Shown one piece after another: positions 1 to 64,000 of a DNA stretch of 64,000 bases. Made by a program: the position numbers and the translations under genes. The stretch lies in the NCBI RefSeq assembly GCF_001179925.1, contig NZ_CVSF01000068.1:62001-126000 (forward strand). The letters run 5' to 3'. How positions within the stretch are numbered: position 1 is the stretch's first letter; every line of letters begins with the position of its first letter. Source of the stretch: Candidatus Pelagibacter communis (GTDB lineage Bacteria; Pseudomonadota; Alphaproteobacteria; Pelagibacterales; Pelagibacteraceae). The notes under the pieces were generated by a model. The model searched no databases and had not been told where the DNA came from. It was given only the letters and a program-made list of their open reading frames with translations.

Positions 1-2296
1 ACCATCTAAGTAGTGAGTTTAAAATAATGTTAAGTAAAACTAGAGTGTTTTTTCTTTTTTCAGAATTAATTGGATCACAGTATAAAGTATCTTTTCTTAT
101 ATCAAAATAAAAGGCAGATAAATCAACTGTGCAAAAATTTAAAAGTTCTTTATAGAGATTATGGAAATCGTAATTTTTGAAATATTTATAAAAATTTACA
201 TCTAAACTATAGATTTTGTGAAGCATATATTTCTCCAATTCAGGCATATTATTCAAATCGAGGTTCTTAAGATTTATATCTTCGAAATGATCATTTAAAT
301 TGCCTAATAAGTATCTAAAAGTATTTCTTATTTTTCTATAAGACTCAGAATGTTGATCTAATATTGAATAATCAATTCTTAAATCTTCAGCATAGTTAGA
401 TGAAGCTACCCATATCCTTAAAATGTCTGCACCATATTTTTTTAGTATATCCTCTGGAGCAATTACATTTCCCAATGATTTAGACATCTTAAGACCTTTT
501 CCATCAACCACAAATCCATGGGACAGGATTGATTCAAACGGAGCTTTACCCCTAGTTCCGCACGACTCAAGTAAAGATGAATGAAACCAACCTCTATGTT
601 GATCTGAACCTTCCAAATACATAGAAGCAGGCCATTTCAAATCTTTCCTTTTTTCTAAAACAAAAGAGTGCGTAGAGCCACTATCGAACCATACTTCAAC
701 AATATCACTTAATTTTTCAAAATTTTCTGCTTTATACTTTTTTCCTAAAAATTTTTGAGGGTCATCTGAAAACCAACAATCAGAACCTTCTTTCTCATAA
801 ATATTTGCAATATTTTCATAAACCTCATCATCAACCAAAATTTCTTTTGTATCTTTATTAATAAATATTGGAAGAGGTACTCCCCATACTCTCTGTCTAG
901 AAACACACCAATCTGGTCTTGTTTCAATCATTGATTTTAATCTTTCTTTACCCTTGACAGGATAAAAATTAGTATCATCAATAGCTTTCAGAGCTTTATC
1001 TCTTAATTTATGACTATCCATAGAAATAAACCATTGAGGCGTTGCCCTATGAACTAATGGAGCCTTAGATCTCCAAGAGTGAGGGTATGAATGAATCAAT
1101 TCACCATTAGATAATAATTTATTTTGATCTTTCAGTTTTTTAATAACAACTGAGTTTGATTTAAAAATATGTTGACCTTCAAAAAGTGGAACATTTTTTG
1201 TATACTTTCCGTCTCCATCAACTGTTTCAACCGCTTTAATACCATTATTCAAACATAGATTAAAATCATCAGGACCATGACTTGGGGCGCAGTGAACAAT
1301 TCCAGTTCCTTGTTCTGTTGTTACAAATCTTGCTTCCAGCATTGGAATATCATATTTATATCCAAGATCATAAAACGGGTGTAGACATATAGTTCCTTGA
1401 AAATCTTTTCCTTTAAATTTTTTAATAATTTTAAAACTACTTATTCCACATTCTTTTAAAACATTCTCTTTTAAAGCTTCAGCAATAACAATTTTTTCAT
1501 TCTTAATATTTTCAGAATCAACTTGAATTAATAAGTAATCTAAACTTTCATTATAAGCTAAAGCTTTATTTGCTGGGATAGTCCAGGGGGTAGTGGTCCA
1601 AATAACTATTTCACTTCCATTTAATTCTTTTATATTTGACGATTTGACAGAAAATAATGCATAAATAGTATCTGATTTATGATCTAAATATTCTACTTCA
1701 GCGTCAGCAAGAGCAGTTTTTTCTACTGTAGACCACAAGACTGGTTTAAATCCTCTATATAAACTCCCCTCTTTTAAAAACTTTCCAAGCTCTCTAACTA
1801 TTTGGGCTTCGGCATCAAAACTCATTGTAGAGTAATAATTTTCCCAGTCTCCTACTACACCTAATCTTTTAAATTGACTTTTATGAACATCAATCCATTT
1901 TTCAGCGAATGCTCTACATTCTTTTCTAAACTCAACTATAGGGACTTCGTTTTTATTTTTTTTATTTTTTTTATATTGTTCCTCAATTTTCCATTCAATT
2001 GGCAATCCATGACAATCCCATCCGGGAACATAAACAGAATCTTTTCCATCCATTTGATGAAATTTTACAATTATATCTTTCAGAATTTTATTTAGAGCTG
2101 TGCCCATATGTATATTTCCATTTGCATATGGAGGGCCATCATGAAGAACAAATTTTTCTTTTCCTTTTCTAGAACTTCTTAACTCTTTATATAAATTTAT
2201 TTCTTGCCAATATTTTAAAATTTCTGGTTCCCTTGTTGGCAAATTAGCTTTCATAGAAAAAGCTGTTTTTGGTAAGTTGATTTGGGATTTACTCAT
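1..2296 (-). CDS. ileS: isoleucyl-tRNA synthetase, C-terminus cut by window edge
   Basis: This class I aminoacyl-tRNA synthetase charges tRNA-Ile in the cytoplasm. The reading frame is open from the ATG at 2296 to the left edge (about 765 residues; the family is about 900-950). The HIGH-type signature reads HMGT at residues 63-66 (2099-2110), preceded by the typical DGPPYANG stretch, and KMSKS lies at residues 603-607 (476-490); both are in the same frame, so no frameshift separates them. The start overlaps the ribF stop by one base (TAATG). ribF-ileS adjacency is common in proteobacteria and usually continues with lspA, which would lie outside the window. The zinc-binding C-terminus, if present, is not visible. 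Confidence 0.96.
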   Translation of the reverse strand, partial: MSKSQINLPKTAFSMKANLPTREPEILKYWQEINLYKELRSSRKGKEKFVLHDGPPYANGNIHMGTALNKILKDIIVKFHQMDGKDSVYVPGWDCHGLPIEWKIEEQYKKNKKNKNEVPIVEFRKECRAFAEKWIDVHKSQFKRLGVVGDWENYYSTMSFDAEAQIVRELGKFLKEGSLYRGFKPVLWSTVEKTALADAEVEYLDHKSDTIYALFSVKSSNIKELNGSEIVIWTTTPWTIPANKALAYNESLDYLLIQVDSENIKNEKIVIAEALKENVLKECGISSFKIIKKFKGKDFQGTICLHPFYDLGYKYDIPMLEARFVTTEQGTGIVHCAPSHGPDDFNLCLNNGIKAVETVDGDGKYTKNVPLFEGQHIFKSNSVVIKKLKDQNKLLSNGELIHSYPHSWRSKAPLVHRATPQWFISMDSHKLRDKALKAIDDTNFYPVKGKERLKSMIETRPDWCVSRQRVWGVPLPIFINKDTKEILVDDEVYENIANIYEKEGSDCWFSDDPQKFLGKKYKAENFEKLSDIVEVWFDSGSTHSFVLEKRKDLKWPASMYLEGSDQHRGWFHSSLLESCGTRGKAPFESILSHGFVVDGKGLKMSKSLGNVIAPEDILKKYGADILRIWVASSNYAEDLRIDYSILDQHSESYRKIRNTFRYLLGNLNDHFEDINLKNLDLNNMPELEKYMLHKIYSLDVNFYKYFKNYDFHNLYKELLNFCTVDLSAFYFDIRKDTLYCDPINSEKRKNTLVLLNIILNSLLRW

Positions 2297-3213
2297 TATG
2301 TTTTTTTTGCAATTAACAAATCACTCTTAATTTGATTTTGTAATTGTTTAACATTTCTAAATTTTTTTTCTTTTCTTATAAATTTTATAAACTCAACTGA
2401 CAAATACTTATTGTAAAGATTTCCAGAAAAATTGAACAAATGAACCTCTAGTAATAACTTATGTTGATTAAATGTAGGTCTATAACCTAAATTAGCTATT
2501 CCTTTGATTTTAGATTTAGAATTTTTTGTATTGGCTCTAACGGCATAAACACCTGGTTTAGCTAAAACATAATCTTTGATATCAATATTGCATGTTGGAA
2601 AACCAATTTTTTTTCCGTATTGTCTTCCCTTTTCAACTTTTCCAATAATTGTCCAATTCCTATTCAATAATTTATTTGCTTTATTCAAATAACCTTTTTC
2701 TAAATAATTTCTAATCAAGGATGATGAAGCTATCTTTCGTTTAAACTTTAAAGGTTTTGGATTTATTATCTTATATCTATATTTTTTTTCATAATTAATT
2801 AATTGATTGACATTTCCTTCTCTTTTATTTCCAAACTTAAAGTTATTACTTACAAAGATGAATTTTGCATTTAATTTTTTGAATATTATATCTCTGATAA
2901 AATTTATAGATTTTACTTTGGAGAATCTAATATCAAATTTTTTATTAATCACAAAATCTACTCCAAATTCATTAAGTAATTTTTTTTTTTGATCTAAATT
3001 AGATATTCTAAAATTTTTGATTTTTTTATTAAAAAACATTTTAGGCATTGGTTCAAAAGTCAAAACACCTATATTCAATCTAAGTTTTTTTTTATATCTT
3101 TTTGCTAAATTAAATAATTTTCTATGACCTAGGTGAAGTCCATCAAAATTTCCAATTAAAATTATTGATCTTTTATGTTTTTTTTTTAAATTAAAATTTT
3201 TATAAGTTTTCAT
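2296..3213 (-). CDS. ribF: bifunctional riboflavin kinase / FAD synthetase
   Basis: RibF phosphorylates riboflavin to FMN and adenylates FMN to FAD. The 305-residue protein has the usual two-domain length. The N-terminal nucleotidyltransferase domain carries GNFDGLHLGH at residues 21-30, the adenylyltransferase histidine motif. The C-terminal flavokinase domain carries the GFPTCNI motif near residue 205, then PGVYAVRA and a late LEVHLFNF segment. It starts 5 bases after the upstream HAD gene and overlaps ileS by one base, so all three are probably one transcript. Long A-tracts code for Lys runs, including a run of at least eleven T on the plus strand near 2980. The assignment is secure. Confidence 0.95.
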   Translation of the reverse strand: MKTYKNFNLKKKHKRSIILIGNFDGLHLGHRKLFNLAKRYKKKLRLNIGVLTFEPMPKMFFNKKIKNFRISNLDQKKKLLNEFGVDFVINKKFDIRFSKVKSINFIRDIIFKKLNAKFIFVSNNFKFGNKREGNVNQLINYEKKYRYKIINPKPLKFKRKIASSSLIRNYLEKGYLNKANKLLNRNWTIIGKVEKGRQYGKKIGFPTCNIDIKDYVLAKPGVYAVRANTKNSKSKIKGIANLGYRPTFNQHKLLLEVHLFNFSGNLYNKYLSVEFIKFIRKEKKFRNVKQLQNQIKSDLLIAKKT

Positions 3214-3218
3214 TTAAT

Positions 3219-4037
3219 TTACCACTTCAATTCACTTTGAGTGAAATTACAAATAGCTTCGTAATCCTTAAAAATATTTTCTAAACCATTGTCTTCAATC
3301 TCTTTTTTATGAATTCCATTTGTAATTAATAAAGAGTCATAATTTAATAAATTGGCACCTTTGATATCTGTATTAAGGTTATCACCTATACAAAGTATTT
3401 TTTTATCTTTATTATTTATAGACTGATTATAAACTTCCGGATAAGGTTTTCCAAAATAAATTACTTCTCCTCCCATTTTTTCAAAAACCATAGCAACAGA
3501 CCCTGCACATAATTCCCTTTTACTTCCTCTATCTACAATTAAATCTGGATTTGTACACACCATTTTTTTTTTTATTTTTTTTTCTAGTAAATCTTTATAA
3601 TAATTTAAATCTTCACTTTTATTATCAAATAAACCTGTGCATAAAAAATAATCACAATCATCTATATCTTTTGATTTTTTTTTTTCAAAAGCTTTAAATA
3701 AGTCAAAGTCTCTTGGAGGTCCTATATGATAAAATTTTTCAGTTGAAAAATTTTTTTTTAAGTAATCCAAAGCAGCTTCTCCAGAGCTATAAACATGCTT
3801 ACGAAAATTGTTATCAAGTCCCATTTTTTCTAAAAAATCTTTTACAGTCGTATTTGGTCTTGGAGCGTTTGTAAGTAAGACGAATTCTTTATCATTTTTT
3901 TTAAGTTGTTGTAAAACGTTAATAGCCTCTTTATATAATGAAATGCCATTATGAATAACTCCCCACAGATCTATATAAAACAAACTATAGTTCTGTGCTA
4001 TAGAACTAAGCCCCTCTTGATCTAAATTTTTAGTCAT
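3219..4037 (-). CDS. HAD-superfamily class IIA hydrolase (TIGR01459-like)
   Basis: The 272-residue protein has the HAD fold of the NagD/class IIA type. Motif I reads DLWGVIHNG from residue 23, motif II is near LLTNAPRP, and the C-terminal motif IV reads CIGDNLNTDIKGA. The second acidic residue of the usual DxD is Trp, which I recall as typical for the TIGR01459 subfamily. It is first in a tight minus-strand group with ribF and ileS. From that context it could be a phosphatase in flavin metabolism, for example the dephosphorylation step before lumazine synthase, but this is inference only. The start ATG is the first in frame after the divergent groES promoter region. Confidence 0.8.
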   Translation of the reverse strand: MTKNLDQEGLSSIAQNYSLFYIDLWGVIHNGISLYKEAINVLQQLKKNDKEFVLLTNAPRPNTTVKDFLEKMGLDNNFRKHVYSSGEAALDYLKKNFSTEKFYHIGPPRDFDLFKAFEKKKSKDIDDCDYFLCTGLFDNKSEDLNYYKDLLEKKIKKKMVCTNPDLIVDRGSKRELCAGSVAMVFEKMGGEVIYFGKPYPEVYNQSINNKDKKILCIGDNLNTDIKGANLLNYDSLLITNGIHKKEIEDNGLENIFKDYEAICNFTQSELKW

Positions 4038-4105
4038 TAATTTATCTATAAACCATTAAACCTTGAATTTCCTACATTTTTTAAAAAAGTAAATTTTAAG
4101 AACAT

Positions 4106-4133
4106 CTTGAAATAGTAGGTCAAATATCTATAT
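4106..4133 (+). promoter_or_regulatory. RpoH (sigma-32)-type heat-shock promoter of groES-groEL
   Basis: CTTGAAA at 4106-4112 and CTATAT at 4128-4133 are separated by 18 bases counted from the end of CTTG. This matches the alphaproteobacterial sigma-32 pattern CTTG-N17/18-CYTATNT. The start of transcription would fall near 4140, giving a leader of about 22 bases before the groES ATG at 4162. The hsp20 gene has the same arrangement with identical spacing. No CIRCE inverted repeat (TTAGCACTC-N9-GAGTGCTAA) is present. Confidence 0.75.
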
Positions 4134-4161
4134 GAAGTGCATATTTATAAAGGAGAATTTT

Positions 4162-4452
4162 ATGAAATTTAGACCGTTACACGATAGAGTTTTAATAGAA
4201 GTTTTAGATAGCAGTGAAAAAACTGCTGGTGGAATAATCATACCTGATACAGCACAGGAAAAACCTCAAGAAGGCAAAGTGGTTGCAGTTGGTGGTGGTG
4301 CAAAAACTGAAGACGGCAAAACGATACCAATGGATGTAAAAGTTGGAGATAAAGTTTTATTTGGCAAATGGTCAGGAACTGAAGTTAAAATTGATGGCAA
4401 GGAATACAGCATAATGAAAGAGTCAGACATTATGGGAATTTCAAGCAAATAA
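4162..4452 (+). CDS. groES: co-chaperonin GroES (Cpn10)
   Basis: GroES forms the heptameric lid of the GroEL folding chamber. The 96-residue protein begins [10 protein letters not shown] and contains the mobile loop ([22 protein letters not shown] in segments) and the core [17 protein letters not shown] choose the ATG at 4162 because AAAGGAG lies just upstream and because the earlier in-frame ATG at 4132 sits inside the promoter's -10 element. groEL follows after 23 bases with its own strong Shine-Dalgarno sequence, so this is the classical groE operon under heat-shock control. Confidence 0.98.
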
Positions 4453-4457
4453 TTTAA

Positions 4458-6137
<1,680 letters not shown>

Positions 6138-6167
6138 ACCCGCTATTCCTTTCTAAGAATTAATAAA

Positions 6168-6203
6168 CGCCAGAGAAATCAACCTCTCTGGCGTTTTTTT
6201 TTG
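6168..6203 (+). terminator. rho-independent terminator of groES-groEL
   Basis: A perfect 9-base-pair stem, CGCCAGAGA (6168-6176) with TCTCTGGCG (6185-6193), closes an 8-base loop and is followed at once by nine or more T residues. It lies 31 bases after the groEL stop. It is one of the few G+C-rich hairpins in the window. Confidence 0.92.
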
Positions 6204-6257
6204 TTTTTAAAGGTAAATTAAAGAAAATGAGCTATATATTTTAATTAATTTAAAAAC

Positions 6258-6992
6258 ATGAGTATAAAATTTAACTTTTTTAAAATTTTTTCTAAAAAAT
6301 TTAAGACATTATTTAAATCTCTTTACAAACATAAGTTAGATTACAATTTAAACGAGCTCATAAAGAAAGGATTAAATTTAGAAATAATATATGACATTGG
6401 AGCATATAAAGGTGAATGGAGCAAAGGTATAAGTAAAAAATCTTTAAAAAATAAAAAATTTTATTTGTTTGAGGCAAATGTGAGTAATGAAAAATATTTA
6501 ATCGATACAAAATTTGACTATTTTCTTGGAGTTCTCTCGGACACAAAAAAAGAATTAAAATTTTATTCAAGAGGGCTTACTGGAGATTCTTATTATAGAG
6601 AGCAGTCTGAGAGATATGACGAAAGATATAAATCTAAAAATGTTACTACTACAACACTAGATGATATTGTTGAAAAAAATAATTTAGATCATCCAAATTT
6701 TATTAAAATAGATACTCAAGGAAGTGAGATTGATATTTTGAAGGGTTCAAAAAAAACACTAGATACTTGCAATCTTCTATATTTAGAAACACCAATAATA
6801 GAGTATAATTTAAATTCTCCTAATTTAAGTGAATGCATTAAATATTTAGATACAATAGGTTTTGTGCCTTATGATATTTGTGAGATACACTATATGGATA
6901 ATATTTTAGTACAAATTGATATTTTGTATATACGTAAAACTAAGTTCTTAGAAATTTTTCCAAATCAACAAACAATTGATTTGTTAAGATAA
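6258..6992 (+). CDS. FkbM family methyltransferase
   Basis: The 244-residue protein resembles SAM-dependent FkbM methyltransferases, which O-methylate sugars or small molecules, often in surface glycan synthesis. Diagnostic segments are IIYDIGAYKGEWS near residue 43 (the SAM-binding region), TTTLDDIV, and FIKIDTQGSEIDILKG near residues 148-163, the family's most typical motif. It stands alone between the groEL terminator and typA, with no recognisable Shine-Dalgarno sequence. Other glycan-type genes (GT9 at 17.1 kb, GT17 at 23.6 kb) are scattered in the window rather than clustered. The substrate is unknown. Confidence 0.85.
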   Translation: MSIKFNFFKIFSKKFKTLFKSLYKHKLDYNLNELIKKGLNLEIIYDIGAYKGEWSKGISKKSLKNKKFYLFEANVSNEKYLIDTKFDYFLGVLSDTKKELKFYSRGLTGDSYYREQSERYDERYKSKNVTTTTLDDIVEKNNLDHPNFIKIDTQGSEIDILKGSKKTLDTCNLLYLETPIIEYNLNSPNLSECIKYLDTIGFVPYDICEIHYMDNILVQIDILYIRKTKFLEIFPNQQTIDLLR

Positions 6993-7098
6993 AATCAGAA
7001 AACATAAAGATTATTAAGTTTTGATCATTAAAAGCAAGTATAACGTGGTTTTTTTTGAGTTTTCAAAGTCTTTTTTTAATGTATAACGGCGAGAATTT

Positions 7099-8925
7099 AT
7101 GAGCCAAGAAATAAGAAACATAACAATCATAGCTCATGTTGATCATGGAAAAACTACTTTGATTGACAATTTAATGAAGCAAAGTGGATCTTTTAGAGAA
7201 AATGAAATAGTAGACGAAAGACTTTTAGACTCTGGCGAATTAGAAAAAGAAAGAGGTATAACTATTTTAGCAAAACCAGCTTCAATAAATTGGAATAACT
7301 CGAGAATAAATATAATAGATACCCCTGGGCATAGAGATTTCGCTGCTGAAGTGGAGAGAGTTTTAAGTATGGCAGATGGTGCTTTATTGTTAATTGACTC
7401 AGCTGAAGGTGTAATGCCACAAACAAAATTTGTTTTAGCCAAAGCATTAAAACAAGGATTAAAACCAATAGTAGTTATAAATAAATTGGATAAAACCGAT
7501 CAAAGAGCAAATGATGTTTTAAATGAAACATTTGATTTATTTGTAAGTTTAGATGCAAACGAGGATCAATTAGATTTTCCAGTTCTTTATGCTAGTGGAA
7601 GATCGGGTTGGGCCGACACGGAGATTGATGGTGCAAGGGAAAACTTAAATCCACTTTTGAATAAAATAATAGAACATGTAAAACCAGCTGAATTAGACAA
7701 AACAAAGCCTTTTGCGATGCTATCAACATTATTATATTCAGATAGTTTTTTAGGAAGAAGTCTAGTTGGAAGAATTAACCAAGGAACAGCTAAAGCTAAT
7801 CAATCAATTAAAGCAATTAATTTGAGTGGAGAAAAAATTGATGAAGGAAGATTAACTAAAATATTTAGATATGAAGGTACAAAAAAAGTTCCAATTGAAG
7901 TCGGAGTGGCTGGAGATATTGTTGTAATAGCTGGACTAGAGAAAGCAAATGTAGCTGATACTATATGTGATTTAGTAGTTATGGATCCAATAGCAGCAAC
8001 ACCAATCGATCCTCCGACAATGTCTATTACAATTACTGTAAATACATCTCCTTTGGCGGGTACTGAAGGAAAAAAACTTACCAGTACTCAAATTAGAGAT
8101 CGGTTAATTCAAGAAGCACAAAACAATGTGGGAATCACTTTTTCTGAGAACGACGGAAAAGACTCTTTTGTAGTAAGTGGGAGAGGTGAATTAATGTTAG
8201 AAATATTACTTACTCAAATGAGAAGAGAAGGTTTTGAAATGACAGTAACTCCCCCAAAGGTTTTATATAAAAAAGATGAAAACGGAAATAAACTTGAGCC
8301 AATAGAAGAAATTACTATGGATCTTGATGAAGAATATTCCTCAAAAGTTATAGATTCAATGAACAAAAGAAAAGGTAAGTTAATAGAGTTGAAGGATACA
8401 GGTAAAAATAAAAAACGTCTGATTTTTCATGCTCCAACGAGAGGATTAATGGGATACACTAGTAGATTTTTAACAATTACAAAAGGAAATGGAGTAATAA
8501 ATAGAATCTTTCATGCATATGGACCATTTGAAGGTAATATGGAAGGAAGGAGAAATGGCGCTTTAATTTCAATGGAAAAAGGTAAAGCAGTTGCTTTTGC
8601 AATTTTTAATTTACAGGCAAGAGGTGAAATGTTTGTAACTCATAATGATCCTGTTTATCCTGGTATGATTGTTGGTCTATCGCCTAAACCAGGCGATATG
8701 ATTATTAATGTTATGAAGGGTAAAAAGTTAACTAATATGAGAACTCAAGGGACTGATGAAAATGTTGTTTTGACCCCAGTACGAAAAATGTCAATTGCCG
8801 AGCAATTAAGCATGTTAAATACTGATGAAGCTTTAGAGATAACACCAGAATCGTGTAGATTAAGAAAAGCTATTCTTGATCCTCATGAAAGAAAAAAAAG
8901 CGAAAAATCAGGAGCTGCAGCTTAA
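7099..8925 (+). CDS. typA: ribosome-associated GTPase TypA/BipA
   Basis: TypA is a translational GTPase of the EF-G/LepA group that acts on the ribosome under stress and in ribosome assembly. The 608 residues match the family length. The G1 motif AHVDHGKTTL is near residue 13, the switch II motif DTPGHRDF near residue 74, and NKLDK follows as G4. The C-terminal domain has the characteristic FHAPTRGLMGYTSRF and the MKGKKLTNMRTQGTDE segment. It is monocistronic, and its stop overlaps the converging 8922-9569 gene by four bases. The 106 bases upstream hold T-rich sequence with no confident promoter call. Confidence 0.97.
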   Translation: MSQEIRNITIIAHVDHGKTTLIDNLMKQSGSFRENEIVDERLLDSGELEKERGITILAKPASINWNNSRINIIDTPGHRDFAAEVERVLSMADGALLLIDSAEGVMPQTKFVLAKALKQGLKPIVVINKLDKTDQRANDVLNETFDLFVSLDANEDQLDFPVLYASGRSGWADTEIDGARENLNPLLNKIIEHVKPAELDKTKPFAMLSTLLYSDSFLGRSLVGRINQGTAKANQSIKAINLSGEKIDEGRLTKIFRYEGTKKVPIEVGVAGDIVVIAGLEKANVADTICDLVVMDPIAATPIDPPTMSITITVNTSPLAGTEGKKLTSTQIRDRLIQEAQNNVGITFSENDGKDSFVVSGRGELMLEILLTQMRREGFEMTVTPPKVLYKKDENGNKLEPIEEITMDLDEEYSSKVIDSMNKRKGKLIELKDTGKNKKRLIFHAPTRGLMGYTSRFLTITKGNGVINRIFHAYGPFEGNMEGRRNGALISMEKGKAVAFAIFNLQARGEMFVTHNDPVYPGMIVGLSPKPGDMIINVMKGKKLTNMRTQGTDENVVLTPVRKMSIAEQLSMLNTDEALEITPESCRLRKAILDPHERKKSEKSGAAA

Positions 8926-9569
8926 TTAAAAATTTTATCTACCAGATATAATCCTAAAGCAACACATGGACCAATTCCAAAAGCAAAAAGCAAAGTTCCA
9001 AATCCAACTGTACCACCCAAATACCATCCAATACTAACAACTGAAATTTCTAATGTTGCTCTCACAACAGCAATTGGTAAGTTTGATATTTTTTGTAAAC
9101 CTATCATTAAACCATCTCTTGGTCCTGCTCCTAAATTAGATACTAAGTAAATACCTCCACCTATTCCTACTGTTATTACTGACACTACTGCTAAAATAAA
9201 TTGATAAATCAAATTTGAAGGGGTTGGAACAAATTTAATACAAATATCTATCATTAAAGCAATTATTAAAGCATTGAAAATTGTTCCCATTCCAGGTTTT
9301 TGACCTAATGGTATCCACAAAATTAGAACAGCTATACTTATTAACAGTGTAATTGTTCCTATGCTTAAATTCACGTTTAAAGAAATTCCCTGAGCCAAAA
9401 CACTCCAAGGAGATGCTCCAGTGAAAGATACTATTAATAAGCCTTCACCCAATCCGAAAAGCATTAATCCAAAGCATAAAAAAAAGAATGTGGAAAATTT
9501 TGGTTTAAAATTATATGGTTTTTCAGAACTCCAATTTACCTTTGGTATTTTCTTTATTTTTAAAAACAT
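8922..9569 (-). CDS. YczE/YyaS/YitT-family integral membrane protein
   Basis: The 215-residue protein has about five hydrophobic segments and resembles the YczE group of membrane proteins, with LGLMLFGLGEGLLIVSFTGAS-type glycine-rich helices near the N-terminus, GIGGGIYLVSNLGAGPRDGLM near residue 140, and a C-terminal GFGTLLFAFGIGPCVA segment. Members are widespread but their function is not established; transport or regulation of transport has been suggested. It is a single gene that overlaps typA tail to tail and is divergent from the exported-protein gene at 9622 with about 50 bases between. Confidence 0.75.
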   Translation of the reverse strand: MFLKIKKIPKVNWSSEKPYNFKPKFSTFFFLCFGLMLFGLGEGLLIVSFTGASPWSVLAQGISLNVNLSIGTITLLISIAVLILWIPLGQKPGMGTIFNALIIALMIDICIKFVPTPSNLIYQFILAVVSVITVGIGGGIYLVSNLGAGPRDGLMIGLQKISNLPIAVVRATLEISVVSIGWYLGGTVGFGTLLFAFGIGPCVALGLYLVDKIFN

Positions 9570-9621
9570 TTCTTAATAAGTTATTTCTATTATTGATAAA
9601 GTTTAATAATGTAATTGCCAA

Positions 9622-10302
9622 ATGAAAAAATTTGTTATCATTTTAATATTTGCACTTTTTTCCTCCATTTCATTAGCCCATATGGATCATTATAAAAATT
9701 TAAATAAAATTGAAATGGAAATTTTCAGGAATGGTCAATTAATTGGTTATAGTAATTATTCATTTGTTAGAAAAGGTAATAACACTATTATTACAAATAG
9801 AACTAAGTTTTCTGTAAAAGTTTTGGGAGCAACAATATTTAAAATCGAAGGATATAGTGAAGAAAAATATTTTAAAAATCAACTAATTTCATTCAATTCT
9901 AAAACTAAACAAAACGATAAACAAAAATTTGTAGAACTCATTTTTGACAAAAATTCAAAAAAATTTGATATTAAAGGTTCTTCTTATAATGGAGGTGCAT
10001 CCATTGATAATGTTATTGGAAATTGGTGGAATCATAAAATTTTGCAAGCAGATAGTCAAATTAGTCCAATTTCAGGAAGTATAAAAGAACAGGTTGTTAC
10101 TTTTATTGGAAAAGTAAAAATTGAACAATATGGAAAAATTTATAATGTAGATCATTTCACACTTAAATCTAAAGATATGACTTTACCAAAAGATAAAAGA
10201 TTAGATTTTAATATTTGGTATGATAAAAAAAATGCTCAAATTATAAGAATATCATATTCTAGAATGGGAAATTGGGAATATCGTTTAAAAAATTTTGAAT
10301 AG
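9622..10302 (+). CDS. exported protein of unknown function (DUF6134/DUF3108-like)
   Basis: The 226-residue protein begins with a clear signal peptide (hydrophobic ILIFALFSSIS core, probable cleavage after SLA near residue 19) and should be periplasmic. The rest is rich in beta-strand-like alternation: EIFRNGQLIGYSNYSF, then TKFSVKVLGATIFKIEGYSEE, and a late NIWYDKKNAQIIRISYS. This layout resembles DUF3108/DUF6134 proteins, which have an extended beta structure, but I could not confirm a family. It converges on pmbA with a 6-base gap and has no visible operon partner. Confidence 0.6.
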   Translation: MKKFVIILIFALFSSISLAHMDHYKNLNKIEMEIFRNGQLIGYSNYSFVRKGNNTIITNRTKFSVKVLGATIFKIEGYSEEKYFKNQLISFNSKTKQNDKQKFVELIFDKNSKKFDIKGSSYNGGASIDNVIGNWWNHKILQADSQISPISGSIKEQVVTFIGKVKIEQYGKIYNVDHFTLKSKDMTLPKDKRLDFNIWYDKKNAQIIRISYSRMGNWEYRLKNFE

Positions 10303-10308
10303 ATACTA

Positions 10309-11625
10309 TTATTTACCTGCAACTACCATTCCTTCGATCATCATTGTTGGAGAATTTGTTGAATACTCAAATTCTAGATCATTAGCGAGTGTTATATTTT
10401 GAAACATTTCTTTAAAATTTCCCGCGATTGTAATTTCGTTAATTGGATATTTGAATTCACCGTTTTCAATTAAAAAACCTGTGGCACCCACTGAATAATC
10501 GCCCGTAACAATATTGCTCCCATGACCAATGGTTTCGGTTAAATAAAGACATTTTGAATTTGAATTCAAAAGATCTTTATAAGAAACTTTCCCATTATTA
10601 AAGTAAAGATTGCTTGTTCCGCCACTTCGACCATTAGATCTAAGTTTCAACTTTTTTCCATTATAGGTATCTATCAGGTAATGCCTCAGAACTCCTTGTT
10701 CTACTAATTTTAATGTATCAGTTTTAACTCCCTCAGCGTCAAAGACCCTTGAGCCAAGACCTTTTAATATATCAGGTTTATCAAAGATATTGATTTCATC
10801 TGAAAATATTTTCTGATTTATCTTATCTTTTAAAAATGATGTTCCTCTTGAAATAGCAGACGATGAAATTGCATTGGCAAAAGTACTTAAAATTCCTTTT
10901 GCAATTCTTTTATCAAAAATTAAGGCAATCTTTTCACTACTAATTTTTTTTGGACTGAGTTTTCTTATAGTTTGTTTAGCGGCTAATTTTCCTAATACTT
11001 CTGCATCTTTAATATCTCTTAGATGACATTTGCTTGTATATTCATAGTCACGTTCCATACTTTTTTCATCTTTTGCAACAGTAACGCTTGAGGCAATAAA
11101 TGATGAATTTTTATAACCTTTACAAAAGCCATCGCTATTAGCTAGGATAAAATTTGATTTATCTTCAGTAAAGCTAGACTCAGTATTCACAATTTTTTTG
11201 TTACTCGAAGCTGAAATTTCTAATCTGGTTAAATATTCAATTTTATCCTCATTTTTAATGTGAGTTTCATCATATAAATCTAAATCTTTTACTTCTTTAG
11301 CCAATAAATCTTTATCTGGAAGTGAATTAAATTCATCCTCTGGTGTATTTTTTGTAGTTTCAATACATTTTTCAATAAGAATATCTAAATTCTCTTTTAA
11401 TAAATTTGAAGATGATATTGATGATTTTTTTTTATCAATGTAAGTTGTTATACCTATAGCAAGATTATCCGATCTATTAGACTCGTCTAATTTTTTATTC
11501 CTGAAATTTACTGTTTCAGAAATTGAATTACTTACAACAACGCTTGAGTCTGTTGCTCCTTTTTTTTTTGCTAAATCCAAACAATACGATGCTTTTTCAG
11601 ATAAATATTCCTGATCTTTGATCAT
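10309..11625 (-). CDS. pmbA: TldD/PmbA family protein PmbA (TldE)
   Basis: PmbA (TldE) pairs with TldD to form a cytoplasmic heterodimeric metalloprotease that degrades unfolded peptides and matures some modified peptides. PmbA is the subunit without the zinc site. The 438-residue length is typical. Recognisable segments are SNSISETVNFRNKKLDE near residue 33, NGRSGGTSNLYF, and the late TGDYSVGATGFLIENGE, which is characteristic of the family. Its ATG overlaps the tldD stop by one base (TAATG), so the two subunits are translationally coupled, which fits a 1:1 complex. Confidence 0.93.
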   Translation of the reverse strand: MIKDQEYLSEKASYCLDLAKKKGATDSSVVVSNSISETVNFRNKKLDESNRSDNLAIGITTYIDKKKSSISSSNLLKENLDILIEKCIETTKNTPEDEFNSLPDKDLLAKEVKDLDLYDETHIKNEDKIEYLTRLEISASSNKKIVNTESSFTEDKSNFILANSDGFCKGYKNSSFIASSVTVAKDEKSMERDYEYTSKCHLRDIKDAEVLGKLAAKQTIRKLSPKKISSEKIALIFDKRIAKGILSTFANAISSSAISRGTSFLKDKINQKIFSDEINIFDKPDILKGLGSRVFDAEGVKTDTLKLVEQGVLRHYLIDTYNGKKLKLRSNGRSGGTSNLYFNNGKVSYKDLLNSNSKCLYLTETIGHGSNIVTGDYSVGATGFLIENGEFKYPINEITIAGNFKEMFQNITLANDLEFEYSTNSPTMMIEGMVVAGK

Positions 11626-13037
11626 TAAAGCTTTGTACCACCCACTGTCATTTTGTTAATCAATATAGAAGGTTGTGCAACACCAACTGGTACACCTTGT
11701 CCAGCTTTCCCACAAGTTCCAATTCCTGGGTCTAACATCATATCGTTTCCAACCATGGATACCTCTTTTAGAATAGAAGGACCATCACCTATAAGTGTTG
11801 CACCTTTTATAGGTGATCCAATTTTGCCATTAATAATTTCGTAAGCTTCCGTACAATTAAATACAAATTTGCCTGAAGTAATATCAACTTGCCCGCCACC
11901 GAAACTGACAGCAAAAATTCCTTTATTTACTGATTTAATCATTTCTTCTTGAGTACGATTACCATTTAACATCATTGTGTTTCTCATTCTAGGAAGAACT
12001 ATATGCCTGTAATTTTCTCTTCTACCACTACCAGTGGATCTGGTTTTCATCAATCGAGCATTTAATCTGTCTTGCATAAAATTTTTTAATACTCCATTTT
12101 CTATTAAAACTGTTTTTTCTGTTGGTGTACCTTCGTCATCTATTGTTAAACTCCCTCTTCTGTTATCAATGGTTCCATCGTCAACAATAGTAACTCCTTC
12201 GCTTGCAACTTTTTGACCCATTAAATTATGAAACGCAGAAGTTTTTTTTCTGTTAAAATCTCCTTCTAAACCATGACCGACAGCTTCATGAATAAGTATT
12301 GCTGGCCAACCTGGCCCTAACACAACTTTCATTTCTCCAGCTGGTGCAGGTTTACTCTCTAAATTTACAGAGGCAATTCTTAAAGCCTCATCACATACTT
12401 CTTTCCAATTATCTTCTTTTAAATAAGAGTCATATGATTTTCTGCCTCCTATACCATAAACTCCAGACTCTTTTCTTCCATCTTTATCTAGCATTACAGA
12501 AACATTAAATCTAATCAAGGGTCGAACATCTGATAATGTTTCACCTCCAGATCTAATAATTTCAATTGTTTTTTGTTCACCACTAAAATTGGCTGTGACC
12601 TGTTTCACATTGCTATCTTTTGATCGCAAGTAATTATTTACTTTATTTAAAATCTCAATTTTTTCGTCAAGTGATTTTTGTTCTATAGGATTAATGTTCT
12701 CATAATATTTCTTATTAGTTTTAGGAATTGAATGATTATAAGTGCCTTTTGTTGATCTTAATGTCGATTTCAAACTTTCTGAGGATTGATTTAATGAATT
12801 TTTTGATATTTCATTTGAGTGAGAGTAAGCAACAATTTCATCTGAAACAGCCCTAAAACCAAAACCTAAATCTGAGCTATAACTAGAACCTTTTATTTTA
12901 TTATCATCTAGTATTATTGACTCTGATTTTGAGTCTTCTAAATAAAGTTCCCCATCATCACATTTGTTTAAAGTGTCAGAGACAATATTCTCAGCATCAT
13001 TTCTCGATAAATCTGAATTTTTAAAGAAATTAGTCAT
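11625..13037 (-). CDS. tldD: metalloprotease TldD
   Basis: TldD is the catalytic subunit of the TldD/TldE protease. The 470-residue protein contains HEAVGHGLEGD, the HExxxH zinc motif that marks TldD, and further on GTCGKAGQGVPVGVAQPS, the typical C-terminal signature with the third ligand. I use the ATG at 13037 (MTNFFKN); an ATG three codons upstream at 13046 is equally possible. It is first in the tldD-pmbA pair. It is divergent from the DCC-family gene at 13130, and the space between holds an imperfect inverted repeat. Confidence 0.95.
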   Translation of the reverse strand: MTNFFKNSDLSRNDAENIVSDTLNKCDDGELYLEDSKSESIILDDNKIKGSSYSSDLGFGFRAVSDEIVAYSHSNEISKNSLNQSSESLKSTLRSTKGTYNHSIPKTNKKYYENINPIEQKSLDEKIEILNKVNNYLRSKDSNVKQVTANFSGEQKTIEIIRSGGETLSDVRPLIRFNVSVMLDKDGRKESGVYGIGGRKSYDSYLKEDNWKEVCDEALRIASVNLESKPAPAGEMKVVLGPGWPAILIHEAVGHGLEGDFNRKKTSAFHNLMGQKVASEGVTIVDDGTIDNRRGSLTIDDEGTPTEKTVLIENGVLKNFMQDRLNARLMKTRSTGSGRRENYRHIVLPRMRNTMMLNGNRTQEEMIKSVNKGIFAVSFGGGQVDITSGKFVFNCTEAYEIINGKIGSPIKGATLIGDGPSILKEVSMVGNDMMLDPGIGTCGKAGQGVPVGVAQPSILINKMTVGGTKL

Positions 13038-13075
13038 GAATAACAATACATAGTTCGTTTATGATAGTTTTCAAT

Positions 13076-13098
13076 ATGTGTATTTTACGCATATACAT
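13076..13098. repeat. imperfect inverted repeat in a divergent intergenic region
   Basis: ATGTGTAT (13076-13083) and ATATACAT (13091-13098) are inverted repeats with one mismatch around a 7-base spacer. It lies between tldD and the DCC-family gene, where an operator could sit. The sequence is A+T-rich, so chance is possible. Confidence 0.3.
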
Positions 13099-13129
13099 GA
13101 TTAGATTATCAAGTAAATAATTAACTAGT

Positions 13130-13492
13130 ATGAAAGTTTATTTTAATAATTCTTGTAAAATTTGTAAGGCAGAAATTGACTTATATAAAAAAGAAAATAT
13201 CCAAGAAATAAGTTGGGTTGATATTACAAATAATATTGTTGCAGAAAAAGAAACCTCTAAATCTAGTAAAGAACTCTTGCGAAGACTTCATATAAAAGAA
13301 GGAGAAAAAATTTTACAAGGAGCACAAGCTTTTCTTTTATTATGGAAAAAAATACCTAAATACAAATTTTTATATAACTTTTTTAAATTACCAATAATTT
13401 TTAATTTATTCTCTTTTGGCTATGAAATTGTTGCATATTTTTTATATCTTAAGAATAAAAAACAATTAAATTCAACTAAAGAAAAACAATAA
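13130..13492 (+). CDS. DCC-family thiol-disulfide oxidoreductase-like protein (DUF393)
   Basis: The 120-residue protein starts MKVYFNNSCKICKAEID, matching the DUF393/DCC pattern of a strand followed by a CxxC pair (Cys9 and Cys12) with a thioredoxin-like arrangement. The later GAQAFLLLWKKIPKYKFLYNFFKLP and a C-terminal hydrophobic helix (YEIVAYFLYL) are also typical. Biochemical function is not established for the family; a redox role is inferred from the CxxC. The 3' end overlaps the convergent small membrane-protein gene by 21 bases. Confidence 0.82.
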   Translation: MKVYFNNSCKICKAEIDLYKKENIQEISWVDITNNIVAEKETSKSSKELLRRLHIKEGEKILQGAQAFLLLWKKIPKYKFLYNFFKLPIIFNLFSFGYEIVAYFLYLKNKKQLNSTKEKQ

Positions 13493-13765
13493 AAATTTAC
13501 TGAGTAAAGACATAGAAGATACAAACATAATTAAAACAATCGAATACATAAACAACACGATTTTATTTTTTTTTCTTCTCAGCCTTACAAAATCTTTATC
13601 ATCTAAATCTGAGATATCCCTTTCCCCAACTACTGGATAATCATAAGTAAATCTCCAAGTACTATCTCCAAGTCTTGGATCTAAATCATTATAATAATTA
13701 ATCCATGCTAAAGTATATTTTAAAATCAAAAAAAGAATTATTATAAAAGTTGTACCTAAAACCAT
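13472..13765 (-). CDS. small two-helix membrane protein, unknown function
   Basis: I do not recognise this 97-residue protein. It has one hydrophobic helix at each end (about residues 4-20 and 69-95) and a hydrophilic middle with DPRLGDSTWRFTYDYPVVGERD and a basic RLRRKKNK patch. Both helices could span the membrane with a loop of about 45 residues between. It lies 30 bases after the basic coiled-coil gene on the same strand and is probably co-transcribed with it. The start ATG fits the spacing, and no alternative in-frame start gives a better protein. Confidence 0.65.
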   Translation of the reverse strand: MVLGTTFIIILFLILKYTLAWINYYNDLDPRLGDSTWRFTYDYPVVGERDISDLDDKDFVRLRRKKNKIVLFMYSIVLIMFVSSMSLLSKFLLFFFS

Positions 13766-13795
13766 GGCTCATAATACCTATAAACTAACCAATGG

Positions 13796-14983
13796 TTAAT
13801 TATTATTTTTATCTCTTTGTCTAGATATTAATTGGGTTAAAGAGTCAACCATTGTGTCTGAAGCTTTAAAAATATCTACATTCCTAAACTCATGGGAAAT
13901 GTTTTGTTCTGGATTTGTTTTATCTTCAATTATAATTCCTTCATCTGGTGAATTGTTTTTAATATAAATAAGTAGCAACCAATCCTCATCGTCAGTCTCA
14001 TCCCACTTGATAAATACTTCACCAGTTTCAAATCTTCTGTCTATGCAACGAAATATTGACATATTTCTTGTAATATGTCGTTTATTAAGTTGAAATACCA
14101 AACTACTCGCACTTCTATAAAAACTTTCTAAAGCGAATTCAACTTTTTGTCTTGCTAAAGTATACTCTTTTTCTTTAATTAATAAAGTTTCTCTATCTTC
14201 ATTACCTTGTAGTTTTACTCCTAAAGCCTCTACTCTTTCTTTGATTTTTTGATCTCTGATAATTCTGTATTTTTCTTTTAATTTATCAATTCTTTCTTGT
14301 AATCCAGCGTAATCTTCTCTTTTTTCTCTTAATGAAATTTTTTCTAATTTCTCTAGCTCCTTGACCTCACGAATTCTAAATTTTTCAATTTGTTTATCTA
14401 ATCTTAATTGTTTTAAAAATTGCTTCTGTTTTTCTGCTTGTTCAATTCTTAGAAGAGCTTGTTCTTTTCTCAAAAACAATTTGATATCTTTTGTCCTTTG
14501 CTTTTCTAATCTAGCTTCTTCTCTTAAAGCTTGTTCTTTTAGTCTTAATTTTAAAGCATCCTCATATTTTTTTTGTTTTTCTTCAGCTAATTTAGCTTTT
14601 CTATCATTTTCAATTTTTTCCAATCTTAATCTTCTTTTTTCATCATGTTTTAAAGTTTTATAATTTGAAATCGTTTCAGAAATCTTATCAAAGAAACTTT
14701 GTATATATTTTTCAAAATTAAGATTTAGCCTAAAATTGAATTCAGGCTTTAAGGCTAATTGAAATTTTACTAATCTTAAAGCTAAGGTATCCTTTTTTGC
14801 TTTTTTTGAGTAAACATACTTTTTATTAATTTGAGATTTTCTTTTTCTATTTTTTTTAAATTTAGATTTTAAAAGTTTTTTTGATTTTTTCTTTTTACTA
14901 TTAGGTTTTTTAATTTTTTTGAAAATTAAAGATTTTTTTTTAATTTTTTTTCTTTTTCTATTTTTTTTTCTTTTTTTTTTCAT
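13796..14983 (-). CDS. lysine-rich coiled-coil protein, unknown function
   Basis: I do not recognise this 395-residue protein. Residues 1-64 contain 38 Lys or Arg and no acidic residue. About residues 112-255 are a charged, heptad-like helical region with repeated EKQRxK, EQAxxR and LRLxKQ patterns, probably a long coiled coil. Residues 285-385 look like a compact domain with a Cys (FRCIDRRFETG), an acidic WDETDDEDW stretch and LLLIYIKNNS. No signal peptide is visible. The basic tail could bind RNA, DNA or acidic lipid head groups. It lies 28 bases after the cfa-like gene and 30 bases before the small membrane protein. A ribosomal or nucleoid-linked role is guesswork. Confidence 0.75.
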   Translation of the reverse strand: MKKKRKKNRKRKKIKKKSLIFKKIKKPNSKKKKSKKLLKSKFKKNRKRKSQINKKYVYSKKAKKDTLALRLVKFQLALKPEFNFRLNLNFEKYIQSFFDKISETISNYKTLKHDEKRRLRLEKIENDRKAKLAEEKQKKYEDALKLRLKEQALREEARLEKQRTKDIKLFLRKEQALLRIEQAEKQKQFLKQLRLDKQIEKFRIREVKELEKLEKISLREKREDYAGLQERIDKLKEKYRIIRDQKIKERVEALGVKLQGNEDRETLLIKEKEYTLARQKVEFALESFYRSASSLVFQLNKRHITRNMSIFRCIDRRFETGEVFIKWDETDDEDWLLLIYIKNNSPDEGIIIEDKTNPEQNISHEFRNVDIFKASDTMVDSLTQLISRQRDKNNN

Positions 14984-15011
14984 TTAGAGAAAGACTAATA
15001 CTATCAACTAT

Positions 15012-16199
15012 TTATTGATAAATATAGTCCCTAGTCACAGGTGTTGATCTATAATTTTTTGTAAGTTGAAATTGATAAACAACTTGATCGCCCCACTTAA
15101 ATGCCATTTCACAACCAGCAAGATAAAACTCCCACATTCTAAAAAACTTGTCATCAAACATTTTAATAATTTTATCTTTATTTTTTATACAATTTTCCTT
15201 CCAGTGTCTTAAGGTATGAGAATAATGAAGCCTCAAAACCTCAATATCTGTAACTATTAAACCAGCATTTTCTATTGGTGTAGTTACTTCGCTCAAGCTT
15301 GGAGTGTAACCGCCTGGAAAAATATATTTAGTAATCCATGGATGAGGGTCTCTTGGAGGATTGACAGATCCAATTGTATGTACTAATGACACGCCATCGT
15401 CTTTAAGTAATTTTTCTATTTGATTGAAAAACTTTTTATAAAATTTTCTTCCAACATGCTCAAACATTCCAACACTTACTATTCTGTCAAATTTTTCATT
15501 AAGTTGTCTATAATCCATTAATTTAAATTTTACTTGATTTTCTAAATTCATTTCTTTTGCTTTTTGATTACAATAATTTAACTGATTTTCCGAAAGCGTA
15601 ATACCCGTTACTTCACATCCTGCACTTTTAGCAATATCAATTGCTAATGAACCCCATCCACAACCAATATCTAAAACTTTTTGATTAGGTTTAATATTTA
15701 GTTTTTTTATAATATGCTGTATCTTATTGTTTTGAGCTGTTTCTAGACTGTCATTTTCATTTCTAAAATATGCACAAGAATATTGTCTTTTTGGATCTAA
15801 AAATAAATCATATAGATCATCTTTAATATCGTAATGATGAGAGACGTTCATTTTAGATTTTTTTATAAAATTAAAATTCGTAAGATATCTATAAGAGCCT
15901 CTTACTTTATTAATTAGGTAACTAAAAAAATTAAGTTCTCTTCTACCTATGTTCATCAATGCTAGATCTAAAAAATCTGTCAAAGTTCCATTTTCAATGA
16001 TGATTTCTCCATCTGTATAAGCTTCTCCAAAATATAAATCAGGATGAAATAATAATTTATAATGAAGATTTGAATTCAAAATTTTTAATTTGATTGGATT
16101 TTCTTTTGGGTTGCCAATAATATAATCCTTATTATTTGCATCGGTGAGTATAAAACCACCTTTTGTAAAAATTTTATTTAAAAATCTAGCTAATTGCAT
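15012..16199 (-). CDS. cfa: cyclopropane-fatty-acyl-phospholipid synthase family methyltransferase
   Basis: The 395-residue protein fits the CFA synthase family, which transfers a methylene or methyl group from SAM to unsaturated acyl chains of membrane phospholipids. Residues 121-125 are HHYDI, a typical pre-domain motif; the SAM-binding motif GCGWGS is at 179-184; SVGMFEHVG and FPGGYTPSLSE further on are family hallmarks. The N-terminal lipid-binding domain (residues 1-110) is present. Its ATG directly abuts the stop of the upstream aldolase-like gene. Whether it makes cyclopropane rings or another methylation cannot be told from sequence. Confidence 0.88.
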   Translation of the reverse strand: MQLARFLNKIFTKGGFILTDANNKDYIIGNPKENPIKLKILNSNLHYKLLFHPDLYFGEAYTDGEIIIENGTLTDFLDLALMNIGRRELNFFSYLINKVRGSYRYLTNFNFIKKSKMNVSHHYDIKDDLYDLFLDPKRQYSCAYFRNENDSLETAQNNKIQHIIKKLNIKPNQKVLDIGCGWGSLAIDIAKSAGCEVTGITLSENQLNYCNQKAKEMNLENQVKFKLMDYRQLNEKFDRIVSVGMFEHVGRKFYKKFFNQIEKLLKDDGVSLVHTIGSVNPPRDPHPWITKYIFPGGYTPSLSEVTTPIENAGLIVTDIEVLRLHYSHTLRHWKENCIKNKDKIIKMFDDKFFRMWEFYLAGCEMAFKWGDQVVYQFQLTKNYRSTPVTRDYIYQ

Positions 16200-17084
16200 T
16201 TAGGCCGCCAAAGGTGATTTGTTTGAAAAATTTAGATCTTTCAAAGTTTTTAATAAATTTTGTTCGTCAGTTTTATTTAATAAACTCAAAGGAGGTAAAA
16301 TATTTTTATAAATTTCGTCTTCTTTTGAAAAATAGGTATGTAATCCAGAAATTAGATTATATTTATCGAACGCTTCTCTTACACTACATAATTTGTGATT
16401 ATAAAATTGTTCGTTTCCTAAATAAAAATCGTCATAAACCTTTCTAGATAATTCAGCTGTAACATTACATGTGGCGGTTATTATTCCTGCACATCCTAAT
16501 TCTAAGCCTTTCAATAATTTAAGTTCAGAGCCAGGAAAAATAGAAAAATTGTCTAATTTTAAATTTTCAAACAGGTTATATGAGCTGTCTTTTACGCCAA
16601 CTATCTGTTCAGGAAATTTTTTTACAAGTGTTTTTATACAGTCTATACTAAATTTATATCCACAAAGTTTTTCAAAATTATAAAGAACAATTTTACATTT
16701 TGGTATCGACTTAATTATTTTTGAGTAAAATTCTATTACCTCTGTATCACTGTACTTATAATACGCCGGAGGCATAATTAGAAATTTAGTAAAATTTAGC
16801 GAAGTTGCAATCTTTAAAAAATTAATTGTCTCAGTTAAAGAATTTAACCCCGTGCCAATTAAGTGCTTATCTTTATACTTGCTTTTTGCGAGCTTATTTA
16901 ACATTTCAATTTTTTCTGCAACTGATATCAATTGAGATTGTCCTGTGCTTCCAAATATTGCAGTTCCATGACAGCCTTGATCAACCAACTTTTCAGCATG
17001 TTCTATTGTTTTTTCAACATTTAGGCTTAAATCAGAATTTAAAACAGACATCGTAGCTGCAAATATCCCACTTATTTTTGTCAT
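16200..17084 (-). CDS. dihydrodipicolinate synthase-family aldolase/lyase
   Basis: The 294-residue protein has the DapA/N-acetylneuraminate lyase TIM-barrel pattern: the Schiff-base Lys165 in GVKDSS, Tyr135 in VLYNFEKLCG, and GSTGQS at 45-50 where true DapA has GTTGES. The changed loop and the weak match downstream of the Tyr make it more likely a relative acting on another 2-oxo acid than lysine-pathway DapA. It directly abuts the cfa-like gene, which suggests coupled expression, although no shared pathway is evident. It is divergent from the GT9 gene with a 48-base gap. Confidence 0.8.
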   Translation of the reverse strand: MTKISGIFAATMSVLNSDLSLNVEKTIEHAEKLVDQGCHGTAIFGSTGQSQLISVAEKIEMLNKLAKSKYKDKHLIGTGLNSLTETINFLKIATSLNFTKFLIMPPAYYKYSDTEVIEFYSKIIKSIPKCKIVLYNFEKLCGYKFSIDCIKTLVKKFPEQIVGVKDSSYNLFENLKLDNFSIFPGSELKLLKGLELGCAGIITATCNVTAELSRKVYDDFYLGNEQFYNHKLCSVREAFDKYNLISGLHTYFSKEDEIYKNILPPLSLLNKTDEQNLLKTLKDLNFSNKSPLAA

Positions 17085-17132
17085 AATAAAAATTTATATA
17101 AAAATATACTCAGTAAAGTTTATAAATACCAT

Positions 17133-18095
17133 ATGAAAATTTTAGCAGTTCAAAATAGAATGGGGATTGGGGATACAGTAATTTTTTTACCTTTTATAAA
17201 GGCGGTTTCAAAAAAATTTAATACACCTATAAGTTTACTTATAAAAGAAAGCTCAAAAGCTCATCAATTTCTTCATCAAACTGATTATATTGACAAAATC
17301 CTTATCTTAGAAAGAGATAATAAAACGAATAATAGGCATGGTGGTTTTTTTGGTATTTTTAATTTAGCTAAAGATTTAAAAAAACATAATTTTGATAAAA
17401 TTTTTATTTTTAATTCATCTTTAAGATTTAACTTAATTGCTAAAATTTCTGGTATTCCAAAAATTTACCAATATCCATTATTCACAAAAACCAAACAACA
17501 CATAACTGAGGTTCCTAAAAGATTCTTAAAAACAAATTTGGATTTAGATGTTGATGAAGATCCTGAAGTACAAATTGATAATGATTTAATTTCTAAAGCA
17601 GTACAAAAATTTCAAATAGATAAAAATAAGACAAATATTCTCCTAGGTATAGGTGGCTCTGGACCTACAAAAAGAATTCCTGCAAAAACTTTTTTAAGTG
17701 TAATTGATAAAATATCAAGTATAAAAAGTTGTAATTTTTTTCTTGCGACTGGTAAAGCAAATGAAGAACAAGAAATATTAAATATAATTTTGCAGTCTAA
17801 ATTTAAAAATTTTTGTACACGTTTAGATGATTTACCTATTAGTGAAATTTTACCATTGATAAAGAGTTGTAATGTATCTATTTGTAACGACTCGAGCTTT
17901 AGTCATTTATCCTCAGCTTTAGGTATTAAAACAATTACTTTAATGGCTGATACACCCTTAATTTATGGAAACTATAGTACAAAAATGTTTCCAATAATTC
18001 CCGATGGAGAAAAAACAGTGTCACATAATACTTTAGGTAAAGAAAAAATAGATCCACAAAAAATTTTTGAAAAATTTATAGAGATTATAGATTAA
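17133..18095 (+). CDS. glycosyltransferase family 9 (heptosyltransferase-like)
   Basis: The 320-residue protein belongs to the GT-B heptosyltransferase family used in lipopolysaccharide core synthesis at the inner face of the cytoplasmic membrane. The N-terminus MKILAVQNRMGIGDTVIFLP carries the family's GxGD acceptor-side motif. In the second half, LGIGGSGPTKRIPAK forms the nucleotide-sugar site, and CNVSICNDSSFSHLSSALGIKTITL is the classic D-S-x-x-x-H-L-x-A-A-like signature. The donor sugar is unknown. It overlaps the convergent J-domain gene by four bases. Confidence 0.87.
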   Translation: MKILAVQNRMGIGDTVIFLPFIKAVSKKFNTPISLLIKESSKAHQFLHQTDYIDKILILERDNKTNNRHGGFFGIFNLAKDLKKHNFDKIFIFNSSLRFNLIAKISGIPKIYQYPLFTKTKQHITEVPKRFLKTNLDLDVDEDPEVQIDNDLISKAVQKFQIDKNKTNILLGIGGSGPTKRIPAKTFLSVIDKISSIKSCNFFLATGKANEEQEILNIILQSKFKNFCTRLDDLPISEILPLIKSCNVSICNDSSFSHLSSALGIKTITLMADTPLIYGNYSTKMFPIIPDGEKTVSHNTLGKEKIDPQKIFEKFIEIID

Positions 18096-18595
18096 GATAT
18101 ATCGTTTAAAACGATATCTTTAGCTTCATTAACTATAGATGATAGTCTAGAAGTTTCAGGGGAAATATCTGGATGAATTTTTTTTTGTATTTTTATATAA
18201 GCTTTATTTACATCTTCCTTACTAACTTTTTTATTCATATCTAAATTTAAAATTTTATATGCTTCTGAAACTGATATAGATGAAACATTATTTGAGTTTG
18301 ATTGATTAAAAGAAAATCGACCAGACTTTCTAAGGGTTTGAATGAGTCTGAAAAGGGATATTAATTGAAAAATAGACAAACCCTTTAATTTCAATAAAGC
18401 TATACTTGCTAGTGTTAAAGGTAAAGTTAATAGAAATTTTCCACCAACAGCAAATAAAATCGCTAAACCGATTAATCCTAATATAATTAGAAATCTGATA
18501 CCTTTTGAAATTTTTTTTGAGGAAATGCTGGTAATAAAACGCAATAGAAAATAAAAAATGAACAATATAACTACTGTATAAATTATTATATTCAT
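18092..18595 (-). CDS. membrane-anchored J-domain protein (DnaJ-type, C-terminal)
   Basis: The 167-residue protein has an N-terminal membrane part (hydrophobic helices at about residues 4-24 and 33-70) and a C-terminal J domain from about residue 110. The HPD tripeptide that activates Hsp70 ATPase is at residues 141-143, within a KIQKKIHPDIS helix-loop. The domain order resembles mitochondrial Tim14/Pam18 and its alphaproteobacterial relatives. It would recruit DnaK to the membrane. It is divergent from oligopeptidase B, with only 14 bases between the two start codons. Confidence 0.82.
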   Translation of the reverse strand: MNIIIYTVVILFIFYFLLRFITSISSKKISKGIRFLIILGLIGLAILFAVGGKFLLTLPLTLASIALLKLKGLSIFQLISLFRLIQTLRKSGRFSFNQSNSNNVSSISVSEAYKILNLDMNKKVSKEDVNKAYIKIQKKIHPDISPETSRLSSIVNEAKDIVLNDIS

Positions 18596-18609
18596 ATATT
18601 TGTATCACG

Positions 18610-20685
18610 ATGAAAGTACCACAACTTGAAAAGAAACCAGAGTTAAAATCTTGTCACAATACAACTTGGGAGGATAATTATAGTTGGATTCACCAACATA
18701 ATATTCTTGAAGTTTTAAAAGATAATTCCAAATTACTTCCTGAAGTAAGAAAATATCTTGAAGAGGAAAACAATTTTACAGAACATAATTTAAAAGATAC
18801 AAAAAAATACCAAAAAATATTATTTGATGAAATTAAAGGTAGAATAAAATTAGATGATGAATCTTTAAAGTTTAAAGATAAAGAATTTGAATATTGGACC
18901 AAGACAACAACAGCAGGGAATTATTCCATAAAGTTAAGAAAAAAAATTGGAGATGATATAATAGAAGAAATTTGGAATGGTGATAAAGAAAAAGAAAAAT
19001 TAAAGACTGAATATTTTGGTGTTGGAGACTTAGAGGTAAGTTACAATGACAAACTTTTAGGTTATTCCTTAGACTTAAAAGGCTCTGAATACTTTACAAT
19101 TTACATTAGAGATATTTCAACAGGAAAATTAGTTACTGAAAAAATAGAAGAAACAAGTGGAGGTATTACTTTTAGTCTAGATGACAAATATTTTTTTTAC
19201 TCAAAACTGGATGAATTTCATAGACCAAGAAAAATCTTTAGACACAAAATTGGATCATCAGTTAAAGATGATGAACTAATTTTTGAAGAAAAAAGTGAGG
19301 CATTTACTGTGGGCATAAATTTGAGTTCAGATGAAAAATATTTTTTTATAACAACGTCAGATCATAACACATCTGAACAATATTATTTTAAAGTTACGGA
19401 AAAGACTCCAAATCCAAAGTTAATAAAAAAGAGAAAAAAGGGTATAATTTATTCTATCAATTCTTGGGATGAATATTTTTATTGTCATACTAATGATAAT
19501 GCAGAAGATTTTAAGATTGAAAGATGTGATGATTTATTAAATCAAAAATGGGAAGATTATATACCTGCTAAAGATGAAGTTTTAATTGGAGGACTAATAT
19601 TTTTAAATAATTGGATACTCAGGGGTGAAAAATCGAATGCTTTAGGAAAATTATTTGTAAAAAATAGACAAACAGGGGTTGAGGAGGAATTAAAATTTAC
19701 CGATGAGACTGTCATTGTCCCCGGAGTTTCATTGATACAAAGAGATAAAAATACTGACTTGGTTTACTTGTCATACTCATCCCCTAAAACACCAAGTAAG
19801 ACCTATTTATATAATTTAGAAACAAAAGAAAAAAAATTAGTGAAAGAACAAGAAATACCATCTGGTCATAAATCGGAGAACTATATAGTCGAAAGATTAG
19901 AGTGCCCTTCTCATGATGGAAGATTGGTTCCTATGACAATTACTAGACATAAAAAAACAAAAATTGATGGATCAGCAAATTTACTTTTATATGGTTATGG
20001 ATCATATGGAAGCTCGATGACGCCAGATTTTTCCTCAACTAAATTGAGTTTAATTGACAGAGATATTATTTGGGTAACCGTACATGTTAGAGGTGGAATG
20101 GAACGTGGAATGAAGTGGTGGAAAGAGGGAAAACTTCTGAACAAAAAAAATACTTTTGAAGATTATATCTATGCTGCAAAATTTTTAATTGATAAGAAAT
20201 ATTCATCAAAAGGAAAAATTATTGGCATGGGTGGATCAGCAGGTGGTTTATTAATGGGAGCAGTAGTAAATCAATCGCCAGAATTATTTCTTGGAATTGT
20301 TATGGCTGTACCATTTGTTGATTCTTTAACAACTAATTTAGATCATTCTTTGCCCTTAACTGTCGGAGAATTTGATGAATTCGGGAATGCAAAAGATAAA
20401 AAAGACCATTTTGATTATATTTACTCTTATGCTCCATATCACAATGTTAAAAAAATGGATTACCCTCACATGTTAATTACAACAAGCTTAAGTGATAATA
20501 GAGTATTGTTCGATGAACCAGCAAAATTTACAGCTAAACTAAGAGATTTAAAAACAGATAATAACTTGCTTTTATTAAAAACTGAAATGAATGCGGGCCA
20601 TGGAGGTAAATCAGGTAGAGATGGTGCTATTGAAGAAATAGCTTTTGACTATGCATTTATATTAAAGATCTCCAAAAAAATTTAA
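18610..20685 (+). CDS. ptrB: oligopeptidase B / prolyl oligopeptidase family S9 peptidase
   Basis: This 691-residue serine peptidase of family S9A cuts short peptides, typically after basic residues in oligopeptidase B. The first 400 residues form the beta-propeller that limits substrate size; the C-terminal part is the alpha/beta-hydrolase. The nucleophile is Ser543 in GGSAGG, the Asp is in the SLSDNRVLFDEP region and the His in NAGHGGKSGR. LLLYGYGSYG and HVRGGMERG are typical S9A segments. No signal peptide is visible, so it is cytosolic. The start has no clear Shine-Dalgarno sequence and its promoter must overlap the divergent gene. Confidence 0.92.
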   Translation: MKVPQLEKKPELKSCHNTTWEDNYSWIHQHNILEVLKDNSKLLPEVRKYLEEENNFTEHNLKDTKKYQKILFDEIKGRIKLDDESLKFKDKEFEYWTKTTTAGNYSIKLRKKIGDDIIEEIWNGDKEKEKLKTEYFGVGDLEVSYNDKLLGYSLDLKGSEYFTIYIRDISTGKLVTEKIEETSGGITFSLDDKYFFYSKLDEFHRPRKIFRHKIGSSVKDDELIFEEKSEAFTVGINLSSDEKYFFITTSDHNTSEQYYFKVTEKTPNPKLIKKRKKGIIYSINSWDEYFYCHTNDNAEDFKIERCDDLLNQKWEDYIPAKDEVLIGGLIFLNNWILRGEKSNALGKLFVKNRQTGVEEELKFTDETVIVPGVSLIQRDKNTDLVYLSYSSPKTPSKTYLYNLETKEKKLVKEQEIPSGHKSENYIVERLECPSHDGRLVPMTITRHKKTKIDGSANLLLYGYGSYGSSMTPDFSSTKLSLIDRDIIWVTVHVRGGMERGMKWWKEGKLLNKKNTFEDYIYAAKFLIDKKYSSKGKIIGMGGSAGGLLMGAVVNQSPELFLGIVMAVPFVDSLTTNLDHSLPLTVGEFDEFGNAKDKKDHFDYIYSYAPYHNVKKMDYPHMLITTSLSDNRVLFDEPAKFTAKLRDLKTDNNLLLLKTEMNAGHGGKSGRDGAIEEIAFDYAFILKISKKI

Positions 20686-20694
20686 ATTTAATAT

Positions 20695-20722
20695 CTTGAA
20701 AAAAATAAAATAGCTCCCATAT
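20695..20722 (+). promoter_or_regulatory. RpoH (sigma-32)-type heat-shock promoter of hsp20
   Basis: CTTGAA at 20695-20700 and CCATAT at 20717-20722 are separated by 18 bases counted from the end of CTTG, exactly as in front of groES. The -10 part reads CTCCCATATA, close to the general sigma-32 pattern CCCCATNTA. Transcription would begin near 20729, giving a leader of about 57 bases. The two promoters support each other as members of one regulon. Confidence 0.78.
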
Positions 20723-20785
20723 AAATACTGTTGGTTGCCTAATGGGACTAACAATAAATAAACTTGCTTTACAAAGGAGGATATT

Positions 20786-21232
20786 ATGACAAGTAAAGAT
20801 TTATCTATATTTAACTCACTTAGACCTTTTTCAATTGGTTTTGATGATATGTTTGACCAATTTGAAAGTATGTTGGGTAATGGGCATTTAACCATGCAAT
20901 CAAACTACCCTCCATACAATATAAGAAAAACGGGTAAGGATAACTATGCTATAGAAGTTGCCTTAGCTGGATTTTCAAAAGATGATGTGGAAGTTGAATT
21001 TGAAGATAATTTGTTAACTGTAAGAACAAAACAAGTAAACAAATCAGAAGATAAAAACTCTAGTGGAGAAATAATTCACAAGGGAATTTCTCAAAGACAA
21101 TTTGCTAGATCGTTTACAATTGCGGACGACGTAAAAGTTGGCGATGCTAAGCTTAAAGATGGTCTTTTAATAATTTCTTGTGAAAGAATAATCCCAGAAC
21201 ATAAAAAGAAAAAACTTATTGAAATCAAATAA
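20786..21232 (+). CDS. ibpA: small heat-shock protein Hsp20 (IbpA-like)
   Basis: Small heat-shock proteins bind denatured proteins as large oligomers and hand them to DnaK and ClpB. The 148-residue protein has a short N-terminus with FDDMFDQFESML, an alpha-crystallin domain from about residue 38 (NIRKTGKDNYAIEVALAGF) and the conserved GLLIISCERIIPEHKKKK end with a late I-x-I-like IEIK. The Shine-Dalgarno sequence AAAGGAGG is strong. It stands alone behind a heat-shock promoter and is followed by a G+C-rich hairpin. Confidence 0.95.
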   Translation: MTSKDLSIFNSLRPFSIGFDDMFDQFESMLGNGHLTMQSNYPPYNIRKTGKDNYAIEVALAGFSKDDVEVEFEDNLLTVRTKQVNKSEDKNSSGEIIHKGISQRQFARSFTIADDVKVGDAKLKDGLLIISCERIIPEHKKKKLIEIK

Positions 21233-21244
21233 AAATTAATCCTA

Positions 21245-21269
21245 CTTGCGGAGGTTATATCTCCGCAAG
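21245..21269. terminator. G+C-rich hairpin between convergent genes
   Basis: CTTGCGGAG (21245-21253) and CTCCGCAAG (21261-21269) form a perfect 9-base-pair stem with a 7-base loop, between the ends of hsp20 and the convergent lipoprotein gene. Neither side has a continuous T-tract: the plus side continues CAATTTAAAA, the minus side TAGGATTAATTTTTA. It probably ends or protects transcripts in both directions. Confidence 0.6.
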
Positions 21270-21273
21270 CAAT

Positions 21274-21579
21274 TTAAAAACACCCATTCGAAACAAATCC
21301 AATTACTATAGATTCAGCATCAACTTCAAATCTTCTCTCACAAGGAATACCATATTTTTTTGTTTTATATATTAACTCATTATTACCTTTTTCATTTTTA
21401 AAGTCCTCATCAGGATTTCCGAGATCAATTTTTAATTTGTCACTTGGTTTTCCAATATATTTACTTAATCTTTTATTTTCTTTTTCAACGATAGCATCAG
21501 TTTTATTTTTTACTGTTTGACAACCAGAAAACAAAAAGAAAGTAGTAAAAATTATTACTAATAAATAAAAATTTTTCAT
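21274..21579 (-). CDS. small lipoprotein, unknown function
   Basis: The 101-residue protein has a lipoprotein signal peptide with the lipobox FSGC (Cys20) after a hydrophobic FTTFFLFS stretch, so it is anchored in a membrane facing the periplasm. After a charged linker, residues 40-60 read YIGKPSDKLKIDLGNPD, a pattern seen in SmpA/BamE-like or OmlA-like small lipoproteins where a strand-turn-helix opens a compact domain; the match is weak. Two later Cys residues (CERRF and the final GCF) could form a disulfide. Its function is unknown. It is monocistronic. Confidence 0.72.
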   Translation of the reverse strand: MKNFYLLVIIFTTFFLFSGCQTVKNKTDAIVEKENKRLSKYIGKPSDKLKIDLGNPDEDFKNEKGNNELIYKTKKYGIPCERRFEVDAESIVIGFVSNGCF

Positions 21580-21659
21580 TTTTTATAATATCAATACAAA
21601 TGAGGCATAAATATAAACTTATAAGTTGAAATGTGTGAATAACCGTCAATTAAAAAGAG

Positions 21660-21665
21660 TATAAT
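21660..21665 (+). promoter_or_regulatory. probable -10 element of the purine permease gene
   Basis: A perfect TATAAT lies at 21660-21665, about 40 bases before the ATG at 21706. The -35 region 17-18 bases upstream (TGAATA/GAATAA) is weak. A leader of about 34 bases with AGGAGG near the start is implied. No purine-riboswitch signature is present in this leader. Confidence 0.45.
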
Positions 21666-21705
21666 TTTCGAGAATCTAATAATTATTTAACAACTAGGAG
21701 GAATA

Positions 21706-23016
21706 ATGCTTGATAATTATTTTGATTATAAAAAACACAAAACAGATTTTAAAACAGAAGTAATTGCCGGTGTAACAACATTTTTAACAATGGCGTACAT
21801 TATGTTTTTAAATCCATTTATTTTATCTGGTGAATTTGCTGGACCAGATAAAGGCTTTTTTGATTTTGGAGCCGTATATACAGCAACAATTTTAGCCACA
21901 GCTTTGGCTTGCTTCATTATGGCATTTTATGGAAAGACCTGGCCGATTGGACTTGCTCCTGGTATGGGTATCAATGCTTTTGTTGCTTTTGGAGTTTGTG
22001 CTGGAATGGGTTACACGCCACAAGAGGCATTAGGTGCAGTACTTGTTGCAGGTGTATTGTTCTTAATAATATCTTTAACACCAATTAGGGCTTGGCTGAT
22101 TAACTCTATACCCAAAAGTCTTAAACTAGGCATCGGGGCAGGTATTGGATTATTTTTAGCTATTATTGGTCTTCAAATAATGGAGGTGGTTGTAGACAAT
22201 CCTGTAACATTGGTTCAATTAGGTGATTTAAGCAATCCACTTGTTCTTTTAGGATGTGCAACTTTTATAGCAATAATTGTTTTAGATAAAATGAATGTTA
22301 AAGGAAATATAATAATTGGTATTTTAGCATTTAGTATAATCGCGTGGGCAACTGGCCTTGCAAAATTTAACGGTATTGCAAGCTCCCCACCACCAATGAC
22401 ATATTTATTTGACTTTGATCTTTCTGCTGCAATGACTGCTGGAATGTCTACTGTAATATTTACTTTATTATTTATCGATTTTTTTGATACTGCTGGAACT
22501 TTAACATCTGTAGCAAATGTTGCTGGTAAAGTGGATAAACAAGGAAAAGTTCAAGACATTAATAAAGCTATGTTATCTGACAGTGTTGGCACAGTTGCTG
22601 GAGCAATGATGGGAACTACAACTGTTACAAGTTATGTTGAGTCTGGCGCTGGTGTAAAAGCTGGAGGAAAAACTGGAATGACATCACTAGTAATTGGTAT
22701 ATTATTTTTAGCATGTATATTCTTTGCCCCACTCGCAACTAGTTTACCAAAACAAATTGATGGTGCAGCCTTACTATTTGTATCTGTTTTATTTATCAGA
22801 AATATAACTGATATAGAGTGGAATGATATATCTGAGTCTGCTCCTGCAATTCTTGCAATGATATCTATGCCTTTGACGTATAGTATAAGTAATGGGATCG
22901 CTTTGGCATTTGTTTCTTATGCTTTAATCAAAATATTTACTGGAAAGTTTTCAAGTACTTCTCCTGCAATATGGGTAATTGCAATTTTAAGTGTTGTTAG
23001 TTTTGCGGTAAGTTAA
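21706..23016 (+). CDS. NCS2-family purine permease (AzgA-like)
   Basis: The 436-residue protein is an inner-membrane nucleobase transporter of the AzgA branch (guanine, hypoxanthine, adenine), with 12-14 hydrophobic segments. Family hallmarks are FKTEVIAGVTTFLTMAYIMF at the N-terminus, GLAPGMGINAFVAF near residue 85, FIDFFDTAGTLTSVA near residue 260 and the TTTVTSYVESGAGV segment after it. The Shine-Dalgarno sequence AGGAGG is strong. It converges with a purine-type phosphoribosyltransferase gene, so uptake and salvage genes sit tail to tail over a shared terminator. Confidence 0.93.
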   Translation: MLDNYFDYKKHKTDFKTEVIAGVTTFLTMAYIMFLNPFILSGEFAGPDKGFFDFGAVYTATILATALACFIMAFYGKTWPIGLAPGMGINAFVAFGVCAGMGYTPQEALGAVLVAGVLFLIISLTPIRAWLINSIPKSLKLGIGAGIGLFLAIIGLQIMEVVVDNPVTLVQLGDLSNPLVLLGCATFIAIIVLDKMNVKGNIIIGILAFSIIAWATGLAKFNGIASSPPPMTYLFDFDLSAAMTAGMSTVIFTLLFIDFFDTAGTLTSVANVAGKVDKQGKVQDINKAMLSDSVGTVAGAMMGTTTVTSYVESGAGVKAGGKTGMTSLVIGILFLACIFFAPLATSLPKQIDGAALLFVSVLFIRNITDIEWNDISESAPAILAMISMPLTYSISNGIALAFVSYALIKIFTGKFSSTSPAIWVIAILSVVSFAVS

Positions 23017-23026
23017 ACAAAAAATT

Positions 23027-23053
23027 AATAGGGCTAGGTTCACTAGCCCTATT
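23027..23053. terminator. bidirectional rho-independent terminator
   Basis: An 11-base-pair perfect stem, AATAGGGCTAG (23027-23037) with CTAGCCCTATT (23043-23053), has a 5-base loop. On the minus strand it is followed by AATTTTTTG, a good T-tract, just after the phosphoribosyltransferase stop. On the plus strand it is followed by GTTAGTTTCTTTTT, a weaker tract that overlaps the end of that gene. Confidence 0.85.
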
Positions 23054-23054
23054 G

Positions 23055-23573
23055 TTAGTTTCTTTTTATAATTTCATCTATGGATAGTTCTTCATAATGC
23101 TCTGTAGGTTGAACTATCCAAGGATCAGAATTTAACTTTATTGGACAAAAATCAGGTTCAAAAGTAGATGATTTTTTTTTCCATAAACAAGCTGTTTTTA
23201 CTTCTTTAATATAACTTTTTGTTGGCCCATAATTTTTGAGCCATTCAATACTTTTGTTTAATGTAAGACCTGTGTCTGATAAATCATCTATTAACAAAAC
23301 TTTGGCAAAATCTTTATTATCGGCTAATGAACTTATTTCTCTAGCAAACATAAGTTGGCCCTGTTTGTCTTCTAGACTTTCGCCTGAATAACTTTGTATG
23401 ACTATATATGCTATTGGAAGTTTCAAAATTCTTGATAAAATATCTAGGATAGGAGCAGCTCCTCGCATTATACCCACCAAAACTGTTGGTTTATAATTAT
23501 TATGTATTTGAATTGCTAATTTTTCTACTATTTTAGTATATTCTTCAAAAGTTATGATTAATTTATCAGCCAT
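23055..23573 (-). CDS. purine-type phosphoribosyltransferase
   Basis: The protein (172 residues from MADKLIITF) is a type I phosphoribosyltransferase. The PRPP-binding loop reads VLLIDDLSDTGLTL near residues 93-106, and VGIMRGAAPILDILSR is the upstream PPi loop. Overall it resembles xanthine/guanine or hypoxanthine phosphoribosyltransferases, converting free purines to nucleotides; the exact base is uncertain. I prefer the ATG at 23573; an earlier in-frame ATG at 23588 adds five residues. Its end-to-end placement with an NCS2 purine permease supports a role in purine salvage. Confidence 0.83.
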   Translation of the reverse strand: MADKLIITFEEYTKIVEKLAIQIHNNYKPTVLVGIMRGAAPILDILSRILKLPIAYIVIQSYSGESLEDKQGQLMFAREISSLADNKDFAKVLLIDDLSDTGLTLNKSIEWLKNYGPTKSYIKEVKTACLWKKKSSTFEPDFCPIKLNSDPWIVQPTEHYEELSIDEIIKRN

Positions 23574-23621
23574 GTAATTTTTTATCATATAAAAAAAATT
23601 AAAAAAGATTTAAAAGTTGTT

Positions 23622-24503
23622 ATGAAAGTTTTTGATTGTTTTATGTATTTTGACGAAGAGGTGGTGTTAGATTTAAGGTTAAATACACTCAATGATTTTG
23701 TGGATTATTTTGTAATAGTTGAAAGTATTTACACTCACAAAGGTGATAAAAGGGATTTAAAATTTAATCATAAAAAATTTGAAAAATTCAAAAAAAAAAT
23801 AATTTATCTGATCCATGATGAAGAGCCTGATAATTTAATTAATATAAATGATCCAGACAATGATCATCATGCATATATAATGAATGCCGCATATAGAGAA
23901 AATGGTCAAAGAAACTTTATCGAAAAAGGTTTAGATATTGCTGAAAAAAATGATCTCATATTAATTTCAGATGTTGATGAAATACCTAGACTTGAAAATT
24001 TAAATTTAGATGAAATTAAAGAAAAAATAATCCTATTTAAACAAGATATGTTTTACTACAAATTTAATCTTAAATTACCTAATCTAATTTGGACTGGGAC
24101 AAAAGCTTGTAAAAAAAAGGATTTGATTTCACCTCAATGGTTGAGAAATATAAAAGATAAAAAATATTCTTTTTTAAGATTTGATATTTTATTTTCTAAA
24201 AAAAAATATAGTAGTATTAAATTTGTCGAAAATGGTGGATGGCATTTTTCAAACATTAAAAATGCAAAAGAAATTGAGTATAAATTAAAATCATATCTCC
24301 ATCATAGAGAATTTGATGTTAATCCTATGACAACAAAGGAAATTGAAAAAATAATTAAAAACAAACAAGCAATCTATGATCTTAAAGTTGATAAAAGAGT
24401 TAATAAAATAGGTGATGGCAGTAAACTTGAAAAATATTCATTAGATCGACTACCAAAATTTTTACAAAATAATTATAATAATTATCAAGAGTGGATAGAT
24501 TAA
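23622..24503 (+). CDS. glycosyltransferase family 17
   Basis: The 293-residue protein resembles GT17 enzymes (beta-1,4-N-acetylglucosaminyltransferase type). The start MKVFDCFMYFDEEVVLDLRL and NDFVDYFVIVESIYTHKG are typical of the family, and ILISDVDEIPRLENL near residue 111 carries the DxD metal-binding motif. ENGGWHFSNI near residue 204 is another family segment. Bacterial members are thought to decorate surface polysaccharides, but the acceptor here is unknown. A DUF1330 gene follows after 15 bases; a functional link between them is not evident. Confidence 0.85.
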   Translation: MKVFDCFMYFDEEVVLDLRLNTLNDFVDYFVIVESIYTHKGDKRDLKFNHKKFEKFKKKIIYLIHDEEPDNLININDPDNDHHAYIMNAAYRENGQRNFIEKGLDIAEKNDLILISDVDEIPRLENLNLDEIKEKIILFKQDMFYYKFNLKLPNLIWTGTKACKKKDLISPQWLRNIKDKKYSFLRFDILFSKKKYSSIKFVENGGWHFSNIKNAKEIEYKLKSYLHHREFDVNPMTTKEIEKIIKNKQAIYDLKVDKRVNKIGDGSKLEKYSLDRLPKFLQNNYNNYQEWID

Positions 24504-24518
24504 CATGAAAGGAAAATT

Positions 24519-24806
24519 ATGAAAGGCTATTGGGTGTGTATATATGAGAAAATTTTAAACAAGGAAAAACTAAAAGAGTATGCTTTAAAAGCTAAACCAG
24601 CCGTAGAAAATTTTTCTGGTAAATTCCAAGTCAGAGGTGGAAAAAATAGAACCAACGAAGGAATAGATTCACCTAGAATTGTTGTTGTCGAATTCAAAAA
24701 TTATAATACTGCTGTAGCATGCTATGACTCTAAAGAATATAAAGAAGCCCATGATATTCTAAATGGTCATGTTATTAGACATCATCAAATAGTAGAAGGT
24801 AGTTAA
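24519..24806 (+). CDS. DUF1330 domain protein
   Basis: This 95-residue protein is a complete DUF1330 domain, a dimeric ferredoxin-like alpha/beta-barrel fold. It has KGYWVCIYEKILNKEKLKEYA at the start, FQVRGGKN in the middle and a late VEFKNYNTAVACYDSKEY with a conserved Y-x-S-x-E-Y stretch. Biochemical role is not established. The ATG is preceded by GAAAGGAAAA, a fair Shine-Dalgarno sequence. Its end overlaps the convergent AlkA-like gene by four bases. Confidence 0.85.
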   Translation: MKGYWVCIYEKILNKEKLKEYALKAKPAVENFSGKFQVRGGKNRTNEGIDSPRIVVVEFKNYNTAVACYDSKEYKEAHDILNGHVIRHHQIVEGS

Positions 24807-25438
24807 TACTGTATTGGTTCAGGGTCTATGCTTCTCCACAAATACCATGTAGCTACTGAACAATAAGGTGAAAATCTTTTTTTAAGAGTATTGACAAATT
24901 TTTCTGGTGGTAAATATTTTTTATTATAATTTTTTGAGATAGCCCTTAAAAGTCCTATATCCTGAACAGGCCAAATGTTGGGCCTATTGTAAGTAAAGAG
25001 TAAAATCATTTCTGCCGACCATCTTCCAACCTGCCTTAAATTGGAAAGATAAATAATCGCCTCTTCATCACTCATTTTAGATATTAATTTTGGTTTAAAA
25101 GATTTATTAATAATCTGTTTTGATAAACTTTTTATTCCCAAAACTTTTTGTCGACTTAAGCCACATTTTTTTAGTTGATTAAAAGTTAAACTGTAAACTT
25201 TTTTTGCGTTAATCTTATTATTACATTTTCTTTTGAATTTCAAAAAAACAGAGTTGGCAGCTGAAACACTTATTTGTTGCCCAACTATGCTTTTGCATAA
25301 AGAGTAAAAGATATCTTTTCTAGAAGTAAGAATAATTTCTGAAGGGCTTTGATAGATCCTAATCAATTTTGACATTTTTTTATCTTTTTTCGATAAATAT
25401 TTTTTTGCTTTAGACCAATATTTTGGAACTTTAGTCAT
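24803..25438 (-). CDS. DNA-3-methyladenine glycosylase II (AlkA-like, HhH-GPD)
   Basis: This base-excision repair enzyme removes alkylated purines from DNA. The 211-residue protein carries the helix-hairpin-helix at LRQVGRWSAEMILLF (about residues 132-146) followed by the catalytic Asp in WPVQDIGLLRAI. SICKSIVGQQISVSAAN is the usual N-terminal helix of the domain. There is no iron-sulfur Cys cluster, so it belongs with AlkA/MAG rather than EndoIII/MutY. Its ATG overlaps the end of the upstream EamA gene by eight bases. Confidence 0.88.
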   Translation of the reverse strand: MTKVPKYWSKAKKYLSKKDKKMSKLIRIYQSPSEIILTSRKDIFYSLCKSIVGQQISVSAANSVFLKFKRKCNNKINAKKVYSLTFNQLKKCGLSRQKVLGIKSLSKQIINKSFKPKLISKMSDEEAIIYLSNLRQVGRWSAEMILLFTYNRPNIWPVQDIGLLRAISKNYNKKYLPPEKFVNTLKKRFSPYCSVATWYLWRSIDPEPIQY

Positions 25439-26315
25439 TAATTGTTTTGGAAGTAATAATATTTTTTTTGTATATTTCTCTTCTAAAAATTATCAATGTT
25501 GAAATAATAACTAAAAAAGCTCCAATTAATGTTTTAATTGTAGGAATCTCTCCCCAGATAAAATATCCAAAAATTATTGCAAAAACTAGGGCCAAATATT
25601 TCAAGGGCGTGACTAATGAAACTTCTGAATATTTATAAGATTGACTTAACCATAAATTAGCAACGCCACCAAAAATACCTATAAAAGATAACAAAACGAA
25701 ATGTTCTAAGCTTGGAATTACCCAGCCTTGTGGAATAGTAAAAAAACTTAACAATGTTATAGATAATGAAAAATAAAAAGAAATTAACCACACTGGTTCA
25801 CTCGTAGAGAGCTGTCTTATAGTAATTGCAACATATGAAAGCCCTAAACAAAAAATTATTGGAAAAATATAATAAATATTTAACTGACTGATGCCTGGCT
25901 CTGTTATAATTAAAATACCTATAAAACCAACAATTACAGCTAACCATCTAAAGATACCAACTTTTTCACTTAATAAAAATATAGAAAAAATTGTTGTAAA
26001 TATTGGGGCCGCAAATGATATACTAACAACAGTTGCTAAAGGTAGTTTTCTTAATGCAATAAAAATTGCTACTAATGCAATTAATCCTGAAATGCATCTT
26101 GCAAAATGTAATCCTGGTCTCTTAGTTTTATAAAAATTATGAAGTCTATCCCTAGGAATTACAAAAAAATAAAAAACTATACCAAAAAAACCTCTAAAAA
26201 ATAAAACTTGTCCTATAGGGTACTCAACGGACCATTTAACTATTACATCCATTAAAGAAAATGCACATATTGATAGAAACATGTACAAAAAGCCCAATTG
26301 ATTTTTGCTTAACAT
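25431..26315 (-). CDS. EamA/DMT-family transporter
   Basis: This is an inner-membrane drug/metabolite-type transporter with ten predicted helices in two EamA repeats (about residues 5-140 and 150-285). FLSICAFSLMDVIVKWS at the start and PLATVVSISFAAPIFTTIFS near residue 90 are typical. The substrate cannot be told. I use the ATG at 26315 (MLSKNQLG), leaving 35 bases to the divergent msrA start; an in-frame ATG at 26363 would overlap msrA. It probably shares a transcript with the AlkA-like gene. Confidence 0.85.
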   Translation of the reverse strand: MLSKNQLGFLYMFLSICAFSLMDVIVKWSVEYPIGQVLFFRGFFGIVFYFFVIPRDRLHNFYKTKRPGLHFARCISGLIALVAIFIALRKLPLATVVSISFAAPIFTTIFSIFLLSEKVGIFRWLAVIVGFIGILIITEPGISQLNIYYIFPIIFCLGLSYVAITIRQLSTSEPVWLISFYFSLSITLLSFFTIPQGWVIPSLEHFVLLSFIGIFGGVANLWLSQSYKYSEVSLVTPLKYLALVFAIIFGYFIWGEIPTIKTLIGAFLVIISTLIIFRREIYKKNIITSKTIND

Positions 26316-26350
26316 AGGAATAATTAGTAAATTAATTTCAAGTATTATCA

Positions 26351-26794
26351 ATGGAAATAGCAATTTTAGCTTTAGGATGTTTTTGGGGTCCAGAAATTAA
26401 ATTTAGTAAAATAGAGGGAATAAAAAAAACAGAGGTTGGATATTGTGGTGGAAATAACTCAAATACTTCTTATAAAGAAGTCTGCACTGGAACTACTAAT
26501 CATGCAGAAGTTGTAAAGTTAGAATTTGACCCAAAAATTATATCTTACGAAAATATTATTAAAAAATTTTTTGAATTTCACGATCCAACAACTCTAAATT
26601 CCCAAGGTCCGGATTATGGAACACAATACAGAAGTGAAATTTTTTATGAAAATGAAAATCAAAAAGAAATTGCAAAAAAGATCTTAAATAATATAAATGA
26701 AAAACTTTCAGGTAAAGTTGTTACCAGAATTTCCTCTATTCACAATTATTGTAAAGCAGAGGAATATCATCAAAAATACTTAGAAAAAAATTGA
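26351..26794 (+). CDS. msrA: peptide-methionine (S)-S-oxide reductase
   Basis: MsrA repairs oxidised methionine (S form) in proteins. The 147-residue protein has the catalytic Cys10 in GCFWGPE, then GYCGGNNSNTSYKEVCTG, HAEVVKLEFDP and the late DYGTQYRSEIFY, all diagnostic. It is a minimal version that lacks the N-terminal extension of many family members. A late Cys in NYCKAEEYHQKY could act in disulfide exchange. It is the first of four abutting genes; the next gene starts right after its TGA. Confidence 0.95.
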   Translation: MEIAILALGCFWGPEIKFSKIEGIKKTEVGYCGGNNSNTSYKEVCTGTTNHAEVVKLEFDPKIISYENIIKKFFEFHDPTTLNSQGPDYGTQYRSEIFYENENQKEIAKKILNNINEKLSGKVVTRISSIHNYCKAEEYHQKYLEKN

Positions 26795-27610
26795 ATGTCA
26801 TTAATTGAGACAAATGAATTAGAAAAAAATTTTCATGATTTTAAAATAATTGACTGCTCTTGGCATATGCCTCTAACGAATAGAAATGGATATGAGGAGT
26901 ATAAAAATAAACATATTCCTAATTCGATTTTTTTTGATTTAGATAAGAATTCAAATAAAAAAACTGATTTGCCTCATATGTTGGTTGAGTTAAATGAATG
27001 GGAAAAAATTGTTTCTGAAATGGGAATCAATAATAATGATCAAATTGTAATTTATGACAACTCAGATGTAATAAGTTCATGTAGATGTTGGTATAATTTT
27101 ATATATTATGGTCACAAACCAGATTTAGTAAAGGTTCTTAATGGTGGATTAAAAAAATGGATTAACGAAAATAGAATTACATGTACTGAGCTACCCCATA
27201 TAAAAAAAAAAAATTATATAGCAAAAGAGATAAGAAATTTATTAAAAGATAAAAAAGAAATTGATGAAAATATTTCAAAAAAAAATTTTAAAGTTATTGA
27301 TGCAAGAAGCATTGAAAGATTTAGGGGTGAAGTAAAAGAGCCAAGAAAAGGTCTTAGAAGTGGAAATATTAAAAATTCGATTTGTATTCCATTTAATGTA
27401 TTAATAAATGATGATAAAACTTTTAAATCAAGAAAAGAACTCATTGAAATATTTAGTAAAGATTTAAAAGATATTTCCTCAGATAGTGTGGTATTTACAT
27501 GTGGTTCTGGAGTTACAGCATGTGTTTTAGCTCTAGCTTATTCTTTAATTAATGATAAATATTTGCCGAAAATATATGATGGCTCCTGGGCCGAATATGG
27601 AAAATTTTAG
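26795..27610 (+). CDS. sseA: thiosulfate/3-mercaptopyruvate sulfurtransferase (double rhodanese)
   Basis: The 271-residue protein has two rhodanese domains (about residues 1-125 and 150-270). The active loop CGSGVTAC near residue 233 in the second domain is the mercaptopyruvate-type signature (CGSGVT), as opposed to the CRxGxx of thiosulfate rhodaneses. HIPNSIFFDLD and the late YDGSWAEYG are also typical. It transfers sulfur from 3-mercaptopyruvate or thiosulfate to a thiol acceptor. The ATG directly follows the msrA stop (TGAATG) and its own TAG abuts the next gene. Confidence 0.92.
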   Translation: MSLIETNELEKNFHDFKIIDCSWHMPLTNRNGYEEYKNKHIPNSIFFDLDKNSNKKTDLPHMLVELNEWEKIVSEMGINNNDQIVIYDNSDVISSCRCWYNFIYYGHKPDLVKVLNGGLKKWINENRITCTELPHIKKKNYIAKEIRNLLKDKKEIDENISKKNFKVIDARSIERFRGEVKEPRKGLRSGNIKNSICIPFNVLINDDKTFKSRKELIEIFSKDLKDISSDSVVFTCGSGVTACVLALAYSLINDKYLPKIYDGSWAEYGKF

Positions 27611-28480
27611 ATGAAAAGATCTACCAAAATTATAAGTATTGTTACAATTTTTTTTCTCGTGATTGCGATTGTTGTTATTGCTAGAACTATGATTGGAAAT
27701 CATTTTAAAAACAAATTTAGTAAAGTACCACCTCCAGGTATAATTGTTACTCAAGTAATCAATGAAGAATTTAATGAAAGATTAGAAACTTTTGGCACAG
27801 CCATTTCAAATAAAAGTAAAACCTTTAAAATTAGAAAAGATGATGTAGTTGGTCAAATAGAACTCAAAGATAAAATTAAAAAAGGTGATATAATTTTAAA
27901 TTTAAAGAGTGGAAGCATAACTGCGCCCTTTAGTGGGATTTTAGGCTATACAGGTTTAACTGAAGATATATTTGTTTCTGACAATATCTTTATTATTACA
28001 TTAGACGATAATTCTTTAATTTTTTCAGATATTAAAGTTCCAGAAAGCTATGCGCCATTTATAAAAAAAGGTTTGCCAGTTGAAGTTCAAGTATCAAGTT
28101 ACAAAAATAAAGTATTTGAGGGAAACATAGATTTTATTTCAAGTAGAATTAATGCTGATACAAGGAGTTTGCTTTCTAGAGTTAAAATAAATAATCAAAA
28201 TTTAGAGTTACTATCAGGATCTTTGCTTGAAATAAGTGTAAAATTTAATCTAAGAAGTTCATTAAGTGTTCCTGATACAAGTATAATGATGGAGGGGGAA
28301 AATTCTTATGTTTATAAAGTTTCTCAAGATAATATTGCTAATAAAACCCAAGTTAAAATTGGTTCAAGAGGAGATGGCAAGGTAGAAATAATCTCGGGTT
28401 TAAGTCTTGGTGATCTAATTGTAGCTGAAGGACTAAAAAAAGTTAGACCTAAAGGTAAAATCAAACCTATTAAAAATTAA
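27611..28480 (+). CDS. RND efflux membrane-fusion protein without alpha-hairpin
   Basis: This is the periplasmic adaptor of the RND pump encoded next. It has an N-terminal membrane anchor (about residues 8-25) and then a lipoyl/barrel-sandwich part. The first half-lipoyl ends near GDIILNLKSG and is joined almost directly to ITAPFSGILGY, the second half, so the 60-80 residue alpha-hairpin that normally sits between and contacts the outer-membrane channel is missing. The beta-barrel (GLPVEVQVSSYKNKVFEGNI) and the membrane-proximal domain follow. At 289 residues it is shorter than most members (350-400). It abuts both neighbours. Confidence 0.88.
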   Translation: MKRSTKIISIVTIFFLVIAIVVIARTMIGNHFKNKFSKVPPPGIIVTQVINEEFNERLETFGTAISNKSKTFKIRKDDVVGQIELKDKIKKGDIILNLKSGSITAPFSGILGYTGLTEDIFVSDNIFIITLDDNSLIFSDIKVPESYAPFIKKGLPVEVQVSSYKNKVFEGNIDFISSRINADTRSLLSRVKINNQNLELLSGSLLEISVKFNLRSSLSVPDTSIMMEGENSYVYKVSQDNIANKTQVKIGSRGDGKVEIISGLSLGDLIVAEGLKKVRPKGKIKPIKN

Positions 28481-31400
28481 ATGTCAATAACAGAACTAAG
28501 CATTAAAAGGCCAGCAGTATCATGGGTGATGTCTCTAATTTTAATTATTTTTGGAATATTTGTTTTTTGGAAATTGCCTGTAAGAGAATTGCCTGATGGA
28601 ATCCAACCACCTGTGGTCCAAATAAAGGTAGAATATCAATCAGCTGCTGCCTCTATAGTCGATCAAGAAGTTACTCAGGTAGTCGAAGATGTTATTGGGG
28701 GAGCAGAAGGCATAAAAAATATTGATTCAAAATCTGAAAATGGAAGAAGTACAATCAATGTGGAATTTGATACAAGAATTGATTTAGACAATGCTGCTAA
28801 TGATATTAGAGAAAGAGTTGCGAGAGTTGTAGACAACTTACCGGCCGAGTCAGACCCGCCCCAGATACTAAAAAGAGCTGCAGGTTTTACCACTACAATG
28901 TGGCTATCCCTTTCATCCAAAACATGGAGTGACTTAGAGTTAGGAGATTATGCAGAAAGATTTTTAATTGATCAATTTTCAAGTGTTAAAAATGTTGGAA
29001 GAATTTTAGTTGGTGGACTTAGAGAATTAAGTATTAGAGTTTGGGTAGATCCAATTAAATTAGCTGCTTACAATTTAACAATTCAAGAAGTCGAGGAGGC
29101 TTTAAAAGGAGAAAATATTAGATTACCTGCCGGTACTTTAGAGGCAGATAATATTGATTTAACCTTAAATTTAGATAAATCATATAACAACATTAAAACA
29201 ATTAAACAATTACCGATAAAAAAATCTTCAAATAAAGTAATATTACTATCAGATGTAGCAGATATTGAATTTGGACCCGTTTCTGAAAAAACTTTATTTA
29301 AGGCTCAAACTAAAGATCAAATAAATTTAAAAACTGTTGGAATAGGTATTTATGCTAGAAGTGGTGCTTCAACAGTAGAACTCTCACATGATATAAAAAA
29401 AAAAATAACTGAGGTAAAAAAATCTCTTCCAGAAGGATTGGACTTAAGGGTTTCATTTAATAGAGCAAACTATGTTGAAGCTGCGATTCAGGAAGTATAC
29501 AAAACACTTGTAATTGCATTTATTTTAGTAGTTATTATAATTTATTTGTTTTTAGGTAATCTAAAGGCAGTAATTGTTCCTGCTATTGCTCTTCCTGTAA
29601 GTTTAATTGCGTCCTTTTTAGGACTTTATATTTTTGGATTATCAATAAATATCTTTGTTCTTTTAAGTTTTATTTTAGCGATAGGTATTATTACAGATGA
29701 CTCTGTAATAATGACTGATGCAATATATAGAAGAATAGAAAATGGAGAAACCCCTTTAATTGCATCTTACAAAGGTTCTAAACAAATTTCATTTGCTATA
29801 ATTGCTACGACATTAATTTTAATTGCAGTTTTTTTACCTTTAATTTTTATCGAAGGAATTTCAGGAACCCTTTTTAAAGAAACAGCAATAGCGTTATCCT
29901 TTTCTATTATAATCTCGTCTTTTGTCGCACTCACTCTTTCACCTATGTTGGCTAGTAAATTTTTAAAAAAGAGAAATTCTAAAAATAATTTAATTAAGAA
30001 ATTTGAAAAAATTTTCTTAAATTTCTCAAATTTTTATAAAGAGACATTAGATGTCGTCATAAATAAAACAAAAATAGTTAGTGTTTTTATTGTATTTATA
30101 ATTTTGATATCAATTTTTTTATTTAGTTTTGCAAAAAAAGAATTATTACCAAAGGAAGATAGAGGAGCTTATTTGGTGCTTGGTTTTACTGATGAAGGTA
30201 GTTCTTTTGAATATACGCAAGAAAAAGCTCAAGAAGTAGAAAAAAGATTAATACCTTTATTGCAGACAGATGATAGTCCTTACTCTAGATTTATTATGCG
30301 AGTACCTGGATTTGGAAGTTCAGCTAATTCCTTTAATAGTTTTATTATAATTGCCCTTCTAGATGACTGGAAAAATAGAAAAAAAGATTCTCAAACTGTA
30401 ATGAGAGAAGCAATCGGAAAAATCGTAACACTTCCTCAAGCAGTAGCATTTCCAATTTCACCACAGTCGATAAGAGTTTCGAATTATAATAAACCAGTCC
30501 AAATGGTGATATACGGACGTACTTATGAAGAGTTAGAGGAAATACAAAATAGTATAATAAAAAAATTAAGATCTAATAAGAATTTATCTAGAATAGAGTC
30601 TGACTATAATAGAAATAAACCAGAAGTGAAACTTATAATAAATAAAAATAAAGCAAAAGATTTAGGTATTTCTACTCAAACAATTGGTAAAACCCTTGAA
30701 ACATTATATGGCGGAAAAAAAATAACTACATTTAATCGTTTAGGAAAAGAATATCCTATAATTGTTCAACAGTATTTGTCAGATAGAAGAAATAAAGATG
30801 GTATTTCCAAAATTTTCGTAAGATCTGAAACATCAGGAAAACTTATTTCTTTAGCTAACTTAGTTGAATTTAAAGAGGAAGGATCAGCAAAAGAATTAGC
30901 AAGATATAATAGACAAAGAGCTGTGACTATTTCTGCAAATATAAGTGAAGGATATACCTTAAATGAGGCAATTTCCTTTTTAGAAAAAACTATGGCTGAG
31001 TCTGCACCTGAAAATCAAATTTCATGGAAAGGAAAATCTGAGGAAATTAAAGAGACTAGTAACGAATTAGTTATAATTTTTATGCTAGCATTATTAACAG
31101 CATATTTAGTAATGGCAGCTACATTTAACTCCTTTATACATCCTTTTATTATAATTCTAACTGTGCCGTTAGCTATATTTGGAGGTTTAGTGTTTATAAT
31201 TTTTTTGAATACCTCAATAAATATTTTTTCACAAATAGCTCTTATAATACTTATTGGGATTTCAACAAAAAATAGTATTTTGATTGTTGATTATTCCAAT
31301 CAAATAAGAACTACTGGAAAAAATATTGAAACAGCAGTTAAGGAAGCATGTAGTATTAGGTTCAGACCAATAATTATGACTTCTTTGAGTACAATGATAG

Positions 31401-31609
31401 CAATGATGCCTTTAGTCATAGGTAATATTGGTCCGGGGGCAGGAGAAGGTTCGAGGTTGGCTGTTGGTGCAACAATTTTAGGTGGAATGATAATCTCTAC
31501 ATTTTTTACTCTTTATGTTACTCCATCAATGTATTTAGCTTTAGCAAAAAATACAAAAAGAATAGATGCTGTAGATATTGAGCTAAACAAACAATTATTT
31601 AAAAAATAA
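28481..31609 (+). CDS. RND-family efflux pump (AcrB/MexB-like)
   Basis: The 1042-residue inner-membrane pump has the normal RND length and two repeated halves, each with a large periplasmic loop. The start includes PAVSWVMSLILIIFGIFVF and the first porter segment (VRELPDGIQPP). Transmembrane helix 4 carries the proton-relay Asp pair in IGIITDDSVIM. Helices 10-12 end with the typical GGMIISTFFTLYVTPSMYL. It exports hydrophobic or toxic compounds by proton antiport; substrate is unknown. The partner adaptor is the abutting upstream gene; no outer-membrane channel gene is in the window. Its 3' end overlaps the convergent gene by 11 bases. Confidence 0.95.
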   Translation: MSITELSIKRPAVSWVMSLILIIFGIFVFWKLPVRELPDGIQPPVVQIKVEYQSAAASIVDQEVTQVVEDVIGGAEGIKNIDSKSENGRSTINVEFDTRIDLDNAANDIRERVARVVDNLPAESDPPQILKRAAGFTTTMWLSLSSKTWSDLELGDYAERFLIDQFSSVKNVGRILVGGLRELSIRVWVDPIKLAAYNLTIQEVEEALKGENIRLPAGTLEADNIDLTLNLDKSYNNIKTIKQLPIKKSSNKVILLSDVADIEFGPVSEKTLFKAQTKDQINLKTVGIGIYARSGASTVELSHDIKKKITEVKKSLPEGLDLRVSFNRANYVEAAIQEVYKTLVIAFILVVIIIYLFLGNLKAVIVPAIALPVSLIASFLGLYIFGLSINIFVLLSFILAIGIITDDSVIMTDAIYRRIENGETPLIASYKGSKQISFAIIATTLILIAVFLPLIFIEGISGTLFKETAIALSFSIIISSFVALTLSPMLASKFLKKRNSKNNLIKKFEKIFLNFSNFYKETLDVVINKTKIVSVFIVFIILISIFLFSFAKKELLPKEDRGAYLVLGFTDEGSSFEYTQEKAQEVEKRLIPLLQTDDSPYSRFIMRVPGFGSSANSFNSFIIIALLDDWKNRKKDSQTVMREAIGKIVTLPQAVAFPISPQSIRVSNYNKPVQMVIYGRTYEELEEIQNSIIKKLRSNKNLSRIESDYNRNKPEVKLIINKNKAKDLGISTQTIGKTLETLYGGKKITTFNRLGKEYPIIVQQYLSDRRNKDGISKIFVRSETSGKLISLANLVEFKEEGSAKELARYNRQRAVTISANISEGYTLNEAISFLEKTMAESAPENQISWKGKSEEIKETSNELVIIFMLALLTAYLVMAATFNSFIHPFIIILTVPLAIFGGLVFIIFLNTSINIFSQIALIILIGISTKNSILIVDYSNQIRTTGKNIETAVKEACSIRFRPIIMTSLSTMIAMMPLVIGNIGPGAGEGSRLAVGATILGGMIISTFFTLYVTPSMYLALAKNTKRIDAVDIELNKQLFKK

Positions 31610-32201
31610 AATATTTATTTTTATTTAATCTATTTGAACACTTTATAAGTTGTCTTTTATAAATTTTGGATTGTTTTTCAACTTTTCTTGCTAAACTAAT
31701 TATTTTATTATTTTTTTTATAATCTTTATAATTTCCCCATCCCTCATGATAAGCTATATACTGTTTAAAAGCATCATTTAGAGGTATTTTTAAAATTAAT
31801 TTTGTTTTGTTTGTATACCAGCCAATAAAATCGACACTATCTTTAAATCTTGCTCTAGTTGCCAATTTATTTCCTGTCTCTTTTTTATATTGTTCCCAAG
31901 TCCCTTTAACTGCTTGTGAATAACCAAATGAACTTGATGGACGTTTAAAAGGGATAACTTTGAATAATTTTTGCCTCGGTGGTTTGGCTAGCCAATCAAA
32001 ATCGGATTCCATTTTTATGATTGCTAATTGAATATAAATTGGTGTACCCCATTTTTTTTGAACTTTTTTTGAATGTTTATACCAAAGATATCTTTCATCA
32101 AAAATTTTACAACTGTTAGCAGTATTTTGAGGAATAGAAGAACATGAAGAAATAAATACAAAAGAAACTATTAGAAAAAAAATTTTAAAATTTATGATCA
32201 T
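31599..32201 (-). CDS. lipoprotein with transglycosylase SLT domain
   Basis: The 200-residue protein starts with a lipoprotein signal peptide (ISSCSS lipobox, Cys about residue 20) and so is tethered in the cell envelope. The body has the SLT-like lytic transglycosylase pattern: IIKMESDFDWLAK near residue 62 with the putative catalytic Glu, SSFGYSQAVKGTWEQYKKETG, and a late AYHEGWGNYK. It would cleave peptidoglycan glycan strands to anhydro-muropeptides. Its start overlaps the VanZ-like stop (ATGA) by four bases, so the two are coupled. Confidence 0.82.
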   Translation of the reverse strand: MIINFKIFFLIVSFVFISSCSSIPQNTANSCKIFDERYLWYKHSKKVQKKWGTPIYIQLAIIKMESDFDWLAKPPRQKLFKVIPFKRPSSSFGYSQAVKGTWEQYKKETGNKLATRARFKDSVDFIGWYTNKTKLILKIPLNDAFKQYIAYHEGWGNYKDYKKNNKIISLARKVEKQSKIYKRQLIKCSNRLNKNKYFIF

Positions 32202-32590
32202 TTAATTTGTTTAAAAAATCTTAATAATTTAAAAAATAAAAAAATTAAAAAAACCCCAAGAAAATTTCCATATAAATCACGAAATTCAAAATCTCTTTGA
32301 GGAATTAAAATGTGACACAATTCCAAAAAAATAGATATAAAAAATAAATACAAAAATAAAATATTTACTTTATTTTTATGGTGCGAAATTAAACCCAAAA
32401 CTGACAAAAGAATAAAGGCATAAACGTGATTAGATGAAAATATTATAAAATTTGATGTTAATTGTGGTTGTTTTTGAATATCGTTATATGCAAGGTAGCC
32501 TAAAATACTTCCTGGATAAAGATATAATATAATCAGTCCAATATTAGATGTATGAAAGATAATTTTTGTTAATAAAGATATTTTTTTCAT
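32198..32590 (-). CDS. VanZ-like family membrane protein
   Basis: The 130-residue protein has four hydrophobic segments and the VanZ-like pattern: SSNHVYAFILLSVLGL in helix 2 or its equivalent, and FLELCHILIPQRDFEFRDLYGNFLGVFL near residue 88, which matches the conserved E-x-x-x-x-x-I-P-x-R-x-x-x-x-x-D-x-x-x-N-x-x-G motif. The function of the family is unclear; the founding member affects teicoplanin resistance. It is coupled to the lytic transglycosylase gene, so both may act on the cell wall. Confidence 0.78.
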   Translation of the reverse strand: MKKISLLTKIIFHTSNIGLIILYLYPGSILGYLAYNDIQKQPQLTSNFIIFSSNHVYAFILLSVLGLISHHKNKVNILFLYLFFISIFLELCHILIPQRDFEFRDLYGNFLGVFLIFLFFKLLRFFKQIK

Positions 32591-32634
32591 TTAACTATCA
32601 ATATTTTTTTTATATTAAATTAAGTTCAATAAAA

Positions 32635-33348
32635 ATGAGTTATTTAATTTTAATTAGACATGGTCAAAGCATCTGGAACCTTGAAAAAAGATTCACAGGC
32701 TGGGTAGATGTAGATTTAACAGAAAATGGTAAATTAGAAGCAAAAAAAGCTGGTGATCTAATAAAAAAATCCAATATACATATTAATTATTACTATTCGT
32801 CACTTCAATTAAGAGCAAATAAAACTCTTGAAATTATCCAAGAACGTTTAAATGATGAGAAAAAATATGTAAGAGCATGGCAATTAAATGAGAGACATTA
32901 TGGTGAGCTTACCGGATTAAATAAAATCGAAACAATTAAAAAACTTGGAGAAGATAAAGTGTATCAATTTAGAAGGTCTTGGAATACAAAACCGAGTCCA
33001 CTAAATAAAGAAAGCCCATTTCATCCATTGAATATAGATACTTACAAAGATATTCCCTCTAAATTTATTCCTAATACAGAGTCACTAATGGATACTTTTC
33101 AGAGAACTACTGAATATTTTAAATTAGAAATTATGGACAAAATCAAAGATGGAAATATATTAATATCAGCGCATGGAAATTCTATAAGAGCGTTGTGCAA
33201 ATTTTTATTTAAACTTGATGAAAAACAAATTACTAAGTTGGAAATTCCTACAGGTAATCCATTATTAATTAATATAAATAAAAACTTACAAATTTTAAAT
33301 TGTAATTATTTAGATAAAGATAGAGCTAGAGATCTTTTAGTTTTTTAA
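32635..33348 (+). CDS. gpmA: 2,3-bisphosphoglycerate-dependent phosphoglycerate mutase
   Basis: GpmA interconverts 3- and 2-phosphoglycerate in glycolysis and gluconeogenesis. I use the ATG at 32635 (MSYLILIRHG); an upstream in-frame ATG would start inside the divergent region. The 237-residue protein has the phosphohistidine His9 in RHGQSIWN, RFTGWVDVDLTENG, LNERHYGELTGLNK and the second catalytic His in ISAHGNSIRA, all characteristic of the cofactor-dependent enzyme. It overlaps the murU-like gene tail to tail by 23 bases. Confidence 0.95.
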   Translation: MSYLILIRHGQSIWNLEKRFTGWVDVDLTENGKLEAKKAGDLIKKSNIHINYYYSSLQLRANKTLEIIQERLNDEKKYVRAWQLNERHYGELTGLNKIETIKKLGEDKVYQFRRSWNTKPSPLNKESPFHPLNIDTYKDIPSKFIPNTESLMDTFQRTTEYFKLEIMDKIKDGNILISAHGNSIRALCKFLFKLDEKQITKLEIPTGNPLLININKNLQILNCNYLDKDRARDLLVF

Positions 33349-34012
33349 AGATATCCAAGTTAGTTATATGATAGAATTTATGTTTACTTTCAAAACCATA
33401 CAATTGTTTTTTTTTAATCAAATCATGCCAAATTTTTGTGATTGAAAAATTCTCTATTTTCTTTTGTTCAAAAATAGATCTGTTTAATATTTGACATCCT
33501 GTATATATAAATTCGTTATTATTATGATTAATTAGATTATTCATTAAACCAAAATCACCTCTTAAATCCTCATCGAAACTTAATTTTTTATCTACCAGTA
33601 AAAGAATATTCTTTAATTTTTTATTAAAATAAAACTCGATCATTCTGTTGATCTCTTCATCATAATTTTTTTTCCATATAGTATCAGGATTAAAAACTAA
33701 AAAATTTTCATCATTAGATTTATCAATCAAATTTAAAACTCCTCCTCCTGTGTTAAGAATATCATTACCATCGTCTATAACTTTAACTTCAGCATTATAA
33801 TTTCGAATTTTTACAAATTCATTAATCTGTTCTTTTAAATGAAATGAATTAATCAATATTTTTTTTATATTAAGATCTAGAACAAGACTAATACAATAAT
33901 CTAATAAAGTAGTATCTTTAAACTTTAAAAGAGGTTTTGGCGTTTTAAGTGTTATTGGATTTAATCTTTTACCAAATCCTGCACATAATATTAAAGCTGT
34001 TGTTATTTTCAT
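33326..34012 (-). CDS. murU: nucleotidyltransferase, MurU-type (MurNAc-1-phosphate uridylyltransferase)
   Basis: The 228-residue protein has the sugar-phosphate nucleotidyltransferase start ALILCAGFGKRLNPITLKTPKPLL with the G-x-G-x-R signature. Short length and a single Rossmann-type domain fit MurU, which makes UDP-MurNAc from MurNAc-1-phosphate in peptidoglycan recycling. Further support is that its ATG abuts the stop of an AmgK-type kinase, the usual partner. The Asp of the active site is in VFNPDTIWK. A role in another sugar pathway cannot be excluded from sequence. Confidence 0.82.
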   Translation of the reverse strand: MKITTALILCAGFGKRLNPITLKTPKPLLKFKDTTLLDYCISLVLDLNIKKILINSFHLKEQINEFVKIRNYNAEVKVIDDGNDILNTGGGVLNLIDKSNDENFLVFNPDTIWKKNYDEEINRMIEFYFNKKLKNILLLVDKKLSFDEDLRGDFGLMNNLINHNNNEFIYTGCQILNRSIFEQKKIENFSITKIWHDLIKKKQLYGFESKHKFYHITNLDIFKKLKDL

Positions 34013-34960
34013 TTATTTTCTAACTTTTTTGATAGTATAAAGTAAATCATTTAAGTTTTTAAATTTATCATTATTTCTTGATCTTAACTCTATTAATTTC
34101 CAAGCATGAGGAATTAAACTTAGATATTTCTTTTTTTTATCCCTTAGTGCTAATCTGGTAAATATTCCAATTATTTTCAAATTTCTTAATACTGAAATTA
34201 TCTCAAAATCGTTCTTAAAATGGTTTTTCTTTATTTTTTTATGAAAACTTAAATATAATTTATATACTTTTTGTTTAATTCTCGTTGACGTTTTAAATCT
34301 TACGTCATCAATTAAAGATGCTAAATCATAAGCCCTATTACCAATTAAAGCATCTTGTGTATCTATAATACCAATTTTATTTTTTGTAATCATTAAATTG
34401 GAAACATGGAAATCTCTATGCACAAAAGTATCATTTTTAAGATGAAGTTTTTTAATTAATTTTTTAATCTCTTTTATAAATTTTTTTTTAAAAAATTGAT
34501 ATTTAGTTTTTGTTAACTTTTTTTTTACATACCAATCTGAAAAAAGTTTTGCTTCATCCAATAAAATTTTAGATTCATATAAAGGAATTTGATAATTATT
34601 CTTCCGAAAATTTTTTATTTTTCTGAGACGAATTATTTGAATATTACGTAATAATTTTATGATTTTTTTAAAAATTAATAACTGGTGAACTTTTTTTTTT
34701 TTAAATAAATCAAAAATAGTTTGATCACCAAAATCTTGGATTTCTATGAAATTTTTAGAATAATTTTCATTTAATAATTTTGGTGCTAAAATGTTGTTCT
34801 TTATCAAAATTCGATTTACCGCATCATAATTCAACAAATTAGATTTTTTATCTTTTTTTGCAAAAACTAATATTGATGACGAGTCTTTATTTATTTTTCT
34901 ATAAAAAATTCTATGTGAAGCATCTCCTTTTAATTTTTTAATATTTTTTTTGGATATCAT
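34013..34960 (-). CDS. amgK: phosphotransferase, AmgK-type sugar kinase
   Basis: The 315-residue protein is an aminoglycoside-phosphotransferase-fold kinase. FVHRDFHVSNLM near residue 185 is the catalytic H-x-D-x-x-x-x-N loop, and IGIIDTQDALIG near residue 205 holds the metal-binding Asp. Together with the abutting MurU-type gene it matches AmgK, an anomeric kinase for MurNAc/GlcNAc, known in Caulobacter and Pseudomonas to feed recycled cell-wall sugars back to UDP-MurNAc. The tsaE gene lies 6 bases upstream. tsaE-amgK-murU is a recurrent alphaproteobacterial order. Confidence 0.82.
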   Translation of the reverse strand: MISKKNIKKLKGDASHRIFYRKINKDSSSILVFAKKDKKSNLLNYDAVNRILIKNNILAPKLLNENYSKNFIEIQDFGDQTIFDLFKKKKVHQLLIFKKIIKLLRNIQIIRLRKIKNFRKNNYQIPLYESKILLDEAKLFSDWYVKKKLTKTKYQFFKKKFIKEIKKLIKKLHLKNDTFVHRDFHVSNLMITKNKIGIIDTQDALIGNRAYDLASLIDDVRFKTSTRIKQKVYKLYLSFHKKIKKNHFKNDFEIISVLRNLKIIGIFTRLALRDKKKKYLSLIPHAWKLIELRSRNNDKFKNLNDLLYTIKKVRK

Positions 34961-34966
34961 TTAATT

Positions 34967-35407
34967 TTAAAACTTAATAAATCTATTTTGATACTCATTT
35001 TCATACTCAAAGTATAGTTCTGTTACTTTGTTAGGTTTTTTTTTTATAATCTGAGGCCATTCTATAAATAAGATAGCTTTATGAGACTCATCAAATAAAT
35101 CTAAATTTTGAAGATCCTTTGAAGAATTAAGTCTAAATAAGTCATAATGTTTGATTAAATAATTATCTATCACATATTCGTTCATTATATTAAATGTGGG
35201 ACTAGTGACCTCAGTAAATTTTTGTTTAAATTTAAACTGTAAGTGATTGATAATATATTTTACAAATGTAGTCTTACCAATACCTATATCTCCAATAAGA
35301 AAAAAAATATCTCCTAACTTTAAATTTGTACAAAAATTCTTCGAAAATTCTTCTAATTTTTTTTCTGAAGATATATCGATTTTACTACCTTTAGTAGCGA
35401 TATGCAT
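34967..35407 (-). CDS. tsaE: tRNA threonylcarbamoyladenosine biosynthesis ATPase TsaE
   Basis: TsaE is the ATPase partner of TsaB-TsaD in making t6A37 of ANN-decoding tRNAs. From the ATG at 35407 the protein has 146 residues, with the Walker A motif GDIGIGKT at 39-46 and the later [11 protein letters not shown] and HYDLFRLN, all diagnostic. I chose this start because the earlier ATG at 35437 gives a longer overlap with ahcY and an unusual leader; both overlap the ahcY 3' end. The gene is in a minus-strand group with ahcY, amgK and murU. Confidence 0.92.
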
Positions 35408-36677
35408 TTGGCTTGTATGGACCTTCAACTTCAACACTGATGTAATCCGCTTGTTCTTTTGATAATTTAGTTAATTTAGCACCAACTTTTTTCAAATGTA
35501 ACATTGCGACTTTTTCATCTAGATGTTTTGGAAGAACGTAAACTTTATTTTCATAATTTTTGTGGTTATTCCATAATTCTATTTGGGCAATTACTTGGTT
35601 TGTAAATGAAGCACTCATCACAAAACTTGGATGACCTGTTGCACATCCTAGGTTAACTAATCTTCCCTCTGCTAATAATATAATTCTTTTTCCACTTGGT
35701 AGTTCAATTTCATGCACTTGTGGTTTAACTTCAGACCATTTATAATTTTTTAATGCTTCAACTTGAATTTCATTATCAAAATGTCCAATGTTACAAAGTA
35801 TAGCTCTATCTTTCATGTTTCTCATATGATCAGCTGTAACAATATCTTTATTTCCAGTAGCTGTTACTACAATATCTGCTTTATCAATGGCCTCGTCCAT
35901 CAGAACAACTTCATACCCTTCCATAGAAGCTTGTAATGCACATATAGGATCAGCTTCTGTAACCAAAACCCTTGCTCCACTTTGCCTCAATGATGCAGCA
36001 CTCCCCTTACCTACATCTCCAAAACCTGCAACTATAGCTACTTTACCTGACATCATTACATCAGTTGCTCTTCTTATTCCATCAACTAAACTTTCCCTGC
36101 ACCCATATAAATTATCAAATTTTGATTTAGTAACTGAATCATTTACATTGATTGCTGGTACCATTAATGATTTATTTTGTTGCATTTTATTTAATGCTTT
36201 AATTCCTGTTGTTGTTTCTTCAGAAACACCTCTTACATCTTTGAGTAAATCTTTATAATCTTTATGCATCATTGCAGTTAGATCACCACCATCATCTAGC
36301 AACATATTAGGTTTCCAATCTTTTTTACCCTCAATTGTTTGTTTAATACACCAAATATATTCATCTTCAGTTTCACCCTTCCAAGCATAAACTGGTACTC
36401 CTATTTTAGCTATTGCTGCTGCAGCATGATCTTGAGTAGAAAATATATTACAAGAGGACCATCTAACTTCTGCACCAAGGTAGACTAATGTTTCTATTAA
36501 TACAGCTGTTTGAATAGTCATATGAAGGCACCCAATTATTTTTGCACCTTTTAAAGGCTTTTGATCTCCATATTCTTCTCTTAAAGCCATCAATCCAGGC
36601 ATCTCACTTTCTGCAATAGAAATTTCTTTTCTTCCAAACTCTGCTTGAGAAATGTCTTTTACTTTGAAATCATCCAT
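35391..36677 (-). CDS. ahcY: adenosylhomocysteinase
   Basis: AhcY splits S-adenosylhomocysteine into adenosine and homocysteine, closing the methylation cycle. The 428-residue protein has the start [12 protein letters not shown], the substrate segment [14 protein letters not shown], the NAD-binding [13 protein letters not shown] near residue 217, and the C-terminal [11 protein letters not shown] ... YKPNAYRY ending, typical for the family. It lies 43 bases after chvG and overlaps tsaE. The short upstream region shows no SAH-riboswitch signature. SAH removal complements the SAM-controlled metX operon at 55.6 kb. Confidence 0.97.
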
Positions 36678-36720
36678 GGCGAGTTTTCTAGCAATAATAT
36701 TTTATTTAATCAATAAGTCT

Positions 36721-38262
36721 TTATATCTTAGGAAATATTATTTCTAAATTGGCTCCATTTTTATCTGTTCTATTCGATGCTGATATTGATGCTTTATGGA
36801 GATCAACCAAATTTTTAACAATATTTAATCCAAGCCCAGAATGTTGTCCAAATTTGTCCGGTCTATTACTATAAAATCTTTTAAATATTTTATTAGTATC
36901 TCTTTCCTTAAAACCTGGTCCTTCATCAAGAATATTTATTAGAACTTGATTATTGGAATTTTTTACAACTTTAACCTCTATATTTTGATTATTTTTACTA
37001 AATGAAATTGCGTTATCTAATAAATTTGCAACTATTTGCTCTATTCTATTTTCTATTCCATTAATAATATAAGTTTTATCATTTTTGTAATTGCATGAAA
37101 TTTTAATTCCACTTTTGACATGATAAATATTATTATAATCATCAACAACAGACTGAATAACAGGGGCTAAATCAATTTTTTTAAATTTTTCTTTACTTAA
37201 GGCAACTTCATCTTTCAAAATTTGAGAATAGTCAGTAATTAATCTTTCAATTCTTTGTACATCATGGCTCAAAATATTAATCAATTTTAATCTTTCTTCT
37301 GAATCTTTAGTATCATTAAGTATTTCTGATGCGCTTTTTAATGATGCTAAAGGATTTCTTATTTCGTGGACTAGATCTGTGGAAAAATTTTCAGCATGCG
37401 AAATTCTTTTTTGGAGCTCTAAAGTCATATCATCAAGAGATTTTGAAAGTAAACCAAGTTCATCATTTCTTATTTTAAGATTATCTATATTTATTTTTTT
37501 ATGATCCTTATTTTTAATTTTATTAATATAGTTAACTAGATTTTGAATAGGTTTTAAAAAATATCTATTCAATACGAATGAAAAAATCAAAATTACAATT
37601 CCTACTGCAAAAGCAGTCCTTATAATAAAAGTTTTTCTTTCATTAATTGCTGCTCTTACATCATTTGCGTTTTCGGTAATTGCAATATAGCCAATATTTT
37701 TATCTCCTCTAAAGACATTTTTAATAGTTGTTAATTTAAAATTATTAAATTCTTGTTGAATAAAAGTGAAAGGAATTCCATAGTTTTTTGATCCTGCGTA
37801 ATTAAACAGAATATCTTTAAGCGATACAAGATTATCGCTACCTATATTAATATTTTTTCCCTCTGTTATCTCTTTTGTTTTTTTTTCATTTAAAATTTCT
37901 AATTCAATAATATCTAATCTTGATGAAAATGATCTTGGATCGAGATCAAGAGTATCTGTATCCCCGATTAAATCTAGCTCATTATTAAAAAAAATTACTC
38001 TGTCTAGACTTTGAAAAATGAATCTCGTAGAAAACAAAAATCTTCTAATATCTTCCTCAAAAAATTTGATCTCTAATCTTTCAAGGTTTTCAATAGTATT
38101 ATTAATTATTTTAATATGATTTGACGATTTTTTTTTAATTAAATTGGGTTGGACATTCTTTAAATATAAAAAAGTAAATAAACCAATAACTGTAAAAAAA
38201 ATAAGATTTATAAATAAAAATTTTTTTAGAATAGATAGATTTTTTAAAAGATAATTAAACAT
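36721..38262 (-). CDS. chvG: sensor histidine kinase ChvG-type
   Basis: The 513-residue membrane kinase has two transmembrane helices (about residues 15-33 and 213-232), a periplasmic sensor domain between, a HAMP-like segment, the H-box VHEIRNPLASLKSASE near residue 299 with the phosphorylated His, an N-box NLLDNAISFS and G-boxes DEGPGFKERD and GLGLNIVKNLVDLH. The order chvI-chvG next to ahcY matches alphaproteobacterial ChvG (ExoS), which senses envelope stress or pH. Its ATG overlaps the chvI stop by one base. Confidence 0.88.
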   Translation of the reverse strand: MFNYLLKNLSILKKFLFINLIFFTVIGLFTFLYLKNVQPNLIKKKSSNHIKIINNTIENLERLEIKFFEEDIRRFLFSTRFIFQSLDRVIFFNNELDLIGDTDTLDLDPRSFSSRLDIIELEILNEKKTKEITEGKNINIGSDNLVSLKDILFNYAGSKNYGIPFTFIQQEFNNFKLTTIKNVFRGDKNIGYIAITENANDVRAAINERKTFIIRTAFAVGIVILIFSFVLNRYFLKPIQNLVNYINKIKNKDHKKINIDNLKIRNDELGLLSKSLDDMTLELQKRISHAENFSTDLVHEIRNPLASLKSASEILNDTKDSEERLKLINILSHDVQRIERLITDYSQILKDEVALSKEKFKKIDLAPVIQSVVDDYNNIYHVKSGIKISCNYKNDKTYIINGIENRIEQIVANLLDNAISFSKNNQNIEVKVVKNSNNQVLINILDEGPGFKERDTNKIFKRFYSNRPDKFGQHSGLGLNIVKNLVDLHKASISASNRTDKNGANLEIIFPKI

Positions 38263-38969
38263 TAACTAACATTCCATCTATATCCACTTCCATACCTAGT
38301 TTCTATAGCTGAAAAATCAGGATCAACTTTTTTGAATTTTTTTCTTATTCGTTTAACATGACTATCTATTGTTCTATCCTCAATGTCTGTATCCTCTCTA
38401 TAAGCAATGTCCATTAGTTGTGCTCTTTCCTTAATTATCCCAGGCCTTTTAGCTAATTCTTTAACTAATAAGAATTCTGTTGTAGTTAATTTATCTGGTA
38501 ATTGTTTTCCATTCCACTCGCATTCTAATTGAGAAGGATCTAATTTTAATTTACCATGCGATATAATACTTTTATTTTCCTCAATACTATTATCGACATC
38601 TTTTTTTCTTAATTGTACTCGAATTCTCTCTATTAAAACTTTAATTGAAAACCCACCTGATTTTTTGATAAAATCATCAGCACCAAGTTTAAGCCCTAAT
38701 AACTCGTCTAACTCTTCATCTTTTGATGTAAGAAAAATTACTGGCATGGATGTTTTTTTTCTTAATTTTTTTAATAACTCCTCACCATCCATTTTTGGCA
38801 TTTTAATATCAATAATTGCTAAATCTGGCGGAGTTCTTGATAATCCAATTAATGCACTTTCTCCATCTATGTATGTTTGAACTTTAAAACCTTCTTTTTC
38901 AAGAGCGATGCTTAGACTCGTTAAAATATTTCTATCGTCGTCTACTAAAGCAATAGTTTGTTTGTGCAT
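38262..38969 (-). CDS. chvI: response regulator ChvI-type (OmpR family)
   Basis: This two-domain regulator pairs with ChvG. The receiver domain contains the acidic pocket VDDD at residues 9-12 and the phosphoacceptor Asp54 in IIDIKMP; Lys in TSKDEE follows. The C-terminal half is an OmpR-type winged helix with TTTEFLLVKELAKRPG and a late RIRKKFKKVDPDFSAIETRYGSGYRW. I use the ATG at 38969 (MHKQTIALVDDD); an ATG three codons upstream is possible. In relatives ChvI controls envelope and acid-response genes. Confidence 0.9.
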   Translation of the reverse strand: MHKQTIALVDDDRNILTSLSIALEKEGFKVQTYIDGESALIGLSRTPPDLAIIDIKMPKMDGEELLKKLRKKTSMPVIFLTSKDEELDELLGLKLGADDFIKKSGGFSIKVLIERIRVQLRKKDVDNSIEENKSIISHGKLKLDPSQLECEWNGKQLPDKLTTTEFLLVKELAKRPGIIKERAQLMDIAYREDTDIEDRTIDSHVKRIRKKFKKVDPDFSAIETRYGSGYRWNVS

Positions 38970-38980
38970 GATATACATTA

Positions 38981-39009
38981 AAAATACTAAATTGTTCTAA
39001 TTTGGGCAA
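38981..39009 (-). promoter_or_regulatory. possible promoter of chvI-chvG
   Basis: On the minus strand, TTGCCC (39004-39009) and TATTTT (38981-38986) are 17 bases apart, in the 50-base gap between polA and chvI. Transcription would begin near 38974, only a few bases before the ATG at 38969. The -10 is weak. Confidence 0.35.
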
Positions 39010-39018
39010 TGGCTTAAA

Positions 39019-41793
39019 TTAATGAAGTGATCCCCAATTATCTCCACTATTTATATCAACAGTCAAAGGGGTTGAAAAAGAATGATAATCACTCTCAGCT
39101 ACACTGGTCATTTCTTTCTCAATTATTTTAATCATCGCATTTTCATCTTTTTTTGGGATTTCAAAAATCAATTCATCATGAATTTGTAGAAGCATTTTTG
39201 AATTAGAATTTTTTTGCTCTGATAATTTTTTGTTTAATCTTATCATAGCTAATCTCATTATTTCAGATGCTGATCCTTGAATCGGTGCATTAATTGCGGC
39301 ACGTTCTTGAAAATTTCTCACATTAAAATTTTTATCATTAATTCCATTGAAATGGGATCTTCTTCCAAATATATTATTTACATATCCACTTTTCCTACAA
39401 AATTTTATTGTATCATCCATATAAACTTTAATTTCTGGAAATTTTGCAAAATAGGAATTTAAAAATTCTTCTGCTTCGTAATTTGAAACATTTATTTGTT
39501 TAGCTAATCCGTATTGTGAAATTCCATAAATTATTCCAAAATTTATAGCCTTAGCCTTTCTTCTATGGTCTTGATTAACCTTTTTGATATCAATATTAAA
39601 TATTTGACTAGCAGTTAATGAGTGAATGTCTTCTTTATTTTTAAAGGCTTTTTTAAGTTCTTTTACATTAGCCAGATCAGCTAAAATTCTCATCTCTATT
39701 TGATTATAATCTGCAGAAATTAATAAGTGTCCATTTTTTGCAGTAAAGGCTTTTCTTATATCTTTTCCATCTTCTGATTTAATCGGAATATTTTGTAAAT
39801 TAGGGTCACTAGAGGCTAGCCTGCCTGTTGATGTTGCAGCAAGTAAAAATGATGTGTGAACTCTTTTTGTAATTGGGTTTATATGTTCAGGCAAAGAATC
39901 TGAATAAGTATTTTTCAATTTTGAGACCTGTCTCCAGTCTAAAATTAATTTTGGAAATTTATGTCCTTTAAAAGCTAAATCCTCTAAAACATTTGCACTT
40001 GTTGCAAAACTTCCTTTTTTAGTTTTTTTTAATCCCGCTATTTTAAGATCGTTATAGATTATTTCTCCTAGCTGTTTTGGAGATGCAATATTGAATTCTT
40101 TTTTTGAAATTTTGAATATCTCTTTTTCAAGTTTCAGAATTTTTTTTTCAAATTTAGATGACAGAGATTTTAAAAATTTACTATCAATTTCCACTCCCTC
40201 AATTTCCATAAATGCTAGAATTTTGATTAATGGTTTTTCAAATATTTCATAAATATTTATCATTTTTTCTGATTTTAAATTTTTAATAAATTTCTTATAC
40301 AGTCTAAAAGTAACATCAGCATCTTCAGCTGCATAATCTTTTGCCCTTTCTAACTCTACATCACTAAAGTTAATTTCTTTCTTACCCGATCCTACCATTT
40401 CTTTAAAAGAAATAGTTTTATGACCTAAATGAATTTCAGATAATGTATCCATATTATGTCTGTTTTTTCCTGCATCTAAAACGTAAGACATTAACATTGT
40501 ATCCTCTATTGAAGAAAGAGTGATCCCATGATTGTATAAGACAATAAAATCAAATTTTATATTTTGACCAATTTTTTTTATACTAGGGTCCTCAAATAAT
40601 TTTTTTAACTTTTTAATGACTGCATCTTTGTCAATACATTTGGATGATTTATGACCAACAGGTATGTAACACGCTTTTCCAATTTTTGAACAAAGAGAAA
40701 TACCTACTAAATCAGCTAAATGAGGATCTAATGAAGTTGTTTCTGTATCTACAGCAACTTCACCAACTTCCTCCGCTTCTTCTATCCATTTGTCAATTTC
40801 ATCTAAACTGCTAATTAAATGATAATCTTTATTGCTAATTATTTGCTGCTTTTCTAAATTTTGAGACTCTGTCTTGCTATTTTCTAGTTCAGGTTCACCA
40901 TAAACAGAAATTGCAGAACTTAACAATCGGTTAAATTCCATTTCTCTTAAAAATTTATATAACTTTTCTTTATTTATATTTTGTAATTTAAATTCGCTTA
41001 ATTCTCTATTAACAGGAGAATTGTGATCTAGAGTCACTAATTTTTTGCTTATTAAAGCTTTATCTTTATTTTCTAATAAAGTTTCTCTTCTTTTATTTTG
41101 CTTAATCTCATGAGCTGATTTTATTAAATTTTCTAGAGTATCATATTTATTTATTAGCTCAGCAGCTGTTTTAACACCTATTCCAGGAACACCAGGAACA
41201 TTATCACTACTGTCTCCTGCTAAAGATTGAACATCAATAACTTTAGATGCATCTACACCAAATTTTTTAACAATGTCATCATCAGTTATAAATTTATTTT
41301 TCATAGGATCAAAAATTCGAACTCCTTTTTTATAAAGTTGCATTAAGTCTTTGTCTGATGAAACAATTGTAACTTTTGCACCCTTTTCTAAAATTTGATC
41401 AACATAAGTAGCTATCAAATCATCTGCTTCATAATTAGGAAGTTCAACAGAAGGCAAATTGAATGCTAAAACAGACTTTCTTATATATTCGAATTGTGGA
41501 GCTAAATCGTCTGGTGCTTCTGACCTATTGGCTTTGTAATCACTGTAAATTTCATTTCTAAAAGTTTTTCTCGCTGAGTCGAAAATTACTGCAAAATGAG
41601 TTGGTTTTTGCAAGTTTTGATTAGATTTTGAGTCTTCTAACAATTTAAATAACATACTACAGAAACCACTTACAGCTCCTGTTGGCAGCCCATCACTTTT
41701 TCTCGTTAATGGTGGCAAAGCATAATAAGCTCTAAAGATATATCCAGAGCCATCAATTAAATAAAAGTGATCTGTTTTTTGAATTTTATTCAT
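39019..41793 (-). CDS. polA: DNA polymerase I
   Basis: PolA fills gaps in replication and repair. The 924-residue protein has all three domains: the 5'-3' exonuclease (about residues 1-290, with DGSGYIFRAYYALPP and the VSSDKDLMQL metal site), the 3'-5' exonuclease with VAVDTETTSL (about residues 347-356), and the polymerase domain with LISADYNQIEMRILA (motif A), RRKAKAINFGIIYGIS (motif B) and LQIHDELIFE (motif C). The exonuclease Asp/Glu pair is intact, so proofreading should be active. It is probably monocistronic. Confidence 0.97.
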   Translation of the reverse strand: MNKIQKTDHFYLIDGSGYIFRAYYALPPLTRKSDGLPTGAVSGFCSMLFKLLEDSKSNQNLQKPTHFAVIFDSARKTFRNEIYSDYKANRSEAPDDLAPQFEYIRKSVLAFNLPSVELPNYEADDLIATYVDQILEKGAKVTIVSSDKDLMQLYKKGVRIFDPMKNKFITDDDIVKKFGVDASKVIDVQSLAGDSSDNVPGVPGIGVKTAAELINKYDTLENLIKSAHEIKQNKRRETLLENKDKALISKKLVTLDHNSPVNRELSEFKLQNINKEKLYKFLREMEFNRLLSSAISVYGEPELENSKTESQNLEKQQIISNKDYHLISSLDEIDKWIEEAEEVGEVAVDTETTSLDPHLADLVGISLCSKIGKACYIPVGHKSSKCIDKDAVIKKLKKLFEDPSIKKIGQNIKFDFIVLYNHGITLSSIEDTMLMSYVLDAGKNRHNMDTLSEIHLGHKTISFKEMVGSGKKEINFSDVELERAKDYAAEDADVTFRLYKKFIKNLKSEKMINIYEIFEKPLIKILAFMEIEGVEIDSKFLKSLSSKFEKKILKLEKEIFKISKKEFNIASPKQLGEIIYNDLKIAGLKKTKKGSFATSANVLEDLAFKGHKFPKLILDWRQVSKLKNTYSDSLPEHINPITKRVHTSFLLAATSTGRLASSDPNLQNIPIKSEDGKDIRKAFTAKNGHLLISADYNQIEMRILADLANVKELKKAFKNKEDIHSLTASQIFNIDIKKVNQDHRRKAKAINFGIIYGISQYGLAKQINVSNYEAEEFLNSYFAKFPEIKVYMDDTIKFCRKSGYVNNIFGRRSHFNGINDKNFNVRNFQERAAINAPIQGSASEIMRLAMIRLNKKLSEQKNSNSKMLLQIHDELIFEIPKKDENAMIKIIEKEMTSVAESDYHSFSTPLTVDINSGDNWGSLH

Positions 41794-41906
41794 GAAATAT
41801 AATAAATATTACAATGCTAACATAATCTGTATATAAAAAAATTAAGTTTCATTAGTTTAAACAATTATAAGTAGATTATTTTTTATATTTTGAGTATTAT
41901 TTAATA

Positions 41907-42458
41907 ATGGAATTAACAAAAAATCTAACTCAAGCTAAACTGATTAAATCTCTGGTTGTCGTGATTTTTGGATCATTAGCACTAACGATATCAGCTAAAA
42001 TCAAAATTCCTTTCTATCCAGTTCCTATGACAATGCAAACATTTGTTGTATTATTTTTAGGGATAAGTTTAGGACATAAAATTGCACTAGCTACAATAGG
42101 ACTATATTTAATAGAAGGTATTGTTGGACTTCCTGTATTTTCAAATTCTCCTGAAAAAGGTGTTGGATTAGTTTACTTTACCGGGCCAACTATGGGATAT
42201 TTGATCGGTTTTTTGACAGCTTGTTATTTAGCTTCTAAGATAAAAGATATTGATAATTTTTTTGTAATATTGTTTAAATTAATTATAGCAACTTCAACCA
42301 TTTATATTTTGGGTTTAATTTGGCTTGGAACACTAATTGGATGGGATAAGCCAATTTTTGCTTTAGGCGCAAAACCATTTTTATTAGCTGAAATATTTAA
42401 AATTATAATTTTGGCTCTTTTAAGTAAGCAAATAATTAAAATTAAAAAATTTATCTAG
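41907..42458 (+). CDS. bioY: biotin transporter BioY
   Basis: BioY is the S-component of the biotin ECF transporter and can work alone in some bacteria. The 183-residue protein has six hydrophobic segments and the family pattern: KIPFYPVPMTMQTFVVLFLG near residue 30, YLIEGIVGLPVFS, and FTGPTMGYLIGFL. It is a single gene, so no ATPase or EcfT subunit is adjacent. Biotin import would matter if the organism lacks synthesis, which the window cannot show. Its end overlaps regA by eight bases. Confidence 0.93.
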   Translation: MELTKNLTQAKLIKSLVVVIFGSLALTISAKIKIPFYPVPMTMQTFVVLFLGISLGHKIALATIGLYLIEGIVGLPVFSNSPEKGVGLVYFTGPTMGYLIGFLTACYLASKIKDIDNFFVILFKLIIATSTIYILGLIWLGTLIGWDKPIFALGAKPFLLAEIFKIIILALLSKQIIKIKKFI

Positions 42459-43014
42459 GTGATCTCTTAGAAAGAATCCTTTGAAGAGTTCGTCTATGCA
42501 TTTTAAGCCTTCTTGCAGTCTCAGAGACATTTCTATTGCATAGTTCAAATACTCTATGAATGTGTTCCCATTTAACTCTGTCAGCAGACATAGGATTTTC
42601 TGGAGGAGCGGCTTTCTTTGCTGGATCTGCTAATAACGCTTTTTCAACATCATCAGCATCTGCGGGTTTAGCCAAATAATCAATAGCTCCTTCTTTAATT
42701 GCTGCCACTGCTGTAGGAATATTTCCATATCCAGTTAACATAATGATTCGGCTAGATGAGTTCGATGTTTGAATTTCTTTTACAACCTCAAGTCCATTTC
42801 CATCTGCCAACCTCAGATCAACAACTGCGAACCCTGGTTTTTTAAGTTTTACACTTTCAATACCCTTTTTTACACTTTCAGCTTGTAAAACTTCAAAACC
42901 TTTTTTTTCCATTGCTCTTGATAATCTTTCTCTAAATGGATTATCATCATCTACTATAAGTAAGGATTTATTGTCGAAATCACTTAAGTTTTGAAGTATT
43001 GCTTCATTTTTCAT
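42451..43014 (-). CDS. regA: response regulator RegA/PrrA/ActR
   Basis: The 187-residue protein has a receiver domain with phosphoacceptor Asp66 (AVVDLRLADGNGLE) and a C-terminal Fis-type helix-turn-helix: VKWEHIHRVFELCNRNVSETARRLKMHRRTLQRIL in segments, which is almost diagnostic of RegA/PrrA. Relatives are redox-responsive regulators of energy and carbon metabolism paired with RegB. No RegB-type kinase is next to it here; the partner must be elsewhere or absent. It is divergent from the polyamine operon across a 150-base gap. Confidence 0.92.
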   Translation of the reverse strand: MKNEAILQNLSDFDNKSLLIVDDDNPFRERLSRAMEKKGFEVLQAESVKKGIESVKLKKPGFAVVDLRLADGNGLEVVKEIQTSNSSSRIIMLTGYGNIPTAVAAIKEGAIDYLAKPADADDVEKALLADPAKKAAPPENPMSADRVKWEHIHRVFELCNRNVSETARRLKMHRRTLQRILSKRSPR

Positions 43015-43164
43015 AAGACTGATATGGAGATTAATTTAAATATTTCAATAGAGAATTATTTGCTTTACATCCATAAATTATTGGCTTAATTGCAACTTTT
43101 ATAAAAGGTTTTTAAATGATTTTAAAAGCTTTTTTTTTGTTAAATTTTTTTGGAGGCATTTAAC

Positions 43165-44349
43165 ATGCTAAAATTTAAATCAGTTGAAGAATTAGTTAAT
43201 CAACTGAAACCTGAAAAACCTGTTTATTGTATCAGAAAAAATTCTGTTACTAGAGCTTCAAAATTTTTTCAAAACAATTTTCCTGGTGAGATTTTATACG
43301 CTGTTAAAACAAACCCACATCCTGAAATTATAAAAACACTTGTAGAAAGTGGCATTGATCAATTTGATATAGCCTCAATAGAAGAAATTAAACAAGTAAA
43401 AAAATTTACAAGTTCAGCTAAATGTTCATATATGCATACTGTCAAAAGTCCTGAAAGTATAAAAAGAGCTTATTTTCAATTTGGAATAAAAACGTTTTCA
43501 TTAGACACTAAAGAAGAGCTCATCAAAATTATTAATAACACCAATAATGCAAAAGATTTAGAATTATTTGTAAGAGTAGCAGTATCAAATGAACATGCTG
43601 AAATAGATTTGTCAAAAAAATTCGGAGCCCTAAACTCAGAAGCTTTAGGTTTGCTGAGATTAGCAAAGCAACATGCTAAAAAAGTTGGATTAAGTTTTCA
43701 TGTTGGTTCTCAATGTATGCATCCAATTTCATATGCAAAAGGTATTTCAGAAATAGGAAATATTATTAAGAAAACAAAAATAATCCCAGACTATATAAAT
43801 GTCGGTGGTGGTTTTCCAACTATATATCCAGACTTAATTCCTCACAACTTAATGGAATATTTTGGTGAAATTAAAAAAGGTTTAGAAAATTTAAAATTAG
43901 ACAGATCACCAAAAATTATTTGTGAGCCTGGGAGAGCTTTGGTGGCTGAGAGTGGTTCAACAATAGTGAGGGTCAATTTAAGAAGAAAGCAAAAGTTATA
44001 TATAAATGATGGAACTTATGGAACTCTTTTTGATGCGGGTACTCCAAATATAGTTTATCCATCTAAAATGATTAAAGAAACTTCAAATAAGATCATTTCA
44101 AAAAAGATTACTGCATTTAATTTTTTTGGTCCAACCTGTGACAGCATGGATTATATGAAAGGTCCATTTTTACTTCCAAATAATATAAAGGAAAATGATT
44201 ATATTGAACTTGGTCAACTAGGTGCATACGGACTGACTTTTAGAACTCAATTCAACGGTTTTTATTCAGATGAGATTTATGAAGTCGAAGACGCTCCGAT
44301 TATGAGCCTGTATGATAAAGACATAAATAAATCCACATTTGTTGCTTAA
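43165..44349 (+). CDS. type III PLP-dependent decarboxylase (ornithine/lysine type)
   Basis: The 394-residue protein is a fold-type III decarboxylase of the eukaryote-like ornithine/DAP/arginine group. The PLP Lys48 is in LYAVKTN, HVGSQ and GGGFP provide phosphate and PLP contacts, EPGRALV is typical, and FGPTCDSMDYM carries the active-site Cys-Asp pair. I use the ATG at 43165; the TTG at 43150 overlaps the Shine-Dalgarno sequence GGAGG. It probably makes putrescine from ornithine, with lysine or arginine as alternatives. It heads an operon with a deoxyhypusine synthase homologue and a ureohydrolase. Confidence 0.88.
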   Translation: MLKFKSVEELVNQLKPEKPVYCIRKNSVTRASKFFQNNFPGEILYAVKTNPHPEIIKTLVESGIDQFDIASIEEIKQVKKFTSSAKCSYMHTVKSPESIKRAYFQFGIKTFSLDTKEELIKIINNTNNAKDLELFVRVAVSNEHAEIDLSKKFGALNSEALGLLRLAKQHAKKVGLSFHVGSQCMHPISYAKGISEIGNIIKKTKIIPDYINVGGGFPTIYPDLIPHNLMEYFGEIKKGLENLKLDRSPKIICEPGRALVAESGSTIVRVNLRRKQKLYINDGTYGTLFDAGTPNIVYPSKMIKETSNKIISKKITAFNFFGPTCDSMDYMKGPFLLPNNIKENDYIELGQLGAYGLTFRTQFNGFYSDEIYEVEDAPIMSLYDKDINKSTFVA

Positions 44350-45392
44350 TGTCGAGTGACAAAAAACTAACTCATAACAGCAAAAAAGATTTTCTTAAAA
44401 ATCCTGTGGAGCATATTGATATCACTTCGTTTGACTCAAGACCAATTATCTCATCAATGGAAAAAATGTCTTTTGTTTCTAGAGAAACAGCTAATGCAGC
44501 AAATATATTTAATGAAATGCTTAAGGATAAAGAATGCACTATCTTTTTAACATTAGCTGGATCTACTTCTGCTGCAGGATGTATGAATATATATAAAGAT
44601 CTTGTGAAATATAATATGGTGGATGCAATAATAGCAACTGGTGCATCAATTATTGATATGGATTTTTTTGAAGCACTTGGATTTAAACATTATCAGGGTT
44701 CACAATTTCAAAATGATACTGAGTTAAGAAAAAATTATATAGATAGAATATACGATACATATATCGACGAAGATGAACTTCAAATATGTGATAAAACTAT
44801 ATGTGATATCGCTGATACTTTAGAAGCTAGAAGTTATACTTCCAGAGAATTTATAAGAGAAATAGGTAAATATTTAAAAAAGAACTCAAAAAAAAAAGAG
44901 TCTTTAATTGAAACTGCCTATGACAGTAATGTTCCCATATTTTGTCCAGCTTTTACAGACTCAAGTGCAGGTTTTGGATTAGTAATGCATCAAGAAAAGA
45001 ACCCTAAAAAACATATGACCATTGACTCTATTAAAGAATTTAGAGAATTAACAGAAATCAAGATACAGTCTAAAGTATCAGGATTATTTATGATTGGTGG
45101 TGGAGTGCCAAAAAATTTTATTCAGGATACGGTAATTTGTGCTGAACTTTTAGGCAAAGAAGTTGATATGCATAAATATGCTATACAAATTACAGTTGCA
45201 GATTCTAGGGATGGTGCATGTAGTAGTTCAACTTTAAAAGAGGCTAGTTCATGGGGTAAGGTTGATATTACAAAAGAACAAATGGTTTTTGCTGAAGCTA
45301 CAAGTGTTTTACCATTAATTGCTAGTGATGCTTTTCACAAAGGTGAGTGGAAAAACAGAGACAGAAAAAACTTTTCTAAAATTTTTGGATAA
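44349..45392 (+). CDS. deoxyhypusine synthase-like protein (probable homospermidine synthase type)
   Basis: The 347-residue protein is a homologue of eukaryotic deoxyhypusine synthase. It has TLAGSTSAAGCMNIY, IIATGASIIDMDFFEA, GGGVPKNFI and DSRDGACSSS, which match the NAD-binding and substrate segments, and Lys304 in SSWGKV, the position of the enzyme-imine Lys in human DHS. Bacteria lack eIF5A, so the substrate must differ; some bacterial members make homospermidine. Its ATG overlaps the decarboxylase stop by one base (TAATG), and the neighbour genes are for putrescine supply. Confidence 0.88.
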   Translation: MSSDKKLTHNSKKDFLKNPVEHIDITSFDSRPIISSMEKMSFVSRETANAANIFNEMLKDKECTIFLTLAGSTSAAGCMNIYKDLVKYNMVDAIIATGASIIDMDFFEALGFKHYQGSQFQNDTELRKNYIDRIYDTYIDEDELQICDKTICDIADTLEARSYTSREFIREIGKYLKKNSKKKESLIETAYDSNVPIFCPAFTDSSAGFGLVMHQEKNPKKHMTIDSIKEFRELTEIKIQSKVSGLFMIGGGVPKNFIQDTVICAELLGKEVDMHKYAIQITVADSRDGACSSSTLKEASSWGKVDITKEQMVFAEATSVLPLIASDAFHKGEWKNRDRKNFSKIFG

Positions 45393-45396
45393 AAAA

Positions 45397-46284
45397 TTGA
45401 AATATCTTTCAAATAAAAACGGATTTTTAGGAGTTGATAATAAATTCAATTTTAGAGAAAAAGTTGTAATAGTTCCATTTGGTCTTGAGAAAACTGTAAG
45501 TTATGGCAAGGGTACAAAGAATGGACCTAAAGAAATAATTAAAGCATCTCATCAAGTTGAGCTTTATGATGAAGAACTCAATTGTGAACCATATAAAAAA
45601 ATTGGAATTAAAACTTTAAAACCATTTAAAATAGACAAAAATATTAATAAAGCATTGGATAAGATTTCAAGTATAAATAAAGATATATTAGATAAAAAAC
45701 TTTTTCCAATGACTTTAGGAGGGGAACATTCAATAACACCTGGTTGCTTGAAACCATTTATAAAAAAATATCAAAAAATTTGTCTTCTTCATTTTGATGC
45801 ACATGCTGATTTGAGAAATAACTATGATGGTGAAAAATATTCTCACGCATCTGCAATTCGGAGATGCCTAGATAGTCCTAATGTATCTCTAATATCTTTC
45901 GGAATTAGAAATATTTCAAAAAGTGAAATTCCATTTCTGAAAAAAAATTCTTCAAGAATAACAATTTTCTGGGCAAAAAATAAAAATAATTGGAATTTTG
46001 AAAAATTTAAAAAATTAATTAAAAACAAAACTGTTTATCTTACTTTTGACGTTGATAGTTTAGACTCTAGTATTATGCCTGCAACTGGGACCCCAGAACC
46101 AGGAGGATTATTTTGGGATGAAACTTTAAAGATTATTAGAATAGCATCAAAACACTCGAATATAGTTGGTGCGGATATAAATGAACTTGCTCCTATTAAA
46201 GGATTTAATTCTTACAATTTTTTAGTAGCAAAATTAGCTTATAAAATTTTAAGTTACAAATTTTTATCTAAGAAGCTGGTCTAA
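45397..46284 (+). CDS. agmatinase/arginase-family ureohydrolase
   Basis: The 295-residue protein is a binuclear manganese ureohydrolase: GGEHSITPG, HFDAHADLR, TFDVDSLDSSIMPATGTPEPGG, which hold the metal-binding His and Asp residues. Agmatinase (agmatine to putrescine and urea) is the most likely activity given the polyamine neighbours; guanidinobutyrase or arginase are possible. I place the start at the TTG at 45397, four bases after the DHS-like stop; an in-frame ATG at 45319 would overlap that gene by 74 bases and add residues unlike the family. Its end overlaps the convergent yhhQ by 17 bases. Confidence 0.85.
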   Translation: MKYLSNKNGFLGVDNKFNFREKVVIVPFGLEKTVSYGKGTKNGPKEIIKASHQVELYDEELNCEPYKKIGIKTLKPFKIDKNINKALDKISSINKDILDKKLFPMTLGGEHSITPGCLKPFIKKYQKICLLHFDAHADLRNNYDGEKYSHASAIRRCLDSPNVSLISFGIRNISKSEIPFLKKNSSRITIFWAKNKNNWNFEKFKKLIKNKTVYLTFDVDSLDSSIMPATGTPEPGGLFWDETLKIIRIASKHSNIVGADINELAPIKGFNSYNFLVAKLAYKILSYKFLSKKLV

Positions 46285-46819
46285 AAGTATTCAATAAAAT
46301 TCTAAATGGTATAAGCATTATCAAAGCTACAATTAATTTAACTAATAAATCTCCCAATGATAAAGTCACCCAAGGAACTCCTGTTGCATAAAAAGAAATT
46401 GAAAAAAATAAGAAAGTGTCAACTACTGACCCAATTAATGATGAAGTTAAAGGAGCAATAAACCATCTTTTTTTCCTTAATTGATCGAAAATTTGTACAT
46501 CTAAAAGCTGTGCTGATATGAATGCTATCCCCGATCCAAAAGCAATTCTAATTGAAATCAAGTCTTGAAAATTTGTAGAAAATATAATTGTTGATCCTAC
46601 TCCTATAAAAAAACCTAGATAAACAATTTTTTTTGCAATTGATTTTCCATAAGATCTATTAGCCAAATCTGTTATCAAAAAAGCTATTGGATAACTAAAG
46701 GCTCCATAAGTTAAAATTTCACTTAATCCATAATAATTCACTGGAAACTGAACAAGATAATTTGATGATAAAACAACTACTCCCATCAAAAATGAGAGGA
46801 TATAAAAATTATAATTCAT
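46268..46819 (-). CDS. yhhQ: queuosine precursor transporter YhhQ
   Basis: YhhQ (VUT family) imports the 7-deazaguanine precursors preQ0/preQ1 for tRNA queuosine. The 183-residue protein has about six hydrophobic segments with the family pattern GAFSYPIAFLITDLANRSYGKS near residue 40, IAFGSGIAFISAQLLDVQIFDQLRK near residue 92, and SSLIGSVVDTFLFFSISF near residue 122. Its ATG overlaps the rpmB stop by one base, an unusual partner and likely a matter of packing. No queuosine synthesis gene is in the window. Confidence 0.88.
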   Translation of the reverse strand: MNYNFYILSFLMGVVVLSSNYLVQFPVNYYGLSEILTYGAFSYPIAFLITDLANRSYGKSIAKKIVYLGFFIGVGSTIIFSTNFQDLISIRIAFGSGIAFISAQLLDVQIFDQLRKKRWFIAPLTSSLIGSVVDTFLFFSISFYATGVPWVTLSLGDLLVKLIVALIMLIPFRILLNTFRPAS

Positions 46820-47130
46820 TAAATTGACTTAGATACAGTGGTTTTTTTGAAAGGTGATCTAATCAATATGTTTTTTTTCATTTTTTTTAGTCTTGGAGAT
46901 AAATTTTTATTCTTTACTGATCTTAAGAACTCATCAAAGCTTCCTTTTTTATCAACTGATCTTACCCCAGCATTACTTACAGTCAATTTAAGGCTTCTCT
47001 TTAATAGGTCACTCGTAAATTTTACTTTTTTTAAATTAGGCAAAAATCTTCTTTTAGTCTTATTGTTAGCATGACTAACATTATGACCTTTTAAGGGAAT
47101 TTTTCCAGTAAGTTCACATTTTTTTGACAT
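46819..47130 (-). CDS. rpmB: 50S ribosomal protein bL28
   Basis: The 103-residue protein starts MSKKCELTGKIPLKGHNVSHANNKTKRRFLPNL, the typical bL28 opening (shown here in overlapping short parts: CELTGK, GHNVSHANNKTKRRF). I use the ATG at 47130; an earlier in-frame ATG at 47169 lies at the -35 box of a good promoter and is excluded. The implied 5' leader is only a few bases long, without a Shine-Dalgarno sequence. It is coupled to yhhQ by a TAATG overlap. Confidence 0.95.
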   Translation of the reverse strand: MSKKCELTGKIPLKGHNVSHANNKTKRRFLPNLKKVKFTSDLLKRSLKLTVSNAGVRSVDKKGSFDEFLRSVKNKNLSPRLKKMKKNILIRSPFKKTTVSKSI

Positions 47131-47140
47131 TCTAGCCGAC

Positions 47141-47169
47141 TGTATAAGGTGTGATAGGGTTCGCGTCAA
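47141..47169 (-). promoter_or_regulatory. sigma-70 promoter of rpmB
   Basis: On the minus strand TTGACG (47164-47169) and TATACA (47141-47146) are separated by 17 bases. Only ten bases lie between the -10 element and the rpmB ATG at 47130, so a start point about seven bases after the -10 leaves a leader of about three or four bases. It sits 15 bases after the pyrD stop. Confidence 0.7.
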
Positions 47170-47184
47170 GTTAATAGAATAAAT

Positions 47185-48231
47185 TTAAGTTTTATTTCCA
47201 ATGATTTCTCTAAAATTTTTAACTCCATCTTTCAATAGTAGATCATGTAAATCATCTTTAATCGAGTTAACAATATTTGGTCCTTTGAATACCATCCCAG
47301 TATAAAGTTGTATCAATTCAGCTCCAGATAAAAACTTATTGTATGCACTTAGACCTGAGTCAACACCACCTACCCCGATAATCTTTATTTTATTTTTTAA
47401 TTTTTTGTAAAATTTATTAATTAATAAATTTGATTTATCTTCTATAGGTTTACCGGATAATCCACCTTTTTGATGTTTTTGAATATTCTTTAATCTTTCT
47501 CTCAACACATCGGAGGTATTTGAAATAATAACAGCTTCAATGCTATTACTCATCAATACATCTGATATTTTTTCGATTTCAACATCGTTGATATCTGGGG
47601 CAATTTTTAAGACTATTGGTATTTTTGAAGTTAAATTTTTTTTTTCTTTTTTTATCTCATTCAATAATTGATCGAGTTTAGATTGATCATGGAAATTTCT
47701 TAGATTTTCAGTATTTGGTGAAGAAATATTTATAGTAACATAATCTGCTAAATTATGAAATGCTCTCAAACCAACTAAATAATCTTCTAGCCTATTTTTT
47801 GTATCTTTGTTAGGTCCTATATTTATACCAAGTAAGCCAGTCTTGGGATTCATTTTAATTCTTTTAGATATATTTTCAGCTCCATGATTATTAAATCCTA
47901 ATCTATTAATCAAAGCCTCATCCTCAACTAACCTAAAAACTCTGGGTTTAGGATTGCCATACTGCCGTAATGGAGTAATAGTTCCAACTTCTACAAAACC
48001 AAAACCTAATTTGAATAGTTGATTGTATATTTCTGCGTTTTTATCAAAGCCAGCGGCCATTCCGATTGGGTTATCAATGATTTTGTTAAATATTTCTGTT
48101 TCAAATAGTTTATCGTAATTTTTACTTTTGAAAATATTAGGAACAAAGTTAAATTTTAATGACTTTATTGCTAAATCGTGTGCTGTCTCTGGATCTAATT
48201 TAAAAATTAATCGTCTTAAGTTTGAAAACAT
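47185..48231 (-). CDS. pyrD: dihydroorotate dehydrogenase (quinone), class 2
   Basis: PyrD oxidises dihydroorotate to orotate in pyrimidine synthesis and passes electrons to quinone at the membrane. The 348-residue protein has the class 2 N-terminal helix (ETAHDLAIKSLKF), then PIGMAAGFDKNAEIY near residue 55, VGTITPLRQYGNPKPRVFRL, NINISSPNT-like segment (VTINISSPNTENLR) with the catalytic Ser and GLSGKPI. The C-terminal phosphate site is VGGVDSG. Its ATG overlaps the lysS stop by one base, so lysS-pyrD are co-transcribed. Confidence 0.96.
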   Translation of the reverse strand: MFSNLRRLIFKLDPETAHDLAIKSLKFNFVPNIFKSKNYDKLFETEIFNKIIDNPIGMAAGFDKNAEIYNQLFKLGFGFVEVGTITPLRQYGNPKPRVFRLVEDEALINRLGFNNHGAENISKRIKMNPKTGLLGINIGPNKDTKNRLEDYLVGLRAFHNLADYVTINISSPNTENLRNFHDQSKLDQLLNEIKKEKKNLTSKIPIVLKIAPDINDVEIEKISDVLMSNSIEAVIISNTSDVLRERLKNIQKHQKGGLSGKPIEDKSNLLINKFYKKLKNKIKIIGVGGVDSGLSAYNKFLSGAELIQLYTGMVFKGPNIVNSIKDDLHDLLLKDGVKNFREIIGNKT

Positions 48232-49793
48232 TATTTTATTTTCTTTATTATAAGCTCTTTAGTTTCATTAACACCAAAAAAACTGATAAAAAATCCCATA
48301 CGAGGTCCATTCTCATCTCCAAAAACAACTTGATAAATCAATTTGAACCAATCTCTTAGGTTTTCTGAATAACCATTTTCTTTACCAACTGAATATATCA
48401 GAGTTTGAATATCTTCAGGAGTCATCTGATCATTGCATTTTTCAAGAGTTTTGATTAATGACTCTAAAGCAATCTTTTCAATTTCATTTGGTTTTTTATA
48501 ATCTTTTTGAGATTTAATTACATCATTGAAATATTTTATTGCATATTCCACAAGCCTATCAAATATTGGATAATTTTTTTCATCAATTTCAGGTTTATAT
48601 TTTTTTACAAATTTCCATAAAAGTTCCTTAGAGTCTGCATTGCTAGTTTCTACAAGATTTAGTAACATTGAAAATGACATTATAAAATTTTCTTTTGGAA
48701 TTTTTCCATTATGAACATGCCATAAAGGATTCATTAATAATTGTAACTCATCCTGTTTTTTTGCCCTTTCAATAAAATCTAAATACTCATCTACCGCTTT
48801 AGGAACTACCTCTTTGTAGAGTTTTTTTGCTCTTTTAGGATTTTGATACATAAACAAAGATAAACTTTCTGGAGATGCATACTTGAGCCATTGATCAATT
48901 GTAATCCCATTACCTTTAGACTTAGAAATTTTTTCACCTTTTTCATCTAGAAATAATTCATAAGCAAATCCAGAAGGATTTATTTTTCCAATTAATTTTA
49001 TGATTTTTGATGATAAAATTGCACTTTCAATAAGATCTTTTCCATACATTTCAAAATCAACATCTAGTGCATACCATCTCATCGCCCAGTCCACCTTCCA
49101 TTGAAGTTTGCAATGACCATCTAAAATACTTTGTTCTATTTTTTTTCCATTATTATCAAAAATTATTTTTGAATTAGTTTTATCAATTTCTATAACTGGT
49201 ATTTCTAATACATGTCCACTCTCTGGACAGATGGGTAAGAAAGGGCTGTAAGTCTTTTGTCTTTCTTTACCTAATGTTGGTAAAATTATATTCAATATTT
49301 CATCATAATTATCCAAAATCAGTTGAAGAACAGGATTAAAGAATCCTGATTTATATAACGAGGTAGAGCTTTTAAAAGTATAATTAAAATTAAAATTATT
49401 TAAGAAATCTTTAAGCATTTCATTATTGTGTTCCCCAAAACTTTTAAATTTCCCGAATGGGTCTGGTACCTGAGTTAATGGTTTATGTAAATTTTTCTCT
49501 AATAATTTTTGTTCAGGAACATTATCTGGAATTTTTCTTAATCCATCCATGTCATCAGAAAAAGTAATTATTTCTGTTGGAAAATCTGTTAATTGTTTTA
49601 AAGCATTGACCATCATAGATGTTCTTGCAACTTCTCCAAATGTACCAATATGAGGTAAACCGCTAGGACCATAACCTGTTTGAAGTGTAATTTTACCTTT
49701 TTTTTCTATTAAAGATTTTCTTTCACGAAGCATTTTTTTTGCTTCCATAATTGGCCAAGCGTTTGTTTTATCTAGATTTTCTTTTTTTATCAT
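48231..49793 (-). CDS. lysS: class I lysyl-tRNA synthetase
   Basis: This is the archaeal/alphaproteobacterial class I LysRS (LysK type), not the common class II enzyme. The HIGH-type motif reads GLPHIGTFGEVART near residue 48, and KISKSKGNG near residue 293 is the KMSKS equivalent. ITFSDDMDGLRKIPDNVP is a class I LysRS segment. The 520-residue length from the ATG at 49793 is usual; an ATG three codons upstream is possible. Its presence supports an alphaproteobacterial origin. It heads the lysS-pyrD pair and is divergent from trkH by about 90 bases. Confidence 0.95.
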   Translation of the reverse strand: MIKKENLDKTNAWPIMEAKKMLRERKSLIEKKGKITLQTGYGPSGLPHIGTFGEVARTSMMVNALKQLTDFPTEIITFSDDMDGLRKIPDNVPEQKLLEKNLHKPLTQVPDPFGKFKSFGEHNNEMLKDFLNNFNFNYTFKSSTSLYKSGFFNPVLQLILDNYDEILNIILPTLGKERQKTYSPFLPICPESGHVLEIPVIEIDKTNSKIIFDNNGKKIEQSILDGHCKLQWKVDWAMRWYALDVDFEMYGKDLIESAILSSKIIKLIGKINPSGFAYELFLDEKGEKISKSKGNGITIDQWLKYASPESLSLFMYQNPKRAKKLYKEVVPKAVDEYLDFIERAKKQDELQLLMNPLWHVHNGKIPKENFIMSFSMLLNLVETSNADSKELLWKFVKKYKPEIDEKNYPIFDRLVEYAIKYFNDVIKSQKDYKKPNEIEKIALESLIKTLEKCNDQMTPEDIQTLIYSVGKENGYSENLRDWFKLIYQVVFGDENGPRMGFFISFFGVNETKELIIKKIK

Positions 49794-49881
49794 GAATTCC
49801 ACTTCAAAATTATTATATTAGTGAATTTACTAATTCTTATAGAGTTGAAATTTATTTACCATAAAATAATGTTCTTTCAAA

Positions 49882-51321
49882 ATGTCTAATTATAAAACTG
49901 TTTTTTTTACACTTGGAATTTTACAAATAATTCTAGGAATATTTATGTTTATTCCAATCATTTTTCAATTTATCTACTCCGAAATTGATTCATCGTTTTT
50001 TGGTGCATCATTAGTAACAATTATTTTTGGTATCCTGTTTTTTCTGGCAAATTTAGATCATGATAAAAGACTAACACTTCAACAAGCATTTCTCCTCACA
50101 GCATTATCTTGGTTAAGTGTTGCAATTTTTGGTTCATTGCCCTTTGTTTTTTCAGATTTAAATTTTACTTTTACTAATGCATTCTTTGAAAGCATGTCTG
50201 GAATTACAACTACTGGATCTACAATCATTTCAAATTTAAATGAAATGCCAAAAAGTATATTGCTTTGGCGCGCAATACTTCAGTGGCTAGGAGGTATTGG
50301 AATAATTATTATGGCAATTACTTTAATGCCAATAATGAATGTAGGTGGAATGCAATTATTTAGAATTTCAAATAATGACTCATCTGAAAAAATATTACCA
50401 AAATCAAAAGAAATAGCGCTTCGTTTAATCTACATTTATTCAACATTAACTTTGTTATGTGGAATAACTTATAAAGTTTTTGGTATGAATTTTTTCGATA
50501 GTTTAACACACTCTATGACAACTATAGCAACAGGAGGATTTTCTAATTATAATGAATCAATAGGCTTCTTTAACAGCGTTTCAATTGAAATATCAGCAAT
50601 GATTTTTATTATTTTAGGAAGTTTGCCATTCATTGCATATATCAAATTTATAAGTGGAAATAAAAAAATATTAATAAGTGACTCTCAAATTAAAACTTTT
50701 TTTAAAATCATATTTTTGAGTGTTGTCATTTTAACAGTCTATCTAATAATGATTGGTTCGGAAAAATTTAATTTCAGATCTGTAACATTTAATGTAATTT
50801 CAATATTAACCGGGACTGGTTATGTTAATGCAGACTTTGATACTTGGGGAAGTTTTACATTAATTTTATTTTTAGGATTAATGTTTATTGGTGGTTGTGC
50901 TGGATCAACAACATGTGGAATAAAGATATTTAGAATTCAAGTATTATATTTATTTATAGTTAATCAACTTAAAAAAATAATCTATCCAAAAGGTATCTTT
51001 GTTTTAAAATATGATGAAAATCCAATTGATAACAAATTTATATCTTCAATAATTTCATTTATATATATGTATTTAGTTATTTTTTTTATTCTCACTGCTT
51101 TATTATCTTTGACTGGATTAGATTTTATAACTTCTATTTCTGGCGCGGCTACATCTATTTCAAATGTTGGACCTGGTTTAGGCTCAACTATTGGACCTAA
51201 TGGTGATTTTTCTGCAATACCAGATACGTCTAAATGGATATTGAGTATAGGTATGATTTTAGGAAGATTAGAATTATTTGCTATACTTGTTTTATTTCTA
51301 CCATCTTTTTGGAAAAATTAA
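49882..51321 (+). CDS. trkH: potassium uptake protein TrkH
   Basis: TrkH is the ion-conducting membrane subunit of the Trk system. The 479-residue protein has eight to ten helices and four filter-like loops: MSGITTTGSTI near residue 111, TTIATGGFSNYN near residue 213, ILTGTGYVNADF near residue 309 and AATSISNVGPGLG near residue 430, each containing the conserved Gly. GGCAGSTTCGIKIFR is also typical. The regulatory subunit TrkA is not adjacent. The next gene, ampG, starts three bases after its stop; the two probably share a transcript. Confidence 0.93.
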   Translation: MSNYKTVFFTLGILQIILGIFMFIPIIFQFIYSEIDSSFFGASLVTIIFGILFFLANLDHDKRLTLQQAFLLTALSWLSVAIFGSLPFVFSDLNFTFTNAFFESMSGITTTGSTIISNLNEMPKSILLWRAILQWLGGIGIIIMAITLMPIMNVGGMQLFRISNNDSSEKILPKSKEIALRLIYIYSTLTLLCGITYKVFGMNFFDSLTHSMTTIATGGFSNYNESIGFFNSVSIEISAMIFIILGSLPFIAYIKFISGNKKILISDSQIKTFFKIIFLSVVILTVYLIMIGSEKFNFRSVTFNVISILTGTGYVNADFDTWGSFTLILFLGLMFIGGCAGSTTCGIKIFRIQVLYLFIVNQLKKIIYPKGIFVLKYDENPIDNKFISSIISFIYMYLVIFFILTALLSLTGLDFITSISGAATSISNVGPGLGSTIGPNGDFSAIPDTSKWILSIGMILGRLELFAILVLFLPSFWKN

Positions 51322-51324
51322 TTT

Positions 51325-52785
51325 ATGAAAAAAATTAATATTTTTTTTGAAAAAAAACCTTTGAAAATGATCTGTTTAGGATTTTCATCAGGTCTTCCTA
51401 TACTTTTAGTTTTTTCAACTCTTTCCGTCTGGCTCGTAAAGGCAGGTATTAGTCGGAGTACTGTAACATTGTTTAGTTGGGCTGGTTTTGCATATGCATT
51501 TAAATATTTATGGTCCCCGCTAGTTGACAATTATAAATTGCCAATACTTAAAAACTTAGGTCATAGAAGAAGTTGGCTTTTATTATCTCAATTATTGATA
51601 ATTTCTGCTTTGATTTTAACTGCTTTTTCCGATCCAAAAGAGAATTTATTTTTTACTGCTTTATTTATTGCTATTTTAGCTTTTTTTAGCGCTACTCAAG
51701 ACATCCTAATTGATGCTTTTAGAATTGAGTCTGCTCCACAACACTTACAGGGCCCTTTATCATCAATGTATATAGCAGGATATAGAATCGCTATGCTTGT
51801 AGCTGGTGCAGGGAGTTTATGGCTAGCATCGTTTTTTGGTACTGAAATTTATGATCAAAATGTATGGAAAAAAGTTTACCTCATAATGTCCTTATTCATG
51901 TTGATTGGAGTATTTGCCACTTTTGTGTCGGATGAACCTAAAATAAAAAGAAATTTTAGTTCTGATAATCACATTAAATTCCTAGTCTCTATTTTTATTT
52001 CGGTAATTGGTTTTATATTTTTATACTCATTAATAGATAACCCTTTCGGAAAAAAAGAAGTTTTATCAAGTTTCATATTTTCATTTTTTAGATTAATAAT
52101 ATGTTTTATCTTCGCTTATCTAATCATTGTTTTATTGGTTTTAATCAAATTTGCTCCAAAAAATAAAATTTCAAAAAGTTATATGGGTCCAATTTTGAAC
52201 TTTATAAAAAGATACGGAAAATTTGCTTTTTTAATACTTCTTTTAATTTCACTATATAGAATAGCTGATATCGTTATGGGAGTAATGGCCAATATATTTT
52301 ATTTGGAAAAAGGTTATAAAATTTCAGAGATTGCTACTTTTTCCAAATTTTTTGGGGTTTTTGCTACAATATTTGGTGGATTTATTGGTGGTTATAGTTC
52401 TTACAAATTTGGAACTATGAAATGTTTATTCTTTGGTGCTTTAATCGCCGCATTAAGCAATTTATTATTTGCATGGTTAGCAATATCACCAATAAGTATT
52501 AATTTTTTAATTACAGTAATAACTGCTGATAATATATCTAGTGGATTTGCTGGAGCAGCGTTTGTAATATATCTATCTGGTTTAACATCAATAAAATTTA
52601 CAGCAACACAATATGCATTATTTAGCTCAATAATGCTTTTTATACCAAAATTAATTGCGGGGTACGCTGGAGGATGGGTTGATTTGATGGGATATCCTTA
52701 TTTTTTCTCATTAACAGCCTTTTTAGGTTTGCCAGTTTTAATTTTAATTATTTGGATTAGTAAAGTAGCGCCAATTAAAAATTAA
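51325..52785 (+). CDS. ampG: AmpG-family muropeptide permease
   Basis: AmpG imports GlcNAc-anhydroMurNAc peptides released during cell-wall turnover. The 486-residue MFS protein has 12-14 helices. Typical segments are MICLGFSSGLPILLVFSTLSVWL near residue 12, FKYLWSPLVDN, HRRSWLLLSQL, and ATQDILIDAFRIE near residue 128, all of which match the AmpG family. Its stop directly abuts the ATG of an NlpC/P60 peptidase, a sensible partner for degrading the imported peptides. A few AmpG homologues carry other substrates. Confidence 0.87.
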   Translation: MKKINIFFEKKPLKMICLGFSSGLPILLVFSTLSVWLVKAGISRSTVTLFSWAGFAYAFKYLWSPLVDNYKLPILKNLGHRRSWLLLSQLLIISALILTAFSDPKENLFFTALFIAILAFFSATQDILIDAFRIESAPQHLQGPLSSMYIAGYRIAMLVAGAGSLWLASFFGTEIYDQNVWKKVYLIMSLFMLIGVFATFVSDEPKIKRNFSSDNHIKFLVSIFISVIGFIFLYSLIDNPFGKKEVLSSFIFSFFRLIICFIFAYLIIVLLVLIKFAPKNKISKSYMGPILNFIKRYGKFAFLILLLISLYRIADIVMGVMANIFYLEKGYKISEIATFSKFFGVFATIFGGFIGGYSSYKFGTMKCLFFGALIAALSNLLFAWLAISPISINFLITVITADNISSGFAGAAFVIYLSGLTSIKFTATQYALFSSIMLFIPKLIAGYAGGWVDLMGYPYFFSLTAFLGLPVLILIIWISKVAPIKN

Positions 52786-53538
52786 ATGAAAAATTATTTT
52801 TTAAATATTCCTGTATCTAACATCTATTCTAAACCTTCTATCAAATCAGAAATAACCTCACAAATGTTATATGGAGAAAAATTCAAAATACTATCAAAAA
52901 AGAAAAATTGGGTAAAAATTAAAACTAGTTTTGATAATTATAAAGGTTTTATTAAAGACAGGATTTTTTTTCAAAGTTTTAAAGCAAACAAAAAAGTAAA
53001 TGAACTTAAATCAAAAATATACAAAAAACTAAATAATAAATTTTTTCCTACAAAAAAATTTTTATATTTTGCTTCTGGAATTTCTGTGATAAAGGAAAGT
53101 AAAAACTTTGTTCAATTCGAAAAAAATAAATGGATAAAAAAGAAACACCTAAAATCGATTTTACACACTGAAAAAAATTATAAAAAAATTTTTAAACAAT
53201 TTACTAAATCTAAATATTTATGGGGTGGCAAGACATCTGAAGGTATCGATTGCTCAGCATTGATTCAAATATACTATTATTATAATAGAGTTTTTTTCCC
53301 AAGAGATTCAAAGGATCAAATTAAATACTGCAAAAAAAGAGCAATTAAAAATTTTAAAGAAGGTAATATTATTTTTTGGAAAGGTCATGTAGGCGTGTGT
53401 CTTAATCAAAATATGTTCATACATGCTTATGGACCAAGAAAAAAAGTAGTAATAATGCCTATAAAGTTTACTATTAATTTAATAAAAACCACTGCAAATT
53501 TAGATGTTAAAAAGATAAGTAATATTAAGAAATTTTAA
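52786..53538 (+). CDS. NlpC/P60 peptidase with bacterial SH3 domains
   Basis: The 250-residue protein has SH3-like sequence in the first 125 residues (SNIYSKPSIKSEITSQMLYGE, then NWVKIKTS and GFIKDR) and an NlpC/P60 cysteine peptidase domain with Cys156 in GIDCSALIQ, His201 in WKGHVGVC and His213 in FIHAYG, the catalytic triad pattern. The layout matches YkfC/Spr-type gamma-D-glutamyl-diamino acid endopeptidases. No signal peptide is visible, so it is probably cytosolic. It abuts ampG and would cut recycled muropeptides. Confidence 0.88.
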   Translation: MKNYFLNIPVSNIYSKPSIKSEITSQMLYGEKFKILSKKKNWVKIKTSFDNYKGFIKDRIFFQSFKANKKVNELKSKIYKKLNNKFFPTKKFLYFASGISVIKESKNFVQFEKNKWIKKKHLKSILHTEKNYKKIFKQFTKSKYLWGGKTSEGIDCSALIQIYYYYNRVFFPRDSKDQIKYCKKRAIKNFKEGNIIFWKGHVGVCLNQNMFIHAYGPRKKVVIMPIKFTINLIKTTANLDVKKISNIKKF

Positions 53539-54431
53539 TTTCTACCAAAATCAGGCTTATTAACATCTTGTTTTAATTTTATTATTTTTGATCTGACTTT
53601 TTTAGTTTGAGTAAGTTTTTTCAAAATTGATTTGTTATCTTTTAAATTAATGTCTTTTTTAAACTCATTTAAACTTTTTATGAATAAATTAATAGCTTTT
53701 GAGACATTATTTTTGTTATTAAAAAAAATATCTCTCCACATAACTTCATTTGAGGCTGCAATTCTTGAAAAATCTCTTAATCCTCCAGCACTAAATTTTA
53801 TTAAGTTATAGTTTTGTTTTTTTTCAAATTCTTGGGCAGATTTTACTAAATTATATGCAATTAAATGTGGTAAATGGCTTGTCATAGAAAAAATTTTATC
53901 GTGTTTTTCGGATGACATAACAACTGTTTTTGAGCCAATTTTTTTCCAAAATTTATCCAAAATTTTTAAATCATTTTTTTTTGTATTTTTTTCTTTTATC
54001 AAAATACACCATCTATTAACAAACATATTAGATTTACCGTGTTCAGGCCCACTTACTTCTGATCCTGCTATAGGATGACTGGACACCCATGATATCTTTT
54101 TTTTTAAAAATTTTTGAATAATTTTAGATGTCACCACTTTAGATGAACCAATATCTGTAATTAAACAATTGGGTGGGATAAATTTATTTATCTTTAAAAT
54201 AATTTTTTTATATTCACTCATCGGAGTACAAAAAATAATTAAATCTGTATTAATCACTCCTTCTTTTAAAGATTTAACTATTCTTACTGATAAATTTAGT
54301 CTTTTAATCTTTAAAATATTTTTTTTTGATTTTTCAAAAATATATATATTTTTTGCAATTTTTTTTTCCTTTATTCTCCTCAACAATGACGATCCAAGCA
54401 AACCACAACCTATAATTAAAATATTTTTCAT
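53535..54431 (-). CDS. tyrC: prephenate/arogenate dehydrogenase family protein
   Basis: The 298-residue protein catalyses the NAD(P)-dependent oxidation of prephenate or arogenate on the tyrosine branch. It has the Rossmann motif IIGCGLLGSSLLRR at residues 5-18, DIGSSKVVTSKII, SHPIAGSEVSGPEHG near residue 117 with the catalytic His, and the C-terminal AGGLRDFSRIAASN. It abuts the hisC stop (TAAATG) and would act with that aminotransferase. hisC-tyrC next to metX is an arrangement I recall from alphaproteobacteria. Confidence 0.92.
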   Translation of the reverse strand: MKNILIIGCGLLGSSLLRRIKEKKIAKNIYIFEKSKKNILKIKRLNLSVRIVKSLKEGVINTDLIIFCTPMSEYKKIILKINKFIPPNCLITDIGSSKVVTSKIIQKFLKKKISWVSSHPIAGSEVSGPEHGKSNMFVNRWCILIKEKNTKKNDLKILDKFWKKIGSKTVVMSSEKHDKIFSMTSHLPHLIAYNLVKSAQEFEKKQNYNLIKFSAGGLRDFSRIAASNEVMWRDIFFNNKNNVSKAINLFIKSLNEFKKDINLKDNKSILKKLTQTKKVRSKIIKLKQDVNKPDFGRN

Positions 54432-55514
54432 TTAATTTAATATTCCTTTAACAACATTCATAAATTTTAAATTTTCTTTTGACGATCCAATGGTTAATCT
54501 CAATTTATTCTTAATATGATAACCATTCTCGGTTGATCTTAAAATTATTCCTTTTTGTTTTAACTTTTGGTAGAAAAAACTTGCTGAATAATTACTTTTT
54601 TCAAAATCTAGCATTAAAAAATTTGCCGATACAGTATTTGAAAAAATACTATAATTTTCAAGAAATTTTTTAATCTTTTTTGCATAAAACAAATTATGAT
54701 TAATTGATTTTTTAATAAATTTTTTATCCTTAAGTGACTCAACTGCAGCTAATTGAGCTATTTGATTCACATTAAAAGGAGGTTTAATCATATTAAGAGC
54801 TTTTATAATTTTTTTTGATCCATAGCCCCATCCAACCCTCAAAGCAGCTAGTCCGAAGATTTTTGAAAAAGTTCTAAGAATAAAAACATTATCATTATTT
54901 TTGAATAAATTTAAACCTGAGGCATAATCGGAGTTTTTCATATATTCCGAATATGCATCATCAATTACTAATAAAATATTTTTGTTCAGTTTTTTTCTAA
55001 GCTTAAGTACCTCTTTTTTGGTTAAGTAAGTTCCTGTTGGATTATTTGGATTTGCTATAAAAACAATTTTCGTTTTCTTGCTAATCTTTTTTAATATTTC
55101 ATCAATTGAAATTTTAAAATCAATTTCCTTTGCAAATACAACCTTTGCTCCAACAATTTTCGAGTAAATTCTGTACATTAAAAAACTATACTCTGGCAAA
55201 ACTACTTCGTCTTTTGGACTCAAAAACAATTGACAAATCATTTGAATAACTTCATCTGAACCTGCACCACAAATAATTTTTTCAGAATTACATTTATAAG
55301 TTTTAGAAATGGCTTTCCTTAAATTGCTTGCCTTCCCATCAGGATATTTACTTGATATTAAATTTTTATTTAACATCAATTTTTTAACTTTTGGACTAAA
55401 ACCTAGGGCAGACTCATTAGCTGACAATTTAATTACATTTTTAAATTTTTTGATTCTAGATTTACCCGGCTTATAGGCCTCTATATTGAATTTTTTGAAT
55501 TTTAGAGCAATCAT
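54432..55514 (-). CDS. hisC: histidinol-phosphate aminotransferase (HisC2 type)
   Basis: This fold-type I PLP aminotransferase has 360 residues. KLSANESALGFSPKV opens the substrate lid, IANPNNPTGTYL, VIDDAYSEYM and the PLP Lys in RTFSKIFGLAALRVGWGYG are hallmarks. Its place next to tyrC suggests it also transaminates aromatic acids (phenylalanine/tyrosine), as HisC2 enzymes do; a second hisC may be in a histidine operon elsewhere. It is divergent from metX and shares the 189-base intergenic region with the SAM-II riboswitch. Confidence 0.92.
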   Translation of the reverse strand: MIALKFKKFNIEAYKPGKSRIKKFKNVIKLSANESALGFSPKVKKLMLNKNLISSKYPDGKASNLRKAISKTYKCNSEKIICGAGSDEVIQMICQLFLSPKDEVVLPEYSFLMYRIYSKIVGAKVVFAKEIDFKISIDEILKKISKKTKIVFIANPNNPTGTYLTKKEVLKLRKKLNKNILLVIDDAYSEYMKNSDYASGLNLFKNNDNVFILRTFSKIFGLAALRVGWGYGSKKIIKALNMIKPPFNVNQIAQLAAVESLKDKKFIKKSINHNLFYAKKIKKFLENYSIFSNTVSANFLMLDFEKSNYSASFFYQKLKQKGIILRSTENGYHIKNKLRLTIGSSKENLKFMNVVKGILN

Positions 55515-55586
55515 TTTTTTAATTTATGGGTTCTTTATAGATAAAATTACAAATTTTTATAGAGAATAAGAAGCTTTTTTAAAAAA

Positions 55587-55615
55587 TTGACATAATAAAT
55601 AAGTTCTTGTAAAAA
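55587..55615 (+). promoter_or_regulatory. sigma-70 promoter of the metX operon
   Basis: A perfect -35 box TTGACA (55587-55592) and an A-rich -10 TAAAAA (55610-55615) are 17 bases apart. A start of transcription six or seven bases later falls at 55621-55622, exactly where the SAM-II aptamer begins, so the whole leader is the riboswitch plus a short expression region. Confidence 0.62.
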
Positions 55616-55620
55616 AAATA

Positions 55621-55670
55621 TGCGCTGATTTAACTGAATTGCGAGCGCTTAAAAAAAACCGCTAAAATAG
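55621..55670 (+). promoter_or_regulatory. SAM-II riboswitch
   Basis: The sequence matches the SAM-II consensus closely: P1 stem GCGCT (55622-55626) with AGCGC (55644-55648), the conserved loop GATTTAAC then TGAATTGCG, and the 3' element GCTAAAA (55661-55667). The 3' end ATAG can pair with CT in the loop to close the pseudoknot, where the reference metX element has CC/GG. Eight T follow at 55671-55678, and the metX ATG comes 33 bases later. When SAM is plentiful it should turn metX expression off, by termination, by hiding the ribosome site, or both. Confidence 0.93.
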
Positions 55671-55703
55671 TTTTTTTTCTCACAATTCAAATAAAGCTCA
55701 ATT

Positions 55704-56822
55704 ATGAACATTGAAACAAACATTAAGACTTTAATAGTAAAAAAACCATTAAAACTAGATTGTGGGAAAACTATCAAAGATTTTCCAATCGCATATGAAA
55801 CATATGGTTCACTTAATTCAAAAAAAGATAACGCAATATTAGTATTTCACGCATTAACTGGAGATCAATTTGTGACTGGGCTCAATCCCATGACAAAAAA
55901 AGATGGATGGTGGAGTTATGCGGTAGGTCCAGATAAAGCTATAGATACAAATAAGTATTTCGTTATTTGTTCAAATGTAATTGGAGGATGCATGGGTTCA
56001 TATGGACCAAGTCACATAAATCCTGATACTAAAAATATATTTGGAACAAATTTTCCAGTTATAACTATAAATGATATAGTGAATGCTCAATACAGTTTAC
56101 TTGATCATTTTGGAATTGATAAATTATTTTCTATAACTGGCGGCTCTATGGGAGGAATGCAAGTACTTCAATTTATTAGTAATTTTCCTGATAAATCAAA
56201 AACAGTCGTCCCTATAGCAACTACTTCAAGCCATTCTGCACAAAATATTGCTTTTAATGAATTGGGAAGACAGGCGATAACTGCTGACAGTAATTGGAAT
56301 GATGGAAATTATTCATCTAAAAATATTAATCCAGGCAAAGGATTGGCAGTGGCTAGAATGGCTGCTCATATCACCTATCTGTCAAAAAAAGGGTTACAGG
56401 AAAAATTCGGAAGAAAATTACAAGAAAGAGAAGATCTTAAATTTGGTTTTGATGCAGATTTCCAAATTGAAAGCTATTTAAGATATCAAGGCTCTGTTTT
56501 TGTAGATAGATTTGATGCTAATAGTTATCTCTATATTACTAGGGCGATGGATTATTTTGATTTAGCAAAACAATTTAATGGAAATCTTTCCAATGCATTT
56601 AAAAATACTAAAGCTAAATTTTTTATAATTTCTTTTACCTCAGATTGGCTTTATCCAACACAAGAAAATAAAGATATTGTCATTGCACTAAATTCTATTG
56701 GAGCAGATGTAGGATTTGTTGAAATAGAATCAGATAAAGGTCATGACTCATTCTTATTAGATGTTCCAGATTTTCTGAGTGCACTCAAAAACTTTTTAGA
56801 TAAATCTTATATAGAAAATTAA
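55704..56822 (+). CDS. metX: homoserine O-acetyltransferase (MetX)
   Basis: MetX activates homoserine for sulfur addition in methionine synthesis. The 372-residue alpha/beta-hydrolase has the nucleophile Ser148 in TGGSMGGMQ, the Asp in SDWLYPTQEN and the His in KGHDSFLLD. HALTGDQFVTG (shape of the oxyanion region) and NVIGGCMGSYGPS are characteristic, and the last favours MetX. Acetyl versus succinyl transfer cannot be settled by eye. The upstream SAM-II riboswitch fits this role, and metW follows after two bases. Confidence 0.95.
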   Translation: MNIETNIKTLIVKKPLKLDCGKTIKDFPIAYETYGSLNSKKDNAILVFHALTGDQFVTGLNPMTKKDGWWSYAVGPDKAIDTNKYFVICSNVIGGCMGSYGPSHINPDTKNIFGTNFPVITINDIVNAQYSLLDHFGIDKLFSITGGSMGGMQVLQFISNFPDKSKTVVPIATTSSHSAQNIAFNELGRQAITADSNWNDGNYSSKNINPGKGLAVARMAAHITYLSKKGLQEKFGRKLQEREDLKFGFDADFQIESYLRYQGSVFVDRFDANSYLYITRAMDYFDLAKQFNGNLSNAFKNTKAKFFIISFTSDWLYPTQENKDIVIALNSIGADVGFVEIESDKGHDSFLLDVPDFLSALKNFLDKSYIEN

Positions 56823-56824
56823 GT

Positions 56825-57421
56825 ATGAAGAATGAATTTAAAGTAATAGCAGATCTAATTGAAAAAGATAAAAAGGTTTTAGATGTAGGATGCGCTGATG
56901 GAACTCTAATGAAATTTTTGAAAGAGCACAAAAATATCAAAATTAGAGGATTAGAAATTTCAAAAAATAAAGTTCAGGAATGTATTTCAAAAGGTTTAAC
57001 TGTGATTGAAGGAAATGCTGAAAAAGATTTAAAACAATTTCCTGACAAATCTTTTGATTATGTTGTTTTAAGTCAAACTCTCCAAGCATTTTTAAATCCA
57101 GAGTTAGTTTTAAATGAACTATTGAGAGTTGGAAAAAAAGCTATTGTAACCATTCCTAATTTTGGTTATTGGAAAGTGAGGTTTCATTTATTATTTAGAG
57201 GAACAATGCCAATTACTAAAACTTTACCAGATGAATGGTATAACACACCAAATTTACATATGTGTACTATTAAAGATTTTGTCACTTTTGTTAAATCCAG
57301 AGATATAAAAATTTTCAAATCTTTGGCTTTGAATAATCTAAATACTTCATCAATTAACGAAAATAATCTAATCTTCAAAAATTTATTTGCTGATTTAGGC
57401 ATATTTTTAATAGAAAAATAA
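56825..57421 (+). CDS. metW: MetW, methionine biosynthesis protein
   Basis: MetW forms a complex with MetX and increases its activity. The 198-residue protein is a SAM-methyltransferase-like fold with VLDVGCADGTLMKFL at residues 19-33, then VIEGNAEKDLKQFPDKSFDYVVLSQTLQ in short parts and IPNFGYWKVRFHLLFRGTMP, which is a strongly conserved MetW segment. It lies two bases after the metX stop and directly before gloB. It is part of the SAM-regulated operon. Confidence 0.94.
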   Translation: MKNEFKVIADLIEKDKKVLDVGCADGTLMKFLKEHKNIKIRGLEISKNKVQECISKGLTVIEGNAEKDLKQFPDKSFDYVVLSQTLQAFLNPELVLNELLRVGKKAIVTIPNFGYWKVRFHLLFRGTMPITKTLPDEWYNTPNLHMCTIKDFVTFVKSRDIKIFKSLALNNLNTSSINENNLIFKNLFADLGIFLIEK

Positions 57422-57422
57422 T

Positions 57423-58142
57423 ATGCAAGTTGAAATAATTCCATGTCTTCAAGATAATTACAGTTATCTAATAATTGATGAAAACAACAATTCTGCATGT
57501 GTAGTGGATCCAAGTGAATCCAAGCCAATAATTGATTTTTTAAAAAATAAAAATATAAATTTAAAATATATTCTTAATACTCACCATCACCATGACCATA
57601 TTGGTGGAAATATTGATTTAAAAAAAGAATTTGGATCTATAGTAGTGGGTTTTAAAGAAGATTCTAAAAGAATTCCTGGAATTGATGTTTTATTAGAAAA
57701 TAATCAGATATGGGAAGCTGAAAATTTTGTAGCCAAAATAATTCATATACCTGGGCACACATCAGGCCATATTTGCTTTCATTTTTTTAATGAAAAATTA
57801 GTTTTTACTGGAGACACTCTTTTTTCTCTTGGTTGTGGAAGAATATTTGAAGGGACTTACAAAGAAATGTTTAATTCTTTAGATAAGATTAAATCTTTGC
57901 CAAGAGATACAAAAATTTATTGCGGTCATGAATATACATCAAATAATTTAAATTTTTGCCTGAAGCACGACCCTGAAAATTTTAATTTAAAAAGAAAAAA
58001 AGAAATCATAAAAAAACAAGTCATGAAAGGCTTACCCACAGTTCCATCTACTATTAAAGATGAACTAGAATGCAATATATTTTTAAGAGCAAATGATTTA
58101 GAGACTTTCTCAAAATTAAGAGATTTAAAGGATAATTTTTAG
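57423..58142 (+). CDS. gloB: hydroxyacylglutathione hydrolase (glyoxalase II)
   Basis: GloB hydrolyses S-D-lactoylglutathione to D-lactate and glutathione in methylglyoxal detoxification. The 239-residue metallo-beta-lactamase-fold protein has THHHHDHIGGN near residue 54, the metal-ligand motif, then HIPGHTSGHICFHF, FTGDTLFSLGCGRIFEG and YCGHEYTSNNL, and a C-terminal LFLRAN-type (IFLRANDLE) segment. It begins one base after metW, so it is in the metX operon. Confidence 0.95.
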   Translation: MQVEIIPCLQDNYSYLIIDENNNSACVVDPSESKPIIDFLKNKNINLKYILNTHHHHDHIGGNIDLKKEFGSIVVGFKEDSKRIPGIDVLLENNQIWEAENFVAKIIHIPGHTSGHICFHFFNEKLVFTGDTLFSLGCGRIFEGTYKEMFNSLDKIKSLPRDTKIYCGHEYTSNNLNFCLKHDPENFNLKRKKEIIKKQVMKGLPTVPSTIKDELECNIFLRANDLETFSKLRDLKDNF

Positions 58143-58151
58143 GTTTTCAGC

Positions 58152-58179
58152 TTGACTATATTTAAGCTCAGACTATATT
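58152..58179 (+). promoter_or_regulatory. sigma-70 promoter of rplU-rpmA-obgE
   Basis: TTGACT (58152-58157) and TATATT (58174-58179) are separated by 16 bases, immediately after the gloB stop. The expected start near 58186 leaves a leader of about 22 bases to the rplU ATG at 58208. An upstream in-frame start at 58178 lies in the -10 element and is excluded. Confidence 0.7.
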
Positions 58180-58207
58180 GCCATTAAAAAATTTTACTAT
58201 AAATACT

Positions 58208-58609
58208 ATGTCTTTCGCAGTAATACAAACAGGTGGTAAACAATACAAAGTTAAATCTGGTGAGATTTTAAAGATTGAAAAAATATCAGATATGAAACCT
58301 AATGCCAAAATCGAATTCAAAGAAATTTTAGCTTACGGAGATGATAAAAATATAGAAATTGGATCTCCAATAGTTACAGGAGCAAAAGTTGAGGCTGATT
58401 TAATAAAAAACGATAAGAATAAGACTGTATTAATTTTTAAGAAAAGAAGAAGACATAATTCAAGAAGAAAAAATGGACATAGACAGGAATATTCTATGAT
58501 TAAAATAAGAAAGATTTTTTCAAAAGATGGTAAAATTTTATCTGAAGTTGAAAAAAAAGTAGCTCAAGTAAAAAAAACTAAAGTAGCTACAAAAGAGGAA
58601 AAAAAATAA
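58208..58609 (+). CDS. rplU: 50S ribosomal protein bL21
   Basis: The 133-residue protein begins MSFAVIQTGGKQYKVKSGE, the standard bL21 opening, and has FKKRRRHNSRRKNGHRQEYS near residues 78-97, the rRNA-binding stretch. It is longer than the usual 100-105 residues because of a Lys-rich C-terminal tail (VEKKVAQVKKTKVATKEEKK at the end), seen also in other alphaproteobacteria. It starts the conserved rplU-rpmA-obgE group; the next gene follows after 11 bases. Confidence 0.95.
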   Translation: MSFAVIQTGGKQYKVKSGEILKIEKISDMKPNAKIEFKEILAYGDDKNIEIGSPIVTGAKVEADLIKNDKNKTVLIFKKRRRHNSRRKNGHRQEYSMIKIRKIFSKDGKILSEVEKKVAQVKKTKVATKEEKK

Positions 58610-58620
58610 TTAGGTAAATT

Positions 58621-58875
58621 ATGGCAACAAAAAAAGCAGGTGGATCATCAAGAAACGGAAGAGATAGTGCTGGTCGAAGACTTGGTGTGAAAAAATACGG
58701 TGGAGAAAATGTAATACCTGGAAATATAATTGTTCGTCAAAGAGGCACAAAAATTTTCCCAGGTGAAAATGTAGGAATGGGTAAAGACCACTCAATTTTT
58801 TCAGTTATCAAAGGGAAAGTAGTTTTTAAAAAAACTAAGGCAGATAGAACTTTCGTTTCAGTAAAACCCAATTAA
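58621..58875 (+). CDS. rpmA: 50S ribosomal protein bL27
   Basis: The 84-residue protein has the full bL27 pattern: [50 protein letters not shown] and KGKVVFKK. The N-terminal tail reaches the peptidyl-transferase centre of the 50S subunit. There is no cleavable N-terminal extension of the Firmicutes type. The spacing to rplU is 11 bases and obgE follows after 27 bases, a nearly universal gene order. Confidence 0.98.
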
Positions 58876-58893
58876 TAGTACAACCAAAATTAA

Positions 58894-60981
<2,088 letters not shown>

Positions 60982-60982
<1 letters not shown>

Positions 60983-62232
60983 TGAAAAATTATTTGTATG
61001 CTTTGGGCAAAAAAGCTAAAAAAGCCTCAATAAAATCTGTTAGTTTAAGAAAAAAAAATAAAGTTTTAAAAGACTATTGCAATTTTCTTATAAAAAACAA
61101 GAAGAGAATAATTTCTGAAAATGCAAAAGACTTAAAAATAGCTAAGGAAAAAAAACTAAAAGAAAATCTTCTTCAAAGACTTTTAATCAATGAAAAAAGG
61201 ATTTTTGAAATTATAAACTCAATAAAAAAAATTATTAAATTCAAGGACCCTGTCAATCAATGTTTAAAAAAATGGAAAAGACCGAGTGGACTAAAAATTG
61301 AAAAAATCACAACTCCAATAGGTGTTATCGGGGTAATTTATGAAAGCAGGCCTAATGTTACATCTGATATTGCGTCACTATGTTTTAAATCAAACAATCC
61401 TGTTATTTTAAAAGGTGGATCTGAAGCTTATTATTCAAATAAAATTTTTACGGATTTATTTAGAAAATCTTTAATCAAAAATAAAGTGGATATTAATTAT
61501 GTTCAACTAATTAATTATAAAAATAGAAAAGTAGTTGATTTTTTATTAACAAAAATGATTAGATATATAGATGTTATCATTCCAAGAGGTGGAAAAAGTT
61601 TAGTAAAAAAAGTAAAAGACTTGTCTAAAGTACCAATTATCGGTCATCTTGAGGGTATATGTCATACATATATCGATAAAGATGCTAATTTATCTATGGC
61701 TAAAAAAATTACTTTAAATGCAAAATTAAGAAACACAGCAATCTGTGGAGCAACAGAGACTATCTTGATACATCAAAATCTTTTAAATAAATTCTGTATT
61801 CCGATATTGTCTAATCTAGAGGAAAATGGTTGTAAAATCATTGGAGATAATAAAATTAAAAGATTCTACAGAAAAAAAATACAAACCGCAAAAAAAAGTG
61901 ATTGGTCAAAAGAATATTTATCTTCTACAGTATCAATAAAATCAGTAAAAAATATTGAAGAAGCAATTGATCATATAAACAAATATGGAACAATGCACAC
62001 TGATTCAATAATCACTAAAAATTCTAAATCAGCCAAAAAATTTTTAAAAGAGATCAAAAGTTCAATCGCAATGCATAATACCTCTACACAATTTGCAGAT
62101 GGAGGAGAATTCGGTTTTGGAGGTGAAGTGGGTATATCTACTAATACTCTTCCTCCAAGAGGACCTGTTGGTTTAAATCAACTTGTTTCCTATAAATATC
62201 AAGTTTCAAGTAATGGTAAAACAAGAAAATAA
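60982..62232 (+). CDS. proA: glutamate-5-semialdehyde dehydrogenase
   Basis: ProA reduces glutamyl phosphate to the semialdehyde, the second proline step. The 416-residue aldehyde-dehydrogenase-fold protein has GVIGVIYESRPNVTSD near residue 115, LKGGSEAYYSN, IPRGGKSLVK, IGHLEGICHTYID near residue 220 and the catalytic Cys in TAICGATETIL near residue 256. The late FADGGEFGFGGEVGISTN is also diagnostic. proA and nadD overlap by 20 bases. Confidence 0.96.
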
Positions 62233-62755
62233 ATTGAATAAAAAAAAAATAAAAATTGGAATTTTAGGTGGTTCATTTGATCCAGCACATATAGGTCATT
62301 TAACAATTTCAAAAGAAGCGAAAAAAAGATTTAGATTAAAATCAATTATATGGGCTATCACGAACCAAAATCCATTTAAAAAAAGAAATACAAATAATTT
62401 AAAAAAAAGAATAAATTTTTGTAAAAAAATAATTGGTAAAAATAAATCAATAAAAGTCAAATATTTTGAAGAAATTATTAAGTCAAACAAAACTATTGAT
62501 TTGATAAATTACCTAAGCAGAAATAAAAAATATGAATTATTTTTTCTTATGGGTGCAGATAATCTCATAAATTTTCATAAATGGCATAAATATAAAAATA
62601 TTCTTAAAAAATCGAAACTGATAGTTTTTGATCGTCAAGGTTATAAAAAAAAATCCCTAAATTCAAAGACATATGTTAAATCTAGTCAAAATGAGGTTAC
62701 ATTTGTTGAATTTAATAAAGTCAACATTTCATCTTCTCAATTAAGAAAAATTTGA
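62213..62755 (+). CDS. nadD: nicotinate-nucleotide adenylyltransferase (C-terminally short)
   Basis: NadD makes deamido-NAD from nicotinate mononucleotide and ATP. The protein is 180 residues from the ATG at 62213 (MVKQENK); a further ATG at 62183 is possible. The nucleotidyltransferase motif GGSFDPAHIGHL is at residues 19-30, FLMGADNLINFHKWHKY near residue 113, and SSSQLRKI, the SSTxIR-like ATP motif, forms the very end. Most homologues continue 20-30 residues past this motif, so the C-terminal helix is missing here. The gene overlaps proA. Confidence 0.9.
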   Translation: MVKQENKLNKKKIKIGILGGSFDPAHIGHLTISKEAKKRFRLKSIIWAITNQNPFKKRNTNNLKKRINFCKKIIGKNKSIKVKYFEEIIKSNKTIDLINYLSRNKKYELFFLMGADNLINFHKWHKYKNILKKSKLIVFDRQGYKKKSLNSKTYVKSSQNEVTFVEFNKVNISSSQLRKI

Positions 62756-62772
62756 TAGTCTAAATATAATTA

Positions 62773-63123
62773 ATGGATAAAAATTTGGATCTTAAAGACA
62801 TTATTATTAAGACTCTTGATCTAAACAAAGCTCTCGACATTGTAAGCATTGACCTTAAGGATAAAAGTTCTATGGCTGATTATATAATAATAGCAAGTGG
62901 TACCTCTTCAAGACATATTCAATCTTTGTCTGAACAAGTTTTAGAAAAATTTAAGGACAATGGTCTTAAAAATTCCAAAATCGAAGGTAAAGAAAGTAAT
63001 GACTGGAAGTTGGTGGATGGCATAGATCTTATTGTGCATATATTTCACCCAGAAAAAAGAAAATTTTATGAATTAGAAAAAATTTGGTCAGAATTAATAC
63101 CTAAAGAAAAAATAATGATATGA
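62773..63123 (+). CDS. rsfS: ribosome silencing factor RsfS
   Basis: RsfS binds bL14 and blocks subunit joining during starvation. The 116-residue protein has KALDIVSIDLKDKSSMADYIIIASG near residue 16 and EGKESNDWKLVDGIDLIVHIFHPEKRKFYELEKIW in the second half, both typical. nadD-rsfS is a common proteobacterial order. Its TGA overlaps the ctpA ATG (ATGA). The usual next gene, rlmH, is not here. Confidence 0.95.
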   Translation: MDKNLDLKDIIIKTLDLNKALDIVSIDLKDKSSMADYIIIASGTSSRHIQSLSEQVLEKFKDNGLKNSKIEGKESNDWKLVDGIDLIVHIFHPEKRKFYELEKIWSELIPKEKIMI

Positions 63124-64000
63124 GAATTGGCTTAGTAGTATTTTTTTTTTTAAATAATTTATTTTTTATAAATCTTTGTTTTTCTTCTGAAACGAACATC
63201 TATAAAAAGATTGATCTTTTCGGTGAAGTATTAGAAAAAATTAATGAGGAATATGTAGATGAAATAAATCAATCAGAAAGTATGGACTCTGCTATAAATG
63301 GCCTTTTACAATCACTCGATCCGTATTCAGCTTATATGTCTCCAGAAATATTTAGTGAAATGCAAACTGAAACAAGTGGAGAGTTTGGGGGTCTTGGTAT
63401 TGAAGTAAGTATGGAGTCCGGAGTAGTGAAAGTAATCTCACCAATAGACGATACTCCTGCATCAAGAGCAGGTATAAAAGCAGGAGATTATATAGTTAAA
63501 ATCGAAGATACACAGGTGCAAGGAAAAACCTTAAGCGAAGCAGTTGAATTAATGCGAGGTCCAGTAGGCTCGAGTATTGAACTTACTGTGCGTAGGAAAG
63601 GAGAAAAAAAAGCCCTAAAGTTTAATATAACAAGAGAAATTATTGAAATTCAATCTGTAAAGACCGACTTACTAGAAAATAATATTGGATATATTAGGTT
63701 AACATCATTCAACGAGAACAGTGGGGAACAAATTAAAAATAAAATAAAAGATTTAGAAAAAAATGAAAATATTAAAGCTTACATTTTAGATTTAAGAAAT
63801 AACCCTGGTGGATTATTATCCCAAGCTATAACAATATCCGACTTTTTTTTAAATAACGGTGAAATTGTATCAACAAAAAGTAGAAAACCTTCAGAGAATA
63901 GAAAATGGTTTGCAAAAGAAGGTGATATAACTAACGGTAAAACATTAGTTGTACTTATAAATTATGGATCAGCATCAGCCTCTGAAATAGTTGCTGGAGC
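63120..64000 (+). CDS. ctpA: C-terminal processing peptidase CtpA, cut by window edge
   Basis: This S41 serine peptidase degrades or trims periplasmic proteins. About 293 residues are visible from the ATG at 63120. They include a signal peptide (hydrophobic FFFLNNLFFI stretch, probable cleavage around residue 22), an N-terminal helical part with LLQSLDPYSAYMSP, a PDZ domain near residues 75-160 (GLGIEVSMESGVVKVISPI), and the protease part with YIRLTSF, LDLRNNPGG and GSASASEIVAG, which contains the catalytic Ser; the Lys follows beyond the edge. It begins within the rsfS stop codon. Confidence 0.94.
   Translation, partial: MRIGLVVFFFLNNLFFINLCFSSETNIYKKIDLFGEVLEKINEEYVDEINQSESMDSAINGLLQSLDPYSAYMSPEIFSEMQTETSGEFGGLGIEVSMESGVVKVISPIDDTPASRAGIKAGDYIVKIEDTQVQGKTLSEAVELMRGPVGSSIELTVRRKGEKKALKFNITREIIEIQSVKTDLLENNIGYIRLTSFNENSGEQIKNKIKDLEKNENIKAYILDLRNNPGGLLSQAITISDFFLNNGEIVSTKSRKPSENRKWFAKEGDITNGKTLVVLINYGSASASEIVAG

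Follow-up and report, generated by a model that had tools for sequence, protein, structure and literature searches.

A Pelagibacter operon with a caldomycin synthase-type protein: a candidate guanidino route from arginine to homospermidine

A contig of Candidatus Pelagibacter communis encodes a decarboxylase (P0001), a homologue of deoxyhypusine synthase (DHS; P0002) and a ureohydrolase (P0003) one directly behind the other, which raises the question of what the DHS homologue couples: putrescine, agmatine, or agmatine and a protein. A sequence-only reading of the window, the whole 64,000-nucleotide stretch that was analysed, had offered two answers. The operon may make homospermidine from putrescine, or the DHS homologue may use an agmatine-derived group that the ureohydrolase then trims.

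On balance we favour a self-contained pathway that leads from arginine via agmatine and caldomycin to homospermidine and thus runs through guanidino intermediates. P0001 would convert arginine to agmatine. P0002 would form an imine on Lys304 with the help of NAD and pass the 4-guanidinobutyl group of one agmatine to the amine of a second one, giving caldomycin (1,9-bis(guanidino)-5-azanonane), from which P0003 would remove two ureas to leave homospermidine. What was observed here is the order of the genes, the protein families by curated cut-offs and the residues of the pocket; that the decarboxylase is specific for arginine, and what caldomycin synthase (CdmS) and ureohydrolase do, is predicted from papers on relatives. 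Purified CdmS of the hot-spring bacterium Thermus thermophilus accepts agmatine as its sole substrate, and together with the ureohydrolase TtSpeBap it yields homospermidine (PMC10981699).

Gene order and the enzymes on either side

The coupling of the three genes that had been read from the letters at 43165-46284 was confirmed in all its parts: the stop of P0001 and the start of P0002 overlap as TAATG (44347-44351), and a gap of 4 bases (45393-45396) precedes the TTG start of P0003 (Table 1). Since the order decarboxylase, DHS homologue, ureohydrolase was repeated in 37 of the 37 ureohydrolase-type genomes of the host order that were laid out, and in 10 of 17 genomes with a CdmS-type gene at class level (the window's own genome counted), the arrangement is not due to chance.

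Table 1. Genes of the operon and codons of the P0002 pocket, in window coordinates
Feature	Position	Strand	Details
P0001, PLP decarboxylase of the alanine-racemase fold, 394 aa	43165..44349	+	ATG start; PF02784 131 bits, PF00278 also present
P0002, DHS-homologous CdmS-type protein, 347 aa	44349..45392	+	ATG start; NF002699.1 578.8 bits; PF01916 328 bits
P0003, ureohydrolase, 295 aa	45397..46284	+	TTG start; PF00491 207 bits; TIGR01230 210.3 bits
Ser72 codon	44562..44564	+	CdmS Ser67, proposed first guanidino contact; Asn in human DHS
Glu141 codon	44769..44771	+	CdmS Glu136, proposed second guanidino contact; Asn in human DHS
Asp148 codon	44790..44792	+	CdmS Asp143, proposed second guanidino contact; Glu in human DHS
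Phe209 codon	44973..44975	+	CdmS Phe204; human DHS Asp243
Cys291 codon	45219..45221	+	CdmS Leu286, human DHS Asp316; differs from CdmS, acid lost
KEASSWGK segment	45237..45260	+	Glu298 (CdmS Glu293) and catalytic Lys304 (CdmS Lys299, human Lys329)

P0001 has the Orn/Arg decarboxylase fold (PF02784) and lies inside a SAR11 polyamine cluster. It had been called a type III decarboxylase; by analogy to assayed relatives the protein is most likely an L-arginine decarboxylase (ADC) descended from ornithine decarboxylase, not an ornithine enzyme. According to a 2023 study, decarboxylases from the corresponding Pelagibacter and Fonsibacter clusters accept arginine but neither ornithine nor lysine, and the assayed Pelagibacter enzyme has the same length as P0001, 394 aa (PMC9992855). 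Since these relatives take arginine, the result supports the caldomycin route. The same text describes a Candidatus Pelagibacter ubique cluster (ODC/ADC, DHS/SpeY, arginase/agmatinase) that equals ours in gene content, although its DHS homologue is labelled SpeY, a putrescine-using homospermidine synthase, where we find the CdmS type.

P0003 scored 210.3 bits with the agmatinase model TIGR01230, above the cut-off of 174.3. Its metal-site motifs are GGEHS (108), DAHAD (134) and DVDSLD (218), and its predicted substrate is caldomycin or agmatine, from which it would split off urea. TtSpeBap is a ureohydrolase that works well on caldomycin (PMC10981699).

Family and pocket of the DHS homologue

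P0002 passed the curated NCBI equivalog model for caldomycin synthase (NF002699.1) with 578.8 bits against a cut-off of 500, as did proteins of the control genomes of Thermus composti, Deinobacterium chartae and Caulobacter vibrioides; the Thermus control is thus T. composti, whereas the characterised enzyme comes from T. thermophilus. In contrast, NF001980 (homospermidine biosynthesis protein) gave 188.9 bits, below its cut-off of 450, and all five DHS models stayed below theirs (TIGR00321, 231.7 of 304; NF002006, 305 of 434; NF002630, 240 of 364; NF002294, 163 of 350; NF003052, 151 of 380). We took NF001980 as the SpeY model from its name, and by this model score P0002 is not a SpeY; DHS family, NAD-dependent coupling and final product are common to both.

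These scores bear on the strongest alternative, in which P0003 would be a plain agmatinase that yields putrescine and P0002 a homospermidine synthase of the SpeY type, coupling one putrescine to another. The Pelagibacter cluster is labelled in this way in the legend of Fig. 2 of PMC9992855, as are similar clusters with SpeD-type decarboxylases in PMC10407285, and TIGR01230 names P0003 an agmatinase. But P0002 stayed below the cut-off of NF001980 (188.9 bits) and reached 578.8 bits with the caldomycin-synthase model, and Thermus CdmS, whose identity to aligned SpeY, HSS and DHS enzymes is only 27-33%, does not use putrescine (PMC10981699). We regard two-putrescine coupling as possible but rather unlikely. 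P0002 is most likely a CdmS-type caldomycin synthase, predicted from its sequence to couple two agmatines in an NAD-dependent manner; from this assignment we infer a preference for agmatine over putrescine.

The pocket was mapped with the CdmS residue numbers printed in PMC10981699. Six of the seven pocket residues named for the Thermus enzyme are retained in P0002: Ser67, Glu136, Asp143, Phe204, Glu293 and Lys299 recur at a constant offset of +5, where human DHS has Asn, Asn, Glu, Asp, Glu and Lys. That is, the catalytic lysine and the proposed guanidino contacts are all kept (Ser72, Glu141, Asp148, Glu298 and Lys304). The active Lys304 does sit in SSWGKV (codon 45258-45260), as had been read from the translation. 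P0002 lacks both Asp243 and Asp316, the human DHS acids to which the CdmS paper draws attention, and this argues against putrescine as substrate. They are replaced by Phe209, as in CdmS, and by Cys291, where CdmS has Leu286.

This cysteine counts against the caldomycin route because it differs from the CdmS residue, and a leucine at this place is non-specific and also occurs in the probable deoxyhypusine synthase 7cmc and in archaeal DHS rows. For our comparison we examined the 80 listed of 118 pattern-matched stretches (L054-L133) and aligned their frames longer than 290 aa. The pattern itself called for Leu or Phe where CdmS has Leu286; leucine in these rows was thereby selected and was not counted as evidence. 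Ser is invariant at the Ser72 position (46 of 46 and 28 of 28 rows), and Phe at the Phe209 position nearly so (45 of 46 and 28 of 28). Haloarchaeal DHS rows (for example Halorussus and Halonotius; Haloferax was not included) do not have the CdmS pocket residues. No Thermus protein was among the matches listed (80 of the 118 stretches), the nearest kin listed being from Trueperaceae (L064).

Taken with the NF002699 match and the failure of NF001980 and the DHS models, the CdmS pocket residues support the caldomycin route. The suggestion that the operon makes homospermidine is well supported by the same model and residues. They also make a trimmed agmatine-derived group the better of the two options first offered, with the correction that a second agmatine, not a protein, is the most likely acceptor. 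The supposed novelty of this agmatine-then-trim logic in bacteria did not hold, since it was published for T. thermophilus in 2024 (PMC10981699). With CdmS (TTHA1570) and TtSpeBap of that organism the operon shares the NF002699 equivalog (passed in this genus by T. composti), the catalytic Lys, the proposed guanidino-binding Ser, Glu, Glu and Asp, the Phe and a partner ureohydrolase. It differs in the Cys for Leu286, in that P0002 and P0003 share their operon with a decarboxylase of the alanine-racemase fold, and in that sister genomes have an amidase-deiminase pair in place of the ureohydrolase.

Exchange of the trimming module and viral copies

Among 117 genomes sampled from the host order, 62 have a CdmS-type gene. 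The DHS gene is followed by a ureohydrolase in 39 of them and by an amidase-deiminase pair in 22, none has both, and in the last one the contig ends after the DHS gene. A guanidine-removing gene thus stands beside the DHS gene in 61 of 62 genomes, which supports the caldomycin route. The DHS tree requires at least 12 exchanges between the two modules. We had expected a pocket difference between ureohydrolase-type and deiminase-type operons; none was seen in the aligned DHS rows.

The known chemistry of the amidase-deiminase pair leads from agmatine to putrescine. Because 22 of 62 genomes combine an unchanged pocket with this pair, a putrescine-using DHS homologue fits more simply, the swap being easiest to understand if either module yields putrescine. 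A SpeD-SpeE fusion is encoded in the source genome as well; the cell may therefore need putrescine in any case, which counts against the caldomycin route. So does the published view of SAR11, in which conversion of agmatine to putrescine by an agmatinase was postulated and low homospermidine levels were reported (PMC8437039).

The deiminases and amidases of CdmS genomes were expected beforehand to diverge from AguA and AguB. All six deiminases scanned fell below the TIGR03380 cut-off (212-270 of 381.8; L240, L024, L194, L195, L197 and L199), but so did two from host-order genomes without CdmS (333 each). In L240 the amidase gene lies at 4012-4896 and the deiminase gene at 4889-5941 of that locus. 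Three of four amidases stayed below the TIGR03381 cut-off (295, 299 and 311 of 410) and one exceeded it (460, G278), as did an amidase from a genome without CdmS (461). This evidence is weak and was not used for our verdict.

On 16 of 19 uncultured viral contigs the DHS homologue stands together with both a ureohydrolase and a decarboxylase of the SpeD type, which also supports the caldomycin route; in a first scan, DHS homologue and ureohydrolase shared 11 of 14 viral loci. In the 2023 survey, a DHS homologue of this kind was not found in viruses, and phage contigs with an arginine decarboxylase homologue, CdmS and a ureohydrolase would fill this gap (PMC9992855).

Other couplings and meaning for SAR11

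A mixed coupling would let P0002 move guanidinobutyl or aminobutyl groups between agmatine and putrescine via N1-aminobutylagmatine, with the ureohydrolase acting before and after. Both diamines could be present, and such a scheme would explain how one DHS pocket serves either guanidine-removing module. N1-aminobutylagmatine is a minor intermediate of the Thermus two-enzyme reaction, but Thermus CdmS used agmatine only (PMC10981699), and we consider mixed coupling improbable.

Modification of a protein has a model in Haloferax volcanii, which shares agmatine and agmatinase-like trimming with our proposal; the agmatinase gene there is clustered with the DHS and aIF5A genes and the proposed acceptor is the protein aIF5A (PMC5178350). 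It is very improbable that P0002 likewise would attach a group from agmatine to a lysine of a protein such as EF-P, for P0003 to trim: the sole EF-P model match of the genome does have a lysine, in its HVKPGKG loop, but the efp gene lies on a different contig, no second IF5A-like match was found in the EF-P model scan of this 86% complete genome, NF002699 names a small-molecule synthase, and the gene of the DHS homologue keeps the company of decarboxylase genes, on phage contigs too. That one match exceeded the EF-P cut-off, and the model also matches four archaeal controls. For P0002, deoxyhypusine synthase proper was rejected because of the curated cut-offs and the lack of a second IF5A-like match in that scan.

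To return to the caldomycin route, we know of no member of the alphaproteobacterial branch that has been assayed for caldomycin. SAR11 are among the most abundant bacteria of the ocean, and polyamines are part of their nitrogen diet. We tentatively propose that homospermidine synthesis in SAR11-type bacteria, and in T4-like phages that probably infect them, may run wholly via guanidino intermediates, that the ureohydrolase may be swapped in place for an amidase-deiminase pair acting on the condensed bis-guanidino triamine, and that phages may carry whole modules of SpeD-type arginine decarboxylase, CdmS and ureohydrolase into infected cells. Action of the pair on such a triamine would be, as far as we know, undescribed chemistry. 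With the trimming module swapped repeatedly and the DHS pocket left as it was, these genomes amount to a natural experiment on the substrate of the DHS homologue. If the operon does couple agmatine, the published SAR11 maps, which take agmatine to putrescine (PMC8437039), have to be redrawn, and marine cells should be searched for caldomycin, which is invisible to the usual o-phthalaldehyde amine assay (PMC10981699).

The operon and its DHS-like protein

The sequence-only reading had described three coupled genes, encoding a decarboxylase, a deoxyhypusine synthase (DHS)-like protein and a ureohydrolase, and their coordinates, overlap, four-base gap and TTG start were all confirmed. On the left, the operon is flanked by BioY and by an ActR/RegA-type regulator on the opposite strand, and on the right by a queuosine-precursor transporter and L28, both on the opposite strand. 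The cluster matches a published Pelagibacter cluster, and this match, together with the sequence-only reading, is the ground for placing the genome in SAR11 (Pelagibacterales). Profile search assigned the decarboxylase an ornithine/arginine decarboxylase fold, and Pelagibacter and Fonsibacter proteins of corresponding clusters are reported to decarboxylate arginine, not ornithine or lysine (PMC9992855). The ureohydrolase scored over the TIGR01230 cut-off and retains the metal-site motifs.

Locations of the operon genes and of related loci in the genomes and viral contigs compared
Feature	Location	Strand	Remark
Decarboxylase gene	window 43165-44349	+	gene 1 of the operon
DHS-like gene	window 44349-45392	+	TAATG overlap with decarboxylase gene
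Ureohydrolase gene	window 45397-46284	+	TTG start, four bases after DHS-like gene
SpeD and SpeE matches	G000:C61:2964-3971		351-codon open frames, one contig of the window's own genome
Second arginase-family protein	G000:C67:78131-78949		PF00491, 321.7 bits; 29% identity to the window ureohydrolase
Amidase and deiminase	L240:4012-5941		at the ureohydrolase's site, judged from the reading frames
Distant DHS homologue adjoining ureohydrolase	L039:5001-6841		genome G219
CdmS-type gene adjoining rocD	L022:3539-6041		Trichormus variabilis plasmid A
Phage three-enzyme sets (examples)	L040:3655-5765; L050:4007-6138		SpeD-type, DHS homologue and ureohydrolase genes side by side

The caldomycin synthase model NF002699 (cut-off 500 bits), which the DHS-like protein of the operon passes at 578.8 bits, was also matched in three of 14 control genomes at E 1e-140, each above cut-off (Caulobacter vibrioides, Thermus composti and Deinobacterium chartae). 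The compound in question is caldomycin: according to PMC10981699, purified Thermus thermophilus caldomycin synthase (CdmS) accepts agmatine as sole substrate and joins two molecules, CdmS together with the ureohydrolase TtSpeBap yields homospermidine, and deletion of cdmS renders homospermidine undetectable. The CdmS residues Ser67, Glu136, Asp143, Phe204, Leu286, Glu293 and Lys299, singled out partly via a docking model (PMC10981699), correspond at a constant offset of 5 to Ser72, Glu141, Asp148, Phe209, Cys291, Glu298 and Lys304 of the window protein, whereas human DHS has Asn, Asn, Glu, Asp, Asp, Glu and Lys. Because Leu occupies the fifth position also in 7cmc (a probable deoxyhypusine synthase) and other archaeal rows, loss of the acid at the place of Leu286 is not diagnostic. 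As read from the aligned sequences, the Ser, the Glu/Asp pair and the Phe separate the CdmS-type family from the DHS rows examined. Within a 97-row alignment, many rows of which were selected by a search pattern of our own, deviating family members have Ile (one phage group) or Met (three rows) for Phe, or Asp for Glu141 (one).

Related genes were also seen elsewhere. The cyanobacterial Trichormus variabilis plasmid A, typed conjugative, carries a CdmS-type gene that scores 591.8 bits; neither a decarboxylase nor a ureohydrolase gene lies within about 5 kb of it. Frames of 415-688 codons (L103, L095, L110, L058 and others) combine a DHS domain of another subfamily with a DGSLSSCPPAEAVTWGK-type motif; going by record title, seven of 11 are from Planctomycetota. 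For the one scanned, L103, the nearest model was the homospermidine biosynthesis protein NF001980, with a score far under cut-off.

Exchange of the trimming module

A CdmS-type gene was found in 62 of 117 genomes sampled from the taxonomic order to which the window's genome belongs (three shared with the class sample). Close relatives of the window ureohydrolase (at least 369 bits; next-best matches below 90) occur in 39 of the 62 and the agmatine deiminase family PF04371 in 22, never together; in one genome (G393) the contig breaks off at the DHS gene. PF04371 is not restricted to genomes with CdmS, being present in a further 44 of the order that lack the CdmS-type gene. The order decarboxylase-DHS-ureohydrolase was found in all 37 ureohydrolase-type genomes whose loci were compared and in the remaining two, G000 (the window's own) and G098, and decarboxylase-DHS-amidase-deiminase in all 22 deiminase-type genomes (28 loci, six places being represented twice). 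At locus L240, amidase and deiminase occupy the ureohydrolase's syntenic site, between the same neighbours as in the window, as judged from the reading frames.

In the more careful of two trees, built from 74 DHS rows (46 + 28), the module label must change 12 times (bootstrap range 11-13). Well supported branches force at least ten of these changes, and nine fall within the order's 61 rows; recombination affecting the DHS gene itself may have contributed to the count. A quick tree of 89 rows likewise gave 12 changes, at least eight forced. Both groups share one pocket: Ser72, Glu141, Asp148, Cys291, Glu298 and Lys304 are present in 74/74 rows and Phe209 in 73/74. Single examples of both module forms had been drawn before (PMC9992855); their repeated in-place swap is new, as far as our literature search reached.

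Across the class, NF002699 was matched in 18 of 289 sampled genomes, 16 above cut-off. The G219 match (83 bits) belongs to another subfamily and was left out of later counts, giving 17 genomes, which include one match truncated by its contig end (G220). This distant G219 homologue, which adjoins a ureohydrolase, lies under the cut-off of every model matched. A ureohydrolase adjoins the DHS gene in ten of the 17, all without PF04371, and the other seven all have PF04371: right after DHS in G115, about 3 kb off in G063 and G278, and remote or on a separate contig in four. In G063, G278 and G220 an arginase-family protein is encoded elsewhere. Among the CdmS-type controls, Caulobacter has PF04371 only, Thermus PF00491 only and Deinobacterium both; mutual exclusion is therefore not universal.

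Phage-borne modules

Two scans of IMG/VR yielded 19 distinct viral contigs with a CdmS-family DHS homologue (L040-L052, L280-L294 and L053/L295), the carriers being uncultured T4-like and other phages. The contigs are not all independent: L045 and L052 (the same contigs as L285 and L294), for one pair at least, have almost the same sequence. A SpeD-like gene adjoins the DHS homologue in 18, and 16 of these also have a ureohydrolase (broken into two frames in L292), while the other two are cut off at the DHS gene or within it. In 13 contigs the arrangement is SpeD-DHS-ureohydrolase (ureohydrolase in view in 11), with RegA in 12/13 and the gp44 clamp loader in 10/13 within the stretch examined; in five it is DHS-ureohydrolase-SpeD, with tRNA genes upstream in 5/5. 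L053/L295, a 4,560-base contig classed viral, has at its end a decarboxylase and a DHS gene resembling those of hosts; it might be chimaeric or hold a host operon acquired by transfer.

All eight phage DHS homologues scanned match NF002699 below cut-off (L050 450; best, L040, 481). The L050 SpeD-like protein is 47% identical to its pelagiphage HTVC201P counterpart, a protein shown by assay to decarboxylate arginine (PMC9992855). The phage SpeD-type gene probably encodes an arginine decarboxylase. Pelagibacter phages made up 11 of 12 phage records matched in each of two SpeD-like searches. Searches of the 'phages' collection (50,697 records) with two DHS queries found no match, and with the phage ureohydrolase six weak ones, the best (29%) being a protein of Microcystis phage MaAM05 annotated as agmatinase. 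No PHROGs family was matched by the DHS homologues or the ureohydrolases scanned (two of each). A BLASTP survey described in PMC9992855 found no SpeY homologue in viruses. No description of phage three-enzyme modules was found in the open-licence literature searched; within that limit, the joint carriage of all three enzymes by phages is new.

The probable route to homospermidine

SAR11 cells contain homospermidine at levels termed low by the authors, and norspermidine feeding raised it significantly in HTCC7211, but not in HTCC1062 (PMC8437039). In the window's genome (assembly 86% complete), an EF-P profile search found one match, with lysine at the loop, and no second IF5A-like match, and a PF04371 search found no agmatine deiminase. 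The SpeD and SpeE frames are probably one fused gene, as in Pelagibacter, where such fusions yield spermidine together with spermine or thermospermine (PMC11107197). Proteins similar to the second arginase-family protein are also encoded by genomes of the order that lack the CdmS-type gene.

In each of the 61 CdmS-type genomes of the order that could be read past the DHS homologue, a guanidine-removing gene lies next to it. This links the operon to arginine and agmatine, but leaves the sequence of steps unfixed. By one order of steps or the other, the operon very likely converts arginine to homospermidine. Its DHS homologue might use putrescine, like SpeY, which was reportedly treated by Burnat in 2018 and Shaw in 2010. 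Such an enzyme would explain the module exchange most simply, and conversion of agmatine to putrescine has been postulated for SAR11 (PMC8437039); family membership and pocket residues, however, favour agmatine over putrescine and make this order of steps the less likely one. On the same grounds we lean towards agmatine coupling and trimming, in which the DHS homologue would join two agmatines and the guanidine ends would be trimmed afterwards to give homospermidine. The proposal made from the sequence alone, of an agmatine-derived group that the ureohydrolase trims, holds in part; as a new bacterial use it does not stand, the chemistry having been shown in Thermus (PMC10981699). If agmatine coupling does come first, the amidase-deiminase pair must act on caldomycin, a predicted activity.
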